In this document: positions 1 to 48,810 of the stretch, in pieces
How the letters are laid out: each line of letters starts with the position of its first letter
How positions within the stretch are numbered: position 1 is the first letter of the stretch
From: an uncultured Erysipelotrichaceae bacterium
Lineage (GTDB): Bacteria > Bacillota_I > Bacilli_A > Erysipelotrichales > Erysipelotrichaceae
Length of the DNA stretch: 48,810 nucleotides
Reading direction: 5' to 3'
NCBI GenBank assembly: GCA_902793635.1
Contig: CADBEA010000015.1
Coordinates: 1-48,810, forward strand
The notes under the pieces: generated by a model
What the model was told of the DNA's origin: nothing
Databases searched by the model: none
What the model saw: only the letters and a program-made list of their open reading frames with translations
Position numbers and translations under genes: made by a program

Positions 1-95
1 CCAGGACACCCTTGAGTTTGGCTAAGCCTTAGGGGTTACCACCCTTGGTTGGAGGTACGTTTCAACCTCCGAGATATGTGCCATGCCCGGCACAC
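1..95 (-). mobile_element. Group IIC intron, 5' end only (runs off the left edge)
   Basis: Read on the minus strand from position 95, the DNA starts GTGTGCC, continues with GGCATGG, forms small hairpins (GGAGGT/ACCTCC at 51-70) and reaches CAAGGGTGTCC at positions 14 to 4. This order of elements matches what I remember of the 5' domain I of group IIC introns such as the Oceanobacillus iheyensis intron, including the GTGYG start and the GCTTAGCC...CAAGGGTGTCC stretch. Group IIC introns typically insert just 3' of intrinsic terminator hairpins. Here such a hairpin (104-129) lies immediately upstream on the same strand. The reverse transcriptase and domains V/VI would lie outside the window to the left. 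The match was made by eye from memory; the exact 5' nucleotide at 95 is inferred. Confidence 0.8.
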
Positions 96-103
96 CAAAC
101 GAA

Positions 104-137
104 CCAGCAGCTCAGTGATGAACTGCTGGTTTTTTTA
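104..137. terminator. Intrinsic terminator, bidirectional; likely target of the group IIC intron
   Basis: Inverted repeat CCAGCAG (104-110) and CTGCTGG (123-129) with a 12-nt loop. There is a run of eight T on the plus strand and a weaker TTCGTTTG on the minus side before the intron starts. It lies just after the stop of the minus-strand gene ending at 146, so it is that gene's terminator. Confidence 0.75.
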
Positions 138-145
138 CATATCGT

Positions 146-625
146 TCAATAGATCAGTGAAGCGGGAAGCAGAAACAGATACGGAGCTGTCAGCACGGCC
201 ATGCGCAGAGCGATGCCGTGGGCTGCCTCGGTGCCGTAGGAGCGGAAGATCCGCTGGTTGAACCAGTAGATCAGCAGACCGGCAAGCGCGATGGCCAGCA
301 ACGTGATCAGCAGTGCCCGGAAGTTTGTAAACGGGTTCCATGTCAGAGCCGAGGAAAGCTCACTGCCGGCGTTATAGGCGATCACCACCAACAGCACAGC
401 TCCGGCAAGATCCGCCAGGAAACCGGCCGGACAGACTTTCCATAAATGTTTCCGGATCAGCTGTGGATCATCGATCTGCAGTTTTTTCTGACTGTAATAC
501 AGCACCAGCCCGTCAATCAGAAGATTGGCCGGGATCAGGATCAGCCACAGCCAGCTGGGGATCCAGATCAGCATCCAGATCGGAAAGAGAATATTGTACA
601 GGCGTATCGTTTTTCTGTGGTTCAT
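146..625 (-). CDS. Small multi-pass membrane protein, unknown function
   Basis: 159 residues, mostly hydrophobic. About four to five transmembrane segments are visible (roughly residues 12-40, 60-82, 95-118 and 138-157), separated by short basic stretches such as SQKKLQ. I recognise no family motif. The start codon overlaps the stop of the flavodiiron gene as ATGA (622-625), so it is probably translationally coupled to it and is the last gene of the regulator-flavoprotein transcript. It ends just before a strong hairpin terminator that appears to have been the landing site of a group IIC intron. Function cannot be inferred beyond membrane location. Confidence 0.7.
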   Translation of the reverse strand: MNHRKTIRLYNILFPIWMLIWIPSWLWLILIPANLLIDGLVLYYSQKKLQIDDPQLIRKHLWKVCPAGFLADLAGAVLLVVIAYNAGSELSSALTWNPFTNFRALLITLLAIALAGLLIYWFNQRIFRSYGTEAAHGIALRMAVLTAPYLFLLPASLIY

Positions 626-1776
626 GCGTTGGCCAGAGCATCGGCGAGCTGCCGGAGCTGATCGAGCGACGCTTCGTTCAGAGCTGAGCGGATCGTGACG
701 ACCGGCTCCAGCATCGTGATGTTTTTCGCGGTCTCGAATCTGCTCTTCATGACCTTGGCAGCCATCGGTGCCCAGGTTCCGTTTTCGATAAAGCCCATCG
801 TGCGATTCTGATAGCCGCGTTCCGTCAGTTCGTCAATGAACTCACGCATCTTCGGGAAGACGACGGTATTATACGTCGTGCTGGCCAGAACGATGCGGTC
901 ATAACGGAATGCGTCTTCGACTGCTTCGGCAATGTCACAGCGGCACAGATCGCTGACCGCTGCCTTGATACCCTTTTCTTCGAGCATCTCCGCCAGTTTT
1001 TTTGCCGCTTCTGCGGTATGTCCGTAAACGGAAGCATAAGCGATCGTCACGCCTTTGTCTTCCGGTGTATAGGATGCCCACTTCGTGTAGAGGTCGAGAT
1101 AATAACCGAGGTTGTCATGCAGAACGGGTCCGTGCAGCGGACAGATCGTTTCAATTTCCAGACCGGCCGCCTTTTTCAGAAGACTGGTGACCTGGGCGCC
1201 GTATTTGCCGACAATGCCGAAATAGTATCTCCTGGCTTCGCAGGCCCAGTCATCCTCTTCGATGTCCAGCGCGCCGAATTTGCCGAAGGCGTCCGCCGAG
1301 AAAAAGACCTTGTCTGTTTTGTCATAGGTCATCATGACTTCCGGCCAGTGGACCATCGGTGCCATGACGAATTTCAGGACATGGCTGCCGAGTTCCAGTT
1401 CGTCATTTTCCTTGACAGTCACTTTATTCAGCGGCAGATCGCCGTAGAAGTTCTTCAGCATGACAAATGTCTGAGCACTGCCGACAACGGCTGTATCCGG
1501 ATATTCCTGCAGAAATCTTGTAATATTGGCAGAATGATCCGGTTCCATATGCTGAACGATCAGATAATCCGGTGTGCGGCCGGCCAGGGCCTCTTTCAGA
1601 TTGTTCATCCATTCTTCGCCGAAATGCGCGTCAACGCTGTCAAGAACAGCGGTCTTTTCATCCAGAATGACATAGGAATTGTAAGCCATTCCTTCCGGCA
1701 CGATAAACTGTCCCTCGAACAGGTCCAGTTGGTGATCGTTGACACCAACGTATCTGATATCTTTTGTAATATTCAT
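622..1776 (-). CDS. fprA: A-type flavoprotein (flavodiiron protein), O2/NO reductase
   Basis: 384 residues. The N-terminal part is a metallo-beta-lactamase-like diiron domain with the H-x-E-x-D-H motif in HMEPDHSANI. The C-terminal part is a flavodoxin-like FMN domain with the phosphate loop around VYGHTAEAAKKLAEML and TTYNTVVFP. Flavodiiron proteins reduce O2 to water or NO to N2O in the cytoplasm of anaerobes, taking electrons from rubredoxin or a similar carrier. No rubredoxin domain is fused here. The start at 1776 is chosen because CAGGAGGAAACAAATC precedes it; an in-frame ATG 48 nt upstream has no good ribosome site. It follows the MerR-type regulator by 79 nt on the same strand, so oxidative or nitrosative control is plausible but not shown. 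Confidence 0.92.
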   Translation of the reverse strand: MNITKDIRYVGVNDHQLDLFEGQFIVPEGMAYNSYVILDEKTAVLDSVDAHFGEEWMNNLKEALAGRTPDYLIVQHMEPDHSANITRFLQEYPDTAVVGSAQTFVMLKNFYGDLPLNKVTVKENDELELGSHVLKFVMAPMVHWPEVMMTYDKTDKVFFSADAFGKFGALDIEEDDWACEARRYYFGIVGKYGAQVTSLLKKAAGLEIETICPLHGPVLHDNLGYYLDLYTKWASYTPEDKGVTIAYASVYGHTAEAAKKLAEMLEEKGIKAAVSDLCRCDIAEAVEDAFRYDRIVLASTTYNTVVFPKMREFIDELTERGYQNRTMGFIENGTWAPMAAKVMKSRFETAKNITMLEPVVTIRSALNEASLDQLRQLADALANA

Positions 1777-1854
1777 GATTTGTTTCCTCCTGCTGCGTAC
1801 ATTCATCATCATAGCATTGATCATATCGAAAAAGAAGAATACCCTCCTCTCGAT

Positions 1855-2643
1855 TCATTCGACCGGCAGATATGTTTCAAAATAGCGATGGGTGCCGTCT
1901 TCCTCGTGGCTCCGCAGCAGCTGCAGCATGATACAGCTGCCGGTCGGCTTCAGGTTCCGTGCTTTTGCTTTGATCTCTATTTCCTGCAGAATGGAAGTGT
2001 CAAATTCCCATGCACTGCCGGTGTCAATGACGGTGGTCAGTGCTTTTTGGGACCGGATCAAACGGCTCCCGGGTATTTCTTCACTTCCTTTTCCAGTGAT
2101 TCCATGACGGGTACCGAATCCCCATTCAAATACATTCTTTTGGATATCCGGACAGTAAGCCATCATGAAAGTCAGCTCCAGAGTGCCCATGATCATCCGG
2201 CTGGCATCGACACTGTCTTCATCCAGTTTCAGAAGTCTGCCCTGCCGCTGGGGAATAAACAGGATGTCTTCCATCCATACTTCCTCCGTGCGGTTCAGAT
2301 GCACCGGAATGTTTCTCAGCTTTGGCAGATAATCATCCAGAATTTCATTCATTTTACGCAGCCGCTCCGCTTCCGCCTGGATTTCTTTCTGACGGACAGC
2401 CATCCGCTCCGTATATTCCGAAAGACTGTCCTTCTGCAGCATCAGCCGGATCTCTGGGATAGAAAAACCGTTGATCTGATATCTTTTGCATTCGCTGATG
2501 AGATAGAACTGATAATCATCATAAAAACGATACTGATTGTCCGCGTTCACTTCCGGTCTGATGATGCCTTCCTTTTCATAGTGACGCAGTGTTTCTCTTT
2601 TGATATTCAGCAGCCGGCAGATGTCTTTCTGGGTGTATTTCAT
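1855..2643 (-). CDS. MerR-family transcriptional regulator with C-terminal effector domain
   Basis: 262 residues. The N-terminus is a MerR winged helix-turn-helix: TQKDICRLLNIKRETLRHYE followed by NQYRFYDDYQ and a recognition wing. A helical dimerisation linker follows (about residues 75-125, rich in K/E/R/L). The last ~130 residues look like a ligand-binding domain of the kind found in multidrug-type MerR proteins such as BltR, so it probably senses a small molecule rather than a metal; no paired cysteines are seen. Start 2643 is preferred (GGGGAACGATC before ATG). The upstream in-frame ATG at 2667 overlaps a TATAAT box (2670-2675, minus) and would lie at or before the transcript start. The divergent EIIB promoter carries a palindrome in a 19-bp spacer, as MerR proteins require. 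Confidence 0.85.
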   Translation of the reverse strand: MKYTQKDICRLLNIKRETLRHYEKEGIIRPEVNADNQYRFYDDYQFYLISECKRYQINGFSIPEIRLMLQKDSLSEYTERMAVRQKEIQAEAERLRKMNEILDDYLPKLRNIPVHLNRTEEVWMEDILFIPQRQGRLLKLDEDSVDASRMIMGTLELTFMMAYCPDIQKNVFEWGFGTRHGITGKGSEEIPGSRLIRSQKALTTVIDTGSAWEFDTSILQEIEIKAKARNLKPTGSCIMLQLLRSHEEDGTHRYFETYLPVE

Positions 2644-2717
2644 GATCGTTCCCCGGTATTCTTTCATTCATTATAGGATACGGAAAACAAATTCGGACGA
2701 AATTTTAAATATTGCTA

Positions 2718-2748
2718 TTGACTTGGTGGTTACCACCACCTGTACGAT
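2718..2748 (+). promoter_or_regulatory. MerR-like promoter with palindromic operator in the spacer
   Basis: A -35 TTGACT (2718-2723) and a -10 TACGAT (2743-2748) are separated by 19 bp, the unusually long spacing characteristic of MerR-regulated promoters. Inside the spacer lies the 15-bp palindrome TGGTGGTTACCACCA (2725-2739). It drives the EIIB gene at 2775 and faces the MerR-type gene starting at 2643. An alternative -10 (TATAAG at 2749-2754) would give an implausible 25-bp spacing. That the adjacent regulator binds here is inference. Confidence 0.6.
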
Positions 2749-2774
2749 ATAAGCGTAAAAAGTGAGGTGTATGT

Positions 2775-3197
2775 ATGTTGAATATTATGATTACCTGCGG
2801 AGCCGGCTTCTCCTCCAGTGCTCTGGTTACCCAGCTGAACAAAGACGCTCAGGAAAAGAATCTCGATGTCCATTATGAATACAAACCATTTGATTTCGGC
2901 GGAATCGGCGGCAAAGACGGCAAGATCGAAGGCGTTGAAATCGTCATGCTGTGTCCACATCTTCAGCATGAAGCCAAGAAGCTCGCGGCCGCCTATCCGG
3001 ATGTTCCCTTCTATGTCATCCCGACCCGTCTGTACGGTCTGATGTCCGCCGAGGACTTCATGGAGGATGCCGAGGACGCCATTGCCGGCTGGAAGGAAAC
3101 CGGCATGAACCCGTTCCATTTCGAAGGTGAAAAGACCGCGATCCGCGTCATGCGCACCATGTCACACCGCAAATGGCTGGCGAAAAACAAGAAATAA
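2775..3197 (+). CDS. Orphan PTS EIIB component, lactose/cellobiose type
   Basis: 140 residues. It opens MLNIMITCGAGFSSSALV, the phosphocysteine loop of PTS lactose/chitobiose EIIB proteins, with Cys8 as the phospho-acceptor. The ~100-residue Rossmann-like domain continues with VMLCPHLQHEAKKL and FYVIPTRLYG. The family normally stops near residue 105; this one has a ~35-residue C-terminal extension ending RKWLAKNKK. No EIIA, EIIC or hydrolase gene is adjacent, so the partner proteins must lie elsewhere, or the protein acts as a phospho-relay or sensor. It is divergent from the MerR-type regulator and followed by a bidirectional terminator. The ribosome site (GTGAGGT) is modest; ATG at 2771 is out of frame. 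Confidence 0.85.
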   Translation: MLNIMITCGAGFSSSALVTQLNKDAQEKNLDVHYEYKPFDFGGIGGKDGKIEGVEIVMLCPHLQHEAKKLAAAYPDVPFYVIPTRLYGLMSAEDFMEDAEDAIAGWKETGMNPFHFEGEKTAIRVMRTMSHRKWLAKNKK

Positions 3198-3215
3198 TTC
3201 TGCTAAACACAGTAA

Positions 3216-3245
3216 AAAACGGAGTTGAATGATAAACTCCGTTTT
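3216..3245. terminator. Bidirectional intrinsic terminator
   Basis: Stem AAAACGGAGTT (3216-3226) and AACTCCGTTTT (3235-3245) with an 8-nt loop, placed between the convergent ends of the EIIB gene (plus) and the DUF975 gene (minus). The A and T ends let it serve both strands. Confidence 0.85.
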
Positions 3246-3248
3246 CAT

Positions 3249-3968
3249 TTACCAGTTTTCCTTTTCGTCACTCAGATCAAGATAATACAGATGCTCGCAT
3301 ATGTATTGATACGGGTTGGAAAAGAAGATACTGGTGAGCCGCATGGTAAAGCCACCAAGCAGCCACCAGCCGAAAAAGCTCAGCAAAAACTTGAAGAGTG
3401 CCATCTTTCTTCCTTCCATCATTTCCGAGGACAGATCCAGGATCTCCTGCGGTGACAGTTCCGGGTGGTCTTCCAGAAGCTGCGGCACAAAATAATACTC
3501 AAATGACTTGATGATACCGGGCACGATCAGCAGAAGGAAATGCAGAAAGACACTCAGGTCTCTGAGGAACATCGTATGAACGACTCTTTTCAGATCCGGA
3601 CTGCGGAAAATGTCTGTCACATGTGTTTCCTTATCGCCTTCCGTCTGATGACGGAACCAGGAACGGCAGCCGTATTCAAACGGATTCTTGACATAGATCT
3701 CGAGCATGATCGCGGCAATGATGCAAATCACCACAACAGCGACGATCGCGGCTACCGCCATCGGCGGCAGTTTTTTCAGCGGATTCTCAATAATGAACGG
3801 TCCGTAGTAAAACGTCACAGTATGGCCGCCGGTAGCCGCTCTGTGCGGCCGGGAAGAAACCAGTCCGCCGGTCACAAAAGCGAGGATCAGAGCGACCAGG
3901 ACAAACGGCAGATAGTTCGCAAAGAGCAGGGTTTTTCCCTCTTCTTTGATTTCTTTAGGATTGCGCAT
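3249..3968 (-). CDS. DUF975-type integral membrane protein
   Basis: 239 residues. It begins MRNPKEIKEEGKTLL, then a hydrophobic segment (about 19-40), a second near 75-95, a soluble stretch containing NPFEYGCRSWF, and further membrane segments near 135-165 and 195-215. The layout and the NPFxYGxRxWF-like motif fit the DUF975 family of Bacillota membrane proteins, whose function is unknown. Assignment is from memory of the family pattern. A strong AAAGGAGGACATCCTC precedes the ATG. It is a single-gene unit: the neighbours are a convergent EIIB gene and trmK with its own terminator. Confidence 0.72.
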   Translation of the reverse strand: MRNPKEIKEEGKTLLFANYLPFVLVALILAFVTGGLVSSRPHRAATGGHTVTFYYGPFIIENPLKKLPPMAVAAIVAVVVICIIAAIMLEIYVKNPFEYGCRSWFRHQTEGDKETHVTDIFRSPDLKRVVHTMFLRDLSVFLHFLLLIVPGIIKSFEYYFVPQLLEDHPELSPQEILDLSSEMMEGRKMALFKFLLSFFGWWLLGGFTMRLTSIFFSNPYQYICEHLYYLDLSDEKENW

Positions 3969-4057
3969 GAGGATGTCCTCCTTTCTGTCTATGTTAGCAC
4001 AAACGTTCCTGATATTCCTCCTTCTTTGTTAAGCGCAGATCTGTTCCTTTTTGGCAA

Positions 4058-4083
4058 TAAAAAAGTGCGGTTATGCACCGCAC
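4058..4083 (-). terminator. Terminator of the rpoD-trmK transcript, overlapping the trmK stop
   Basis: On the minus strand the stem GTGCGGT/ACCGCAC (arms 4077-4083 and 4065-4071) is followed by a run of T (4058-4064). The first arm lies inside the last codons of trmK, so the 3' end of the gene doubles as terminator. Confidence 0.8.
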
Positions 4084-4739
4084 TGCAGGGCTTGTGTCCA
4101 CATTGCCTTTTCTTCTTCCGCTTCCTGTTTTTTTAGGGCGTCTTTGCTGGCGGAAAGCATCAGATCCAGCCGCTTGATCTGTTTGCGGCAGTAGTTCTGA
4201 TATTCCTCCCCCTGTTTCTTCATCAATACAGGACCGCAGAGGATCTCTTCAGGACTGTACGCCTCATGAAAGGCTGCTGTGAAGGAAATGGCGATATAGT
4301 CGAAGTTTCTGTCATGAATGCATATTTCGTCTTCGATCGTGAAATGGCGGTCGCTGATCCACTGCCGCATCTCTCTGACGTTGCGGTTGACTTCGACGAT
4401 GATCTGTCTGAAAAACGGCAGTCTCTCCATTGCCGCTTCGAAGATCATGGCGGCAGTATAATAGCCCATCCCCGCCACCACGGCGGCATCCGCGTCGGCC
4501 GGAACATTTTCAAAACCGTTGGACAGCACGGTGATGATCTGATCCTGCATACCTTCTTTGCGGATGTTGGCTGATGCCTGCTTCAAAGGGCCTTCATTGA
4601 TATCACAGGCATAGACTTTTTCACAGGTATGATTTCTGATCAGCAGAATGGGAAGAAAGGCATGGTCAGTGCCGATATCCGCCACGACCATGCCTGGTTT
4701 AACCATTTTTGCGATTTTCTGTATCCGCAGGTTCATCAT
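4071..4739 (-). CDS. trmK: tRNA (adenine(22)-N1)-methyltransferase
   Basis: 222 residues, near the family's ~230. The SAM-binding motif I is [17 protein letters not shown]; further motifs are [18 protein letters not shown] and [15 protein letters not shown]. The last carries the GMG variant of the catalytic loop seen in TrmK (YqfN) proteins. TrmK methylates N1 of A22 in the D-loop of bacterial tRNAs. The position just after rpoD (sigA) is conserved in Bacillota, which supports the name. The start overlaps the rpoD stop as ATGA (4736-4739), so translation is coupled. The last ~60 residues are a charged helical tail ([19 protein letters not shown]), probably the coiled-coil tRNA-binding part. 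Confidence 0.9.
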
Positions 4740-6667
4740 TTATCAAAGAAGTCCTTCAGACGCTTGGAGCGGGTCGGATGCTTCAGCTTACGCAATGCCT
4801 TGGCTTCAATCTGACGGATACGCTCACGGGTAACGTTGAACTCACGGCCGACTTCTTCCAGTGTGCGGGTACGTCCGTCATAGAGACCGAAACGCAGACG
4901 CAGAACCTTCTCTTCACGCTCTGTCAGACCGCTCAGGACGTTGTTGATCTCATCCTTGAGCAGCTGGTTGGATGCGTACTGATCCGGGCTCAGAGCGTCT
5001 TTGTCTTCAATGAAGTCGCCGAGATGGGAATCATCTTCTTCACCGATCGGTGTTTCGAGAGAAACCGGTTCAAGGGCGATCTTCTGGATTTCACGGACTT
5101 TCTCCGGGGAAATACCTTCCATACGGGCGGAGATTTCCTCGGCTGTCGGATCACGGCCCAGTTCCTGTACGAGCTGACGCTGGATACGGGTCAGCTTGTT
5201 GATGGTTTCGACCATGTGCACCGGAATACGGATTGTTCTGGCCTGGTCAGCAATCGCTCTGGTGATCGCCTGACGGATCCACCATGTCGCATAGGTACTG
5301 AACTTGAAGCCTTTGGTATAGTCAAACTTCTCGACCGCTTTGACAAGGCCCATGTTGCCTTCCTGGATCAGATCCAGGAACAGCATGCCGCGGCCGACAT
5401 ATTTCTTGGCAATGGAAACGACCAGACGCAGGTTGGAGGAGATCAGAATGTTTCGAGCTTCCTCGTCACCCTCTTCGATCCGCTTGGCGATTTCCGGTTC
5501 ATCTTCCGGCTTCAGCAGCGGTACACGGCCGATTTCCTTCAGATACATCTTGACCGGGTCGTTCAGCTGCACGTTGGCCGAACGGGAGAACGTCGCCAGA
5601 TCGGAAAGCGCCATGATATCGGCTTCTTCCACGTCATCGTCTTCGTCCGTGCCGTCATCATCAGCATCGATCATATCGATATCTTCGTCTTCCGTCATTT
5701 CTTCAATGTCTTCGTCTTCCGATACCTTGATATTCTCTTCGTTGAACCAGTCCCAGAGGGCATCCATGTCCTCATCCGCAAGATCAAGGTGATCGAGGGA
5801 AGCCATGATGTCCTTCTGCATGATTTCGCCGTCATTGTCATACACACGGCGGTATTCTTCTTTCAGTTCCTCAAGGTCCTTGAGTTCCTTATGTCTGCCT
5901 TCCACCTTGTACACTTCGATCACGGTCTTGGAAGTTTCTCTGGTTCTCAGGCGCACAGCTGCCTGGGCATCATATTTTTCTTCGGTAACAGCCGGTTCCA
6001 CTGCCGCCTTCACCGGTTCTTCGACCGGCTCAGCTTTCTTTGTTTTCCGGGAAGTCTTCTTCGGCTCTTCCTTCTTTTCCACTTCCGGCTCTGCTTCTTC
6101 CGCCTTCTTGGCGGCCTTCTTCTTTGCCGGCTTTTTGGCAGTTTCTTCCTTTACAGCAGCTTCCACTGCCGGTTCTTCCTTGACCGGTTCAGCCTTCTTT
6201 GTTTTCCGGGAAGTCTTCTTCGGTTCTTCCTTCTTTTCCGGTTCTTCCTTTACGGCTGCCGCCTTTTTGGCGGTTTCCTTTTTGGCGGTTTCCTTTTTCG
6301 CCGTCTCTTTGACGGTCGTTTTCTTTTCGGCTGCTTTTGTGGCTGTCTTCTTTTCAGCTGTTTTCGCGGCAGCTGTCTTCTTTTCTGCTTTGGCCGCCGG
6401 GGCAGCTTCTTTCACGGCTGTCTTTTTCGCCTCAGTCTTTTTCTTCGGCTCTTTGGCAGCTTCTTTTTTCACTGTCTCTTTAGCGGCTGTTTTCTTTTCG
6501 GAAGTTTTGGCGGCAGTTGTTTTCTTAGCAGGTTTTACTTCTGCCGCTTTTTTAGCGGAGGCACTCTTTTTTGTTTCTTTTTCAGCCGCAGTCTTTTTGG
6601 CGGCAGTGCTTTTCACTGTTTTTGTCTTCTTTTCTTCCGTGCTTTTCTTAGTTTCTGTTTTCTTCAT
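4736..6667 (-). CDS. rpoD: Primary sigma factor (sigma-70/SigA) with long Lys/Ala/Glu-rich N-terminal tail
   Basis: 643 residues, far longer than the ~370 usual in Bacilli. Residues 1-230 are low-complexity Lys/Ala/Glu/Thr with KKTAAKK-type motifs and an exact 19-residue repeat (about 145-163 and 198-216, core [16 protein letters not shown]). A region 1.1-like helical segment follows (~260-315), then an acidic patch (318-350, [14 protein letters not shown]). The conserved core comes next: region 1.2 ([13 protein letters not shown]), 2 ([35 protein letters not shown]), 3 ([16 protein letters not shown]) and 4 with the -35-reading helix ([20 protein letters not shown]). The start is ATG at 6667 behind GGAGGTATATTG; an in-frame TTG directly precedes it. 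It overlaps the dnaG end by 20 nt, giving the conserved dnaG-rpoD pair. Confidence 0.96.
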
Positions 6668-8399
6668 CAATATACCTCCGTAATTCTCTCAGACAGTCAC
6701 CGTATTTTTCCAGGATCAATGCCATGCTTTTGTCGTTCAGGTCAGTACGCAGCTGGTCGCGGTAAGCATCAGCTTCCGCTTCCAGAACCGATATCTTGAC
6801 CTTCCGCAGGGCGCCGGCGAAGATCGTTTCGTCATAGGCGCATTCTTCTTCACTGCGGCTCATCAGGTCGGTGATCAGGTTGCGGACCTGCTGGTTTTCC
6901 GCACTGTCGATCAGCGCGGAAGGATCAGCTGTATGTCGGCTGCGGACCTGGTTGACGATCATCATGGCCAGTTCCTGGTGGCTGCTGCCGGTCAGATAGC
7001 CAAGCTCTTCTTCAAAGCGTCGGACAGCTTCGGGTGATGTCATCATCATTGCCAGGATCATTTCCTCGGCCTGCATCGTTCCGTCCGGCACCGTCAGCTT
7101 TTTCATCGGTCTGACCGTTTCGGTGTTTTCTTTTTTTACTTCCGTTTTCAGCGTGAAGCCTGTCAGTTTTTCCAACTGGCCGGTAAAGTAGGAAATATCT
7201 GTTTCGTCCTGCAGCGACGCGATCATCGGCTGCATTTTTTCGACCAGTTCCTTCTTTTCCAGATAGCTCTGCAGATTGGTTCTGCCGCTGTAGTATGCCA
7301 GCATGAATTCCATCCAGTGTTCTTCCTGACGGGCCAGCTTTTGCAGTTCTTCGACACCGAGATCACGGATGATCTCATCCGGATCTTTGCCGGTGCGGTT
7401 GACAATGACACTGACTTCGGCGCCGGCTTTGCGGGCCAGCTGGATGGCTTTGACCGTTGCCGCCTGACCCGGTTCGTCACCGTCGTAGCAGAAGACAATG
7501 CGGGCCGCCAGACTTTTCAGGATCTGGATCTGATGCGGCGTACAGGCAGTGCCGAGCGTACATACCGCATGTTCAATACCGGCCCGGTAGAAAGCAATGA
7601 CGTCCGTCACCCCTTCGCATACGAGAACACAGCCGGCTTTACGGGCGGCTGTGCGGGCCCGGTGGGAGTTATAGACGATATCTCCTTTCGTGAAGATATC
7701 AGTTTCGTTGGTGTTGATGTATTTGGACGGCGCGGCGGGATCCATCGATCGGGCACTGAAGCCGACCGGATTGCCGTAGCCGTCATGGATCGGAAATGTG
7801 ATGCGGTCCGCGAAGACGTCATGCATGCCGGAGGAAGTCGTCCGCACAACATTGGCACTGACGAGATCCCTGTCTTCATAGCCTTTGGCATGCAGAAAAC
7901 GGTAAAGCACATCGCCGCCGGGATGCCAGCCGATCTCGAAGTGCTTCACGACATTGTCATCCAGCCCTCTTTTCCTGAGGTATTCACGGGCAGCCGTACC
8001 GTCGCTGCTTTCGATCTGATAAGCCGTATAGCGGATGGTTTCACTGAGCACCGCGTACAATGCTTCCCGGTGGGGATCTTTCGGCTTCGATACACTGTCA
8101 GGCTGAACCGAAAGCTGATAGCCGATCAGTGAAGCGACCCGGCCGACCGCTTCCGGAAATGTCACCTTCTCATAGTTCTGTACAAAGGTGAAGACATTGC
8201 CGCCGTTGCCGCAGACAAAGCATTTATAGATCTGCCGGTCCGGAGAAATGGAAAGAGACGGCGAGTGATCGTCGTGAAACGGACAGACCGCCACAAAAGA
8301 CCTGCCTTTGCGAGTGACCTGCAGATAATGCCCGATCACATCAACGATATCAGCCTGACTTTTGACTCTGTCGATTTCTTCCTGTGCGATTCTTGCCAT
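6648..8399 (-). CDS. dnaG: DNA primase
   Basis: 583 residues (family ~600). The N-terminal CHC2 zinc-binding domain shows [10 protein letters not shown] and [12 protein letters not shown]. The central TOPRIM catalytic core contains [17 protein letters not shown] (catalytic Glu) and [12 protein letters not shown] (the DxD metal site). The C-terminal ~150 residues are the helicase-binding domain. DnaG makes RNA primers at the replication fork with the DnaB/DnaC-type helicase. It lies 15 nt behind glyS with GAAAGGATAAG before the ATG, and its 3' end overlaps rpoD. The order glyS-dnaG-rpoD is the classical macromolecular synthesis cluster of Bacillota. Confidence 0.97.
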
Positions 8400-8414
8400 C
8401 TTATCCTTTCAATA

Positions 8415-9791
8415 TCAGAAACGTATTTCTTTCAGAATGCGGGAACGTACTTCTTCAATACTGAGACGTTCCTGTTCCATGGAATCACGGAAACGGATCG
8501 TGACGGTATTGTCTTCCAGCGTCTGATCGTCAATTGTAATGCAGTAAGGCGTACCGATTTCATCCTGACGGCGGTAACGCTTGCCGATGGAACCAGCTTC
8601 GTCATACTGAACCGAGAAGTCACAGGCGAGGTCGCGGTAGATCTCCTGCGCGCGGGCGCTGTGGTCCTTCTTCTTCAGCGGCAGGATAGCGGCCTTGATC
8701 GGTGCCAGGATCGGTGAGAAGCGCATGACAACACGCTTGTCGCCCTTTTCGAGTTCTTCTTCGTCATATGCGTCCGTGAAGAACATGAAGAACAGACGTT
8801 CGACACCGACCGCCGGTTCGACAACGTACGGAATGTACTTCTCGTTGGTTGTCGGATCGAGGTATGTCATATCCTTGCCGGATGTATTCTGATGCTGGGT
8901 CAGGTCGTAGTCAGTCCGGTCGGCAATGCCCCAGAGCTCACCCCATCCCCATGGGAATTTATATTCAATATCCGTTGTGCCTTTGGAGTAGAAGCTCAGT
9001 TCTTCCTTTTCGTGATCACGGAAACGCAGGTTGTCCGGATTGCCGCCGAGCGACAGGATCCAGTCCATGCAGAACTGACGCCAGTACGGGAACCAGTGAT
9101 CATCCTCACCCGGCTTGCAGAAGAATTCCATTTCCATCTGCTCGAACTCCCTGGTACGGAAGATGAAGTTGCCCGGTGTGATCTCGTTACGGAACGATTT
9201 GCCGATCTGGCCGATGCCGAACGGCAGCTTCTTACGGTAAGCGCGCTGCACGTTCTTGAAGTCGACAAACATACCCTGGGCTGTTTCCGGGCGCAGATAG
9301 ATCGTGCTCTTGGAATCTTCCAGCGTTCCCTGGAATGTCTTGAACATCAGATTGAACTGACGGATCGGCGTGAAGTCATGCTTGCCGCAGTCAGGACACG
9401 GAATATTGTGTTCATGGATGTATTCTTCCATCTGTTCGTTGCTCCAGCCTTCGCATGTGACCTTGCCTTCCGACCAGTTTTCGATCAGCTGATCAGCGCG
9501 GTGGCGTGTCTTGCATGCGCGGCAGTCCATCAGCGGATCCGAGAATCCCTTCAGATGGCCGGATGCCTCCCATACCTTCGGATTCATCAGGATGGCAGCC
9601 TGGATCTCAACGTTGTTGGGATCTTCCTGAATGAACTTTTTCTGCCATGCCCGTTTGATATTATCCTTTAACAAAACACCGTAAGGACCGAAATCCCATG
9701 TATTGCTGAGACCGCCGTAAATCTCCGATCCCTGGAATACAAAGCCGGTATTCTTGGCATGAGAGACGATCAGATCAAATGTTTTATCCAT
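8415..9791 (-). CDS. glyS: Glycyl-tRNA synthetase, single-chain (alpha2) type
   Basis: 458 residues. This is the eukaryote/archaea-like class II form (also written glyQS), not the alpha/beta two-gene form. Visible class II motifs: [24 protein letters not shown] is split here as [10 protein letters not shown] and [13 protein letters not shown] (motif 2 region), [11 protein letters not shown] (motif 3, with the catalytic Arg). The C-terminal anticodon-binding domain begins near [10 protein letters not shown]. It attaches glycine to tRNA-Gly in the cytoplasm. The ATG at 9791 is chosen because GGAGGTTAAC precedes it; the ATG at 9803 lies upstream of that ribosome site. It has its own promoter (9835-9863) rather than depending on recO readthrough. 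No T-box leader fits in the short upstream region. Confidence 0.96.
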
Positions 9792-9834
9792 GTTAACCTC
9801 CATATATATAGTTAATTACAGTCGAATCTTTCGT

Positions 9835-9863
9835 AGTATAGCACTTAAAGAATGCCTGTTCAA
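9835..9863 (-). promoter_or_regulatory. Promoter for glyS-dnaG-rpoD-trmK
   Basis: On the minus strand, -35 TTGAAC (9858-9863) and -10 TATACT (9835-9840) are 17 bp apart. The -35 overlaps the recO stop codon, so this internal promoter starts a new unit within the long cluster. Predicted 5' leader is about 37 nt. Confidence 0.7.
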
Positions 9864-10609
9864 TGGTCAAAAAGGCTGTTGTAGAAGGAAAAAGAGCGTA
9901 TTTCGACACCGGCGTGGCGGCGCATTGCCATCGCGAGATCAAGCAGTTCCTGGCGGAAGTTTTCACCGGTTGCTTCGGCTGCCGCGAAATGCTTCAGACC
10001 GGCTTTGACGACGAGCCGCAGACGTTTCAGCTGACGGGCCGAGCGCAGCGGCACGGAAGCGCGGCGGGCACACTCTTCACACAGGAAGCCGCCGTCCGTG
10101 ACACTGAAGGCGGATACCTGCAGACTGCCGCAGTGCACGCACTCATCGACATCCAGGGAGATACCGAAGAGATCCATCAGTTCGGCAAGATAACATGCCA
10201 GAACAAGATCAGGATCCTTCTTTTCATTTAAGTAAGTGAGACATGTCTCAAGCAGTGCGTACTTTTCCGGGATGTTCTCTTCTTCACTGCCGGCCAGCGC
10301 CATGACATCCGCGCATTCACAGGCTGCCGAAGCAGCAGCTGAAAGAACCAGATCTTCGTGCAGGATGCGGAAGTACTGTTTCGTGCGGGCCGTCTTCAGA
10401 CGGAACATGGTCTTGTCGGGCCGGTAGTCAAACTGGATCTCGGCGATCGTGCACGGCATGATGGCACCGGCATTCTTGGACTTCATTTTTCGGGCGCCGG
10501 ACGCAACAAAAGACAGCTTACCGTATTCTTTTGTCAGGACGCTGATGATCACGTCAGCTTCGCGGTAATCTGTCTGTTTCAGGATAATGCCAGTTACTGT
10601 GTCATTCAT
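9860..10609 (-). CDS. recO: DNA repair protein RecO
   Basis: 249 residues (family ~250). The N-terminal OB-fold begins MNDTVTGIILKQTDYREADV, typical of RecO, with VLTKEYGKLSFVASGARKMKS. The C-terminal helical part has a four-cysteine zinc site: CVHCG near residue 149 and LCEEC about 20 residues later. RecO loads RecA on SSB-coated DNA together with RecR in the RecFOR pathway. The start at 10609 overlaps the era stop as ATGA; the reading frame is open further upstream but that lies inside era. The order cdd-era-recO-glyS is conserved in Bacillota. Confidence 0.93.
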   Translation of the reverse strand: MNDTVTGIILKQTDYREADVIISVLTKEYGKLSFVASGARKMKSKNAGAIMPCTIAEIQFDYRPDKTMFRLKTARTKQYFRILHEDLVLSAAASAACECADVMALAGSEEENIPEKYALLETCLTYLNEKKDPDLVLACYLAELMDLFGISLDVDECVHCGSLQVSAFSVTDGGFLCEECARRASVPLRSARQLKRLRLVVKAGLKHFAAAEATGENFRQELLDLAMAMRRHAGVEIRSFSFYNSLFDH

Positions 10610-11505
10610 CAATATTCTTCGCTCCCGGCGATGCCATATCCGTATTCCGTGATGCGGGCGTCGCGTGAGCGCCATTCGTCTTCGACCCGGACGAACAGTT
10701 CCAGGAATACTTTTTTATCCAGCAGCTTCTCCAGGTCATTGCGAGCCAGGGTGCCGATCTTCTTCAGCATCGTTCCCTGCTTGCCGATCATGATGCCCTT
10801 CTGCGACTGCTTTTCCACCAGGATCGTAGCCTGGATATAACATGCGTTTTTGCGGAATTCCTTGTTGTCGATCTTGACGGCTGTCGCATGCGGCACTTCC
10901 TCTTCCGTGCATTCGAGAACCTTCTCGCGGATGATCTCGGCAATGCGGAAATTCTCGGCGCCGTCACTGACGATCTCCGGCGGATACAGAAGATCGCCTT
11001 CCGGCAGATACTTCTTTGTCGTTTCAATCAGGTCATCCAGTTTTCTGTCAAACTTGGCGGAAATCGGGAAGTATTCAGCGAAGTCAAAGCGCTGCTGCCA
11101 GCTCTGCAGATTTTTGATGATCTTCTTCTGATCCATCTTATCCACTTTATTGAGGATCAGAAAGACCGGCAGATGAGCATTCTTCACAACGTTCAGAACA
11201 TATTCGTCACCTTTGCCGAACGGCACGCTGCCGTCAATGACCAGGTAGATCAGGTCCACTCCCTGAATGACATCGGTGGCCTGTTTGTTCATGCGTGTCT
11301 CAAGCCGGTATTTCGCCTTGTGAATACCCGGTGTGTCGGTGAAGATGATCTGGCTGTCTTCATCGGTGCGGATACCGCGGATCTCGGATCTTGTCGTCTG
11401 CGGCTTGGCGGAAACGATGGCAATCTTTTCTTTGACAAGAGCGTTGATCAGGGTGCTCTTACCGGCATTCGGACGGCCTGCCAGGGCCACAAATCCGCTC
11501 TTCAT
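10609..11505 (-). CDS. era: GTPase Era, 30S ribosome assembly
   Basis: 298 residues (family ~300). GTPase motifs: G1 GRPNAGKST, switch/G2 region KPQTTRSEIRG, G3 DTPG (residues in FTDTPGIHKAK), G4 NKVD. The C-terminal KH domain that binds the 3' end of 16S rRNA is seen in EEEVPHATAVKI and MIGKQGTMLKKIG. Era helps 30S maturation at the cytoplasmic membrane face. Its ATG overlaps the cdd stop (ATGA at 11502-11505) and its stop overlaps the recO start, so cdd-era-recO is tightly coupled. Confidence 0.97.
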   Translation of the reverse strand: MKSGFVALAGRPNAGKSTLINALVKEKIAIVSAKPQTTRSEIRGIRTDEDSQIIFTDTPGIHKAKYRLETRMNKQATDVIQGVDLIYLVIDGSVPFGKGDEYVLNVVKNAHLPVFLILNKVDKMDQKKIIKNLQSWQQRFDFAEYFPISAKFDRKLDDLIETTKKYLPEGDLLYPPEIVSDGAENFRIAEIIREKVLECTEEEVPHATAVKIDNKEFRKNACYIQATILVEKQSQKGIMIGKQGTMLKKIGTLARNDLEKLLDKKVFLELFVRVEDEWRSRDARITEYGYGIAGSEEY

Positions 11506-11906
11506 CGCAGTACGTCTTCCCCGCTGAACTGCATCGGCAGCAGTTCATCGATATCCGTGTCTTTCTCATCTCTGCCGTTGGAGAGATAGATCGGTGTGTG
11601 ATGGTCAAGCAGTTCACAGAGAACCTGCCGGCAGATGCCGCACGGTGCGGCGATGCGGTCTCCGTCACTGACAATGGCCAGTGCCTTTATCTTATCTTTA
11701 TGATAGCCATTCGAATATGCCGCAAAAACGGCACTGCGTTCAGCGCAGTTGGTCGCTCCGTAGGATGCGTTTTCGATATTGGCACCCCAGAAGACCTTGC
11801 CGTCAACTGTCAGCACAGCCGCTCCGACATGGTAGTTGGAATACGGCGCATAGGCGTTTTCCATTGCCTTGAACGCTTCCTGTATCAATTCTTCTCTGCT
11901 CAGCAT
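11502..11906 (-). CDS. cdd: Cytidine deaminase
   Basis: 134 residues, the length of the homotetrameric type. Zinc-binding and catalytic motifs are clear: NYHVGAAVLTVDGKVFWGAN and ASYGATNCAERSAVF (Cys ligand, catalytic Glu in CAE), then PCGICRQVLCEL giving the other two Cys ligands. It deaminates cytidine and deoxycytidine to uridine forms in pyrimidine salvage. A CGGAGGTTAAACT ribosome site precedes the ATG. It lies between dgkA (3 nt upstream) and era (4-nt overlap). Confidence 0.96.
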   Translation of the reverse strand: MLSREELIQEAFKAMENAYAPYSNYHVGAAVLTVDGKVFWGANIENASYGATNCAERSAVFAAYSNGYHKDKIKALAIVSDGDRIAAPCGICRQVLCELLDHHTPIYLSNGRDEKDTDIDELLPMQFSGEDVLR

Positions 11907-11909
11907 AGT

Positions 11910-12248
11910 TTAACCTCCGATGTGGGAAAACAGGATCACCATGGCGGTCACAAAGGCTGTCAGGGAAGCCGCCAGCACGGCGCCGGCAGCCAGATCCTTG
12001 ATCTCCCGGATTTTTGAATTGTAGTCTGTCGAATACATATCGCATACTTTCTCGATGCATGTATTAAGGATCTCGGCCGTGATGACAAGACCGATACAGA
12101 TGATCACTGCCGCCCATTCCCCGGCATTCAGGCGCAGAACAAAACCAGCACATACCGCCATGGCAGCCAGTATGTACTGCAGCATGATGCTGTGATGGCT
12201 GAAGCCCTTGATCAGACCGCGGAAGGCGTCATAAAACTTTTTGCTCAT
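11910..12248 (-). CDS. dgkA: Diacylglycerol/undecaprenol kinase, DgkA family
   Basis: 112 residues with three transmembrane segments (about 25-45, 50-68, 90-110). The signature AEILNTCIEKVCDMY carries the conserved E-x-x-N-T-x-I-E motif, and KDLAAGAVLAAS forms the end of the active site. In Gram-positive bacteria the member at this locus usually phosphorylates undecaprenol, a lipid carrier for wall synthesis, rather than diacylglycerol; that preference is inferred from the family. It overlaps ybeY by ATGA at 12245-12248. Confidence 0.9.
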   Translation of the reverse strand: MSKKFYDAFRGLIKGFSHHSIMLQYILAAMAVCAGFVLRLNAGEWAAVIICIGLVITAEILNTCIEKVCDMYSTDYNSKIREIKDLAAGAVLAASLTAFVTAMVILFSHIGG

Positions 12249-12697
12249 TCTCTTGCTGCGAGCGGATCAAGGATCCTGTGCTGCAGTTCGTTCATGACCT
12301 GCTCGTCCTCCGGTGTCATATGATCATAGCCCAGGCAGTGTAACAGCCCGTGGGTAAACAGGAAACCGATCTCACGTTCATAGGAATGACCGTATTCCCT
12401 GGCCTGGCGGCGGGCGTAATTAATATTGATAAAAATATCTCCGAGGTCTTTCTCCTCCTCTTCGACCATGACTTCCATGCCGTCCTGGACGGCGAAGCTG
12501 ATCACGTCGGTCGGCCGGTCAATGCCGCGGTAATCCCGGTTGATCTGATGGATCGTCTGTGATCTGACAAAAGTCACGCTGATTTCGTGGTCGTCTTTGA
12601 GTCCCAGTTCTTTTTCGGCGGAAGCCGCGATCCTGCTGAAAAGATCCTGCCAGCAGGAAATATCTTCATTCGTTCTGTTGATGTATGTAATTTCCAT
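12245..12697 (-). CDS. ybeY: Endoribonuclease YbeY, 16S rRNA maturation/ribosome quality control
   Basis: 150 residues (family ~155). The zinc motif H-x3-H-x5-H is present in THGLLHCLGYDHMTPEDE. The earlier motif IDRPTDVISFAVQD is also typical. YbeY processes the 3' end of 16S rRNA and works with Era, encoded three genes downstream. The start at 12697 (MEITYINRT) is chosen on homology. There is no Shine-Dalgarno: the -10 TATAAT (12704-12709) ends 6 nt before the ATG, so the mRNA is predicted to begin at or next to the start codon. The long open frame upstream passes through this promoter and is not expected to be translated. Confidence 0.93.
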   Translation of the reverse strand: MEITYINRTNEDISCWQDLFSRIAASAEKELGLKDDHEISVTFVRSQTIHQINRDYRGIDRPTDVISFAVQDGMEVMVEEEEKDLGDIFININYARRQAREYGHSYEREIGFLFTHGLLHCLGYDHMTPEDEQVMNELQHRILDPLAARE

Positions 12698-12703
12698 GCT
12701 TCT

Positions 12704-12709
12704 ATTATA
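12704..12709 (-). promoter_or_regulatory. -10 box of a predicted leaderless ybeY promoter
   Basis: TATAAT on the minus strand, then AGAAGC, then the ATG. No good -35 hexamer is seen 16-18 bp upstream. It follows the terminator at 12776-12843, so this is the head of the ybeY-dgkA-cdd-era-recO unit. Confidence 0.6.
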
Positions 12710-12775
12710 TCTGAAGGGCTGAAAAAAGAAATGAGCGAACTGTCCGCAAAGCGGCGCATTCTTCACCCGGATGTG

Positions 12776-12843
12776 AAAAAGGAGCTGTTTTCCCCTCAGC
12801 CGACCGGCGGCTTTCGGTTTACAGCTCCTTTTTGCATCATTTT
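12776..12843. terminator. Long-stem bidirectional terminator
   Basis: Outer arms AAAAAGGAGCTGT (12776-12788) and ACAGCTCCTTTTT (12831-12843) with a smaller internal hairpin (GCCG..CGGC). It lies just after the stop of the minus-strand DUF4352 lipoprotein at 12852. Confidence 0.75.
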
Positions 12844-12851
12844 TTTACTGA

Positions 12852-13463
12852 TCAGTCAACTGTGAAGTCAACAACGTAGGTGTCACCCCACTCTTCGTTT
12901 TCGAAGTATTCGTCAAAGAGCAGTGTGCAGTCTTTCGTATCTTTGCCGATTTCATAGACGAGTGTGCCGGTGCGGCTTTCGTTGATGCCCAGTGAATAGG
13001 TATCCGGTAACATGTCACCGAGTGTCAGTTCCGGATGTTCATCGTTGATCGGAACGGAATACTTTTCATTGTCCCAGTCCCAGACGATATAGAAGTCAGA
13101 AGCGAACATCGGGGTGGAACCGCGGAATGTGTTCTTGATCGTCATGTTGACGACGACCAGCTTCATGCCTTCAGCAGCTGTGTAGGTCTCAAATTTGTCT
13201 GTCGAATAGGCATCATTGACAACGAAATCAAAGAACGCATTGCTCATGGTGTCACCAATGTAGCCATATGCGTAGCCGCTGTCATCAGCTGTGATCTTGC
13301 TGGATGAAGAAGATGCCGGCGGTGTTGTTTCTCTTTCCTTCTCGGTCTCTTCGATTATCTCATCGACAGCCGGTTTTTCCTCCGGCTGTGCTGCTGTTGA
13401 AGAACCGCAGCCGGCGAGAATCAGTGCTCCTGTGCAGAGCAGTGCAGTCCAGTTCTTTTTCAT
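12852..13463 (-). CDS. Lipoprotein with DUF4352-like domain
   Basis: 203 residues. A lipoprotein signal peptide with lipobox LAGC (Cys19) is followed by a Pro/Glu/Ser-rich linker (about 22-60). The folded part resembles DUF4352 (an immunoglobulin-like surface domain): AAEGMKLVVVNMTIKN and LPDTYSLGINESRTGTLVYEI. Proteins of this kind are anchored to the outer face of the membrane; their roles are mostly unknown. The ATG overlaps the phoH stop (ATGA, 13460-13463) behind GGAGGGAAAAGAAA, so it is cotranscribed with phoH, an unusual partner for a lipoprotein. Confidence 0.8.
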   Translation of the reverse strand: MKKNWTALLCTGALILAGCGSSTAAQPEEKPAVDEIIEETEKERETTPPASSSSSKITADDSGYAYGYIGDTMSNAFFDFVVNDAYSTDKFETYTAAEGMKLVVVNMTIKNTFRGSTPMFASDFYIVWDWDNEKYSVPINDEHPELTLGDMLPDTYSLGINESRTGTLVYEIGKDTKDCTLLFDEYFENEEWGDTYVVDFTVD

Positions 13464-14443
13464 TTTCTTTTCCCTCCTGAAATGTGTTGTTCCTGACTGT
13501 AGCGTTCGATTATTTTCTGTACCAGAGGATGTCTGACGACATCATCCGGTGTCAGTTCCAGAATCGCGATATCCCGCATGTCCTGCAGGATGCGGGCAGC
13601 TTCCACAAGGCCGCTGACCGTGTTATTGCTGAGATCGATCTGCGTGATGTCGCCGGTAATGATCATATGGGAATGGAATCCCAGTCTGGTCAGAAACATC
13701 TTCATCTGCGCAGTGGTTGTGTTCTGTGCTTCATCGAGAATCACATAGGCGTCATTCAGTGTGCGGCCGCGCATATAGGCAAGCGGAGCGATTTCGATCG
13801 TTCCCCTTTCCATCAGTTTCTCCGTCTGCTCGCTGCCCAGCGTGTCATGCAGGGCATCGTACAGCGGTGTCAGATACGGGTCGACTTTCTCTTTCAGATC
13901 ACCGGGCAGAAAGCCGAGGTTTTCACCTGCTTCCACAGCCGGACGGGTCAGGACGATACGTTTGACGTCGCCTTTTTTCAAAGCCGAAACAGCTTTCACA
14001 ACCGCCAGATAGGTCTTGCCGGTACCGGCCGGACCGATGGCGAAGACGATGGCGTTCTCATCCATGGCTTTGACAAATTCCAGCTGACCGCGGGTCTTCG
14101 GGACAATGGCTTTGCCGGACATCGTTCTGCCGACTACCTTGGATGACATTTCCTCATAGTCGATGTCTTTGTTCTGGGTGATCTGCCGGCAGGCATAGAT
14201 CACGTCCTGATCCAGTACCTGTTTTCTGGTTCTGACAAGCTGCAGCAGCTTCATCAATACCCGGCGAACCGTTTCCGCCTGTTCTTCATCCGCGTCCGGA
14301 ACAATGAATACACCGTCACGGTATGAGATCTGAAGACCCAGGCATTCACCGAGAATGCGGAGATTACGGTCGGATGATCCGATCAGAATCATCGCTTCAG
14401 ATTCTTCCAGACCTTCCAGAGAAAACTTCCTGATTTCTTTCAA
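13460..14443 (-). CDS. phoH: PhoH-family ATPase
   Basis: 327 residues from a TTG start. The P-loop is GPAGTGKTYLAVVKAV; other family motifs are RIVLTRPAVEAGENLGFLPG, YVILDEAQNTT (Walker B) and GFHSHMIITGDITQIDL. PhoH proteins are cytoplasmic ATPases with a suspected RNA-related role, normally next to ybeY as here. The frame is open to an ATG at 14545, but a promoter (14505-14532) lies inside that stretch. The TTG at 14443 has AGAGG six bases before it and gives the usual family length. Upstream sequence holds a hairpin at the predicted 5' end of the transcript. Confidence 0.92.
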   Translation of the reverse strand: MKEIRKFSLEGLEESEAMILIGSSDRNLRILGECLGLQISYRDGVFIVPDADEEQAETVRRVLMKLLQLVRTRKQVLDQDVIYACRQITQNKDIDYEEMSSKVVGRTMSGKAIVPKTRGQLEFVKAMDENAIVFAIGPAGTGKTYLAVVKAVSALKKGDVKRIVLTRPAVEAGENLGFLPGDLKEKVDPYLTPLYDALHDTLGSEQTEKLMERGTIEIAPLAYMRGRTLNDAYVILDEAQNTTTAQMKMFLTRLGFHSHMIITGDITQIDLSNNTVSGLVEAARILQDMRDIAILELTPDDVVRHPLVQKIIERYSQEQHISGGKRK

Positions 14444-14472
14444 TGCGAACCTCTTTCTGAATACACGATACA

Positions 14473-14497
14473 AAGGATGCGGCCAGCCGCGATCCTT
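14473..14497 (-). promoter_or_regulatory. 5'-terminal stem-loop in the phoH leader
   Basis: On the minus strand AAGGAT-C-GCGG-CTGG-CCGC-ATCCTT folds into a ten-pair stem with one bulge. It sits at the predicted transcription start (about 7 nt past the -10 box) and upstream of the ribosome site. No T-run follows, so it is not a terminator; it may protect the 5' end. Confidence 0.5.
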
Positions 14498-14504
14498 CCT
14501 TAAA

Positions 14505-14532
14505 ATTGTAACATCTTTAGAAGATGCGTAAA
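14505..14532 (-). promoter_or_regulatory. phoH promoter with inverted repeat in spacer
   Basis: On the minus strand, -35 TTTACG (14527-14532) and -10 TACAAT (14505-14510) are 16 bp apart. The spacer contains CATCTT-TAG-AAGATG-type dyad symmetry (about 14512-14526), a possible operator. Confidence 0.55.
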
Positions 14533-14582
14533 GAATATAACGCAAAAACTGTTTCCGGCTGCCACTGAATCAGCAATATAAA

Positions 14583-14605
14583 ACTCCCGCACATTAAGCG
14601 GGAGT
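14583..14605 (-). terminator. Terminator of the cell-envelope operon
   Basis: Arms ACTCCCGC (14583-14590) and GCGGGAGT (14598-14605), 7-nt loop, followed on the minus strand by TTTTATATTG. It is placed 5 nt after the stop of the PASTA gene. Confidence 0.75.
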
Positions 14606-14609
14606 CTGA

Positions 14610-15794
14610 TCAGCGGTTCCACTCTTTGTAGAATTCAAACTGCCAGGTCGTGTCATCAATTGCGTAATTGCTGGCGCAGCCCTGCATGTTGGACGGATTG
14701 TTCTGTTCGTTGTCATAATAGCTGATTACGACAGCACAGCCCGGATATTCTGAATTCATGAAAAGATAGATCGAATCTTCACTCGGAAACATACCGGATG
14801 GCAGTGGCCGCTGCGGACATACCGCCGGTGCCTCGACAACCGGTTCAGGTTCTTCCGGTACAGGTGTTTCCTGCGGCTGTTCCGGTTCCGTACTGGCCGG
14901 TGTTTCTTCCTGCTGCTCGGGCACATGCGGCACTGTCGGTTCCTTTTCTTCCGGAACGGACGGCGGCGCAGTGACTGTTTCAGCCGGAGCGGCCGGAGCT
15001 GTCGCGGTTTCGTTTGCGGAAGGTACCGGTTCAGCAACGGGTGCGGTTTCCGCCGTATCATGGTAAATGCGGCTGATCACCGTGACGGTGATTCTGTCAC
15101 CGGTATGAATAACGGTTCCCGGTTCCACGGAGACAGCGGTTATCCTGCCGTCCGGTTCCGTGTCACTTTCGACATATTCGATATTCAGGGAGATGCGGTT
15201 TTCATCTGCCCAGGCTCTGATGTTGTTCAGAGAGTAGCCGGAAAGATCCGGTACTGTTACTTCCTGCAGCTGCTTTGTATACAGATGCACGGATACATTG
15301 GCCGAACGCTTCAGCTTGGCACCAGCCGCCGGTTCTGAAGAGATAAACGCCCCTTCACTGACCGTTTCGTCTTCCGTGTATTCATACAGATATTCGACAT
15401 GCAGGAATTTGTTGTCGTCGAACCATTTGCGGATTTCCTTCCCGGTTTTTCCGCTGAAATCCGGCATCGTGAATTCGACGTTCGGATCGGCACCCCGGGA
15501 GAGTGTCACCGTGAACTTCTCGTCTTCGGCCAGCCGTTCACCACCGGCGGGATTCTGCGAGAGAACAGTGTCGTTTTCACCGATCTCGTCATAGCGGTAT
15601 GTGAAGACCAGCTGATTCTCATTGATATTTTTGTCTTTCGCCCACCGTTCGACATCCAGACGGTACTGACCGGTAAAATCCGGTATTTCGGTTGACTGGT
15701 TGCTGCGGATCAGCCAGATGCTGCCGGCAACAGCAGCACTGGCGGTGGTGATTCCGATCAGAGCGGTGATCAGTCCTTTTTTCTTAATTGCCAT
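14610..15794 (-). CDS. Membrane-anchored PASTA-repeat protein
   Basis: 394 residues. A short basic N-terminus and one transmembrane segment (about 8-28) are followed by three PASTA domains: one beginning EIPDFTGQYRLDVERWA (~37-100), one FTMPDFSGKTGKEIRKWF (~108-175) and one VTVPDLSGYSLNNIRAWA (~180-245). A Pro/Glu/Thr linker (~250-330) leads to a C-terminal domain with two cysteines. PASTA domains bind peptidoglycan and usually sit on Ser/Thr kinases or PBPs; here there is no kinase domain. The start is at 15794 because GATGAGGTGCGCT precedes it; two upstream in-frame ATGs overlap the previous gene's stop. It is the third gene of the operon with the glucosaminidase, so a role in wall sensing or remodelling is likely. 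Confidence 0.85.
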   Translation of the reverse strand: MAIKKKGLITALIGITTASAAVAGSIWLIRSNQSTEIPDFTGQYRLDVERWAKDKNINENQLVFTYRYDEIGENDTVLSQNPAGGERLAEDEKFTVTLSRGADPNVEFTMPDFSGKTGKEIRKWFDDNKFLHVEYLYEYTEDETVSEGAFISSEPAAGAKLKRSANVSVHLYTKQLQEVTVPDLSGYSLNNIRAWADENRISLNIEYVESDTEPDGRITAVSVEPGTVIHTGDRITVTVISRIYHDTAETAPVAEPVPSANETATAPAAPAETVTAPPSVPEEKEPTVPHVPEQQEETPASTEPEQPQETPVPEEPEPVVEAPAVCPQRPLPSGMFPSEDSIYLFMNSEYPGCAVVISYYDNEQNNPSNMQGCASNYAIDDTTWQFEFYKEWNR

Positions 15795-15805
15795 AGCGCA
15801 CCTCA

Positions 15806-18800
15806 TCATTCTATATCCAGAAGGATACGTCTTCTGGTATTTGTCGTGAACAATTCATAAGAATGATCTTTCGATGCACTGCTGATCTGATCATCCTGCA
15901 GACTGTAGATCTCAAAGAGATCGTGACAGGTATCGGTATCGATGCCCAGATAAATGCGGTACAGACCATTGGGCAGATCCTTCAGATCCGCTTCAACACG
16001 GAAGGAGGCTCTGGACATGTCGTTTATCAGATTCATATATTTGCTGTAATCGTAGTCACTGTTTCTTTCTTCCGCCTCATAAGGGCCAAAGACAGTGCCG
16101 CTTTCATCCTGCAGCCATAACCGGTACTGCGGATCGGTTTCCTGATTATGATCGGTTCCGTACATGAAGGCAAAACCATCGAGTTTCAGGATACCCTCTT
16201 CAACGGACAGTGAGTTGTAGCCGAAGCGGGAGATCATCCGGGACGGCCGACTGATCGATTCCGTATCGAGATTCTGATATTCAACGGAAATCTCCAGACG
16301 GTAATGGGAAAGCGGATTGGCGAAGAAATGAACCTTCTGACCAAGCTCGTTTTCAACTGTGTAATCAGCGTCGAGTGATGTGAAGACAGCGCCTTCACCG
16401 ATACGGCCGCTGTTGTTGGTGCGGATGCGTACATAGTAACTGCCTTCCGGTATCGTCAGCAGCGGAATCTTTGCGGCAAAACCGACTGCTTCATAATCGG
16501 TGCGGCCGCCCTGCATCAGGTGATCATAATCATTGGTTTTCGCCGGCAGAGTGATTTCCTCACCGGTTTCCGTATTGACCAGGACAAGCGCATGAGCAAC
16601 CGATCCGTTCAGTTTCGCATCCTTGCCGACAAAGAATGCCATACCGTTCAGTTCCACTTCCTGATTCTCGTTGAGAGTGATCGAATCGATGCCTCTCAGC
16701 ATATTCGCATCATCCGGCAGCAGAATATAATTGCCGTCTTCATCGACACGCTGCGTCAGTTCGGCACTGACCGGATCGACCGGAATTTCCTTCGGCTGTT
16801 CTTCTTCTGCGTTCTCTTCCGGTTCAGCAGTCACTTCTTCCGGAACGGCCGGTTCAGGTTCTTCCACTGGTGTTTCTTCAGCCGGTTTGGTTTCTTCTGT
16901 CGGTGCTTCCTCAGCCGGAGGAGTTTCTTCGGCTGGTTTTTCAGCCGGCGGATCGACGACGCAGGCGTTTTCTTCAAGGTGTTCCCCTTCTGCACAGCGG
17001 ATCGCACTGACTTCCAGGCGGACGAAATTCTGATCGTCGAGAACAAAGTGATAGAGCTTGCCGTTCATCTTCATGTCTTCCGGCACTTCCTTGCCGGTGA
17101 TATAGAACCAGCTGCTGTAATCACCAAGACGGCTGTATGTATAGGTACTGCGGAAGTAATAGATGCCGTTTGGAAGTTCCGAGAGATCGGAAGAAGCTGT
17201 CTGCCATCTTACGACATCTTTGCCTTCCGTGCTGACAGCTGTATTCAATGTCATGACCGGTTTCAGGGAAGCATCAACCAGTTCATTAACAACCGTGATC
17301 TGATTTTCCTCGCTCAGCCAGATACCCGGCCGGTAGGAAGAACCGCTGAATGTTACCGCCTGATCTTTCCAGACCAGATCAGAACTTGTTTCAACCCGCG
17401 GACCGCTCGGAACAAGACCTGCATTGACCGATTCACTCACGATGGTCAGATCTTTCTTCTGCCAGTAGCCGACACTATTTTCCCAGTCGTAGGCACGTGC
17501 GTCAGAAACCGAGAATACCCGGTGGATCTTTCCATTGACGATCGGGTTGGTGCACTGAGTTCGATACCAGTCCCCCTCCTCGGAAAGAACGACAACCATC
17601 GGATAGGACTGATAGGAACGGCCGGCGGAAGAAAGGTCATAGTCTTTCGTTCCGTCTGCCCGGAATGAAGCATAAGCGCCAAGGCTTCTGACATAACCAA
17701 GTGTTTCCTTGTTCAGATCCGTCAGACTGCCGTTGAACTGATTGGCGGTCTTATCGATCCGGTAGGCAATGGCGGCAATATCGAGACCCCAGTAGACAGC
17801 CGAGCAGTATTTGACGTTCAGGCCGTTGCCCTTGTTGCCGAGCATGGAGCCGTAGAAACGCCAGTCATCCATGTCCAGATAGCCGGCCAGATTGGTCGCC
17901 ATCTGGGTCATGATGCCGTCTTTGACACTGCTGAAAGAAGCAGCCTGGGAAATGTCGGAATCGTATGCTTTCCATCCGAAGAAATTATTTTTGGTCTGGG
18001 CAATGTAGCTGGTGCCGTGGCCTGATTCAAGGCATGCCATGGCATATGTCAGCAAAGCATTGACCCCATACTGGTTCTGGCCGTCTATGAAGGCCTGGCC
18101 GTTGCCGCGCAGTTTGGATGAGCTGGATATACCGGCATCATTCAGATAATTGTCGTACGCGGAGGCAGGAATCGAGGAACGGGAACGCAGCGGCAGGAAC
18201 TGGTAATAGATGAAGTACTCACCGGCATAGTCATGGAAAGCCACATCATAGTAATAATGTATGGCGTCATAACTGTAATATGTCCGGCCTGTCTCCATCC
18301 ATTCCGCAGCCGGAAGGACCGTATAGGTGTCAAACGCTTCCGGTGCGCCGCTTGCGGCCGATGAATATCCGGAGTAGGAACGGAAGATCATATCTTTGTA
18401 ATTGCCGTTCTGTATGACTTCGAATGAATTCATGGATGGCCGCAGCCAGTATGGCTGTTCAGGAGTATTGTAGTAGGATTCGTTGCCGCCCATCAGGATC
18501 GGCTGGTTTGTCTTGAAAAAACGGACAGGCACAAGGTCGACATTCTTGAGATCAACATAACCGTCAAAACCGTTGATATTGATCCGGACACTGCCCTCAC
18601 CGCTGCCGTCGTAGGAAATTGTGTCGTAGTAAGCCATCGGCACATGCTGGTAGGAATAGGTCGTTGCCCCGGACGCACTCAGATCCGAACGGGAGAAATA
18701 ATACATCATGGTACTGCCGGAACGGAACGGATAGGCATAGGCGATACCGTTGTTCATGGCAATGATCCTGGTCTGTGAGTAGCTGCCGGCATGACGAACA

Positions 18801-19036
18801 ACACCGTCATCCGACAGTGTCTTCATAACCGCCAAAGCAGAAGAATAATCATTATAACAGCCGACTGTATCAAAACCGCCGGAGGCGTTGGCATTGTCAA
18901 CTTCATACGCCGCACAGGCCATGGGATAAAGGCCTTTGTCTTCTTTCGCCTGTACAGTGATGATGCTTTCACCGGCAACAGGAAGAAGTGTGCATGCGAG
19001 CGCAAGCACAAACAAAAGCCTATTGATTATTTTCAT
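15806..19036 (-). CDS. Large secreted peptidoglycan hydrolase with glucosaminidase domain
   Basis: 1076 residues. Signal peptide of about 30 residues ending in ITVQA. The glucosaminidase domain is at roughly 290-430, with the catalytic Glu337 in CLESGHGTS and the family motifs NNFFGWKAYDSD and YCSAVYWGLDIAAIAYRID. Upstream of it is a ~250-residue domain of unknown fold; downstream are beta-rich repeats (~480-690), a Pro/Glu-rich linker (694-760) and two C-terminal beta domains (~765-1060). Such enzymes cut the glycan backbone of peptidoglycan outside the cell. Start ATG at 19036 lies 12 nt after the upstream lipoprotein gene; its stop overlaps the region before the PASTA gene. No LPxTG or choline-binding repeat is seen, so wall attachment is unexplained. 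Confidence 0.88.
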   Translation of the reverse strand: MKIINRLLFVLALACTLLPVAGESIITVQAKEDKGLYPMACAAYEVDNANASGGFDTVGCYNDYSSALAVMKTLSDDGVVRHAGSYSQTRIIAMNNGIAYAYPFRSGSTMMYYFSRSDLSASGATTYSYQHVPMAYYDTISYDGSGEGSVRININGFDGYVDLKNVDLVPVRFFKTNQPILMGGNESYYNTPEQPYWLRPSMNSFEVIQNGNYKDMIFRSYSGYSSAASGAPEAFDTYTVLPAAEWMETGRTYYSYDAIHYYYDVAFHDYAGEYFIYYQFLPLRSRSSIPASAYDNYLNDAGISSSSKLRGNGQAFIDGQNQYGVNALLTYAMACLESGHGTSYIAQTKNNFFGWKAYDSDISQAASFSSVKDGIMTQMATNLAGYLDMDDWRFYGSMLGNKGNGLNVKYCSAVYWGLDIAAIAYRIDKTANQFNGSLTDLNKETLGYVRSLGAYASFRADGTKDYDLSSAGRSYQSYPMVVVLSEEGDWYRTQCTNPIVNGKIHRVFSVSDARAYDWENSVGYWQKKDLTIVSESVNAGLVPSGPRVETSSDLVWKDQAVTFSGSSYRPGIWLSEENQITVVNELVDASLKPVMTLNTAVSTEGKDVVRWQTASSDLSELPNGIYYFRSTYTYSRLGDYSSWFYITGKEVPEDMKMNGKLYHFVLDDQNFVRLEVSAIRCAEGEHLEENACVVDPPAEKPAEETPPAEEAPTEETKPAEETPVEEPEPAVPEEVTAEPEENAEEEQPKEIPVDPVSAELTQRVDEDGNYILLPDDANMLRGIDSITLNENQEVELNGMAFFVGKDAKLNGSVAHALVLVNTETGEEITLPAKTNDYDHLMQGGRTDYEAVGFAAKIPLLTIPEGSYYVRIRTNNSGRIGEGAVFTSLDADYTVENELGQKVHFFANPLSHYRLEISVEYQNLDTESISRPSRMISRFGYNSLSVEEGILKLDGFAFMYGTDHNQETDPQYRLWLQDESGTVFGPYEAEERNSDYDYSKYMNLINDMSRASFRVEADLKDLPNGLYRIYLGIDTDTCHDLFEIYSLQDDQISSASKDHSYELFTTNTRRRILLDIE

Positions 19037-19048
19037 TCATATATTCCC

Positions 19049-20044
19049 CTATTCAAGGTTAACGTTTACGGTGATCCAGGTATCGCTGTCCTGCAGTTTC
19101 AGATTCAGGGTGCCGGTGAAACTGATCTCGTCCTCGGCAAAACCGTAGGTCTCGAAAAAGAGATAGCCGGTTTCCCTGTCACTGATCGGATGGGCGATCA
19201 TGTTGGATAATTTGGTGGAACGGATCCGGGACGGCATGGCACGAATCGATTCCGTCGTGCCGTACGGGATGAACTCGGCCGATTCAACTACGATCGTGTC
19301 ACCCCAGAGGGATACAGCTTCCACCTGCATTGCGAAAACCCGCTCGTATGACGGGATGGTATATGGCACCTGGGTGCCGTCTTCAGCGACTTCATAGAAT
19401 CTTTCACCGCTCATATCCAGGGCGCTGCTGACCTTCATCTGGTAGGTGCGTCCGTCGGTGATGACATCGTCCGTCTCATAATAGAGCGGCTGCGAATCGC
19501 TGACGACATTCTCTTTCAGTTCAAACTTCATCTCTTCATTGTCGCCGAAGTCACACAGCAGGGAAACGGTTTCCCGGCTGGTGTCCTTAACGGGAATGAA
19601 GATGTTGGCATCGTACTCTTCTTTTGAAGAAATCAGGGAGAACCAGACATTCTGGCGGCCCAGATAATACGATCTTTTTTCCAGTTCATTCACATAACCG
19701 CTGACATCACTGAGGAGGATCCCCTCACTGGTGCGGAAATGAGAAAGCGGAATATTGGTCGGTTTATCAGCCGTAACATGCACGCGTGCGATAACAAAGG
19801 CAAAATCAAGATCTTCCAGACGATAGCAGTCATAATCGATCAGTGAAACGCGGACACTGTCAAGATCGTCTGTCGGTTCCGGTTTTGTCTCTGAACCCTG
19901 TCCATCCATTACAGGCTGCAGAACTGTTTCTTCTTCCCCTTCCGGAGAGAAAAAACCAAAGGAGGTACAGCCGCCGGTCATAACTGCCAGTAAAACAATA
20001 ATGATGGTTATTAATTTACTGACTGCGTATTTTCCCTGCTTCAA
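19049..20044 (-). CDS. Putative surface lipoprotein, first gene of the wall-hydrolase operon
   Basis: 331 residues. A basic start, a hydrophobic segment and lipobox MTGGC (Cys26) indicate a lipoprotein. The rest is beta-rich without a motif I can name. Near its C-terminus it has GTTESIRAMPSRIRSTKLSN, which resembles DTESISRPSRMISRFGYN in the C-terminal part of the adjacent hydrolase, so the two may share a domain. Translation starts at TTG (20044): TAGGAGGATGGTAA stands before it and no ATG is near. It heads a three-gene unit with the glucosaminidase and the PASTA protein. Function unknown; a partner or chaperone of the hydrolase is one possibility. Confidence 0.75.
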   Translation of the reverse strand: MKQGKYAVSKLITIIIVLLAVMTGGCTSFGFFSPEGEEETVLQPVMDGQGSETKPEPTDDLDSVRVSLIDYDCYRLEDLDFAFVIARVHVTADKPTNIPLSHFRTSEGILLSDVSGYVNELEKRSYYLGRQNVWFSLISSKEEYDANIFIPVKDTSRETVSLLCDFGDNEEMKFELKENVVSDSQPLYYETDDVITDGRTYQMKVSSALDMSGERFYEVAEDGTQVPYTIPSYERVFAMQVEAVSLWGDTIVVESAEFIPYGTTESIRAMPSRIRSTKLSNMIAHPISDRETGYLFFETYGFAEDEISFTGTLNLKLQDSDTWITVNVNLE

Positions 20045-20066
20045 TTACCATCCTCCTATTATGTTA

Positions 20067-20094
20067 ATTATACTTGATTATTCTTTATCCGCAA
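20067..20094 (-). promoter_or_regulatory. Promoter of the lipoprotein-glucosaminidase-PASTA operon
   Basis: On the minus strand, -35 TTGCGG (20089-20094) and -10 TATAAT (20067-20072) are 16 bp apart. The leader is about 15 nt and contains the GGAGG ribosome site. Confidence 0.65.
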
Positions 20095-20119
20095 TGAACA
20101 TTTACATGCAGTAAACAAT

Positions 20120-20154
20120 AGAAAAAACCGGCTTCCCTGCCGGGAAAACCGGTT
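20120..20154 (-). terminator. Terminator of ffh
   Basis: On the minus strand AACCGG...CCGGTT with an inner TTTTCCC/GGGAAG pairing, then TTTTTTC. It lies 7 nt after the ffh stop. Confidence 0.75.
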
Positions 20155-20160
20155 CCTTGA

Positions 20161-21585
20161 TCAGAACTTCATTTTGTTTCGTTTGGCCATGGCCTGGAAG
20201 CGCGGATCGTTCATCATCTGCTGCATATTCGGATTCGCATTCATCATCTTTTCCAGGCTTTCTTCATTCAGACCGCCGTTCTTCTGCATGGCGCCGAGTC
20301 TGTCCATGGTCTTTTTGACTTTGCTGAACTGGTTGATCAGCTTGTTGACATCATTGACGGTAGTGCCGCTGCCGGCTGCCACACGCTTCTTCATACTGCC
20401 GCGCATTTTTTCCGGATGGGCTCTTTCGTACGGTGTCATCGACTGGATGATGGCCTTGACATGCTTCATGGCATCACCGGCCTTCACATCGTCGATCATT
20501 CCGGCATACTGGTTCATGCCCGGCAGCATCTTCATGATACCGCCCAGCGGGCCCAGTTTCTGGATCTGTTCAAACTGCTTCAGCATGTCTTCCATCGTGA
20601 ACTGGCCGTTCATCATTCTTTCGGCCATCCGCTCGGCTTCTGCCATGTCCATCTTTTCCTGGGCTTTTTCGACCAGGGAGACGACATCACCCATACCGAG
20701 GATGCGGTCAGCCATACGGTCCGGATGGAAGACGCCCATATCGTCAAGCTTTTCGCCTTCACCGACGAACTTGACCGGCACGTTGGTGATCTTCTTGACG
20801 GACAGGACACCACCGCCGCGGGAATCACCGTCGAACTTGGTGACGACCAGACCGGTCAGCGGCAGTGCTTCGTTGAACGCCTGGGCAACGTTGACGATAT
20901 CCTGACCGGTCATGGCATCGACAGTCAGCAGGATCTCGTCCGGATGCACGTTGGCGTTGATGACCTGCAGTTCTTCCATCAGTTCTTCATCGATATGCAG
21001 ACGGCCTGCTGTATCGATGAACACTGTGTCATAGCCGTTTTCCCTGGCATAGATCATGCCGCGGCCGACAGTTTCCTTGGCACTCTTTTCCGGGCCGAGG
21101 GTGAATACGTCAACACCGATCTCTTCACCGAGTGTCTGCAGCTGTTCGATGGCAGCCGGACGGATGACGTCCGCCGCGATCATCAGACACTTGCGGTTGT
21201 GTTTTTCCTTCGCGATCTTGGCGATCTTGGCCACGCTGGTCGTTTTACCTGTACCCTGCAGACCCACCAGCATGATCACGGTCATGCCGTCTTCCTTGTA
21301 CTGCAGACCGCCGTCTTCGTCACCTAAGAGGGCGACGATCTGATCATGAACGATCTTGACGAGCTGCTGGCCAGGTTCGACGCTGTTGAGAACGTCTTCG
21401 CCTCTGGCTTTCTCTCTGATCTCTTCCAGGAACTGTTTGACGATCCGGTAGTTTACATCCGCTTCCAGAAGTGCCAGACGCACTTCCTTCAGCATATCTT
21501 CCATGTTGGCGTCAGTCAGTGTGCCTTTACCGGCCACGTTGCGCATCGCATGGTTCAGTCTTTCACTTAATGAATCAAATGCCAT
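20161..21585 (-). CDS. ffh: Signal recognition particle protein (SRP54)
   Basis: 474 residues, slightly longer than the usual ~445. N domain (1-90), then the GTPase G domain with G1 GLQGTGKTTSVAKIAK, DTAGRLHIDEELMEEL (G3) and TKFDGDSRGGG (G4 region). The C-terminal methionine-rich M domain that binds signal sequences and SRP RNA starts near residue 325 (MAEAERMAERMMNGQFTMED), ending with a Met/Asn-rich tail. It targets membrane and secreted proteins to FtsY and the Sec channel. The ylxM gene often found upstream is absent. GAGAGGAAACAGAT precedes the ATG. Confidence 0.97.
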   Translation of the reverse strand: MAFDSLSERLNHAMRNVAGKGTLTDANMEDMLKEVRLALLEADVNYRIVKQFLEEIREKARGEDVLNSVEPGQQLVKIVHDQIVALLGDEDGGLQYKEDGMTVIMLVGLQGTGKTTSVAKIAKIAKEKHNRKCLMIAADVIRPAAIEQLQTLGEEIGVDVFTLGPEKSAKETVGRGMIYARENGYDTVFIDTAGRLHIDEELMEELQVINANVHPDEILLTVDAMTGQDIVNVAQAFNEALPLTGLVVTKFDGDSRGGGVLSVKKITNVPVKFVGEGEKLDDMGVFHPDRMADRILGMGDVVSLVEKAQEKMDMAEAERMAERMMNGQFTMEDMLKQFEQIQKLGPLGGIMKMLPGMNQYAGMIDDVKAGDAMKHVKAIIQSMTPYERAHPEKMRGSMKKRVAAGSGTTVNDVNKLINQFSKVKKTMDRLGAMQKNGGLNEESLEKMMNANPNMQQMMNDPRFQAMAKRNKMKF

Positions 21586-21608
21586 ATCTGTTTCCTCTCA
21601 CTGGCAAT

Positions 21609-21636
21609 ATTCTATCACACTCTGCTTTTTTGTCAG
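21609..21636 (-). promoter_or_regulatory. ffh promoter
   Basis: On the minus strand, -35 CTGACA (21631-21636) and -10 TAGAAT (21609-21614) are separated by 16 bp; leader about 18 nt with the ribosome site. Confidence 0.65.
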
Positions 21637-21650
21637 CCTGTACATACAAT

Positions 21651-21678
21651 CGAAAAGAAGCCTGCATATACAGGCTTC
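21651..21678 (-). terminator. Terminator after the SSB-like gene
   Basis: Arms GAAGCCTG (21657-21664) and CAGGCTTC (21671-21678), 6-nt loop; TTTTCG follows on the minus strand. It lies 18 nt past the gene's stop. Confidence 0.75.
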
Positions 21679-21696
21679 CGGCAGTGGGGACATCAG

Positions 21697-22017
21697 TCAG
21701 CTCTGGGGGATATAACTGACTTTTTCCGCAAATATCTCGCAGTTGTACCAGGTACGGCCGTCTTCGCTTTCATACGGCGTCGACTGCATCCGGCCCCGGA
21801 CAGCGACAACTGAACCGGGTTCGCACATCTGGGCACATTCTTCGGCAATGCCGCGCCAGAGAATGATCCTGAACACGTCATGGCTCAGACTGCCGTTTTC
21901 ATTGCGGAACGGCCTATCTGTTTCCAGAAGAAGTGTGGCCATCGTCGTTCCCCGGGCACTCATCGTGATTTCCGGTTTTTCTTTGACTCTGCCTACGAGT
22001 ACACAGCTTGTTAACAT
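21697..22017 (-). CDS. Single-stranded DNA-binding (SSB/OB-fold) family protein, short
   Basis: 106 residues. MLTSCVLVGRVKEKPEI opens like SSB proteins; VFRIILWRGIAEECAQMCEPGS and VVAVRGRMQS match the OB-fold strands of the family. It lacks the long disordered tail and acidic tip of the replicative SSB, so it is probably a short paralogue acting in a special context (competence-type or a primosome role are possibilities), while the main ssb would lie with rpsF/rpsR elsewhere. GGAGGTTGATGA precedes the ATG. It is a monocistronic unit between two terminators. Confidence 0.82.
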   Translation of the reverse strand: MLTSCVLVGRVKEKPEITMSARGTTMATLLLETDRPFRNENGSLSHDVFRIILWRGIAEECAQMCEPGSVVAVRGRMQSTPYESEDGRTWYNCEIFAEKVSYIPQS

Positions 22018-22093
22018 TCATCAACCTCCTGACACCATCATTCTGATGATTTATGGGGCCATGCACAAATGACGGAAAACGTTCCTGTCATGA

Positions 22094-22130
22094 AAAAAGG
22101 ACAGATAAATTCAGTCGTATCTGCCCTTTT
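22094..22130. terminator. Bidirectional terminator
   Basis: Arms AAAAGGACAGATA (22094-22106 region) and TATCTGCCCTTTT (22118-22130), one mismatch. On the minus strand it ends the Cys-rich peptide gene's transcript. Confidence 0.7.
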
Positions 22131-22152
22131 CGTTCATATTGTACAAGTTTGA

Positions 22153-22359
22153 TCAGCTGATATGGAAAAACGCCTTCAGCTTCCGCCGCCTAGCGGCCGC
22201 CCGCTGCGCCTTTTTGACATCACCCACCCATTTACAGGATGTTCCGCAGGAAGAACAGTTGCCGCTGCAGTCTTCCAGACCATGACTGGCGAGATAGCGG
22301 ACATCGAGAATGACGACTGCGATGATGATCAGCAGGATGATCCATGAAGCAAAATTCAT
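22153..22359 (-). CDS. FeoB-associated-type Cys-rich membrane peptide
   Basis: 68 residues. One N-terminal membrane helix (about 5-22) is followed by a cysteine cluster, DCSGNCSSCGTSCKW, and a strongly basic tail (KKAQRAAARRRKLK). This fits the small FeoB-associated Cys-rich membrane protein family, thought to assist ferrous iron uptake. No feoA or feoB gene is in the window, so the association is by family only. GGGAGGAAGAAGAG precedes the ATG. It lies downstream of ftsK but with its own upstream gap of 87 nt and a following terminator. Confidence 0.75.
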   Translation of the reverse strand: MNFASWIILLIIIAVVILDVRYLASHGLEDCSGNCSSCGTSCKWVGDVKKAQRAAARRRKLKAFFHIS

Positions 22360-22446
22360 CTCTTCTTCCTCCCTGTTTTATTGTAAGGTAACCGCCACGA
22401 TTGTCAATTAGTTTAATCTAACTCGTGTTGTAAAGAAAACCGGAAG

Positions 22447-24972
22447 TTATTCCGGTTTGATGTAGACTTCTCTTGGTTTGGAACCCTGGGCCGGACCGAT
22501 GATACCGTCCGCTTCCAGAGCGTCAATGATACGGGCGCCGCGGTTGTAGCCGATGCCGAAGCGTCTCTGCAGAAGTGACGTCGAGGCTTTCTGAGCCTGG
22601 ATGACATACTCCTTGATTTCCTCATACATCGGATCTTCATTGACGGAGACGATGCCGGCATTGCCGTCCACCCCTTCCAGCATGATGAAGTGGTCGTCGT
22701 ATTCCGGTTTGGCGCGCTTCTTGACATCGTCAGTGATCTGCTTGACTTCGGCATCCGTGACATAGACACCCTGCACACGCTGGGCGGCACTCTGGCCGAT
22801 CGGCATATACAGCATGTCACCGTTGCCGAGCAGACGTTCGGCGCCGATGTGGTCGAGGATCGTACGTGAGTCAATGCCGCTCGATACGGCAAAGGCGATA
22901 CGGCTTGGAATATTGGCCTTGATGATACCGGTGATGACATCGGTCGAAGGACGCTGGGTCGCGACGATCAGATGGATACCGGCGGCACGGGCCAGCTGGG
23001 TGATACGCTGAATCGAGGATTCAACTTCCTTGCCGGCGACAGCCATCAGGTCAGCAAGCTCATCGATGATGACAACGATATACGGCATCGGTTTGGGAGC
23101 CGGTGAACCGTCTTCGTTCGGCCGGCCGCCCTGGGCTTTGACCCGTTCGTTGTATACTTCGATGTTTCTGACACCGCAGGAAGCGAAGACGTTGTAGCGT
23201 TCATCCATCATCTGCACGATGACTTTCAGGGCATTGCTGGCTTTCGTCGGATCGTTGATGACCGGACCGATCAGGTGTGGCACATCATGATACGGCGTGA
23301 ATTCGACCTTCTTCGGGTCGACCAGCAGGAGCTTGACTTCATCCGGCTTCGTGCGCAGCAGCAGTGATGTGATGATCGCGTTCATGCATACCGATTTACC
23401 GGAACCGGTGGCACCGGCGATCAGCAGATGCGGCATCTTGTCAAGCCGGCAGGTAATCGTCTGACCGAGCAGGTCCTTACCGACGACAAACAGCAGTTTG
23501 TTCTGGTTCTCTTTCTGGGAAAGCGAACGGAAGAGTTCACGCATCTTGACCGGTGTCGACTTCACGTTCGGAATTTCCACACCGACAGCGTTGCGGCCGG
23601 GAATCGGCGCTTCGATACGAACGTCACGGGCTGCCAGCTGCATCTTGATGTTGTCAGTCAGACCGATGATGCGGGAAACCTTGACGTTGACATCCGGACG
23701 GATCTCAAACTGGGTGACGGACGGACCGATATGGGTATCGACCAGTTCCGCGTCGATGTCGAAGTTGCGCAGGATAGAGATCAGCAGTTCGCCCTTCTCT
23801 TTCGCGGCTTCTTCGTTTTCCGTATAGGCGGACGTACGCTGCACTTCTTCCAAAAGACGGTACGGATTCGGTGTCTTGTAATTCTTGAACGGATCACGCT
23901 TTTTCTTTTCCGGATTCACAGCTGTCTCAGCCGGTTTTGTCTCAGCCGGTCTGGCCGGTTCTTCCGGTTCTTCAACGACTGGTTCAGGAGCCGGCGTCAG
24001 TTCATCGATATCAATGCTTTCCTGTTCATAATCAGGATAGGCAGGTTCTTCGACAACTTCCGGATAGGCGGGCTTAGCCGGTTTCGGACGGCGTTTGCCC
24101 GGAGCATCCTGCAGCAAATCGTCAATATTGATAAAGACGGATTCCGGTGAGGAAATCGTCTGGCCGGGAATATGAACGACCTGGATCTCACGTGTCTCAT
24201 CATCCGGTGTGATATTGACCAGCGTGGAAAGATACGGTTTGTCCGGCTCTCTCTGCGGATGGGTCTCCAGGATGCTGGTGTCGCTGATCTCCTCCTGGCC
24301 TTCTTCCGCTTTCAGATCAAACTTCTTCTTGCGGTTCTCTTTATGTTTCTGGATGAACTTCCAGATATTGAACGGTTCACGCTGTTTCTTGGCCGGTTTG
24401 TCTTCCCTTTCCGGAACCCGGAAGAATTCAGCCACGGTGGCGAAACTCTTCTTGTATACATCGAGGGATACTGCCAGCAGCATCGCGATGATGAACAGCA
24501 CGGCAATGACCAGCACCGTGCCGCTGCGGCCGAACAGCGAAGAAACAAGACCGAACAGAACGGCACCAAAAATACCGCCGCCCATGGTGGCCTGCACGTC
24601 CGCTTCAAAATAGGAACTGATATCGGTTATAAAGGCACTGGCCGGATCAAAACCGACCGTCCGCGGATCAGTCGCGACATAGGTGCACAGCATCAGCACC
24701 GCGGCGATCATCAGGATCACCGGCAGCGGATTCTGGGGACCTTTCTCATTTCTGTTCAGCAGGCTTACCGCGCTCAGGACGATCACCAGTCCCAGTACCA
24801 GCCAGTACAGTTCACCGAACAGATAACGGAGCACGTTGTAAATAAACGTGCCGATCATGCCGGAACGGGTCAGACCGATAATAATGAATGCAGAAAGGAT
24901 CACAATCGTGATCCATTGTCTGAGTTCCTGATTTTGTTCGCGTCTTTTCTGTGCCTTAGTCTTTCTTGGCAT
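22447..24972 (-). CDS. ftsK: DNA translocase FtsK/SpoIIIE
   Basis: 841 residues. Four or so N-terminal transmembrane segments (about 20-170) anchor it at the septum; a Pro/Glu-rich linker (~250-355) follows. The RecA-like motor has Walker A GATGSGKSVCMNAI, LLLVDPKKVEFTPY, Walker B VVIIDELADLMAV and AGIHLIVATQRPSTDVITG. The C-terminal gamma domain (QKASTSLLQRRFGIGYNRGA) is the winged helix reading KOPS/SRS polarity signals. It pumps chromosomal DNA across the closing septum. GAGGTAGTGA precedes the ATG, 8 nt after the RNase J gene, so these two form a unit. Confidence 0.96.
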   Translation of the reverse strand: MPRKTKAQKRREQNQELRQWITIVILSAFIIIGLTRSGMIGTFIYNVLRYLFGELYWLVLGLVIVLSAVSLLNRNEKGPQNPLPVILMIAAVLMLCTYVATDPRTVGFDPASAFITDISSYFEADVQATMGGGIFGAVLFGLVSSLFGRSGTVLVIAVLFIIAMLLAVSLDVYKKSFATVAEFFRVPEREDKPAKKQREPFNIWKFIQKHKENRKKKFDLKAEEGQEEISDTSILETHPQREPDKPYLSTLVNITPDDETREIQVVHIPGQTISSPESVFINIDDLLQDAPGKRRPKPAKPAYPEVVEEPAYPDYEQESIDIDELTPAPEPVVEEPEEPARPAETKPAETAVNPEKKKRDPFKNYKTPNPYRLLEEVQRTSAYTENEEAAKEKGELLISILRNFDIDAELVDTHIGPSVTQFEIRPDVNVKVSRIIGLTDNIKMQLAARDVRIEAPIPGRNAVGVEIPNVKSTPVKMRELFRSLSQKENQNKLLFVVGKDLLGQTITCRLDKMPHLLIAGATGSGKSVCMNAIITSLLLRTKPDEVKLLLVDPKKVEFTPYHDVPHLIGPVINDPTKASNALKVIVQMMDERYNVFASCGVRNIEVYNERVKAQGGRPNEDGSPAPKPMPYIVVIIDELADLMAVAGKEVESSIQRITQLARAAGIHLIVATQRPSTDVITGIIKANIPSRIAFAVSSGIDSRTILDHIGAERLLGNGDMLYMPIGQSAAQRVQGVYVTDAEVKQITDDVKKRAKPEYDDHFIMLEGVDGNAGIVSVNEDPMYEEIKEYVIQAQKASTSLLQRRFGIGYNRGARIIDALEADGIIGPAQGSKPREVYIKPE

Positions 24973-24980
24973 TCACTACC

Positions 24981-26651
24981 TCATTCAACTTTCGTATTGA
25001 TTTCAACGATGGCCGGCAGGATCATCGGCCGTTTGCCGGTTTCCCGCATGACATAGCGGCTGATCTTTTCCCTTGCTTCCGAGCGGCAGCTGAGATTGTC
25101 ATAGCGGCCGTCACGGACTGCATCGTTGATCGTTTTTTCCATAATATTGCCGACTTCCTTGACAATATAGTCCGCATCCTTCAGATAGATGACACCGCGG
25201 GACTGAACGTCCGGTCCGCCGATGATTTCCTTCGTCGCGTGGTTGACGACGATACCGACGATAATGGCACCGTCCGTGCTGAGGATCTCACGGTCTTTCA
25301 ATATCATACCACTTTCGTCGAGTTTTTCAGATCCGGAAACCAGAACATTGTCAACCGGCACTTTGTCAAACTGTCTCTTCAGGGTGCCGTCCTGGATGAC
25401 GGCGGCCAGACCATTGTCCATGACAATGATCTTGTCGGCATTATAGCCCATGCCGAGGGCGATATTCGCATTGGCGATCAGCTGGCGGTATTCACCCTTG
25501 ACCGGAATGTAGTACTTCGGCTTCATCAGATAGATCATCATTTTCAGATCTTCGATGGAAGCGTGCATCGTGAAGGTACGCTTGGCATCGACGGTCAGCA
25601 CCCTTCCGGCTTCCTTGTAAAGGTCGTCTTCCATGCCCGCTTCATCACGCTCGGTGCCCGGTACAGCCGGCGAAGCGATGATGATCGTGTCGCTCTTGCG
25701 GAATTCGATCATACTGTCTTCCTTGGTCGCGATCTTATGCACTTTGCGGAAGATGGAATCACCGGTGCCGGCGATGATGACCAGCACATTTTCAATGTCG
25801 TTGCGGAACGAGGACGGAGCGATCTCCAGACCGGCCGGCACATGATAATAGCCAAGTTTCGCCATGTCGGCCATCTCGTTGCGCAGTTCGGTGTCATAGA
25901 TCATGATCTTGCGGTTGTATTTGTTGGCCAGTTCAATGACTTCGATGACACGGTAGATATTCTGATTGAACAGCGTGATGAACATTCTGTTTTCCGAATT
26001 CTCAAGATACTGTTCGATCAGCGGTGTGATCCTATGATGCGGGGCGCTGTGGCCTTCACGCGTCGAACCGACGGATTCGCACATCAATGCCAGAACACCG
26101 GCGGTGCCAAGATCGGTGACATTGGAAAGATCAAAGCGGAATGCTTCGTTCTTGGTGTCATAGTCGACGATGAATTCACTCGAATAGACGACATAGCCGT
26201 CTTCCGTGTTGATGGCCACGCCAAAGCCGTCGGCGATCGACTGGGTGGTTCCGAAGGTACGGATTTCCGTCTTGCCGATCTTGAATTTGGCATTGCGCAT
26301 GACGCGGTGGATATTGAGGTCTTTCAGACCCAGTTTCTTCGCCCTTCTCTCAAAGCAGAGAGCGGTCAGCGGCGCCATGTAGACAGGCACCTTCGGCACT
26401 TCCTGCAGCAGGCTGGGCAGAGCCGCCATGACATCGTCGTGGCCGTGCGTTATGAACACGGCTTTGATCCGTTCACGGTTCTCTTTCAGATATGTAAAGT
26501 CGGGAATGATCATCTCGACGCCAAGCTGATCTCCCTCGGGGTATTTCATTCCGCATTCCATAACAAATATGTCATCGTTGTTTTCGACGACATACATGTT
26601 CTTGCCGTCCTCATCCAGGCCGCCAAGCGCAAATATGCGTACGTTGCTCAT
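24981..26651 (-). CDS. Ribonuclease J paralogue with degenerate active site (RnjB-like)
   Basis: 556 residues, the full RNase J length (metallo-beta-lactamase, beta-CASP and C-terminal domains). Overall similarity is clear: FALGGLDEDGKNMYVVE, KAVFITHGHDDV and LMKPKYYIPVKGEYRQL. However, metal-ligand positions are changed. The canonical H-x-H-x-D-H reads HGHDDV (residues 69-74, last His lost). The usual HSIPD is QSIAD (Gln137). The TGDFKFD motif reads SSEFIVD (Asp to Glu159). The HGEY of the C-terminal motif is KGEY. RNase J2 subunits are known to be poorly active partners of RNase J1, so this is probably such a subunit. A good ATCGGAGGATAATACT precedes the ATG; ftsK follows at 8 nt. Confidence 0.88.
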   Translation of the reverse strand: MSNVRIFALGGLDEDGKNMYVVENNDDIFVMECGMKYPEGDQLGVEMIIPDFTYLKENRERIKAVFITHGHDDVMAALPSLLQEVPKVPVYMAPLTALCFERRAKKLGLKDLNIHRVMRNAKFKIGKTEIRTFGTTQSIADGFGVAINTEDGYVVYSSEFIVDYDTKNEAFRFDLSNVTDLGTAGVLALMCESVGSTREGHSAPHHRITPLIEQYLENSENRMFITLFNQNIYRVIEVIELANKYNRKIMIYDTELRNEMADMAKLGYYHVPAGLEIAPSSFRNDIENVLVIIAGTGDSIFRKVHKIATKEDSMIEFRKSDTIIIASPAVPGTERDEAGMEDDLYKEAGRVLTVDAKRTFTMHASIEDLKMMIYLMKPKYYIPVKGEYRQLIANANIALGMGYNADKIIVMDNGLAAVIQDGTLKRQFDKVPVDNVLVSGSEKLDESGMILKDREILSTDGAIIVGIVVNHATKEIIGGPDVQSRGVIYLKDADYIVKEVGNIMEKTINDAVRDGRYDNLSCRSEAREKISRYVMRETGKRPMILPAIVEINTKVE

Positions 26652-26704
26652 AGTATTATCCTCCGATAGCAGTTCATTCTTATTCTATATTATTATACAG
26701 GATA

Positions 26705-28144
26705 TCAGACCGCTTTGCCATCCAGAGAGAAGCTGTGACAGGCCGTGATTTCAACTTCGACGATCTGCCCTTCCAGACCTTCGGGACCGGTGAAATTGAC
26801 CAGTTTGTTATGTTCGGAATAACCGGAATAGACATTCTCGTTTTTCTTTGAGCGGCCTTCGCAGAGCACCTGCAGACGGCGGTGCAGATAGGCGCTGTTG
26901 TTGCGGGAGGCGTGTTCAGCCAGCCGTTCGTTGAGGATCTGCAGACGTTCCTTCTTTACTTCAAGAGGAATCGTATCCTCCATCCGGGCCGCCGGTGTTC
27001 CTTCACGCGGCGAATAGACAAACGAATACGCCATGTCAAAACGGCAGTAATCGACAAGATCAAGTGTCGCCTGGAACTGCTCGTCCGTTTCCTGCGGGAA
27101 GCCGACGATCAGGTCAGTCGTGAAGGTGATGTCCGGGATGCGGGCTTTCATTTCATCGACCAGCTTCTTAAAGGCGTCACTGGTGTAGCCGCGGTTCATG
27201 CGGCGCAGTACTTCATCACTGCCCGACTGCACCGGCAGATGCAGGGACGGCATGATGTTGGGATATTCCTTCATCGCGTCGATCGTCGTGACGCTGTAGT
27301 CACGCGGATGTGATGTATAGAAGCGGATCCGGTCGATACCGGTTTCCGCTGTCGCTTTCAGCAGTTCGGTAAACCCGTCTTCCAGACCCAGGTCCTTGCC
27401 GTAGGCGTTGACGTTCTGCCCGAGCAGAACGACTTCCTTCGCACCGGATTCCTTCAGCTGTCTGACTTCGTTGATAATATCTTCCTGACGGCGGGAGCGT
27501 TCCTTGCCGCGGGTATAGGGCACGATGCAGTAGGTGCAGAACTTGTTGCAGCCATACATGATATTGACGTAGCCCTTGCAGGTGCTTGAGCGACGCACCG
27601 GCAGATTTTCAATGACTCTGCCCTCTTCCGACAGCACTTCGACAACTCTTTCATGCGTCTGGCTGACCTGGTACAGAAGATCCGGCAGCCGGAAGACATT
27701 GTGGGTGCCGAAAATCAGATCGACCTGGCGGTAGCTGTCGAGGACCCGTCTGACGATGGCTTCTTCCTGGGCCATGCAGCCGCAAAGAGCGATCACTCTG
27801 TCCGGATGTTCCTTCTTCCACGGTTTCAGGAAACCGATCTCGCCGAGCACCCTCTCTTCAGCCGCCTGCCGTACCGCGCAGGTATTGAAGATCAGCACAT
27901 CGCCTTCCTCGGGAACCTCGGTGCGGGTATAGCCCATCAGTTCCAGCATACCGGCCATCGTTTCGCCATCCCGTACATTGGCCTGACAGCCGTAGGTGCG
28001 GATGTAGTATTTCTTTCCCTGGCCGAGCCGGGCCGCGCTGTCACTCAGCCGGAACATGTCGTCCTGGATATCAGCAGCCGTCTTTGACCGGCGGGCCGCC
28101 TGCTTCTGATCAGGGAGGATATAGTTTTCTTCTTTTCTTTTCAT
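26705..28144 (-). CDS. miaB: tRNA-2-methylthio-N6-dimethylallyladenosine synthase
   Basis: 479 residues. The N-terminal UPF0004 domain holds three Fe-S cysteines: YGCQANVRDGE, FNTCAVR and LCGCMAQE. The radical-SAM core has CNKFCTYCIVPYTRG (C-x3-C-x2-C). The C-terminal TRAM domain starts near RRLQVLCEG. MiaB adds the 2-methylthio group to i6A37 of tRNAs reading UNN codons. No Shine-Dalgarno is visible: TATAAT (28152-28157) ends 7 nt before the ATG, so a leaderless mRNA is predicted. The ferredoxin gene's terminator lies directly upstream. Confidence 0.95.
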   Translation of the reverse strand: MKRKEENYILPDQKQAARRSKTAADIQDDMFRLSDSAARLGQGKKYYIRTYGCQANVRDGETMAGMLELMGYTRTEVPEEGDVLIFNTCAVRQAAEERVLGEIGFLKPWKKEHPDRVIALCGCMAQEEAIVRRVLDSYRQVDLIFGTHNVFRLPDLLYQVSQTHERVVEVLSEEGRVIENLPVRRSSTCKGYVNIMYGCNKFCTYCIVPYTRGKERSRRQEDIINEVRQLKESGAKEVVLLGQNVNAYGKDLGLEDGFTELLKATAETGIDRIRFYTSHPRDYSVTTIDAMKEYPNIMPSLHLPVQSGSDEVLRRMNRGYTSDAFKKLVDEMKARIPDITFTTDLIVGFPQETDEQFQATLDLVDYCRFDMAYSFVYSPREGTPAARMEDTIPLEVKKERLQILNERLAEHASRNNSAYLHRRLQVLCEGRSKKNENVYSGYSEHNKLVNFTGPEGLEGQIVEVEITACHSFSLDGKAV

Positions 28145-28151
28145 AGGCGTA

Positions 28152-28157
28152 ATTATA
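28152..28157 (-). promoter_or_regulatory. -10 box of a predicted leaderless miaB promoter
   Basis: TATAAT on the minus strand followed by TACGCCT and the ATG. The T-run of the upstream terminator falls where a -35 element would be; no proper TTGACA is visible. Confidence 0.55.
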
Positions 28158-28173
28158 GCAGTTTCAAAACCAG

Positions 28174-28201
28174 AAAAAAACTGACATTTCTGTCAGCTTT
28201 T
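28174..28201. terminator. Terminator of the ferredoxin gene
   Basis: CTGACA (28181-28186) and TGTCAG (28191-28196) with A/T runs on both sides. On the minus strand it follows the ferredoxin stop and ends in seven T. Confidence 0.8.
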
Positions 28202-28206
28202 TCTTA

Positions 28207-28386
28207 TTATTCCTTTTCTTTGATTGCTTCTACAGGGCAGACACCTGTGCAGGAGAGGCATGTTACACAAACATCCTCATTGCATACGGACTTTCCTTCG
28301 TCATCTAAAGACAGGGCTTCGACCGGGCATACACCTACGCATGCGCCGCAGCCTACGCATAAATCTCTATCAATTGTTACTGGCAT
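28207..28386 (-). CDS. 2[4Fe-4S] ferredoxin, clostridial type
   Basis: 59 residues. Two clusters are bound by CVGCGACVGVCP and CVTCLSCTGVCP, each a C-x2-C-x2-C-x3-CP motif; residues between and after them (PVEALSLDD, PVEAIKEKE) are typical. It carries electrons in the cytoplasm for anaerobic metabolism, for example to hydrogenase or pyruvate oxidoreductase. The start at 28386 has GAGGAGGAAAGTATC before it; an in-frame ATG at 28437 lies upstream of the promoter's -10 box. It is monocistronic, with a strong promoter and a terminator. Confidence 0.95.
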   Translation of the reverse strand: MPVTIDRDLCVGCGACVGVCPVEALSLDDEGKSVCNEDVCVTCLSCTGVCPVEAIKEKE

Positions 28387-28408
28387 GATACTTTCCTCCT
28401 CTAAGGTG

Positions 28409-28437
28409 ATTATAATACTGTTTTGACCGCGATTCAA
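28409..28437 (-). promoter_or_regulatory. Strong promoter of the ferredoxin gene
   Basis: On the minus strand, -35 TTGAAT (28432-28437) and -10 TATAAT (28409-28414) are exactly 17 bp apart, with a good ribosome site downstream. Confidence 0.8.
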
Positions 28438-28490
28438 TATAGTGTGATTTGTGAATCACTACGATTTTTCATGGTATTTAACAATGTAAA

Positions 28491-29261
28491 TCATTCCGGC
28501 CGTTTCTGGATCCGGGTGATCCGGACAGCCCGGTTTGTCACATCATCCACTTCGATCAGACAGCCGCAGATCACGACGCGTCCGGAAGCGGGTTTATAGT
28601 AAGTCGGCATGTCATCAAGCAGACGGGCCAGCACTTCACCGGTATCCCGGCCGAGCACACTGTCATAGGGTCCGCACATGCCGGTATCGGTAATAAAGGC
28701 ACAGCCGTTGATGATCGTTTCATCCGCTGTCTGAACATGTGTGTGGGTGCCGATCACCGCTGTTACCTTCTCAGAGAAATAACGCGCGAAAAGGATCTTT
28801 TCACTGGTGGCTTCACCATGCAGGTCGACAATGATGATGTCAGCTTCGAGTCCCTTCATCAGTTCTTCCATGACGAGGATCGGATGCGCTGTCGCATTCA
28901 TGAAGGCAATGCCGAGAATGTTGATAACAGCAATGCGTTTGCCGCAGCACTCTTTGATGACACAGGAACTGCCGGCATGCAGTGGTTCCATATTGGCCGG
29001 CCGGATCATGGCGGGACAGTCATTGATATCATCAATGATCTCGCGCTTGGAAAATGCGTGATTTCCGAGTGTGATGACATCGGCTCCGGCAGCTATCAGC
29101 TGTTTGTAAATCTTTTTGGTGATGCCTTTTCCGTGAGCCGCATTTTCACCGTTGACAATAGTGAAATCTGCTCCGTACTCACGCTGCAGGGCAGGAAGAT
29201 CACGTACCACTGCTTCGCGGCCGCTGCGGGCGACCACGTCACCTAGAAACAGGATATTCAT
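28491..29261 (-). CDS. ymdB: YmdB-family metallophosphoesterase
   Basis: 256 residues (family ~260). Motifs: MNILFLGDVVARSGREAV (first Asp ligand), VNGENAAHGKGITKKI, ITLGNHAFSKREI (Asn-His), VDLHGEATSEK and VIGTHTHVQTADETI. These are the calcineurin-like metal ligands of the YmdB family, a 2',3'-cyclic nucleotide phosphodiesterase that affects biofilm and mRNA turnover in Bacillus. The gene lies downstream of rny, as is common in Bacillota. No ribosome site lies at normal distance: the nearest purine run, GGAAGGG, is about 12 nt from the ATG and inside a hairpin (29272-29287). A regulated start is possible. Confidence 0.92.
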   Translation of the reverse strand: MNILFLGDVVARSGREAVVRDLPALQREYGADFTIVNGENAAHGKGITKKIYKQLIAAGADVITLGNHAFSKREIIDDINDCPAMIRPANMEPLHAGSSCVIKECCGKRIAVINILGIAFMNATAHPILVMEELMKGLEADIIIVDLHGEATSEKILFARYFSEKVTAVIGTHTHVQTADETIINGCAFITDTGMCGPYDSVLGRDTGEVLARLLDDMPTYYKPASGRVVICGCLIEVDDVTNRAVRITRIQKRPE

Positions 29262-29271
29262 TGAAACAAAA

Positions 29272-29302
29272 GCCCTTCCGACAGGGCAGAGAAAAACCCT
29301 GT
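29272..29302 (-). promoter_or_regulatory. Candidate switch in the ymdB leader: two mutually exclusive hairpins
   Basis: On the minus strand the first hairpin is ACAGGG (29297-29302) with CCCTGT (29281-29286). The second is GCCCT (29283-29287) with AGGGC (29272-29276), followed by TTTTGTTT. The middle arm is shared, so only one can form. The second looks like a weak terminator and also hides the only purine-rich ribosome-site-like sequence. The function is inferred. Confidence 0.4.
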
Positions 29303-29354
29303 CTATTTATGGCCTAATCATATCATGAAAAGCATGGCAGTTCATACGAAAGCA

Positions 29355-29394
29355 CAAAAAAAGAACACCAGAAATCTGTATGTTCTGATGTTCT
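29355..29394 (-). terminator. Terminator of rny
   Basis: On the minus strand AGAACATCAGAA (29383-29394) pairs with TTCTGGTGTTCT (29362-29373), one mismatch, and ends in seven T. It separates rny from ymdB. Confidence 0.8.
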
Positions 29395-29402
29395 CTGTAA
29401 GA

Positions 29403-30956
29403 TCAGCGGGCAAGTTCCTGAACACGCAGTTCGCGGATCAGGGTGACCTTGATCTGACCCGGATAGGTCAGCTCATTTTCAATGCGTTCGCGGATATCAT
29501 GGGCGATCTTGACCATTGTGATATCGTCGACAACTTCCGGCTTGACCATAACTCTGACTTCACGGCCGGCCTGGATGGCAAACGCCTTCTCAACGCCTTC
29601 GAATTCACCGGCCAGCTTCTCGAGAGCTTCCAGACGGTTGATATAACCTTCCATGGACTCATAGCGGGCCCCCGGACGGGCAGCTGACAGTGTATCAGCG
29701 GCAGCGACGAGGATGGCGATGATATCGCTTGGTTCGCTGTCACCGTGATGGGAAGCGATGGCATTGACAACGATCTCGTTTTCACCGTACTTCTTGGCAA
29801 CCTTGACGCCGAGGTCGACGTGTGAGCCTTCCTGTTCGAAGTCAAGTGCTTTGCCGATGTCATGGAGAAGACCGGCACGTTTTGCCAGGACCTGGTTCAG
29901 ACCGAGTTCAGCAGCCATCATGCCGGCAAACGTCGCGACTTCAATGGAGTGTTCCAGACCGTTCTGGCCATAACTGTAACGGAAACGCAGACGTCCGAGC
30001 AGACGGATCAGTTCTTTGTTCATACGGCCGATACCGAGTTTGAAGATGGCATCATTGCCGATCCGGAAGATCGTGTCTTCCAGTTCTTTTGTGACTTTTT
30101 CAACGACTTCCTCGATGCGGCCCGGCTGAATACGGCCGTCCTTCATGAGGATCTCGAGAGACTGTCTGGCAATCTCACGGCGGATCGGATCAAAGCAGGA
30201 CACAGTGATGATATCCGGTGTGTCATCGATGATCAGATCGACACCGGTAGCCTGTTCGATTGCCTTGATATTGCGGCCTTCACGGCCGATGATACGGCCC
30301 TTCATTTCTTCACTCGGCAGGGTCACGGTCGCGACGGTTCTTTCGATCGTCTCTTCCTGTGAGTATCTCTGAATGGCCAGAGAGATGATGTTTCTGGCAT
30401 TCTCGGCAGCTTTTGTTTCTGCTTCTTCCTGCTGTTCGTGAAGATAGGCGGCGATTTCCTTCTCCGTCCGTTTTTCAACGATTTCCATCAGTTCCTTTTT
30501 GGCGTCTTCCTGAGTCATGTTGGAAACACGCTCAAGAACGGTAATTTCATCGTTGATCTTCTGTCTGAGTTCTTCCTCCATTTTGCTGAGATTTGCAAGT
30601 TTGGAATCAGCGAGCTTTTCCTTCTCGCTGACTTTCTTTTCTTTTTGGACAAGATTCTCTTCACGGAAATTCAGACTGTCCTCGCGGCGAACGAGTTTGT
30701 TTTCAGTCTGCTGAATTTTATCACGCTGACTTTTGATTTCCTTTTCAGCCTGAAGTTTCATTTCGTAAACCTGCTGTTTACCGTCAAGGTTAGCCTGACG
30801 GATCGTGGTTTCCGCTTTTGAATTTGCTTCATCAAGAATATCCTGAGACTTTTCCCGGGAACGGTCCAGTCCCATTTTGCCGGCAATCATCATGATTCCG
30901 ATGCCGATCGCAACACCTACAATACCAGCGAACAGGAAGATGATAGAATTTGGCAT
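29403..30956 (-). CDS. rny: Ribonuclease Y
   Basis: 517 residues (family ~520). One N-terminal transmembrane helix (about 4-24), a long charged coiled coil (~30-200, e.g. REENLVQKEKKVSEKEKL), a KH domain (GRIIGREGRNIKAIEQATGV) and an HD domain with GLLHDIGKALDFE and ASHHGD. RNase Y is the membrane-bound endonuclease that starts mRNA decay in many Gram-positive bacteria and works with RNase J and a CshA-type helicase. GGGGAGGAGAAATT precedes the ATG. It has its own promoter and terminator. Confidence 0.97.
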   Translation of the reverse strand: MPNSIIFLFAGIVGVAIGIGIMMIAGKMGLDRSREKSQDILDEANSKAETTIRQANLDGKQQVYEMKLQAEKEIKSQRDKIQQTENKLVRREDSLNFREENLVQKEKKVSEKEKLADSKLANLSKMEEELRQKINDEITVLERVSNMTQEDAKKELMEIVEKRTEKEIAAYLHEQQEEAETKAAENARNIISLAIQRYSQEETIERTVATVTLPSEEMKGRIIGREGRNIKAIEQATGVDLIIDDTPDIITVSCFDPIRREIARQSLEILMKDGRIQPGRIEEVVEKVTKELEDTIFRIGNDAIFKLGIGRMNKELIRLLGRLRFRYSYGQNGLEHSIEVATFAGMMAAELGLNQVLAKRAGLLHDIGKALDFEQEGSHVDLGVKVAKKYGENEIVVNAIASHHGDSEPSDIIAILVAAADTLSAARPGARYESMEGYINRLEALEKLAGEFEGVEKAFAIQAGREVRVMVKPEVVDDITMVKIAHDIRERIENELTYPGQIKVTLIRELRVQELAR

Positions 30957-31010
30957 AATTTCTCCTCCCCATTTCGTTGTATGAGACAGATGATGTAACT
31001 CACCCGCATT

Positions 31011-31039
31011 ATTATATCGTTTTCAACCTTTTTTCACAA
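31011..31039 (-). promoter_or_regulatory. rny promoter
   Basis: On the minus strand, -35 TTGTGA (31034-31039) and -10 TATAAT (31011-31016) are 17 bp apart. The leader is about 48 nt. Confidence 0.7.
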
Positions 31040-31068
31040 GCGAAGAAAACAGAATCCCCCGCCGGGTA

Positions 31069-31099
31069 CAAAAAAGACGGAAACACGCGATTTCCGTCT
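31069..31099 (-). terminator. Terminator after the acetyltransferase gene
   Basis: Arms AGACGGAAA (31075-31083) and TTTCCGTCT (31091-31099) with a 7-nt loop; a TTTTTT run follows on the minus strand. It lies 5 nt past the gene's stop. Confidence 0.85.
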
Positions 31100-31104
31100 G
31101 CTGT

Positions 31105-31722
31105 TTATTTCAGAAACTCTTCCACATCGACCGGACGTCCGTGGTCATATGTCCCCTTTTCGTCAGCACCGATTTCCCGTACCGGCCGGCATGGGATGCC
31201 CATGGCAACGACATTGGCCGGGATATCTTTTGTAACGATGGAACCGGCGGCGATGACACTGCCGCGGCCGATACGCACACCCGGCAGGACAACGCTCTGG
31301 GCACCGATCCAGACATCGTCTTCAATGACGATTTCCTTGACATACTGCAGGCCCTTGCGGCGCAGATCGGGATCGAGCGGATGATTGGCGGTCGTCAGAG
31401 TGACGTGCGGGCCGAAGAAAACGTTATTGCCGATATGGATATCGGCATCATCCACGCATGTCAGGCCGAAATTGGCGTAGACATTATCCTTCAGATACAG
31501 ATGCCGGCCGCCCCAGTTGGCATAGAACGGCGGCTCAAGATGGCATCCTTTGCCGCATTCACCGAGCATCTCCCTGAGCAGTTCATGACGTTTTTCACTG
31601 TCATAGGGTCCGGTCTGATTAAATTCATTCTGCAGAACGATGGCAGCTCTCTGTTCGTTCATCAGATCAGGATCAGCCGGATCATAGATCAGTCCGGCGA
31701 TCATTCGCTCTCTCTGTGTCAT
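31105..31722 (-). CDS. Maltose/galactoside O-acetyltransferase, left-handed beta-helix type
   Basis: 205 residues, typical length. The N-terminal maltose-acetyltransferase-like helical cap (MTQRERMIAGLIYDPADPDL) is followed by hexapeptide repeats (IHIGNNVFFGPHVTLTTANH, with the catalytic His in TANHPLDP) and VWIGAQSVVLPGVRIGRGSV. These enzymes move an acetyl group from acetyl-CoA to the 6-hydroxyl of sugars. The exact sugar cannot be told; maa and lacA types look alike. Start 31722 follows AAGGAGTGTAT; a GTG 6 nt upstream is in frame. It is third in a unit with the serine hydrolase and the zinc-ribbon protein. Confidence 0.9.
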   Translation of the reverse strand: MTQRERMIAGLIYDPADPDLMNEQRAAIVLQNEFNQTGPYDSEKRHELLREMLGECGKGCHLEPPFYANWGGRHLYLKDNVYANFGLTCVDDADIHIGNNVFFGPHVTLTTANHPLDPDLRRKGLQYVKEIVIEDDVWIGAQSVVLPGVRIGRGSVIAAGSIVTKDIPANVVAMGIPCRPVREIGADEKGTYDHGRPVDVEEFLK

Positions 31723-31731
31723 ATACACTCC

Positions 31732-32004
31732 TTAGATCCAGTCATAATTGCCGCCGGTCACCGCCAGCGAAAGCAGTGCGTCATAGCGGGCGACATTCTC
31801 TTCCCCTTCGATGACTTCCTGCAGGACGGCTGTTTCCACAACTTCCGGGACTTCATCGTCAGGACCGATTTCCATGTCAAAGGACGGTTCACCGCAGCCC
31901 GGGCAGATCATCTTCGGCACAATGCGGGCATCCAGAAAACGGTCGTGGCATCTGCTGCACTCATAGAGACCGCAGCGCTCTGTTCCATCTAATACATAGT
32001 ACAT
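31732..32004 (-). CDS. Small zinc-ribbon-like protein, unknown function
   Basis: 90 residues. Two CxxC knuckles (ECSRCHDRF near 15-23, ICPGCGEPS near 33-41) form a zinc ribbon. The C-terminal half is acidic and helical (DDEVPEVVETAVLQEVIEG). I recognise no named family. AGAGGAATGCAATT precedes the ATG. It lies 31 nt after the serine hydrolase and 9 nt before the acetyltransferase. It may be a regulator or adaptor. Confidence 0.7.
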   Translation of the reverse strand: MYYVLDGTERCGLYECSRCHDRFLDARIVPKMICPGCGEPSFDMEIGPDDEVPEVVETAVLQEVIEGEENVARYDALLSLAVTGGNYDWI

Positions 32005-32035
32005 AATTGCATTCCTCTTGTTGTTTATATTGTTT

Positions 32036-33367
32036 TTACTGTTTGCTCAGTACGATTTTATTCAGGACACTGACGAGATCCTTCAATACGTCGGTGTTGC
32101 CGGGATGATCCGACATGACAGCCAGAATATAGGGACCTTCCGGTGTGAAGACGATTCCGGCATCGTTGGCGGCTCCGTCTTCCTCATCCAGCCAGCCGGC
32201 TTTGCTTTGTGTCTTCAGCGGTCTGACCGCATCGCGGATCGGCGCTGTTTCGACCTCTTCGTAACACTCACGAAGTTCGGCCGGGAAATCCATGTAATTC
32301 AGCACGGCATAGTTGTACAGCCACAGCTGGGCAAGTTCGGCGGCGCTGCAGTCAGCATAGTAGTCATGGAACAGTTCCGGCTTCACCCCGACCATGCGGG
32401 CCGCGTTCTGCAGCGGCGCATCGCCGTAAGTTTCATACAGGAATTCATAACTGTAGTTGTCCGAATAGTAGATGGCATCCTGGAAATAACCGGGATAGGA
32501 TTCATAGCTACCCGCATCATCCATGTACAGCGATGAAAGATAAATTCCCTTGATGGTGCTGGCGGTATAGAACGGCTGTTTGCAGTTGTAGGCAACACCG
32601 CCGCCGAAAGGTATATACAGCATGAAACTGACCTGATGGCCGTCCTTCTGCAGCAGTTCGATCTGCTCGCTGATCAGTTTCTGATCCTCTTTGCTGACGG
32701 TAAAGGTGCCGAATACTTCCAGATCCTTGCCGGATAATGTCGCAAAGGCATTGGCGGCCTGCTTCAGATCCAGCCAGGCATAGCCGTGGAATCGGTCGAA
32801 GATGACCAGACTGTCACTGTTCCTATAGCTTTTCGTCTGCTGTCTGCCCTGTTTGTCGAGCAGATAGTCACAGCCGTCAGCTTTGATCCAGCCGGAAGCC
32901 ATCGTGCCGTTTTCCTGCAGATAATAGTTGCCTTTGCCGGTCTTCAGCCAGCCGGTATGCATACTGCCGTCGCCGTTGAAATAGTAATTCTGATCAAACA
33001 GCGTATGCCAGCCTTTCAGCATACTGCCGTTCTGGATGTAATAGCGTTTTCCTTCGCTGCTGAACCAGCCGTCGGTGACCAGATGGCCGCCCGTATCAAA
33101 AAAATAGGTCTTGCGGTCGATCACGGCCATGCCTTTGACAGGTTTGCCGTCGCTTCCCATATAATATGTGTCACCGTCACTGCTGACCCAGTCATTGCGG
33201 ACAATACTGCCGTTCCGGTTGATATATACAATACCGCCGCTGTCCTCGTTCCAGTTTTCCTTCATCGCTTCGGCGCGTTCAAAAACCGAGCCTGCTGCCA
33301 GGATGACGACAGCCGAAAAACACAGCATGAACTGAGAGAACAGACGGGAGCGGGCTTTCTTTTTCAT
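32036..33367 (-). CDS. Secreted serine hydrolase (beta-lactamase-like) with N-terminal wall-binding repeats
   Basis: 443 residues. A signal peptide (about 1-32, ending AERAEA-like) is followed by six to seven glucan/choline-binding-type repeats with aromatic cores (GWFSSEGKRYYIQNGSMLKG, GWLKTGKGNYYLQENGTM) over ~40-178. The C-terminal domain is class A beta-lactamase-like: S270-x-x-K273 (ASTIKGIY), S302-D-N304 (YYSDNYSY) and K389-A-G (SKAGWLD), so the catalytic set is intact. It may be a D,D-peptidase or esterase working at the wall rather than a resistance enzyme. Start 33367 has no ribosome site; TACAAT ends 6 nt before the ATG, so a leaderless mRNA is predicted. Confidence 0.82.
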   Translation of the reverse strand: MKKKARSRLFSQFMLCFSAVVILAAGSVFERAEAMKENWNEDSGGIVYINRNGSIVRNDWVSSDGDTYYMGSDGKPVKGMAVIDRKTYFFDTGGHLVTDGWFSSEGKRYYIQNGSMLKGWHTLFDQNYYFNGDGSMHTGWLKTGKGNYYLQENGTMASGWIKADGCDYLLDKQGRQQTKSYRNSDSLVIFDRFHGYAWLDLKQAANAFATLSGKDLEVFGTFTVSKEDQKLISEQIELLQKDGHQVSFMLYIPFGGGVAYNCKQPFYTASTIKGIYLSSLYMDDAGSYESYPGYFQDAIYYSDNYSYEFLYETYGDAPLQNAARMVGVKPELFHDYYADCSAAELAQLWLYNYAVLNYMDFPAELRECYEEVETAPIRDAVRPLKTQSKAGWLDEEDGAANDAGIVFTPEGPYILAVMSDHPGNTDVLKDLVSVLNKIVLSKQ

Positions 33368-33373
33368 AAGTGT

Positions 33374-33403
33374 ATTGTAAGCCAGAAGCAGACAAGAAGT
33401 CAC
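33374..33403 (-). promoter_or_regulatory. Predicted leaderless promoter of the serine hydrolase operon
   Basis: On the minus strand, -10 TACAAT (33374-33379) and -35 GTGACT (33398-33403) are 18 bp apart. Six bases (ACACTT) separate the -10 from the ATG. Confidence 0.55.
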
Positions 33404-33435
33404 GAAAAATGAGACGCATCCGGCAGCTCTTTGTT

Positions 33436-33441
33436 TATAAT
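33436..33441 (+). promoter_or_regulatory. -10 box of a predicted leaderless promoter (33448 gene)
   Basis: TATAAT, then GGAGAC, then ATG at 33448. The GGAG lies only 2 nt from the ATG, too close for normal SD pairing. No clear -35. Confidence 0.5.
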
Positions 33442-33447
33442 GGAGAC

Positions 33448-33984
33448 ATGAAACTTTTTATTGATACAGACGATCGATTCGGCCATCATTTTGGTGCCGG
33501 ACCGATTCTCGCAATTACCATGCAGGAATGCGATGTTCAGGAACTTCTGAAAGCGGCCCGGGGCCGTACTTCCGTCTGTTTCGCAACAGAGCTGAATGCG
33601 CCGCTGATAGCTCAGCCGGAAGAGATCTATCTTTGCAGTGAGGAATCATGGTATGCCGTGCGCTTTCATGATTTCCGCTGTGAACAGAATCATCTTTCGT
33701 TTGTCATCCATTTCCTGAAAGCCATGTATATGGCAAGTGCCGACCTCACCTGCTTTGCACATAAAAACCGGCAGTATGACATATACGGCCGGCAGTTGTG
33801 GCTGTTTTCAGATAAAGTAGATCAGTCCGGCAAGGACACCGAGCACAGCACCGGCGACGACGTCGTCGAGATAATGGACACCGCCGAGCACCCGGATATA
33901 GGCTTCGCAAAGACCGGCGAGCAGCAGCAGGACACCGATGCTTTCGTTGATCTGCAGGACGGTCATGGCGATGACCATGCATGA
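33448..33984 (+). CDS. Unknown protein; 3' third overlaps the PAP2 gene antiparallel
   Basis: 178 residues. I do not recognise the family. The first ~120 residues look like a real soluble protein (MKLFIDTDDRFGHHFGAGPI, later QNHLSFVIHFLKAMYM). From about residue 121 the reading frame runs antisense through the last 177 bp of the PAP2 phosphatase gene, and composition there is Asp/Gly/His-rich and unconvincing. The original stop may have been lost, extending the protein through the neighbour, or the overlap is natural. It is divergent from the serine hydrolase, 80 bp apart start to start. No terminator is visible at its end. Confidence 0.5.
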   Translation: MKLFIDTDDRFGHHFGAGPILAITMQECDVQELLKAARGRTSVCFATELNAPLIAQPEEIYLCSEESWYAVRFHDFRCEQNHLSFVIHFLKAMYMASADLTCFAHKNRQYDIYGRQLWLFSDKVDQSGKDTEHSTGDDVVEIMDTAEHPDIGFAKTGEQQQDTDAFVDLQDGHGDDHA

Positions 33985-34302
33985 GAAGATATGACGGCTT
34001 GGCATCGAATGGCCGGACGATGACTTCTTGATCAAGGGATCGATGTCAAACGTCTCATAGGGCCGCGGCCGATCAAAGAAGACACGGAACAGGGATATCA
34101 GCAGGAAACTGATGCCCGGCACGAGGATCGACTTCAGCAGGTAAGACCGGCTGTTCAAATACATATAGATCAGCAGCAATGGATAGAGCGCATAGAACAG
34201 AAAGGTGATCAGCTCATTGAACGTATTGAGCATATGTTCAATGCCGTCTTCCCGGTAAGGTTCCGTCAGCTGCTTGTAAAATACAGGATAGTTCTTATTC
34301 AT
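33808..34302 (-). CDS. PAP2-family membrane phosphatase
   Basis: 164 residues with about five transmembrane segments. The three-part PAP2 active site is present: FDRPRPYE (KxxxxxxRP-like), SSGHSMPSRH (SGH) and RVLGGVHYLDD (SRxxxxxHxxxD-like, here R-x4-G-x-H-x3-D). Such enzymes dephosphorylate lipid phosphates, for example undecaprenyl pyrophosphate or phosphatidic acid; which one is not decidable from sequence. The stop at 33808 comes after YFI. The ribosome site is poor (ACAATGT before ATG), and no clean -10 at leaderless distance is seen. Its 3' end is covered by a plus-strand frame. Confidence 0.88.
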   Translation of the reverse strand: MNKNYPVFYKQLTEPYREDGIEHMLNTFNELITFLFYALYPLLLIYMYLNSRSYLLKSILVPGISFLLISLFRVFFDRPRPYETFDIDPLIKKSSSGHSMPSRHIFSCMVIAMTVLQINESIGVLLLLAGLCEAYIRVLGGVHYLDDVVAGAVLGVLAGLIYFI

Positions 34303-34357
34303 ACATTGTTATTTTGGCACAAAACAGAGCGGATGCCAAATTTTTCATCAGCGGACA

Positions 34358-34382
34358 GAAAAACAGACGGCCATGCCGTCTG
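34358..34382 (-). terminator. Terminator of recA
   Basis: Arms CAGACGG (34364-34370) and CCGTCTG (34376-34382), with TTTTTCTG following on the minus strand, 20 nt after the recA stop. Confidence 0.8.
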
Positions 34383-34401
34383 CTGTTTATTTTTCCGCTT
34401 T

Positions 34402-35433
34402 TTATTCGCTCTCGGGAGCCGGGAACAGTTTTTCCTTGACCTGCGCGGTCACCTTCTCGGCGAATTCCGGATTGTTTTTGAAGTATTCACGGACGGACTG
34501 GAAGCCCTGGCCGATCTTGTCACCTTCATAGGAGAACCAGGCGCCGGCCTTCATGATGATGTCGTTTTCAACCGCCAGGTTGATGACTTCATCGGCTTTG
34601 GAAATACCCTCGCCGTAAATAATATTGACAGTGGCTGTCTTGAACGGCGGAGCTACCTTGTTCTTGACGACTTTGATCTTGGTCGCGTTGCCGACCGCTT
34701 CGCTGCCGTTCTTCAAAGTTTCGCCGCGTCTGACATCAAGACGGACTGATGCATAGAATTTCAGAGCCCGGCCGCCCGGTGTCGTTTCCGGATTGCCGAA
34801 CAGAATGCCGACCTTTTCACGCAGCTGGTTGATGAAGATCGCCGTCGTATTCGAACGGTTCATGACACCGGCCAGTTTACGCATTGCCTTGGACATCAGT
34901 CTGGCCTGCAGACCGACCGAGGCGTCGCCCATTTCACCGTCCAGTTCCGCCTGGGGAACCAGCGCGGCAACCGAGTCAATGACGACCAGGTCGATAGCAC
35001 CGCTCTTGATCAGCACTTCAGTGATCTCCAGCGCCTGTTCGCCGGAATCCGGCTGCGACAGGATCAGTTCGTCGATATCGACACCGAGGTTTTTCGCATA
35101 GACCGGATCGATGGCGTTTTCCGCATCGATGAAGGCGCAGCGGCCGCCCTGCTTCTGACATTCAGCGATGGCATGCAGCGCCAGCGTTGTTTTACCGGAG
35201 GATTCCGGTCCGTATATTTCAACGATTCTGCCTTTCGGATAGCCGCCGATGCCCAGCGCCTGATCAAGCGCCAGGGATCCGGAAGGAATCGCGTCTACGG
35301 ATACTTCCGCCCGATCGCCAAGGCGCATGATGGAGCCTTTGCCGTATTCTTTTTCAATTGCTTTCAGGGCTTCCTGCAGCAGCTGATCCTTTTTTTCGTC
35401 GGTCAGTTCTTTCACTTTTGTTTCTTTTGCCAT
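34402..35433 (-). CDS. recA: Recombinase RecA
   Basis: 343 residues. Walker A is [15 protein letters not shown]; other hallmarks are [40 protein letters not shown] (Walker B) and [20 protein letters not shown] (loop L2). In most RecA proteins the second of these reads AEHALD; here it is AENAID. It forms filaments on single-stranded DNA for recombination, repair and the SOS response. Start 35433 follows GAGGAGGCTTATAC. The gene follows pgsA by 57 nt. No classical LexA box is visible; a 14-bp palindrome stands just before the ribosome site. Confidence 0.98.
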
Positions 35434-35446
35434 GTATAAGCCTCCT

Positions 35447-35482
35447 CAATCATATGATTGCCGCGGAACTGATAAATTCCGC
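35447..35482. promoter_or_regulatory. Palindrome and hairpin between pgsA and recA
   Basis: CAATCATATGATTG (35447-35460) is a perfect 14-bp palindrome touching the recA ribosome site. Next to it is a hairpin with GCGGAA (35463-35468) and TTCCGC (35477-35482). On the transcribed (minus) strand no T-run follows the hairpin, so it should not terminate. It may be an operator or an RNA structure controlling recA; the regulator is unknown. Confidence 0.4.
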
Positions 35483-35490
35483 AGATATTT

Positions 35491-36084
35491 TTATTTTGAT
35501 TCGAAAATGTCTTCTTTCATCTGGTTGAAATACTGGACGCCGGAGGCCAGTGACACCAGGGCAGCGAACCATACCATAACATCGCTGACCGGGATATTCC
35601 ACAGTTCAAACGGCAGGTTGTTGAGCAGTACGAGGGCGATGCTGACCATCTGCAGTACAGTCTTGAGCTTGCCCATCATGCCAGCCGCGACAACTTTGCC
35701 GTTGGAAGCGGCCATCATGCGGCAGCCGTCCACCACGGTGTCACGGGCGATCATGATGATGACCGGAACGACCGGGATCAGACCGCGGGAGACAAACAGC
35801 AGGAACATCGTCGTTGTCAGCAGCTTGTCAGCGATCGGATCGGCGAATTTGCCGAAGGTGGTGATCATGTTGCGGCTGCGGGCGATGTGCCCGTCCAGCG
35901 CGTCGGTCACCGCCGCCAGGACATAGAATGCCAGAGTGATCAGATTGATCACGGAAAGATCGACAAAGCCGATATGGAAGATGCGCGGTTCAATACCGTA
36001 AGCCGCGTACGGGAACAGATATATCAGAATGATTACCGGAATCAGGATGATTCGCATAAGCGTAAGCCGATTTGGAAGATTCAT
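35491..36084 (-). CDS. pgsA: CDP-diacylglycerol-glycerol-3-phosphate 3-phosphatidyltransferase
   Basis: 197 residues with about five membrane helices. The CDP-alcohol phosphotransferase signature is TDALDGHIARSRNMITTFGK followed by FADPIADK, matching D-G-x2-A-R-x8-G-x3-D-x3-D. It makes phosphatidylglycerol phosphate, the committed step for acidic membrane lipids. MNLPNRLTLMRI is a typical PgsA start, and AAAGGAGTCTACC precedes it. pgsA followed by recA is a common Bacillota order. Confidence 0.93.
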   Translation of the reverse strand: MNLPNRLTLMRIILIPVIILIYLFPYAAYGIEPRIFHIGFVDLSVINLITLAFYVLAAVTDALDGHIARSRNMITTFGKFADPIADKLLTTTMFLLFVSRGLIPVVPVIIMIARDTVVDGCRMMAASNGKVVAAGMMGKLKTVLQMVSIALVLLNNLPFELWNIPVSDVMVWFAALVSLASGVQYFNQMKEDIFESK

Positions 36085-36157
36085 GGTAGACTCCTTTCAC
36101 TCTTCAGAAGTATACCACATTCATATGCGTTTCGCCGCTTACACCTCCCAGGAAAAG

Positions 36158-36183
36158 AAAAAAAGAGGAAGTCAGACTTCCTC
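36158..36183 (-). terminator. Terminator of rnpB
   Basis: GAGGAAGTC (36165-36173) and GACTTCCTC (36175-36183) form a tight stem, followed by TTTTTTTC on the minus strand. Confidence 0.85.
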
Positions 36184-36187
36184 AGAT

Positions 36188-36548
36188 GAACACACACAAT
36201 CATAAGCCATGTTCTGTCCGCACCGAAGCGCGTGGCAGCCATTTATCTCTGCATGATGCAGCCGGAGCGTGGCTTCATTTCGCCCTTTCCGGTTCCCCTA
36301 CCAAATTTGGGTTTCTCGCTTGCGGGGTTTATCGCGTTCCACTCCGTACGTTTCCCTACGGACTCCGTCACTGTGACACCTTAGGGACCTCCGCCATGGG
36401 CTAATGCCTTTAGGGTTCGGATCCGCCGTCATCCTTGCGGATGCCTGGTCTTATTTTTTCGGCCAGCACAAACACTACAGCCATCTCAGACTGTGCGAGC
36501 ATGGACTTTCCTCTGACTTGCGCCAGCGGCTGCCTCATGTGTGTGTCT
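36188..36548 (-). ncRNA. rnpB: RNase P RNA, type B
   Basis: On the minus strand the conserved GAGGAAAGTCCATGCTCGC lies near the 5' end (about 36515-36497). Further in come CACAGTGACGGAGTC, GTGGAACGCG, TAAACCCC, GCGAGAAACCCAAATTTGG and GGTAGGGGAACC. The 3' part ends ACAGAACATGGCTTA (about 36203-36217). These are the universal RNase P cores, with Bacillus-type (B) layout. Helix P1 is formed by ACACAC near 36545 and GTGTGTG near 36192. The RNA is the catalytic part of RNase P, which cuts tRNA 5' leaders. It begins at the gpsB stop codon, the same gpsB-rnpB order as in Bacillus, and ends in a strong terminator. Exact ends are estimated. Confidence 0.96.
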
Positions 36549-36886
36549 TACTTGCGGTTTTTCGTGTCAAAAACCTGTTTTTCCAGCCGGCTGAGACGTT
36601 TCAGAATGTCTACATTGCTGGCGCCGCCGGCATATGGATCACGGGCATCTTCCTGGGCCTTCATGCGGCCTTCGACCTCAATGAGTTTGGCGCGCAGGGA
36701 TGCATTCGTTTTCTCCAGATCTTCAATCTTCTGGTTGCGGACACGAATCATTTTCTGATATGTCTGGTAATCCTTGATGACAGAATCCAGCAACAGATCG
36801 ACCTGCTCCGGATTATAGCCTTTGAAGTCGATGTCGAATTCCTTATCAACAATTGCCTGCGGATCGAGAATTAACTTATCAGCCAT
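36548..36886 (-). CDS. gpsB: Cell division protein GpsB (DivIVA-like)
   Basis: 112 residues. The N-terminal DivIVA/GpsB lipid-binding domain shows LDPQAIVDKEFDIDFKGYNP and EQVDLLLDSVIKDYQTY, followed by a coiled coil (VRNQKIEDLEKTNASLRAKL) and a short C-terminal helix (VDILKRLSRLEKQVF) for hexamer formation. GpsB links division proteins with class A PBPs such as the one encoded at 37579. Start 36886 has GGGAGGCGAATTCAT before it. It is immediately followed by rnpB. Confidence 0.92.
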   Translation of the reverse strand: MADKLILDPQAIVDKEFDIDFKGYNPEQVDLLLDSVIKDYQTYQKMIRVRNQKIEDLEKTNASLRAKLIEVEGRMKAQEDARDPYAGGASNVDILKRLSRLEKQVFDTKNRK

Positions 36887-36967
36887 ATGAATTCGCCTCC
36901 CGCCGTACATTATGCCACACAGTCAGAATGAAAATCAATAATTCTTCCTTATTTAACACTGAAAATG

Positions 36968-36973
36968 TATAAT
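36968..36973 (+). promoter_or_regulatory. -10 box of recU-pbp1A
   Basis: TATAAT, 16 nt before the recU ATG, with AAGGTGATTCC as ribosome site in between. The -35 is weak. The leader would be only about 10 nt. Confidence 0.55.
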
Positions 36974-36989
36974 AGTCTAAGGTGATTCC

Positions 36990-37607
36990 ATGACAGTCAA
37001 TTACCCGAACGGAAAAAAGAATAACTGGACGGCTGCCGTTACATCAGCCGGCCGGCGCGGTATGGCGCTGGAACAGGACATCAACGCGACCAACGCTTTC
37101 TATCTGAGCGAGGACACGGCGGTGATCCACAAGAAGCCGACCCCGGTCACGATCGTCAAGGTCGACTATCCGAAGCGCAGCGCTGCCAAAATCACCGAAG
37201 CCTATTTCAAGATGCCGAGCACGACCGACTATAACGGTATCTACAAGGGCCGCTATATCGACTTTGAAGCCAAGGAATGCGCTTCATCTACTTCCTTCCC
37301 GCTGAAGTCGATCCACGCCCATCAGCTGGTGCATCTCGACGCCGTTCTGAGACACGGCGGCATTGCTTTTGTCATCGTGCGCTGGACACAATTTGAAGAA
37401 ACATACTTCATTCCGGCGAAAAACATGATAAATTATTGGAATACGGCATCAAGACATTCCATCCCCTACGCATGGTTTCAGGAGAACGGATGTCTGATTC
37501 CGTCTTCTTATGTCAAACCTGTCGATTATCTGAAGATACTCGACCGATTGTATTTTGAAAAAGGAGGAAATACCTCGAATGGCAAGGAAAAAGAAAACAT
37601 ACAGTGA
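36990..37607 (+). CDS. recU: Holliday junction resolvase RecU
   Basis: 205 residues (family ~200). Motifs: YPNGKKNNW, GRRGMALEQDIN, KKPTPVTIVKVDYP, TTDYNGIYKGRYIDFEAKE (nuclease D...E-x-K) and HQLVHLDAVLRHGGIAFVIV. RecU resolves four-way junctions in Gram-positive bacteria, acting with RuvAB. The gene overlaps the PBP gene by 29 nt, the conserved recU-ponA pair, and is divergent from gpsB. Confidence 0.96.
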   Translation: MTVNYPNGKKNNWTAAVTSAGRRGMALEQDINATNAFYLSEDTAVIHKKPTPVTIVKVDYPKRSAAKITEAYFKMPSTTDYNGIYKGRYIDFEAKECASSTSFPLKSIHAHQLVHLDAVLRHGGIAFVIVRWTQFEETYFIPAKNMINYWNTASRHSIPYAWFQENGCLIPSSYVKPVDYLKILDRLYFEKGGNTSNGKEKENIQ

Positions 37608-40269
37608 CGGTATATCCAGAAGGAAGAGGTTTCACGGCTTCAAGTTCCTGACACTGTTTATGGCGATCCTGGTCGGCTTCGAACTGGTCTTCGGCGTTGT
37701 CGGACTGGTCGGCCTGACGACCTGGCTTTCCCGCAAGCCGGAAATGAACGCTGAAAACTTCTTTACCCAGGAGTCGACACTGATCTTCGACAAAAACGGC
37801 ACGCAGATCGCCGACGTCGGCACCCAGCTGCGTGAAAACGTCGATTATGAACAGGTTCCGGAAGCGATGATCGATGCCTTCCTGGCAATCGAAGACTCCC
37901 GTTACTTTACCCATAACGGATTCGATATTCCGCGTTTCACCAAGTCGATCATCGAAACGGTCGCCCACGGCAACGTCCAGGGTGGTTCCACCTTCACGAT
38001 GCAGCTGGTCAAACTGACCTACTTCGTCAACGATGAAGACGGCACCAGCCGGACCAAGGATATCGAGTACAAAGTCCAGCAGATCGCGCTGGCCATGGAA
38101 CTTGAAAAACAGTCCACCAAGAAAGAAATCTTCGAGATGTACGTCAACAAGATGAATTACGGCGGCATCGGCAACATCCGCGGTATCCAGAAAGCAGCCC
38201 AGCAGTACTTTGACAAGAACGTCTGGGAACTGAACACTTCCGAATGCGCGCTGCTCGCCGGCATCGTCAATTCACCGTACTACTATGATCCGCATAACTA
38301 TCTGGATCATGCCACCGCAAGAAGAAACGAAGTTATCGACATGCTGGTGCATCACGGCTACATCAGCGAGGACGAAGGCAACCTGGCAAGAGCTGTCAAG
38401 GTTGAAGACCTGCTCGTTGACCCGATGCACATGTTCAACAACAACGGTTCCTACCGCTATCAGGCATATATCGACGAAGCGATCAAGGAAGCTGAACGGG
38501 TAACCGGTCAGGATCCGCTGAACGTTTCGATGGAAATCTACACCTGCATGGATCCGGAGATCCAGACCCTGATGGAAGACATCCAGGCCGGCAATACCGA
38601 GATCCAGTTCTTCGATGACAAGGTGGAAATCGCCATGATCTCGGAAAACAACCAGACCGGTGAGATCGTCGGTATCGGCGGCGGCCGTAACTATGCCGGC
38701 GGCGGATCGATGCTGTTCAACCATGCTACCGATCAGTACAACCAGCCGGGTTCCACCGTCAAGCCGTTCCTTGACTACGCCCTGGCCATGGAATATCTGG
38801 GCTGGGCGACCAGTCACACCGTAACCGATAAGCCGGTATACATGGGCAACTTCCAGTTCACCAATGCCGGTACGACATCCTACCGCGGCCAGATGGATCT
38901 CCGTCAGGCTCTCGGTATTTCCCTGAACACCCCTGCCATCCTGTGTATGATGGACGTCATTGACAAGATCGGCGAGGACAAGGTCAAGGAATATCTGCAG
39001 TCGTTCAACTTCTCGCATGCCAATATCGATTACTTCGACATTCAGTATGCGATCGGTGCTTCCAGTTTCTCGGTATCCTGTAAGGAACTGATGGCTGCCC
39101 ACGCGATCTTCATGAACGGCGGTTACTATATCGAACCGCACACGATCAAGAGAATCGTCTTCCGTAGCGGCCTGCAGGAACCGCTGGAACCGTCCTATAT
39201 CAACCGTCAGGTTCTCTCTGAACAGGTCGCATATATGATGTCCACCCTGCTGCAGTCCAACGTTGATATCAACTGGGGCAACCTGATGAACGTCGTCCGT
39301 AAATGGTATCCGGTCTATGCCAAGACCGGTACGACTGACTGGGGTGATTCCGGTATTGACTACGGTATCCCGATCGGTGAAGGTAAAGACGAATGGATGG
39401 TCGTTCAGACCAGCAACTACTCCTCCTGCGTATGGATTGGCTATGACAAGCCGGAACCGTATGAGAATACATACCTGTCGCTCGACAAGGTACTCTGGAA
39501 TATTCCGGGTTACATCAACAGCATGTTGCTGGATGCACTGAATCCGGAAGGTGCCGAAGGCATCGCCAGACCGGAAGGCGTTTCCGATATCACACATATC
39601 GTCGGCCTCTTCCCGTATGTCGCACCGGTGGAAGGTATGCCTGCCGAATATATCAGAAGCGGACTTGTCAAATCCGAGTTCGCAACTCTGAAAGCGCCGG
39701 AGTCGGCTGATCCGCTGGAAGCTCTCTCAAGTTTCAACGCTTCCATCGATTCAAACTACAATGTCTCCTTCAGCTGGGCCGGTTATCCTGTTCCGGAAAA
39801 GACGGAAGACACAAGCGGTGAAGGCGGCAAGCTCTTTGAATGGGATTGGCTGTGGGGTCCGGTCAGATACAAAGCACGTATCATGCAGAACGGACAGACA
39901 CTGAGGGAAATCAGTTCATCCTCCTCCAGTGACACGTCGAACCTGTACAACGATCTGGCTGAAAACACGAATACCGAAGTATGCGGCTTCTACGCATATG
40001 AGAACCTCGGCGGTTCTTCCAACGAAGTCTGTGTTGCCTTCACGACACCGGAAAAGAAAGCCATCGCACCAGGACAAGGATCTTCCCTGTCCGACTATCA
40101 GGCTTTCGCCGACCGCTTCGGCTTCTCCCTGGAAGTCACGGAAGTTCCGGCCAGCGGCGACAAGCCGGCCGGCACGGTCGACCTGATCCTCAACGGTCAT
40201 AACGTTGCCGGTCAGGAGATCCCGCGCAGCACTTCCAAACTCTACGCCAACGTCTACGTTGACAAATGA
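37579..40269 (+). CDS. Class A penicillin-binding protein (glycosyltransferase/transpeptidase)
   Basis: 896 residues. A basic cytoplasmic tail (RKKKTYSDG, SRRKRF) is followed by one membrane anchor (about 22-52). The GT51 glycosyltransferase has EDSRYFTHNGFD (catalytic Glu105), GGSTFTMQLVK and NKMNYGGIGNIRGIQKAA. The transpeptidase has S392-T-V-K395 (QPGSTVKPF), SLN (ISLNTPAIL) and KTGTTDW. It polymerises and cross-links peptidoglycan on the outer face of the membrane. The C-terminal ~200 residues form beta-rich domains, one ending in VTEVPASGDKPAGTVDLIL, which resembles a degenerate PASTA unit. The start at 37579 is taken from GGAGGAAATACCTCGA; a 37555 start is less likely. It is the ponA/pbp1A equivalent. 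Confidence 0.95.
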   Translation: MARKKKTYSDGISRRKRFHGFKFLTLFMAILVGFELVFGVVGLVGLTTWLSRKPEMNAENFFTQESTLIFDKNGTQIADVGTQLRENVDYEQVPEAMIDAFLAIEDSRYFTHNGFDIPRFTKSIIETVAHGNVQGGSTFTMQLVKLTYFVNDEDGTSRTKDIEYKVQQIALAMELEKQSTKKEIFEMYVNKMNYGGIGNIRGIQKAAQQYFDKNVWELNTSECALLAGIVNSPYYYDPHNYLDHATARRNEVIDMLVHHGYISEDEGNLARAVKVEDLLVDPMHMFNNNGSYRYQAYIDEAIKEAERVTGQDPLNVSMEIYTCMDPEIQTLMEDIQAGNTEIQFFDDKVEIAMISENNQTGEIVGIGGGRNYAGGGSMLFNHATDQYNQPGSTVKPFLDYALAMEYLGWATSHTVTDKPVYMGNFQFTNAGTTSYRGQMDLRQALGISLNTPAILCMMDVIDKIGEDKVKEYLQSFNFSHANIDYFDIQYAIGASSFSVSCKELMAAHAIFMNGGYYIEPHTIKRIVFRSGLQEPLEPSYINRQVLSEQVAYMMSTLLQSNVDINWGNLMNVVRKWYPVYAKTGTTDWGDSGIDYGIPIGEGKDEWMVVQTSNYSSCVWIGYDKPEPYENTYLSLDKVLWNIPGYINSMLLDALNPEGAEGIARPEGVSDITHIVGLFPYVAPVEGMPAEYIRSGLVKSEFATLKAPESADPLEALSSFNASIDSNYNVSFSWAGYPVPEKTEDTSGEGGKLFEWDWLWGPVRYKARIMQNGQTLREISSSSSSDTSNLYNDLAENTNTEVCGFYAYENLGGSSNEVCVAFTTPEKKAIAPGQGSSLSDYQAFADRFGFSLEVTEVPASGDKPAGTVDLILNGHNVAGQEIPRSTSKLYANVYVDK

Positions 40270-40278
40270 TCCTGATAA

Positions 40279-40306
40279 GACCTGTCGGAAACGGCAGGTC
40301 TTTTTC
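40279..40306 (+). terminator. Terminator of recU-pbp1A
   Basis: GACCTGTCG and CGGCAGGTC (40279-40300) form a stem with a GAAA-type loop, then TTTTTCTT. Confidence 0.85.
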
Positions 40307-40349
40307 TTATCCCAAAAGGCGGCATTCCCCTTTTTCCTTCTCTTTCGTC

Positions 40350-40355
40350 TATAAT
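40350..40355 (+). promoter_or_regulatory. -10 box for the 40379 HAD gene
   Basis: TATAAT at 40350-40355, 23 nt upstream of the ATG, leaving a normal leader with CGGAG as ribosome site. The -35 is not clear. Confidence 0.5.
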
Positions 40356-40378
40356 GAAATCACTGACGGAGAATGATT

Positions 40379-41152
40379 ATGAAATACTTTTTCTTTGATA
40401 TTGACGGAACTCTGACGAACATTCATACCGGCCAGCTGGTGGAGAGCGGTCTTCAGACACTGCGCAAGCTGGAGGAAAACGGACATTTCGTGGCCATCGC
40501 CACCGGCCGTGCCTATTACAAGACGATCAAGGCAGCCAGAGACGCCGGCGTGCACAATTTTGTCGCCAACGGCGGTGCCGCTCTTGTCATCGACGACAAA
40601 CTGGTCAAAAACAGTCCGCTGGACAGAGAAAAAGCCCTGACGATCATTCATGAGGTGGATGATCTGGGCTACGGCATTCTCGTTGCTGTCAACGACAGTA
40701 TCGACGTCGTCATGCGCGATCACCGTTTCCTCGAGCAGTTCGGCGAGCGGCGCGAACCGACGAATTACATTTACAGGCCGGATATGGAATATGACGATCT
40801 GCAGGATATCTACAAAATCTACATTGCCATGCCGCAGAAGGACGAACACAAGCTGAAGAACCTGAATCTACTCGGCCACATCCGTATGGGTGCGGACTAT
40901 TTCTGGTACCAGCATGACGCCAAGGACCAGGGCATCCGGGACATGCTGGAATACCTGCACGGCGATATCCATGACGTCGTTGTCTTCGGAGACGCGGAGA
41001 ATGATATGGTCATGTTCAAAAAAGACTGGACCAGCATCGCCATGGGCAACGGCAATGAAGAACTAAAAGCAATGGCTGACTATGTCACCGACGCGGCGGA
41101 GGACGACGGCATCCGCAATGCCTGTCTGCACTTCGGCTGGATCGATGAATAA
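40379..41152 (+). CDS. Cof-type HAD-superfamily phosphatase
   Basis: 257 residues. HAD motif I is FFFDIDGTLT (D-x-D-G-T), motif II the Thr in IATGRAYY, motif III a Lys before GIRDMLEYL, and motif IV VVFGDAENDMVMF. The C2-type cap between motifs II and III marks the Cof subfamily, which dephosphorylates sugar phosphates and cofactors; substrate unknown. The start at 40379 has ACGGAGAATGATT before it; the ATG at 40373 is too close to the GGAG. It is monocistronic on the plus strand. It is one of three Cof-type genes in 6 kb. Confidence 0.9.
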   Translation: MKYFFFDIDGTLTNIHTGQLVESGLQTLRKLEENGHFVAIATGRAYYKTIKAARDAGVHNFVANGGAALVIDDKLVKNSPLDREKALTIIHEVDDLGYGILVAVNDSIDVVMRDHRFLEQFGERREPTNYIYRPDMEYDDLQDIYKIYIAMPQKDEHKLKNLNLLGHIRMGADYFWYQHDAKDQGIRDMLEYLHGDIHDVVVFGDAENDMVMFKKDWTSIAMGNGNEELKAMADYVTDAAEDDGIRNACLHFGWIDE

Positions 41153-41179
41153 TCAGATAAAAACAAAACACATGAAAAC

Positions 41180-41203
41180 AGGCAGGTGACTTCCTCACCT
41201 GCC
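41180..41203. terminator. Terminator shared by convergent HAD and PstS-like genes
   Basis: GGCAGGTGA (41181-41189) and TCACCTGCC (41194-41202), perfect 9-bp stem with a 4-nt loop. T-runs are modest on both strands. Confidence 0.7.
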
Positions 41204-41204
41204 T

Positions 41205-42659
41205 TTACGGTTCTTCCTTTGTCAGTACGGTGCCTTGGGATGGCAGCAGTATATCTGATTTGTTATAGAGCACATTCTGAAAGACGATCTTTTCATCATT
41301 GATATCCGCATTGAGTTCAAACAGGAAACGATTGTCGAATAATTCGCTGTTTTCCGATCCGTCCTCATTGATATAAGTTCCGATCTGTCCCTTCACGGTC
41401 TGATCACCATGTTTCAGAATAAACAGTCTTGCCCAATAGTCTTCCGGCTGCGGGAATACCTGCATTTCCCATTCGCCGTTTTCATCACTGCCGCGGTAGA
41501 CTTCATAGTTGTCAGGCAGTTCGTTTTCGATACGGCTGCCGGTGTTTCTGTCGGCAAGCGGCGCATAACCGTTGTTTTCGATCAGCTTCTGCCCGTCATC
41601 CGAGAGCAGGAAATCCAGAAGACCAGTTACGCTTGTCTTTTGATTGGAAACAAGTCTGGCAGCGACAACGTCGACAATGATCGGATAGGTTCCGTTTCTG
41701 ATATTCTCCACACTTGGCTCGATGCCGTCGATCTTCAGCATTTTCACATGTGTTTCCTGCTGCAGGGAATTCAGGAAATAGCGGAAGGTATAACCCAGTG
41801 CCCCTCTTTCATTGTGGTACTGTGCGACCTGTTTGACGACACCGCCCATCGCCGAATCATATTCGAACGTTTTCGGCTCCTTCAGAGTCACATCGCCCAT
41901 GAAGTATTTCATTACGACCTGGGAACCAGAATCTTCCGGTCTTTGGAACGCGACGATTTCCTGGTTTTTGCCGCCGACTTCCTTCCAGTTGGTGATATCA
42001 CCGTGATAGATGGCCCGCACCTGCTCACTGGTCAGTGATTCCACCGGATTGTTTTCTTCCACAAAAAAGACAAAGGCTTCTCTGCCGATCGGCAGCGTTT
42101 CAATCTGTTCGTACATATAGGAGGCATCCCGGCGCTGGTTGGCGGAAGGTCTGGCACCGAAGATAATATCCACTTCGCCGCGGATCAGCCGGTCATAACC
42201 GCGGACTGTATTCGTGAAACTGACATATTTACCGTTGCAGTAATACACATCCATCAGTTCCTGATCCACATCAGCCTTGCGGCTGTTCATCTCATCCTCT
42301 GCCTGTTTCCAGTATTCCTGCTCAATTGCGGCAATATTGTCATAGACAGACAATGCGATGGCGTTATACAGCGGATAACATGCCTCGGCTCCGTCCAGCA
42401 CCGGAAAGTCTGCTTCGTTTTCAAGGAAGAAGGAAACCGGATGATCCAGCAGATTCAGCTTCGCACCGTCATAGACATGGTAGCCGCTAAAATCGGTGGA
42501 CGAATAACCGTTCATGTACTGAAAGCCGTGACCCATGTATTTTTCACGGTCACTGCTCATCGCGGCACGGCGCGCGGCCTGCACGAGAAGAAACACCGCC
42601 AGCATGATCAGCAGTGTATTGCGCACATAGTGAGGTTTCTTTACTTTGGTTTCGCTCAT
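41205..42659 (-). CDS. Membrane-anchored PstS-like substrate-binding protein
   Basis: 484 residues. A short cytoplasmic part and one uninterrupted transmembrane segment (about 13-30) anchor it; there is no lipobox. The middle (~70-370) resembles the phosphate-binding PstS/PBP-like fold: SFTNTVRGYDRLIRGEVDII, REAFVFFVEENNPVESLTSE, AIYHGDITNWKEVGG and RPEDSGSQVVMKYF. The last ~120 residues are extra. No pst transport genes are near, so it may be a stand-alone sensor or binder rather than a transporter part. There is no ribosome site: TATAAT ends 6 nt before the ATG (AGAACC between), predicting a leaderless mRNA. Confidence 0.82.
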   Translation of the reverse strand: MSETKVKKPHYVRNTLLIMLAVFLLVQAARRAAMSSDREKYMGHGFQYMNGYSSTDFSGYHVYDGAKLNLLDHPVSFFLENEADFPVLDGAEACYPLYNAIALSVYDNIAAIEQEYWKQAEDEMNSRKADVDQELMDVYYCNGKYVSFTNTVRGYDRLIRGEVDIIFGARPSANQRRDASYMYEQIETLPIGREAFVFFVEENNPVESLTSEQVRAIYHGDITNWKEVGGKNQEIVAFQRPEDSGSQVVMKYFMGDVTLKEPKTFEYDSAMGGVVKQVAQYHNERGALGYTFRYFLNSLQQETHVKMLKIDGIEPSVENIRNGTYPIIVDVVAARLVSNQKTSVTGLLDFLLSDDGQKLIENNGYAPLADRNTGSRIENELPDNYEVYRGSDENGEWEMQVFPQPEDYWARLFILKHGDQTVKGQIGTYINEDGSENSELFDNRFLFELNADINDEKIVFQNVLYNKSDILLPSQGTVLTKEEP

Positions 42660-42665
42660 GGTTCT

Positions 42666-42671
42666 ATTATA
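42666..42671 (-). promoter_or_regulatory. -10 box of a predicted leaderless promoter (PstS-like gene)
   Basis: TATAAT on the minus strand, 6 nt before the ATG at 42659. The terminator of the upstream HAD gene (42675-42699) directly precedes it, so its T-run takes the place of a -35 element. Confidence 0.6.
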
Positions 42672-42674
42672 GCG

Positions 42675-42699
42675 TTAAAAAAAACCGCAGGCGCGGTTT
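42675..42699 (-). terminator. Terminator of the 42699 HAD gene
   Basis: On the minus strand AACCGC...GCGGTT (arms 42693-42698 and 42683-42688) with eight T following. The first arm begins at the stop codon. Confidence 0.8.
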
Positions 42700-43529
42700 C
42701 AGAGATAATGATCGAACAGCCAGCGGCCGAAGCCGTCTTCACCGGCCGGATATTCAGTGACGTAGTCAGCGATTTCCTTGTTCTCCGGCATGCCATTGCA
42801 CAGGCATACCGAGCAGCCGGCCATCTTCATCATTTCCAGATCGTTTTCGGCATCACCGAAGGCCATGACATCATCCATGGAGATATCGTTTGCCTTGCAG
42901 TATTCAAGGACGGCATTGCCTTTGTTGTTGCGGCGGTCCTGGAATTCCAGCAGGTCGACTCTCGTCTTGAATGAGAAGAAGACATCGTTTTCAATGGTTC
43001 TGGCCAGAGGCACGACGACACTGTCCATCTCTTCGACGGTATAGGTGCGGTACATGATCTTGCCGACCGGTTCTTCCCAGAATTCCGAGATGTCCTTGAC
43101 GATATTGGAGTCATTGTTGTTGCGCTTGGCGCTGGCCCGCAGCAGTTCATCATCCCACTGGGCAAGCATGTAGCCTTCCCGGTAAATGAACGGATTGCAT
43201 TTGGCCGGTGCCATGCCGAGAATGATTTCCTTGATTGATTCCGGCTGCAGCGGGTTGAGTTTGACGGTTTCATTTTTGCGGGAGTCGTAGATCTCACCAC
43301 CGTTGAGACCGATGATGAAGTCGAACTGGAAGCCCAGTCCCCATTCATCGGCGTGGGTCAGAAGTCTCTGCCAGAGCGGCCGTCCTGATGCCAGACCAAG
43401 TCGGACACCGCGTTTATGAAGTTCCTGCAGGGCTTTGCGGTTAATGTCACCGAACTGATCGTTGCGGTCACGCAGTGTGCGGTCGATATCCGCCACAACG
43501 ACTTTGTATTCTTTATTCACTCTTTCCAT
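42699..43529 (-). CDS. Cof-type HAD-superfamily phosphatase
   Basis: 276 residues. Motif I is VVVADIDRTLRD (D-x-D-R-T, where Gly is more common), motif II LASGRP, motif III a Lys in RRNNKGNAVLEY, motif IV MAFGDAENDLEMM. The C2 cap is present. The substrate is unknown; sugar phosphates are usual. No ribosome site: CATAAT (43536-43541) ends 6 nt before the ATG. It lies between the fructokinase terminator and the PstS-like gene. A phosphatase next to a fructokinase could act on the same pathway, but this is only suggested by position. Confidence 0.9.
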   Translation of the reverse strand: MERVNKEYKVVVADIDRTLRDRNDQFGDINRKALQELHKRGVRLGLASGRPLWQRLLTHADEWGLGFQFDFIIGLNGGEIYDSRKNETVKLNPLQPESIKEIILGMAPAKCNPFIYREGYMLAQWDDELLRASAKRNNNDSNIVKDISEFWEEPVGKIMYRTYTVEEMDSVVVPLARTIENDVFFSFKTRVDLLEFQDRRNNKGNAVLEYCKANDISMDDVMAFGDAENDLEMMKMAGCSVCLCNGMPENKEIADYVTEYPAGEDGFGRWLFDHYL

Positions 43530-43535
43530 GCATTT

Positions 43536-43541
43536 ATTATG
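43536..43541 (-). promoter_or_regulatory. -10 box of a predicted leaderless promoter (42699 HAD gene)
   Basis: CATAAT on the minus strand, then AAATGC, then ATG at 43529. The fructokinase terminator's T-run (43557-43562) occupies the -35 area. Confidence 0.5.
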
Positions 43542-43556
43542 ACAGAAAAGCAGACA

Positions 43557-43583
43557 GCAAAAAAGCCGGATTTCTCCGGCTTG
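43557..43583 (-). terminator. Terminator of the fructokinase gene
   Basis: AAGCCGGA and TCCGGCTT (43576-43583 and 43564-43571) with a GAAA-like loop; six T follow on the minus strand. Confidence 0.85.
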
Positions 43584-43590
43584 TGATGTT

Positions 43591-44577
43591 TTACTGACGG
43601 GATGCCAGGAAGGCGTCGATTTCCTCGACGGTCGGCATGACTCTCAGGGCACCCTTTCTTGTTGTGACGATGGATGCGGCGGCATTGGCTCTGACCAGCA
43701 TGTTCTTCAGCTTCTCTTCATCGAAGCCGTCCAGACCGTTGTCCAGAACAGCGTTGATCATATTGGCGCAGAATGTATCGCCGGCACCGGTCGTTTCGAT
43801 CGTTCCTTCCTGCAGGAACGGCGCGGCTTCGACCTTGAGGTCCTTGTAGTAGGCACGGCTGCCGTCCGGTCCCATTGAGAGGCAGATCAGTTTCAGATTC
43901 GGATACTTTTCTCTGAGTACGGCAATGCCTTCGTCAAAGTCTTCCTTGCCGGTGAACCACTGAATCTCATTATCGGAGATCTTCAGAACGTGGGCATGAC
44001 GCATGCCGTAGTCGATCTGGGCATGAGCGGCATCGAGTGAGGTCCATAAGGGCTCACGCAGGTTCGGGTCAAAGGAAATGACGAGACCGGCTTCTTCCGC
44101 GACACGGATCGCCTTGAGGGTGGCGCTGATCGCCGGTTCATCGGTCAGAGACAGTGAACCGAAATGGAAGAGTCTTGCGCGTTTGATGAGATTTTCGTCG
44201 ATTTCATCAGCGGTAATATTGACATCGGCACCTGGCTTGCGGTAGAAAGCGAAGTCACGGTCACCGTTGGCCAGCTTCAGTACCAGAGCCAGTGTTGTAT
44301 GTACTTCATTGTCCTTTTTCAGGCCTTCCGCGGAAATGCCCTGTTCGACGATTGCCTTCTCCAGAAGGTTGCCGAAGCCGTCATTGCCGACTTTGCCGAT
44401 AAAGGCTGTTCTCTTGCCAAGTTTCTGCAGCATGCTTAATACATTGCACGGTGCGCCGCCCGGATTGGCTTCCAGCAGCGGATTGCCCTGATCGGAAATG
44501 CCGTTTTCCGTGAAGTCGATCAAAAGCTCGCCCAGTGCGACAACATCAAACTGTCCGAATTGTAAATTTTCACTCAT
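43591..44577 (-). CDS. PfkB-family sugar kinase, probably fructokinase
   Basis: 328 residues. The N-terminal signature is ANPGGAPCNVLSMLQKLG (GGxxxN), with FIGKVGNDGFGNLLEKA. The C-terminal signature is ETTGAGDTFCANMI, holding the catalytic Asp of GAGD. The pattern and length match bacterial ScrK-type fructokinases; other ribokinase-like sugars are possible. It phosphorylates free fructose released in the cell. AAGGAGACATGAATC precedes the ATG. It is monocistronic, followed by a terminator. A GH1 phospho-glucosidase starts 4 kb away at the window's right edge. Confidence 0.88.
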   Translation of the reverse strand: MSENLQFGQFDVVALGELLIDFTENGISDQGNPLLEANPGGAPCNVLSMLQKLGKRTAFIGKVGNDGFGNLLEKAIVEQGISAEGLKKDNEVHTTLALVLKLANGDRDFAFYRKPGADVNITADEIDENLIKRARLFHFGSLSLTDEPAISATLKAIRVAEEAGLVISFDPNLREPLWTSLDAAHAQIDYGMRHAHVLKISDNEIQWFTGKEDFDEGIAVLREKYPNLKLICLSMGPDGSRAYYKDLKVEAAPFLQEGTIETTGAGDTFCANMINAVLDNGLDGFDEEKLKNMLVRANAAASIVTTRKGALRVMPTVEEIDAFLASRQ

Positions 44578-44734
44578 GATTCATGTCTCCTTAATCAGAT
44601 ATACTTCTGTTTTTATCATACAACAATTCAACTGTCTGAGAATACAAAATGGCGGCTGATGTGTGCATTTTCCCTCTCTGAAAATAAAAAAGCGGAAACC
44701 AGTGTGTGCATTTGCAACAATTACTGTGCTTCCG
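44578..44734 (-). terminator. Intergenic region with weak terminator of the VTT gene
   Basis: On the minus strand, CGGAAGCACAGT (44723-44734) pairs imperfectly with ACTGGTTTCCG (44693-44703) and is followed by six T (44686-44691). The first arm lies in the last codons of the VTT gene. An 11-bp direct repeat TGTGTGCATTT occurs at 44660-44670 and 44703-44713. I see nothing else. Confidence 0.45.
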
Positions 44735-45428
44735 TCTTTTTATCAGTTCCCAGAATCCTGTCTTTGTTCAGCGCGACAATGGCCAGAATGACCAGCTGCA
44801 ACGCGAAGGCGATAAATGTGAACATATATTCACCGCGGGCCAGGAAGTGACCGGCGATGCAGTTGAGCAGGATATTGATCCAGCTGGATGCGGCAATTGC
44901 GAAGACAAAACTGTAAAGCCGCATGTCACAGCGCTGGGCGACATAAGGAATGATACCGTTGGGAATGCCGGGAATCATACAGGCCAGAGCGGTGACAAAA
45001 CGCGGATCGGCACTGTTCATCTTATTCAGCAGCCAGCCGTTTTTCTGTTCAAGACCGAGTGCTTCGGTCAATGAGCGGCCGAAAAAGCGGGCAAGGAAGA
45101 AGACCAGTCCGTTGCCGCAGACAAATCCCGCCCAGCAGACCAGGAAGGAACGCCACCAGCCGAAGATCACGGCGCCGGCTACCTGAAAGACCGGTCCGGG
45201 CAGAACGATACTGACGACCTGCAGGATGCTGACAAGGAACAACGCCACCAGGCCGGTGAACATCGACTGGCCGGCCAGGAAAGCGGAAAGCTGCTGCTCG
45301 TCGCCATTACGGATCAGAGTGATCATTTCGATCAGCACATCCTTGAACATGAACCAGCAGATCACGCCGGTCAGAACAATCAGGGCAATCAGGATCAGAT
45401 ATAAAGTTTTACGGTTAATCTTAGGCAT
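44721..45428 (-). CDS. VTT (SNARE-associated/TVP38-DedA) family membrane protein
   Basis: 235 residues with about five to six membrane segments. The core motifs are LPGPVFQVAGAVIFGWWRS, GNGLVFFLARFFGRSL and ALACMIPGIPNGIIPYVA, typical of the VTT domain (TVP38/TMEM64 group). Bacterial members are thought to help lipid-carrier recycling and membrane-potential homeostasis; the exact role here is open. The start at 45428 has only a weak ribosome site (TGAG) and no -10 at leaderless distance. Confidence 0.85.
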   Translation of the reverse strand: MPKINRKTLYLILIALIVLTGVICWFMFKDVLIEMITLIRNGDEQQLSAFLAGQSMFTGLVALFLVSILQVVSIVLPGPVFQVAGAVIFGWWRSFLVCWAGFVCGNGLVFFLARFFGRSLTEALGLEQKNGWLLNKMNSADPRFVTALACMIPGIPNGIIPYVAQRCDMRLYSFVFAIAASSWINILLNCIAGHFLARGEYMFTFIAFALQLVILAIVALNKDRILGTDKKTEAQ

Positions 45429-45492
45429 AAATCTCAGTTACTTAAAATTCCAATGACAGTATCGTATGCAAAAACTTATCATTTTGCAATAA

Positions 45493-46353
45493 TTAAAAAT
45501 CTATATAGTGTCTGACGGCAGCCGCGAATCCGTCATCTGAAGCAGCCGGTGCGATCCATTCCGCCTTCTCTTTCAGTTCAGCCATGCCATCGCCGACACA
45601 GACACTGTGCGGAAAACAAGCGAACATACTGAGGTCGTTCAGAGCGTCACCGATGACCAGCACCTCTTCGGGACGGATGCCTTTGCGTGCACACTGTTCA
45701 AGCAGGATCTTTCCCTTGGTGGCAGCCGCATCAGTGATCTCGTAATTGTCACCGGCGGAAGAAAAGTAAACAATGTCCGGATACTTCTTCAGGGCATTGC
45801 CGATCTGGATCATCTGATCCTGTTCCATGTCATAGCATTCCAGTTTCAGGATCTCCGTATCGCTTTTCAGCAATGCGTCGATATAACGGATACCGATCAT
45901 ATTCATGGCCGGAATACTGCCCATCACTTCCGGTTTCAGAAGGTCTTCCCGGCGGAATCCCTGTCTTGCCAGCATGCGTTTCCGATAAGCGTTCCGGCCG
46001 CTCTCCTCATCCATATGCGTGCATACACCGGCGGTGGTGAACATCATGGATGGAATACCATTGAAATCAAACAGCTGCAGAATCTCTTTGACGATCTTCT
46101 TATTAAAATAACGGGTGCTCAGCAGCATCCCCTCTTCGTCAACATATTCGGCACCGTTGGCGAGGATGGCTTCATAGCTGACCTTTTTATTGGCAAAAAG
46201 AGCGTGGACACCGGTATAATTGCGGCCGCTGGCAACGGTGAAAACAATGCCCTTCCGGTTCAGGGCACGGATCGTTTCAATGTTTTTTTCGGAAATGGTT
46301 CCGTCGCTTTTCAGCAATGTGCCATCTAAATCACTGGCCACAAGTCTGATCAT
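45493..46353 (-). CDS. Cof-type HAD-superfamily phosphatase
   Basis: 286 residues, full Cof length. Motif I VASDLDGTLLKSDGTIS, motif II VASGRNY, motif III ATKGKILLEQC (Lys) and motif IV VIGDALNDLSMF. It is the third such phosphatase in this region; the three are too different in cap sequences to be recent duplicates. AAGGAGGGCTTCC precedes the ATG, and TATAAT (46380-46385, minus) gives a normal leader. Substrate unknown. Confidence 0.92.
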   Translation of the reverse strand: MIRLVASDLDGTLLKSDGTISEKNIETIRALNRKGIVFTVASGRNYTGVHALFANKKVSYEAILANGAEYVDEEGMLLSTRYFNKKIVKEILQLFDFNGIPSMMFTTAGVCTHMDEESGRNAYRKRMLARQGFRREDLLKPEVMGSIPAMNMIGIRYIDALLKSDTEILKLECYDMEQDQMIQIGNALKKYPDIVYFSSAGDNYEITDAAATKGKILLEQCARKGIRPEEVLVIGDALNDLSMFACFPHSVCVGDGMAELKEKAEWIAPAASDDGFAAAVRHYIDF

Positions 46354-46401
46354 GGAAGCCCTCCTTGTTCAATATATCTATTATAGTATCCTTCCGAAAA
46401 A

Positions 46402-46423
46402 AAGACGGTTCAAACACCGTCTT
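46402..46423 (-). terminator. Terminator of pcp and the 55-aa gene
   Basis: AAGACGGT (46402-46409) and ACCGTCTT (46416-46423); on the minus strand seven T follow. The stem starts at the stop codon of the small gene. Confidence 0.85.
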
Positions 46424-46590
46424 CATGCCTGCTGCATCCAGGTCTGCCAGGCCTGATGGATCACTTCCGGTGCGTCCTTACGCAGACCGGCTGTTTCACC
46501 GTCGGCGATATAGTCCAGCCAGTAACGGCTGAACCAGTCCAGCTGTTCTTCGCGGCTCATCTCCGCCCAGGTCACAGGAAGCTCATTCAT
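46423..46590 (-). CDS. Small 55-residue protein coupled to pcp
   Basis: Read on the minus strand from ATG at 46590 the frame gives MNELPVTWAEMSREEQLDWF, then SRYWLDYIADGETAGL, and ends WQTWMQQA before TGA. It is Trp/Glu/Gln-rich (five Trp in 55 residues), soluble and helical. The start overlaps the pcp stop as ATGA (46587-46590), and the stop is followed at once by a terminator, so it is the second gene of the pcp transcript. Family unknown. Coding potential is supported by the overlap and terminator rather than by homology. Confidence 0.7.
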   Translation of the reverse strand: MNELPVTWAEMSREEQLDWFSRYWLDYIADGETAGLRKDAPEVIHQAWQTWMQQA

Positions 46591-47201
46591 TCTTTTTCTC
46601 CGATCACCTGAATGGCTGCCGTCAGGCCTTTGACAATATCAGCCAGTTCCATGGATGGATATTCCTTTTCCTTGTTCAGTGTCTGTTCCGGCAGAAACGG
46701 GACATGGACGAAACCGCTGATAATTTCCGGATGATGAACCGTGCAGTAATGACGGATGCCGTAAAGGACATGATTGCATACATATGTTCCGGCTGTGTTG
46801 GAGATCTCAGCAGCCACCCCTGCCTTTTCCGCGGCTTCCTTCATGCGGCGCACCGGCAGATTGCTGAAATAAGCATCCGGACCGTCCTCACAGATCTTTT
46901 CATCGACCGGTGTGTTATGGGCGTTGTCGCCGAAGGACGGATAGTCATCGCAGTTGATACCGACTCTCTCAAACGACAGCGCTTTGCGGCCGCCGGCCTG
47001 TCCGACGCTGATCACCGCGTCGGGATGGACTTCCTCGATCTTCGCGGCAATGGTATCCAGTGCTTCGTAGCGGACGACCGGAACCTGCAATGGAATGATC
47101 TCATGATCGCCGATGACAGGTGGAAGTTTTCTGACTGCTTCGAGTGCAGGATTGACGGTTTCCCCGCCAAAAGGTTCAAAACCAGTAACGAGTATTTTCA
47201 T
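46587..47201 (-). CDS. pcp: Pyroglutamyl-peptidase I
   Basis: 204 residues (family ~210). MKILVTGFEPFGGETVNPAL is the family start. The catalytic triad is seen in FERVGINCDD (Glu), NTAGTYVCNHVLY (Cys) and SGFVHVPFLPEQ (His). It removes N-terminal pyroglutamate from peptides in the cytoplasm. Start 47201 is chosen on homology. No ribosome site is seen; TATAAT (47209-47214) ends 7 nt before the ATG, which predicts a leaderless mRNA. The gene is divergent from the 47274 membrane protein. Confidence 0.93.
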   Translation of the reverse strand: MKILVTGFEPFGGETVNPALEAVRKLPPVIGDHEIIPLQVPVVRYEALDTIAAKIEEVHPDAVISVGQAGGRKALSFERVGINCDDYPSFGDNAHNTPVDEKICEDGPDAYFSNLPVRRMKEAAEKAGVAAEISNTAGTYVCNHVLYGIRHYCTVHHPEIISGFVHVPFLPEQTLNKEKEYPSMELADIVKGLTAAIQVIGEKE

Positions 47202-47208
47202 AACATGC

Positions 47209-47214
47209 ATTATA
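47209..47214 (-). promoter_or_regulatory. -10 box of a predicted leaderless pcp promoter
   Basis: TATAAT on the minus strand, then GCATGTT, then ATG. No strong -35. Confidence 0.55.
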
Positions 47215-47237
47215 TCACACCAATATGTCACAGATAA

Positions 47238-47266
47238 TTGACTTATGGTCAAATATTAGGTAAATA
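47238..47266 (+). promoter_or_regulatory. Promoter of the 47274 gene
   Basis: -35 TTGACT (47238-47243), then AT-rich -10 candidates: TAAATA at 47261-47266 (17-bp spacing) or AATAAT at 47264-47269. Either one ends 4-7 nt before the ATG. Confidence 0.45.
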
Positions 47267-47273
47267 ATAAAGT

Positions 47274-48431
47274 ATGGAAGAGATGGAAAAAGTAACTGTA
47301 GACGAGCCGGAAATTCCCTTTCAGAAAAAAGCGGAAAAGCCGCCCGTCAAGCCCCGTAAAAAACATCGGATCCCGGCCGCTGCCTGGGTCGGTTTTATTG
47401 GTGCCTTTGCCGTGGCTTCCGGTCTTGGCGGTTATCATTTCTATCACACGGTCCACGGTGAGGATCTCACCCTTCTGACCACCCAGATGACACCGCCGGA
47501 TTACGGCGGCTATGACGGTCAGGGTACGATTGAAGACGATGATTTCCATCCGGAAGCGGAAGCGCTGCAGCAGCTGCAGGAAGAAATCGATGCCCGGGCT
47601 GCCCGCCACCGCGACACGACTGATCTGCAGCGTCTTTATGACAGTATCGACTGCGGCTTTGACCGCACGGAAGGACTGCATAACGGCGACAAGGTCGTCT
47701 ATGCCTGCACCTTCGACACCGACGCGGCGGAAAAGGCAAACTACAACCTTTCCGAACTGATCCTGACATTTACCGTCAAGGGTCTGCAGGAATATCAGAC
47801 ACTTGACCCGTTTGAAAATGTCAGCGCCCGCTGGACACTGGGCATGGACTACGCGGCCGGCATTGAACTGAGCATTCCCGACGAACTGCTCGAATACGGC
47901 ATCACTTATGATTACGACTACGGCGGAGCTGAATATAACGGCCATTCGATCTTTATCAACGCGGCAGCTGACGAAGAAGCCCTGAAGGAAATGGGCTACG
48001 TCCTCTCCGGCAATCGCTTCGAATATGAACTCGGTCCGCGGCCGAAACGCATCACCGACGCGGAAGAACTGAGTGAAGAAGAGCTCACCTATATCACCGA
48101 CACGCTGCGGGCCATGCTGGAAGAAGAACTGGAAGCCTGCGGCTGGACAGCTGAGATGACCCGTTCCACCGTTCATATCAACGGCATCGGCGACTCTTAC
48201 CTCTCCCGCAACACCGCCTACTTCTCCGATCGGACAAACGGATTCACCGTGATCTTCAAGCTCGATACCGACGGCGGCGGCTGGTTCAACCTCAACAATT
48301 ACGACGCCCGCTTCATCGGTCAGATCTACCGTATGAGTGACGGCTCGATTCAGTTCCTTACCCGGACGGCTCATGCCTGCCGCTTTACCGGCAGCTTCGG
48401 TGCCTTTGAACTGCAGCAGATCTCCAACTGA
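47274..48431 (+). CDS. Single-pass membrane protein with extracellular repeats, unknown function
   Basis: 385 residues. A charged N-terminus (about 1-38, many Lys and Pro) precedes one transmembrane segment (~39-60, AAWVGFIGAFAVASGLGG). The outside part contains GLHNGDKVVYACTFDTDAAE and LTFTVKGLQEYQ, a motif common in Bacillota membrane proteins of the TcaA/YvbJ-like type, and a C-terminal beta-rich domain. Those relatives often carry an N-terminal zinc ribbon; it is missing here. The role is unknown. There is no ribosome site before the ATG (AATAATAAAGT). A strong terminator follows. Confidence 0.72.
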   Translation: MEEMEKVTVDEPEIPFQKKAEKPPVKPRKKHRIPAAAWVGFIGAFAVASGLGGYHFYHTVHGEDLTLLTTQMTPPDYGGYDGQGTIEDDDFHPEAEALQQLQEEIDARAARHRDTTDLQRLYDSIDCGFDRTEGLHNGDKVVYACTFDTDAAEKANYNLSELILTFTVKGLQEYQTLDPFENVSARWTLGMDYAAGIELSIPDELLEYGITYDYDYGGAEYNGHSIFINAAADEEALKEMGYVLSGNRFEYELGPRPKRITDAEELSEEELTYITDTLRAMLEEELEACGWTAEMTRSTVHINGIGDSYLSRNTAYFSDRTNGFTVIFKLDTDGGGWFNLNNYDARFIGQIYRMSDGSIQFLTRTAHACRFTGSFGAFELQQISN

Positions 48432-48437
48432 CATCAG

Positions 48438-48463
48438 GCCACCTGAAAAGGTGGCTTTTTTTT
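48438..48463 (+). terminator. Terminator of the 47274 gene
   Basis: GCCACCT (48438-48444) and AGGTGGC (48449-48455) with a GAAA loop, then eight T. Confidence 0.9.
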
Positions 48464-48501
48464 ACACATTTCATAGTTGATTTCCGATACAATATAAGTA
48501 A

Positions 48502-48810
<309 letters not shown>

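Follow-up and report, generated by a model that had tools for sequence, protein, structure and literature searches.

An RNase J2 orthologue with an altered metal site in an Erysipelotrichaceae bacterium, and graded replacement of metal ligands among its relatives

Introduction

The role of RNase J2 is unsettled: its active site is dispensable in some species, while elsewhere J2 does cut RNA. The question is raised by a gene on contig CADBEA010000015.1 of an uncultured Erysipelotrichaceae bacterium, which encodes a full-length RNase J paralogue in which several of the residues that would hold the catalytic metals are replaced. What could such a protein do, and is it kept? Here we call the gene product window J2, the window being the whole 48,810-nt stretch of DNA that was analysed.

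Window J2 is an RNase J2 orthologue

The gene (rnjB) is read on the minus strand from an ATG start at 26651 to 24981 and encodes 556 amino acids. The genome amounts to 2.43 Mb in 79 contigs, and a goat ileum MAG assigned to Solobacterium sp. is the nearest named record that has the J2 gene, with 99% identity. Window J2 scores 412.3 bits (residues 4–548) against the RNase J family model TIGR00649, above the curated cut-off of 400, and 410 bits against the RNase J1 model NF047419, below the cut-off of 820, and is therefore an RNase J but not a J1. Both the beta-CASP and the C-terminal RNase J Pfam domains were found, the latter (PF17770, a dimerisation-type domain) at residues 450–551 (24999..25304, minus strand) with 85.4 bits, compared with 90.5 bits in the J1 of the same genome. 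This J1, at G000:C4:26002-27645, is the second, active-type RNase J that the original prediction, made from the letters alone, had said should be looked for; it is a full-length, canonical protein that passes the J1 model with 834 and 825 bits in two scans (cut-off 820). The two paralogues are alike in family and domain order, but J1 keeps all seven metal ligands and they share only 25% identity.

We made an alignment of 113 RNase J rows, which reach from the window's genus into other families of the same class, together with three solved chains; after 15 near duplicates were dropped and the seven ligand columns removed, 98 rows went into a tree. One branch, with an SH-aLRT of 100 (from a quick search with no bootstrap, three rows having very long branches), splits 26 J1 rows from 72 J2 rows. 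On the J1 side are B. subtilis J1, S. epidermidis J1 and the J1 of the window genome, and all 26 rows read HHDHHDH at the ligand places. On the other side are window J2 and S. epidermidis J2, and none of the 72 rows has all seven ligands. Membership of this clade, together with the ligand split, makes window J2 an RNase J2 orthologue, and the J2-like identity suggested originally is upheld.

The AlphaFold model of window J2 (mean pLDDT 81, pTM 0.73) is closest to S. epidermidis RNase J2 (Z 43.3, rmsd 2.4 over 427 residues, the catalytic part), with other RNase J chains within about 7 Z, so that fold alone cannot tell J2 from J1. Its top Foldseek match, over the full length, was the RNJ2-RNJ1 integrative model 9a5v. 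This likeness is at the level of the fold; with a full-length rmsd of 12 A to 9a5v, the domain arrangement in our model is not reliable.

Four of seven metal ligands are replaced

Ligands are numbered here after S. epidermidis J1 (H74, H76, D78, H79, H142, D164 and H390), in which, as described in PMC7864078, metal 1 is held by His74, His76, His142 and Asp164 and metal 2 by Asp78, His79, Asp164 and His390. The matching places in window J2 (residues 69, 71, 73, 74, 137, 159 and 385) read HHDVQEK. Compared with the two-metal J1-type site (HxHxDH plus His142, Asp164 and His390), four of the seven ligands are thus replaced, namely H79V, H142Q, D164E and H390K, with D164E a mild replacement. The motif HGHDDV (residues 69–74; 26430..26447, minus strand) keeps H69, H71 and D73 and has V74 in place of H79. 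On the same strand, Q137 (26241..26243) lies in a TTQSIAD motif at the place of the site-1 ligand His142, E159 (26175..26177) in SSEF at that of the bridging Asp164, and K385 (25497..25499) in VKGEY at that of the site-2 ligand His390.

The presence of Val and Lys at second-metal places is as in other J2s, which are described in PMC5383250 as having no conserved second-metal ligands. No substitute ligand for site 2 (V74, K385) is visible in the window J2 sequence; judged by its residues, this site is gone, and could not be rebuilt from the Val and Lys. Site 1 appears weakened (Gln, Glu), with two His and a carboxylate remaining, and a single metal could bind via H69, H71, D73 and E159, which makes "altered or low activity" a safer description than "dead". 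The same string, HHDVQEK, is found in 78 of the 89 distinct J2 sequences that are 500 aa or longer and more than 45% identical to window J2 (a count that omits three shorter rows, which make up two distinct sequences), and the ligand losses are therefore no sequencing accident.

The best point of comparison is S. epidermidis RNase J2 (PDB 6k6w, 8yyk; PMC7864078), which belongs to the same clade and has the same fold, at about 28% identity in a structural alignment. It reads HHHAHEQ, so that it too has four of seven ligands replaced, site 2 lost and the bridging Asp changed to Glu. It differs in having His144 and His80 where window J2 has Q137 and D73, and Gln rather than Lys at the last ligand place. 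The one-metal site of the S. epidermidis type (His76, His78, His80, His144, Glu166) is consequently matched by window J2 in two His and the Glu, with Asp and Gln at the other two places. While the original prediction was right in its reading of HGHDDV, Gln137, Glu159 and KGEY, its impression that the loss exceeds that of known J2s holds for the site-1 His and not for the number of ligands lost.

In the window's genus, J2 is under purifying selection about as strong as that on J1

Within the window's genus, dN/dS of J2 was 0.068–0.112 in those five of seven pairs that gave a computable dS (0.045 in an eighth pair), and that of J1 in the same genomes was 0.062–0.109 in those six of seven that did so, all rough figures because dS is near saturation. 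Purifying selection on J2 is thus about as strong as on J1 in this genus, and with ratios of 0.05–0.11 the earlier description of J2 as a maintained protein is borne out. The divergence ratio of J2 to J1 within the genus was 1.43 for the C-terminal domain, 1.25 for the N-terminal metallo-lactamase part and 1.96 for the beta-CASP part; the C-terminal domain evolves slowly in J1 and J2 alike, and the beta-CASP part is the most relaxed. We also considered a shift of constraint to the dimerisation domain, which is unsupported within the genus, the C-terminal ratio being 1.43 against 1.25 at the N-terminus; this counts against the subunit role discussed below.

The former metal pocket is not drifting freely either. 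In 58 aligned J2s its seven former ligand places have a mean entropy of 0.19 bits against a column median of 0.71; values as low occurred in 55 of 20,000 random column sets (874 of 20,000 for the four substituted places), so that these columns are more conserved than random sets.

Two positions outside the ligand set distinguish the paralogues. In window J2 numbering, Glu is found at 334 in 96% of 79 J2 rows, the commonest J1 residue there reaching only 24%, and Asp at 312 in 92% of the J2 rows, where J1 has His in 97%; S. epidermidis J2 shares the Glu but not the Asp. These residues, encoded at about 25650-25718 of the window, are candidate sites of J2-specific function and look like residues for a task particular to J2 and independent of metal.

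Gene neighbourhood

Downstream of J2, on the same strand, an ftsK/spoIIIE-type DNA translocase gene (22447..24972, minus strand, 841 aa) starts 8 bases past the J2 stop, and its GAGG-type ribosome site overlaps that stop. Given this 8-base gap, cotranscription of J2 and ftsK is plausible. Upstream, miaB (26705..28144, minus strand, 479 aa) ends 53 bases before J2, and a candidate promoter-like site (ATGGCA, 18, TATAAT; 26692..26721, minus strand), which is a consensus match only, lies before J2. Such sites number 14 in the region against 7.6 expected from shuffles; given this one, J2 may be read together with miaB and also alone.

This order is nearly fixed among relatives. Among loci with room, ftsK follows J2 in 72 of 73 from Erysipelotrichaceae, in 14 of 15 from another family of the same order (f2) and in 9 of 18 from other families; miaB stands just before J2 in 73 of 76 Erysipelotrichaceae loci, in none of 16 in f2 and in none of 19 elsewhere. 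In B. subtilis, too, rnjB presumably lies near spoIIIE.

Two further observations concern the locus. Directly upstream of J2, 26705-30956 on the minus strand holds miaB, a TIGR00282 metallophosphoesterase and RNase Y, so that one cluster contains both RNase Y and RNase J2; a comparison of this RNase Y with solved structures gave no match. The strand opposite J2 is open across the whole gene (24966-26669, plus strand, 567 aa from a TTG start). Other genes of the window also have long opposite-strand frames, suggesting that this one probably reflects codon usage and is not a gene.

A probable subunit role for window J2

We consider it probable that window J2 acts in a J1:J2 complex as a subunit with low or no catalytic activity, much as CPSF100 or INTS9 do in theirs. 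Since site 2 is lost and site 1 weakened, a partner role is the simplest reading. The gene is the rnjB orthologue of a Solobacterium/Bulleidia-type Erysipelotrichaceae bacterium, and its product keeps the fold of an RNase J and its dimerisation-type C-terminal domain but has an altered metal site; by itself it would show hardly any nuclease activity, if any. The J1 from another part of the genome would cut RNA, and J2 would be the second subunit, stabilising or tuning J1 and perhaps holding RNA. Orthology, ligand state, conservation, purifying selection and the presence of a canonical J1 come from the present analysis; complex formation and loss of activity are extrapolated from experiments in S. 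aureus, S. epidermidis, B. subtilis and E. faecalis.

That work does not speak with one voice. In S. aureus, J2 with two active-site His replaced supports growth like wild type while deletion of J2 harms growth, and inactive J1 partly substitutes for J2; on these grounds a mainly structural role was put forward for S. aureus J2 (PMC3937233). B. subtilis J1 and J2 (YmfA/RnjB) are reported to form heteromers, and the exonuclease activity of J2 to be poor (PMC4419217). Active-site mutants of E. faecalis J2 bind J1 with a KD of 81–89 nM, about as well as wild type, but the H69A and H71A variants did not restore pilus production (PMC5383250), which indicates that J2 activity can matter.

Such activity would be retained if window J2 were a one-metal nuclease with altered activity of its own, as proposed for S. 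epidermidis J2, which binds a single Mn at site 1 (His76, His78, His80, His144, Glu166) and is a weak endonuclease at high concentration (PMC7864078). The kept H69, H71, D73 and E159 could hold one metal, and H69, D73, E159 and H363 are invariant in all 58 aligned J2s, with H71 present in 55. However, the equivalent of His144 is Gln (Q137) in 52 of the 58 and His in only three, that of His80 is Asp, and the place of the J1 phosphate-contact His364 is a variable column, T359 in window J2. Moreover, 14 of the 72 J2 rows in the tree have six or seven ligands replaced and are still retained, so the function shared by J2s seems not to need metal. We regard a one-metal nuclease as quite unlikely.

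The conservation of the substitutes themselves bears on another possibility, that the pocket has been rebuilt, with Lys385 standing in for the second metal, as a metal-free site that binds the 5' ends of RNA or some other ligand and lets J2 sense or capture RNA for J1. V74 and K385 are each found in 56 of the 58 sequences, Q137 is as frequent as stated above, and Lys occupies the last ligand place in 35 of the 72 rows of the J2 clade, more often than any other residue. On the other hand, the residue there is Ile, Gln, Ser, Met or Thr in further J2 lineages (and His in three of the 72 rows), and binding of RNA or another ligand by the rebuilt pocket is putative. A metal-free binding site of this kind, which would refine the J1:J2 subunit reading and not oppose it, seems to us rather improbable. 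As for a decaying remnant of a duplicated RNase J, which the missing catalytic residues might suggest, the reading frame is open, selection on it resembles that on J1, the paralogy is old in the tree and the genes beside it hardly vary across 80 named loci; dN/dS and gene order together rule out a pseudogene, and we give this explanation next to no weight.

A subunit of a J1:J2 complex might be expected beside a J1. Both paralogues were seen in 52 of 60 relatives (fragments included). A renewed search of 12 genomes with the J1 model did not find J1 in eight, all of which have J2; four of the J1-less genomes with J2 (G011, G046, G069 and G148) are drafts at 92–98% completeness, and in drafts the absence of J1 may stem from missing contigs. 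Another of the 12, G098, has neither J1 nor J2. A strict pairing of J1 with J2 was considered, but these counts do not prove that one paralogue always accompanies the other, which is a point against the subunit reading.

Graded loss of metal ligands across the J2 clade

Proteins of the RNase J2 kind are already known, and the Lys/Gln/Glu/Val pocket of window J2 is unusual; the more interesting result is the stepwise-to-complete loss of the metal site across the J2 clade. Among its 72 rows, replacement is most frequent at His390 (69 rows), followed by His79 (52), Asp164 (36), His142 (29) and Asp78 (21), and rarest at His74 and His76 (17 each). One ligand is replaced in 15 rows, two in 11, three in 16, four in 13, five in three, six in nine and all seven in five. 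In f2, all 16 distinct J2 sequences with 500 aa or more read HHDVHEK or HHDAHEK; since they keep the site-1 His, its loss most likely came later and within the window's own family.

The most degraded J2s (NAYNSDK, DKESGNQ and similar) occur in genomes that read TGA as Trp, most of them small. Their families use code 4, and we take them to be mollicute-type, a label based on the reassigned TGA codon. J2s with five to seven of the seven ligands replaced belong to genomes of 0.6–2.1 Mb, and the J1 rows from the families of the degraded J2s (f5, f16, f23-f26) keep all seven. Four degraded J2s match the RNase J family model along its entire length; two of them exceed the curated cut-off, with 421 and 429 bits, and the other two fall short of it, with 280 and 270 bits. 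In a Pfam scan of one of the four the metallo-lactamase domain went unrecognised, and the C-terminal and beta-CASP domains were recognised.

These data are consistent with a reading of the whole group to which we give slightly less than an even chance: that J2 is a pseudonuclease that lost its metal site stepwise and was kept all the same, with His390 lost at the outset, His79 after it, Asp164 and His142 next, and all seven ligands in TGA-reading (mollicute-type) genomes. J2 would be a metal-independent subunit that tunes J1, with a pocket re-specified around Lys in the window's order, and a bacterial counterpart of CPSF100 and INTS9. CPSF100 is the inactive partner of CPSF73 and has lost its metal ligands. 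As with J2 and J1, a metallo-lactamase beta-CASP paralogue that has lost metal ligands, CPSF100 or INTS9, stands beside an active one, CPSF73 or INTS11. INTS9 is described as a pseudoenzyme that has lost its HxHxDH ligands (PMC7980224). Unlike J2, they are eukaryotic, work in larger multi-subunit machines and have a separate origin, so that the likeness is one of working mode only.

A metal-independent J2, if that is what it is, would explain why the gene is retained even in genomes smaller than 1 Mb. The graded loss is likewise relevant to the minimal genome Syn3.0, whose retention of RnjB was called unexpected (PMC4993169). A study of mollicute translation genes reads J2, with a caveat, as an active nuclease (PMC4014445), and our results warn that not every J2 should be so read. 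J2s that lack some or all of the metal site and yet stay under J1-like selection, as measured in the window's genus, separate the structural from the cutting role in nature, making the question of what J2 does a testable one. In the literature searched, mostly open papers, we found no earlier account of graded ligand loss in J2 or of the Lys pocket.

Several individual loci may be recorded here. J2s of TGA-reading genomes with five to seven of the seven ligands replaced are found at L165, L176, L187, L189, L192-L194, L216 and L217, and also at L223, L224, L228, L229, L231 and L232. Erysipelotrichaceae J2s at L133, L144 and L148 have His at position 385 and are nested among Lys-bearing ones; because of these three rows in a Lys-bearing family, counting His390 losses as irreversible yields 15 of them. 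It is possible that the three regained His, a point beyond proof by the tree. At L114, L118, L120 and L141 the second His of HxHxD is Asn as well, one step past window J2.
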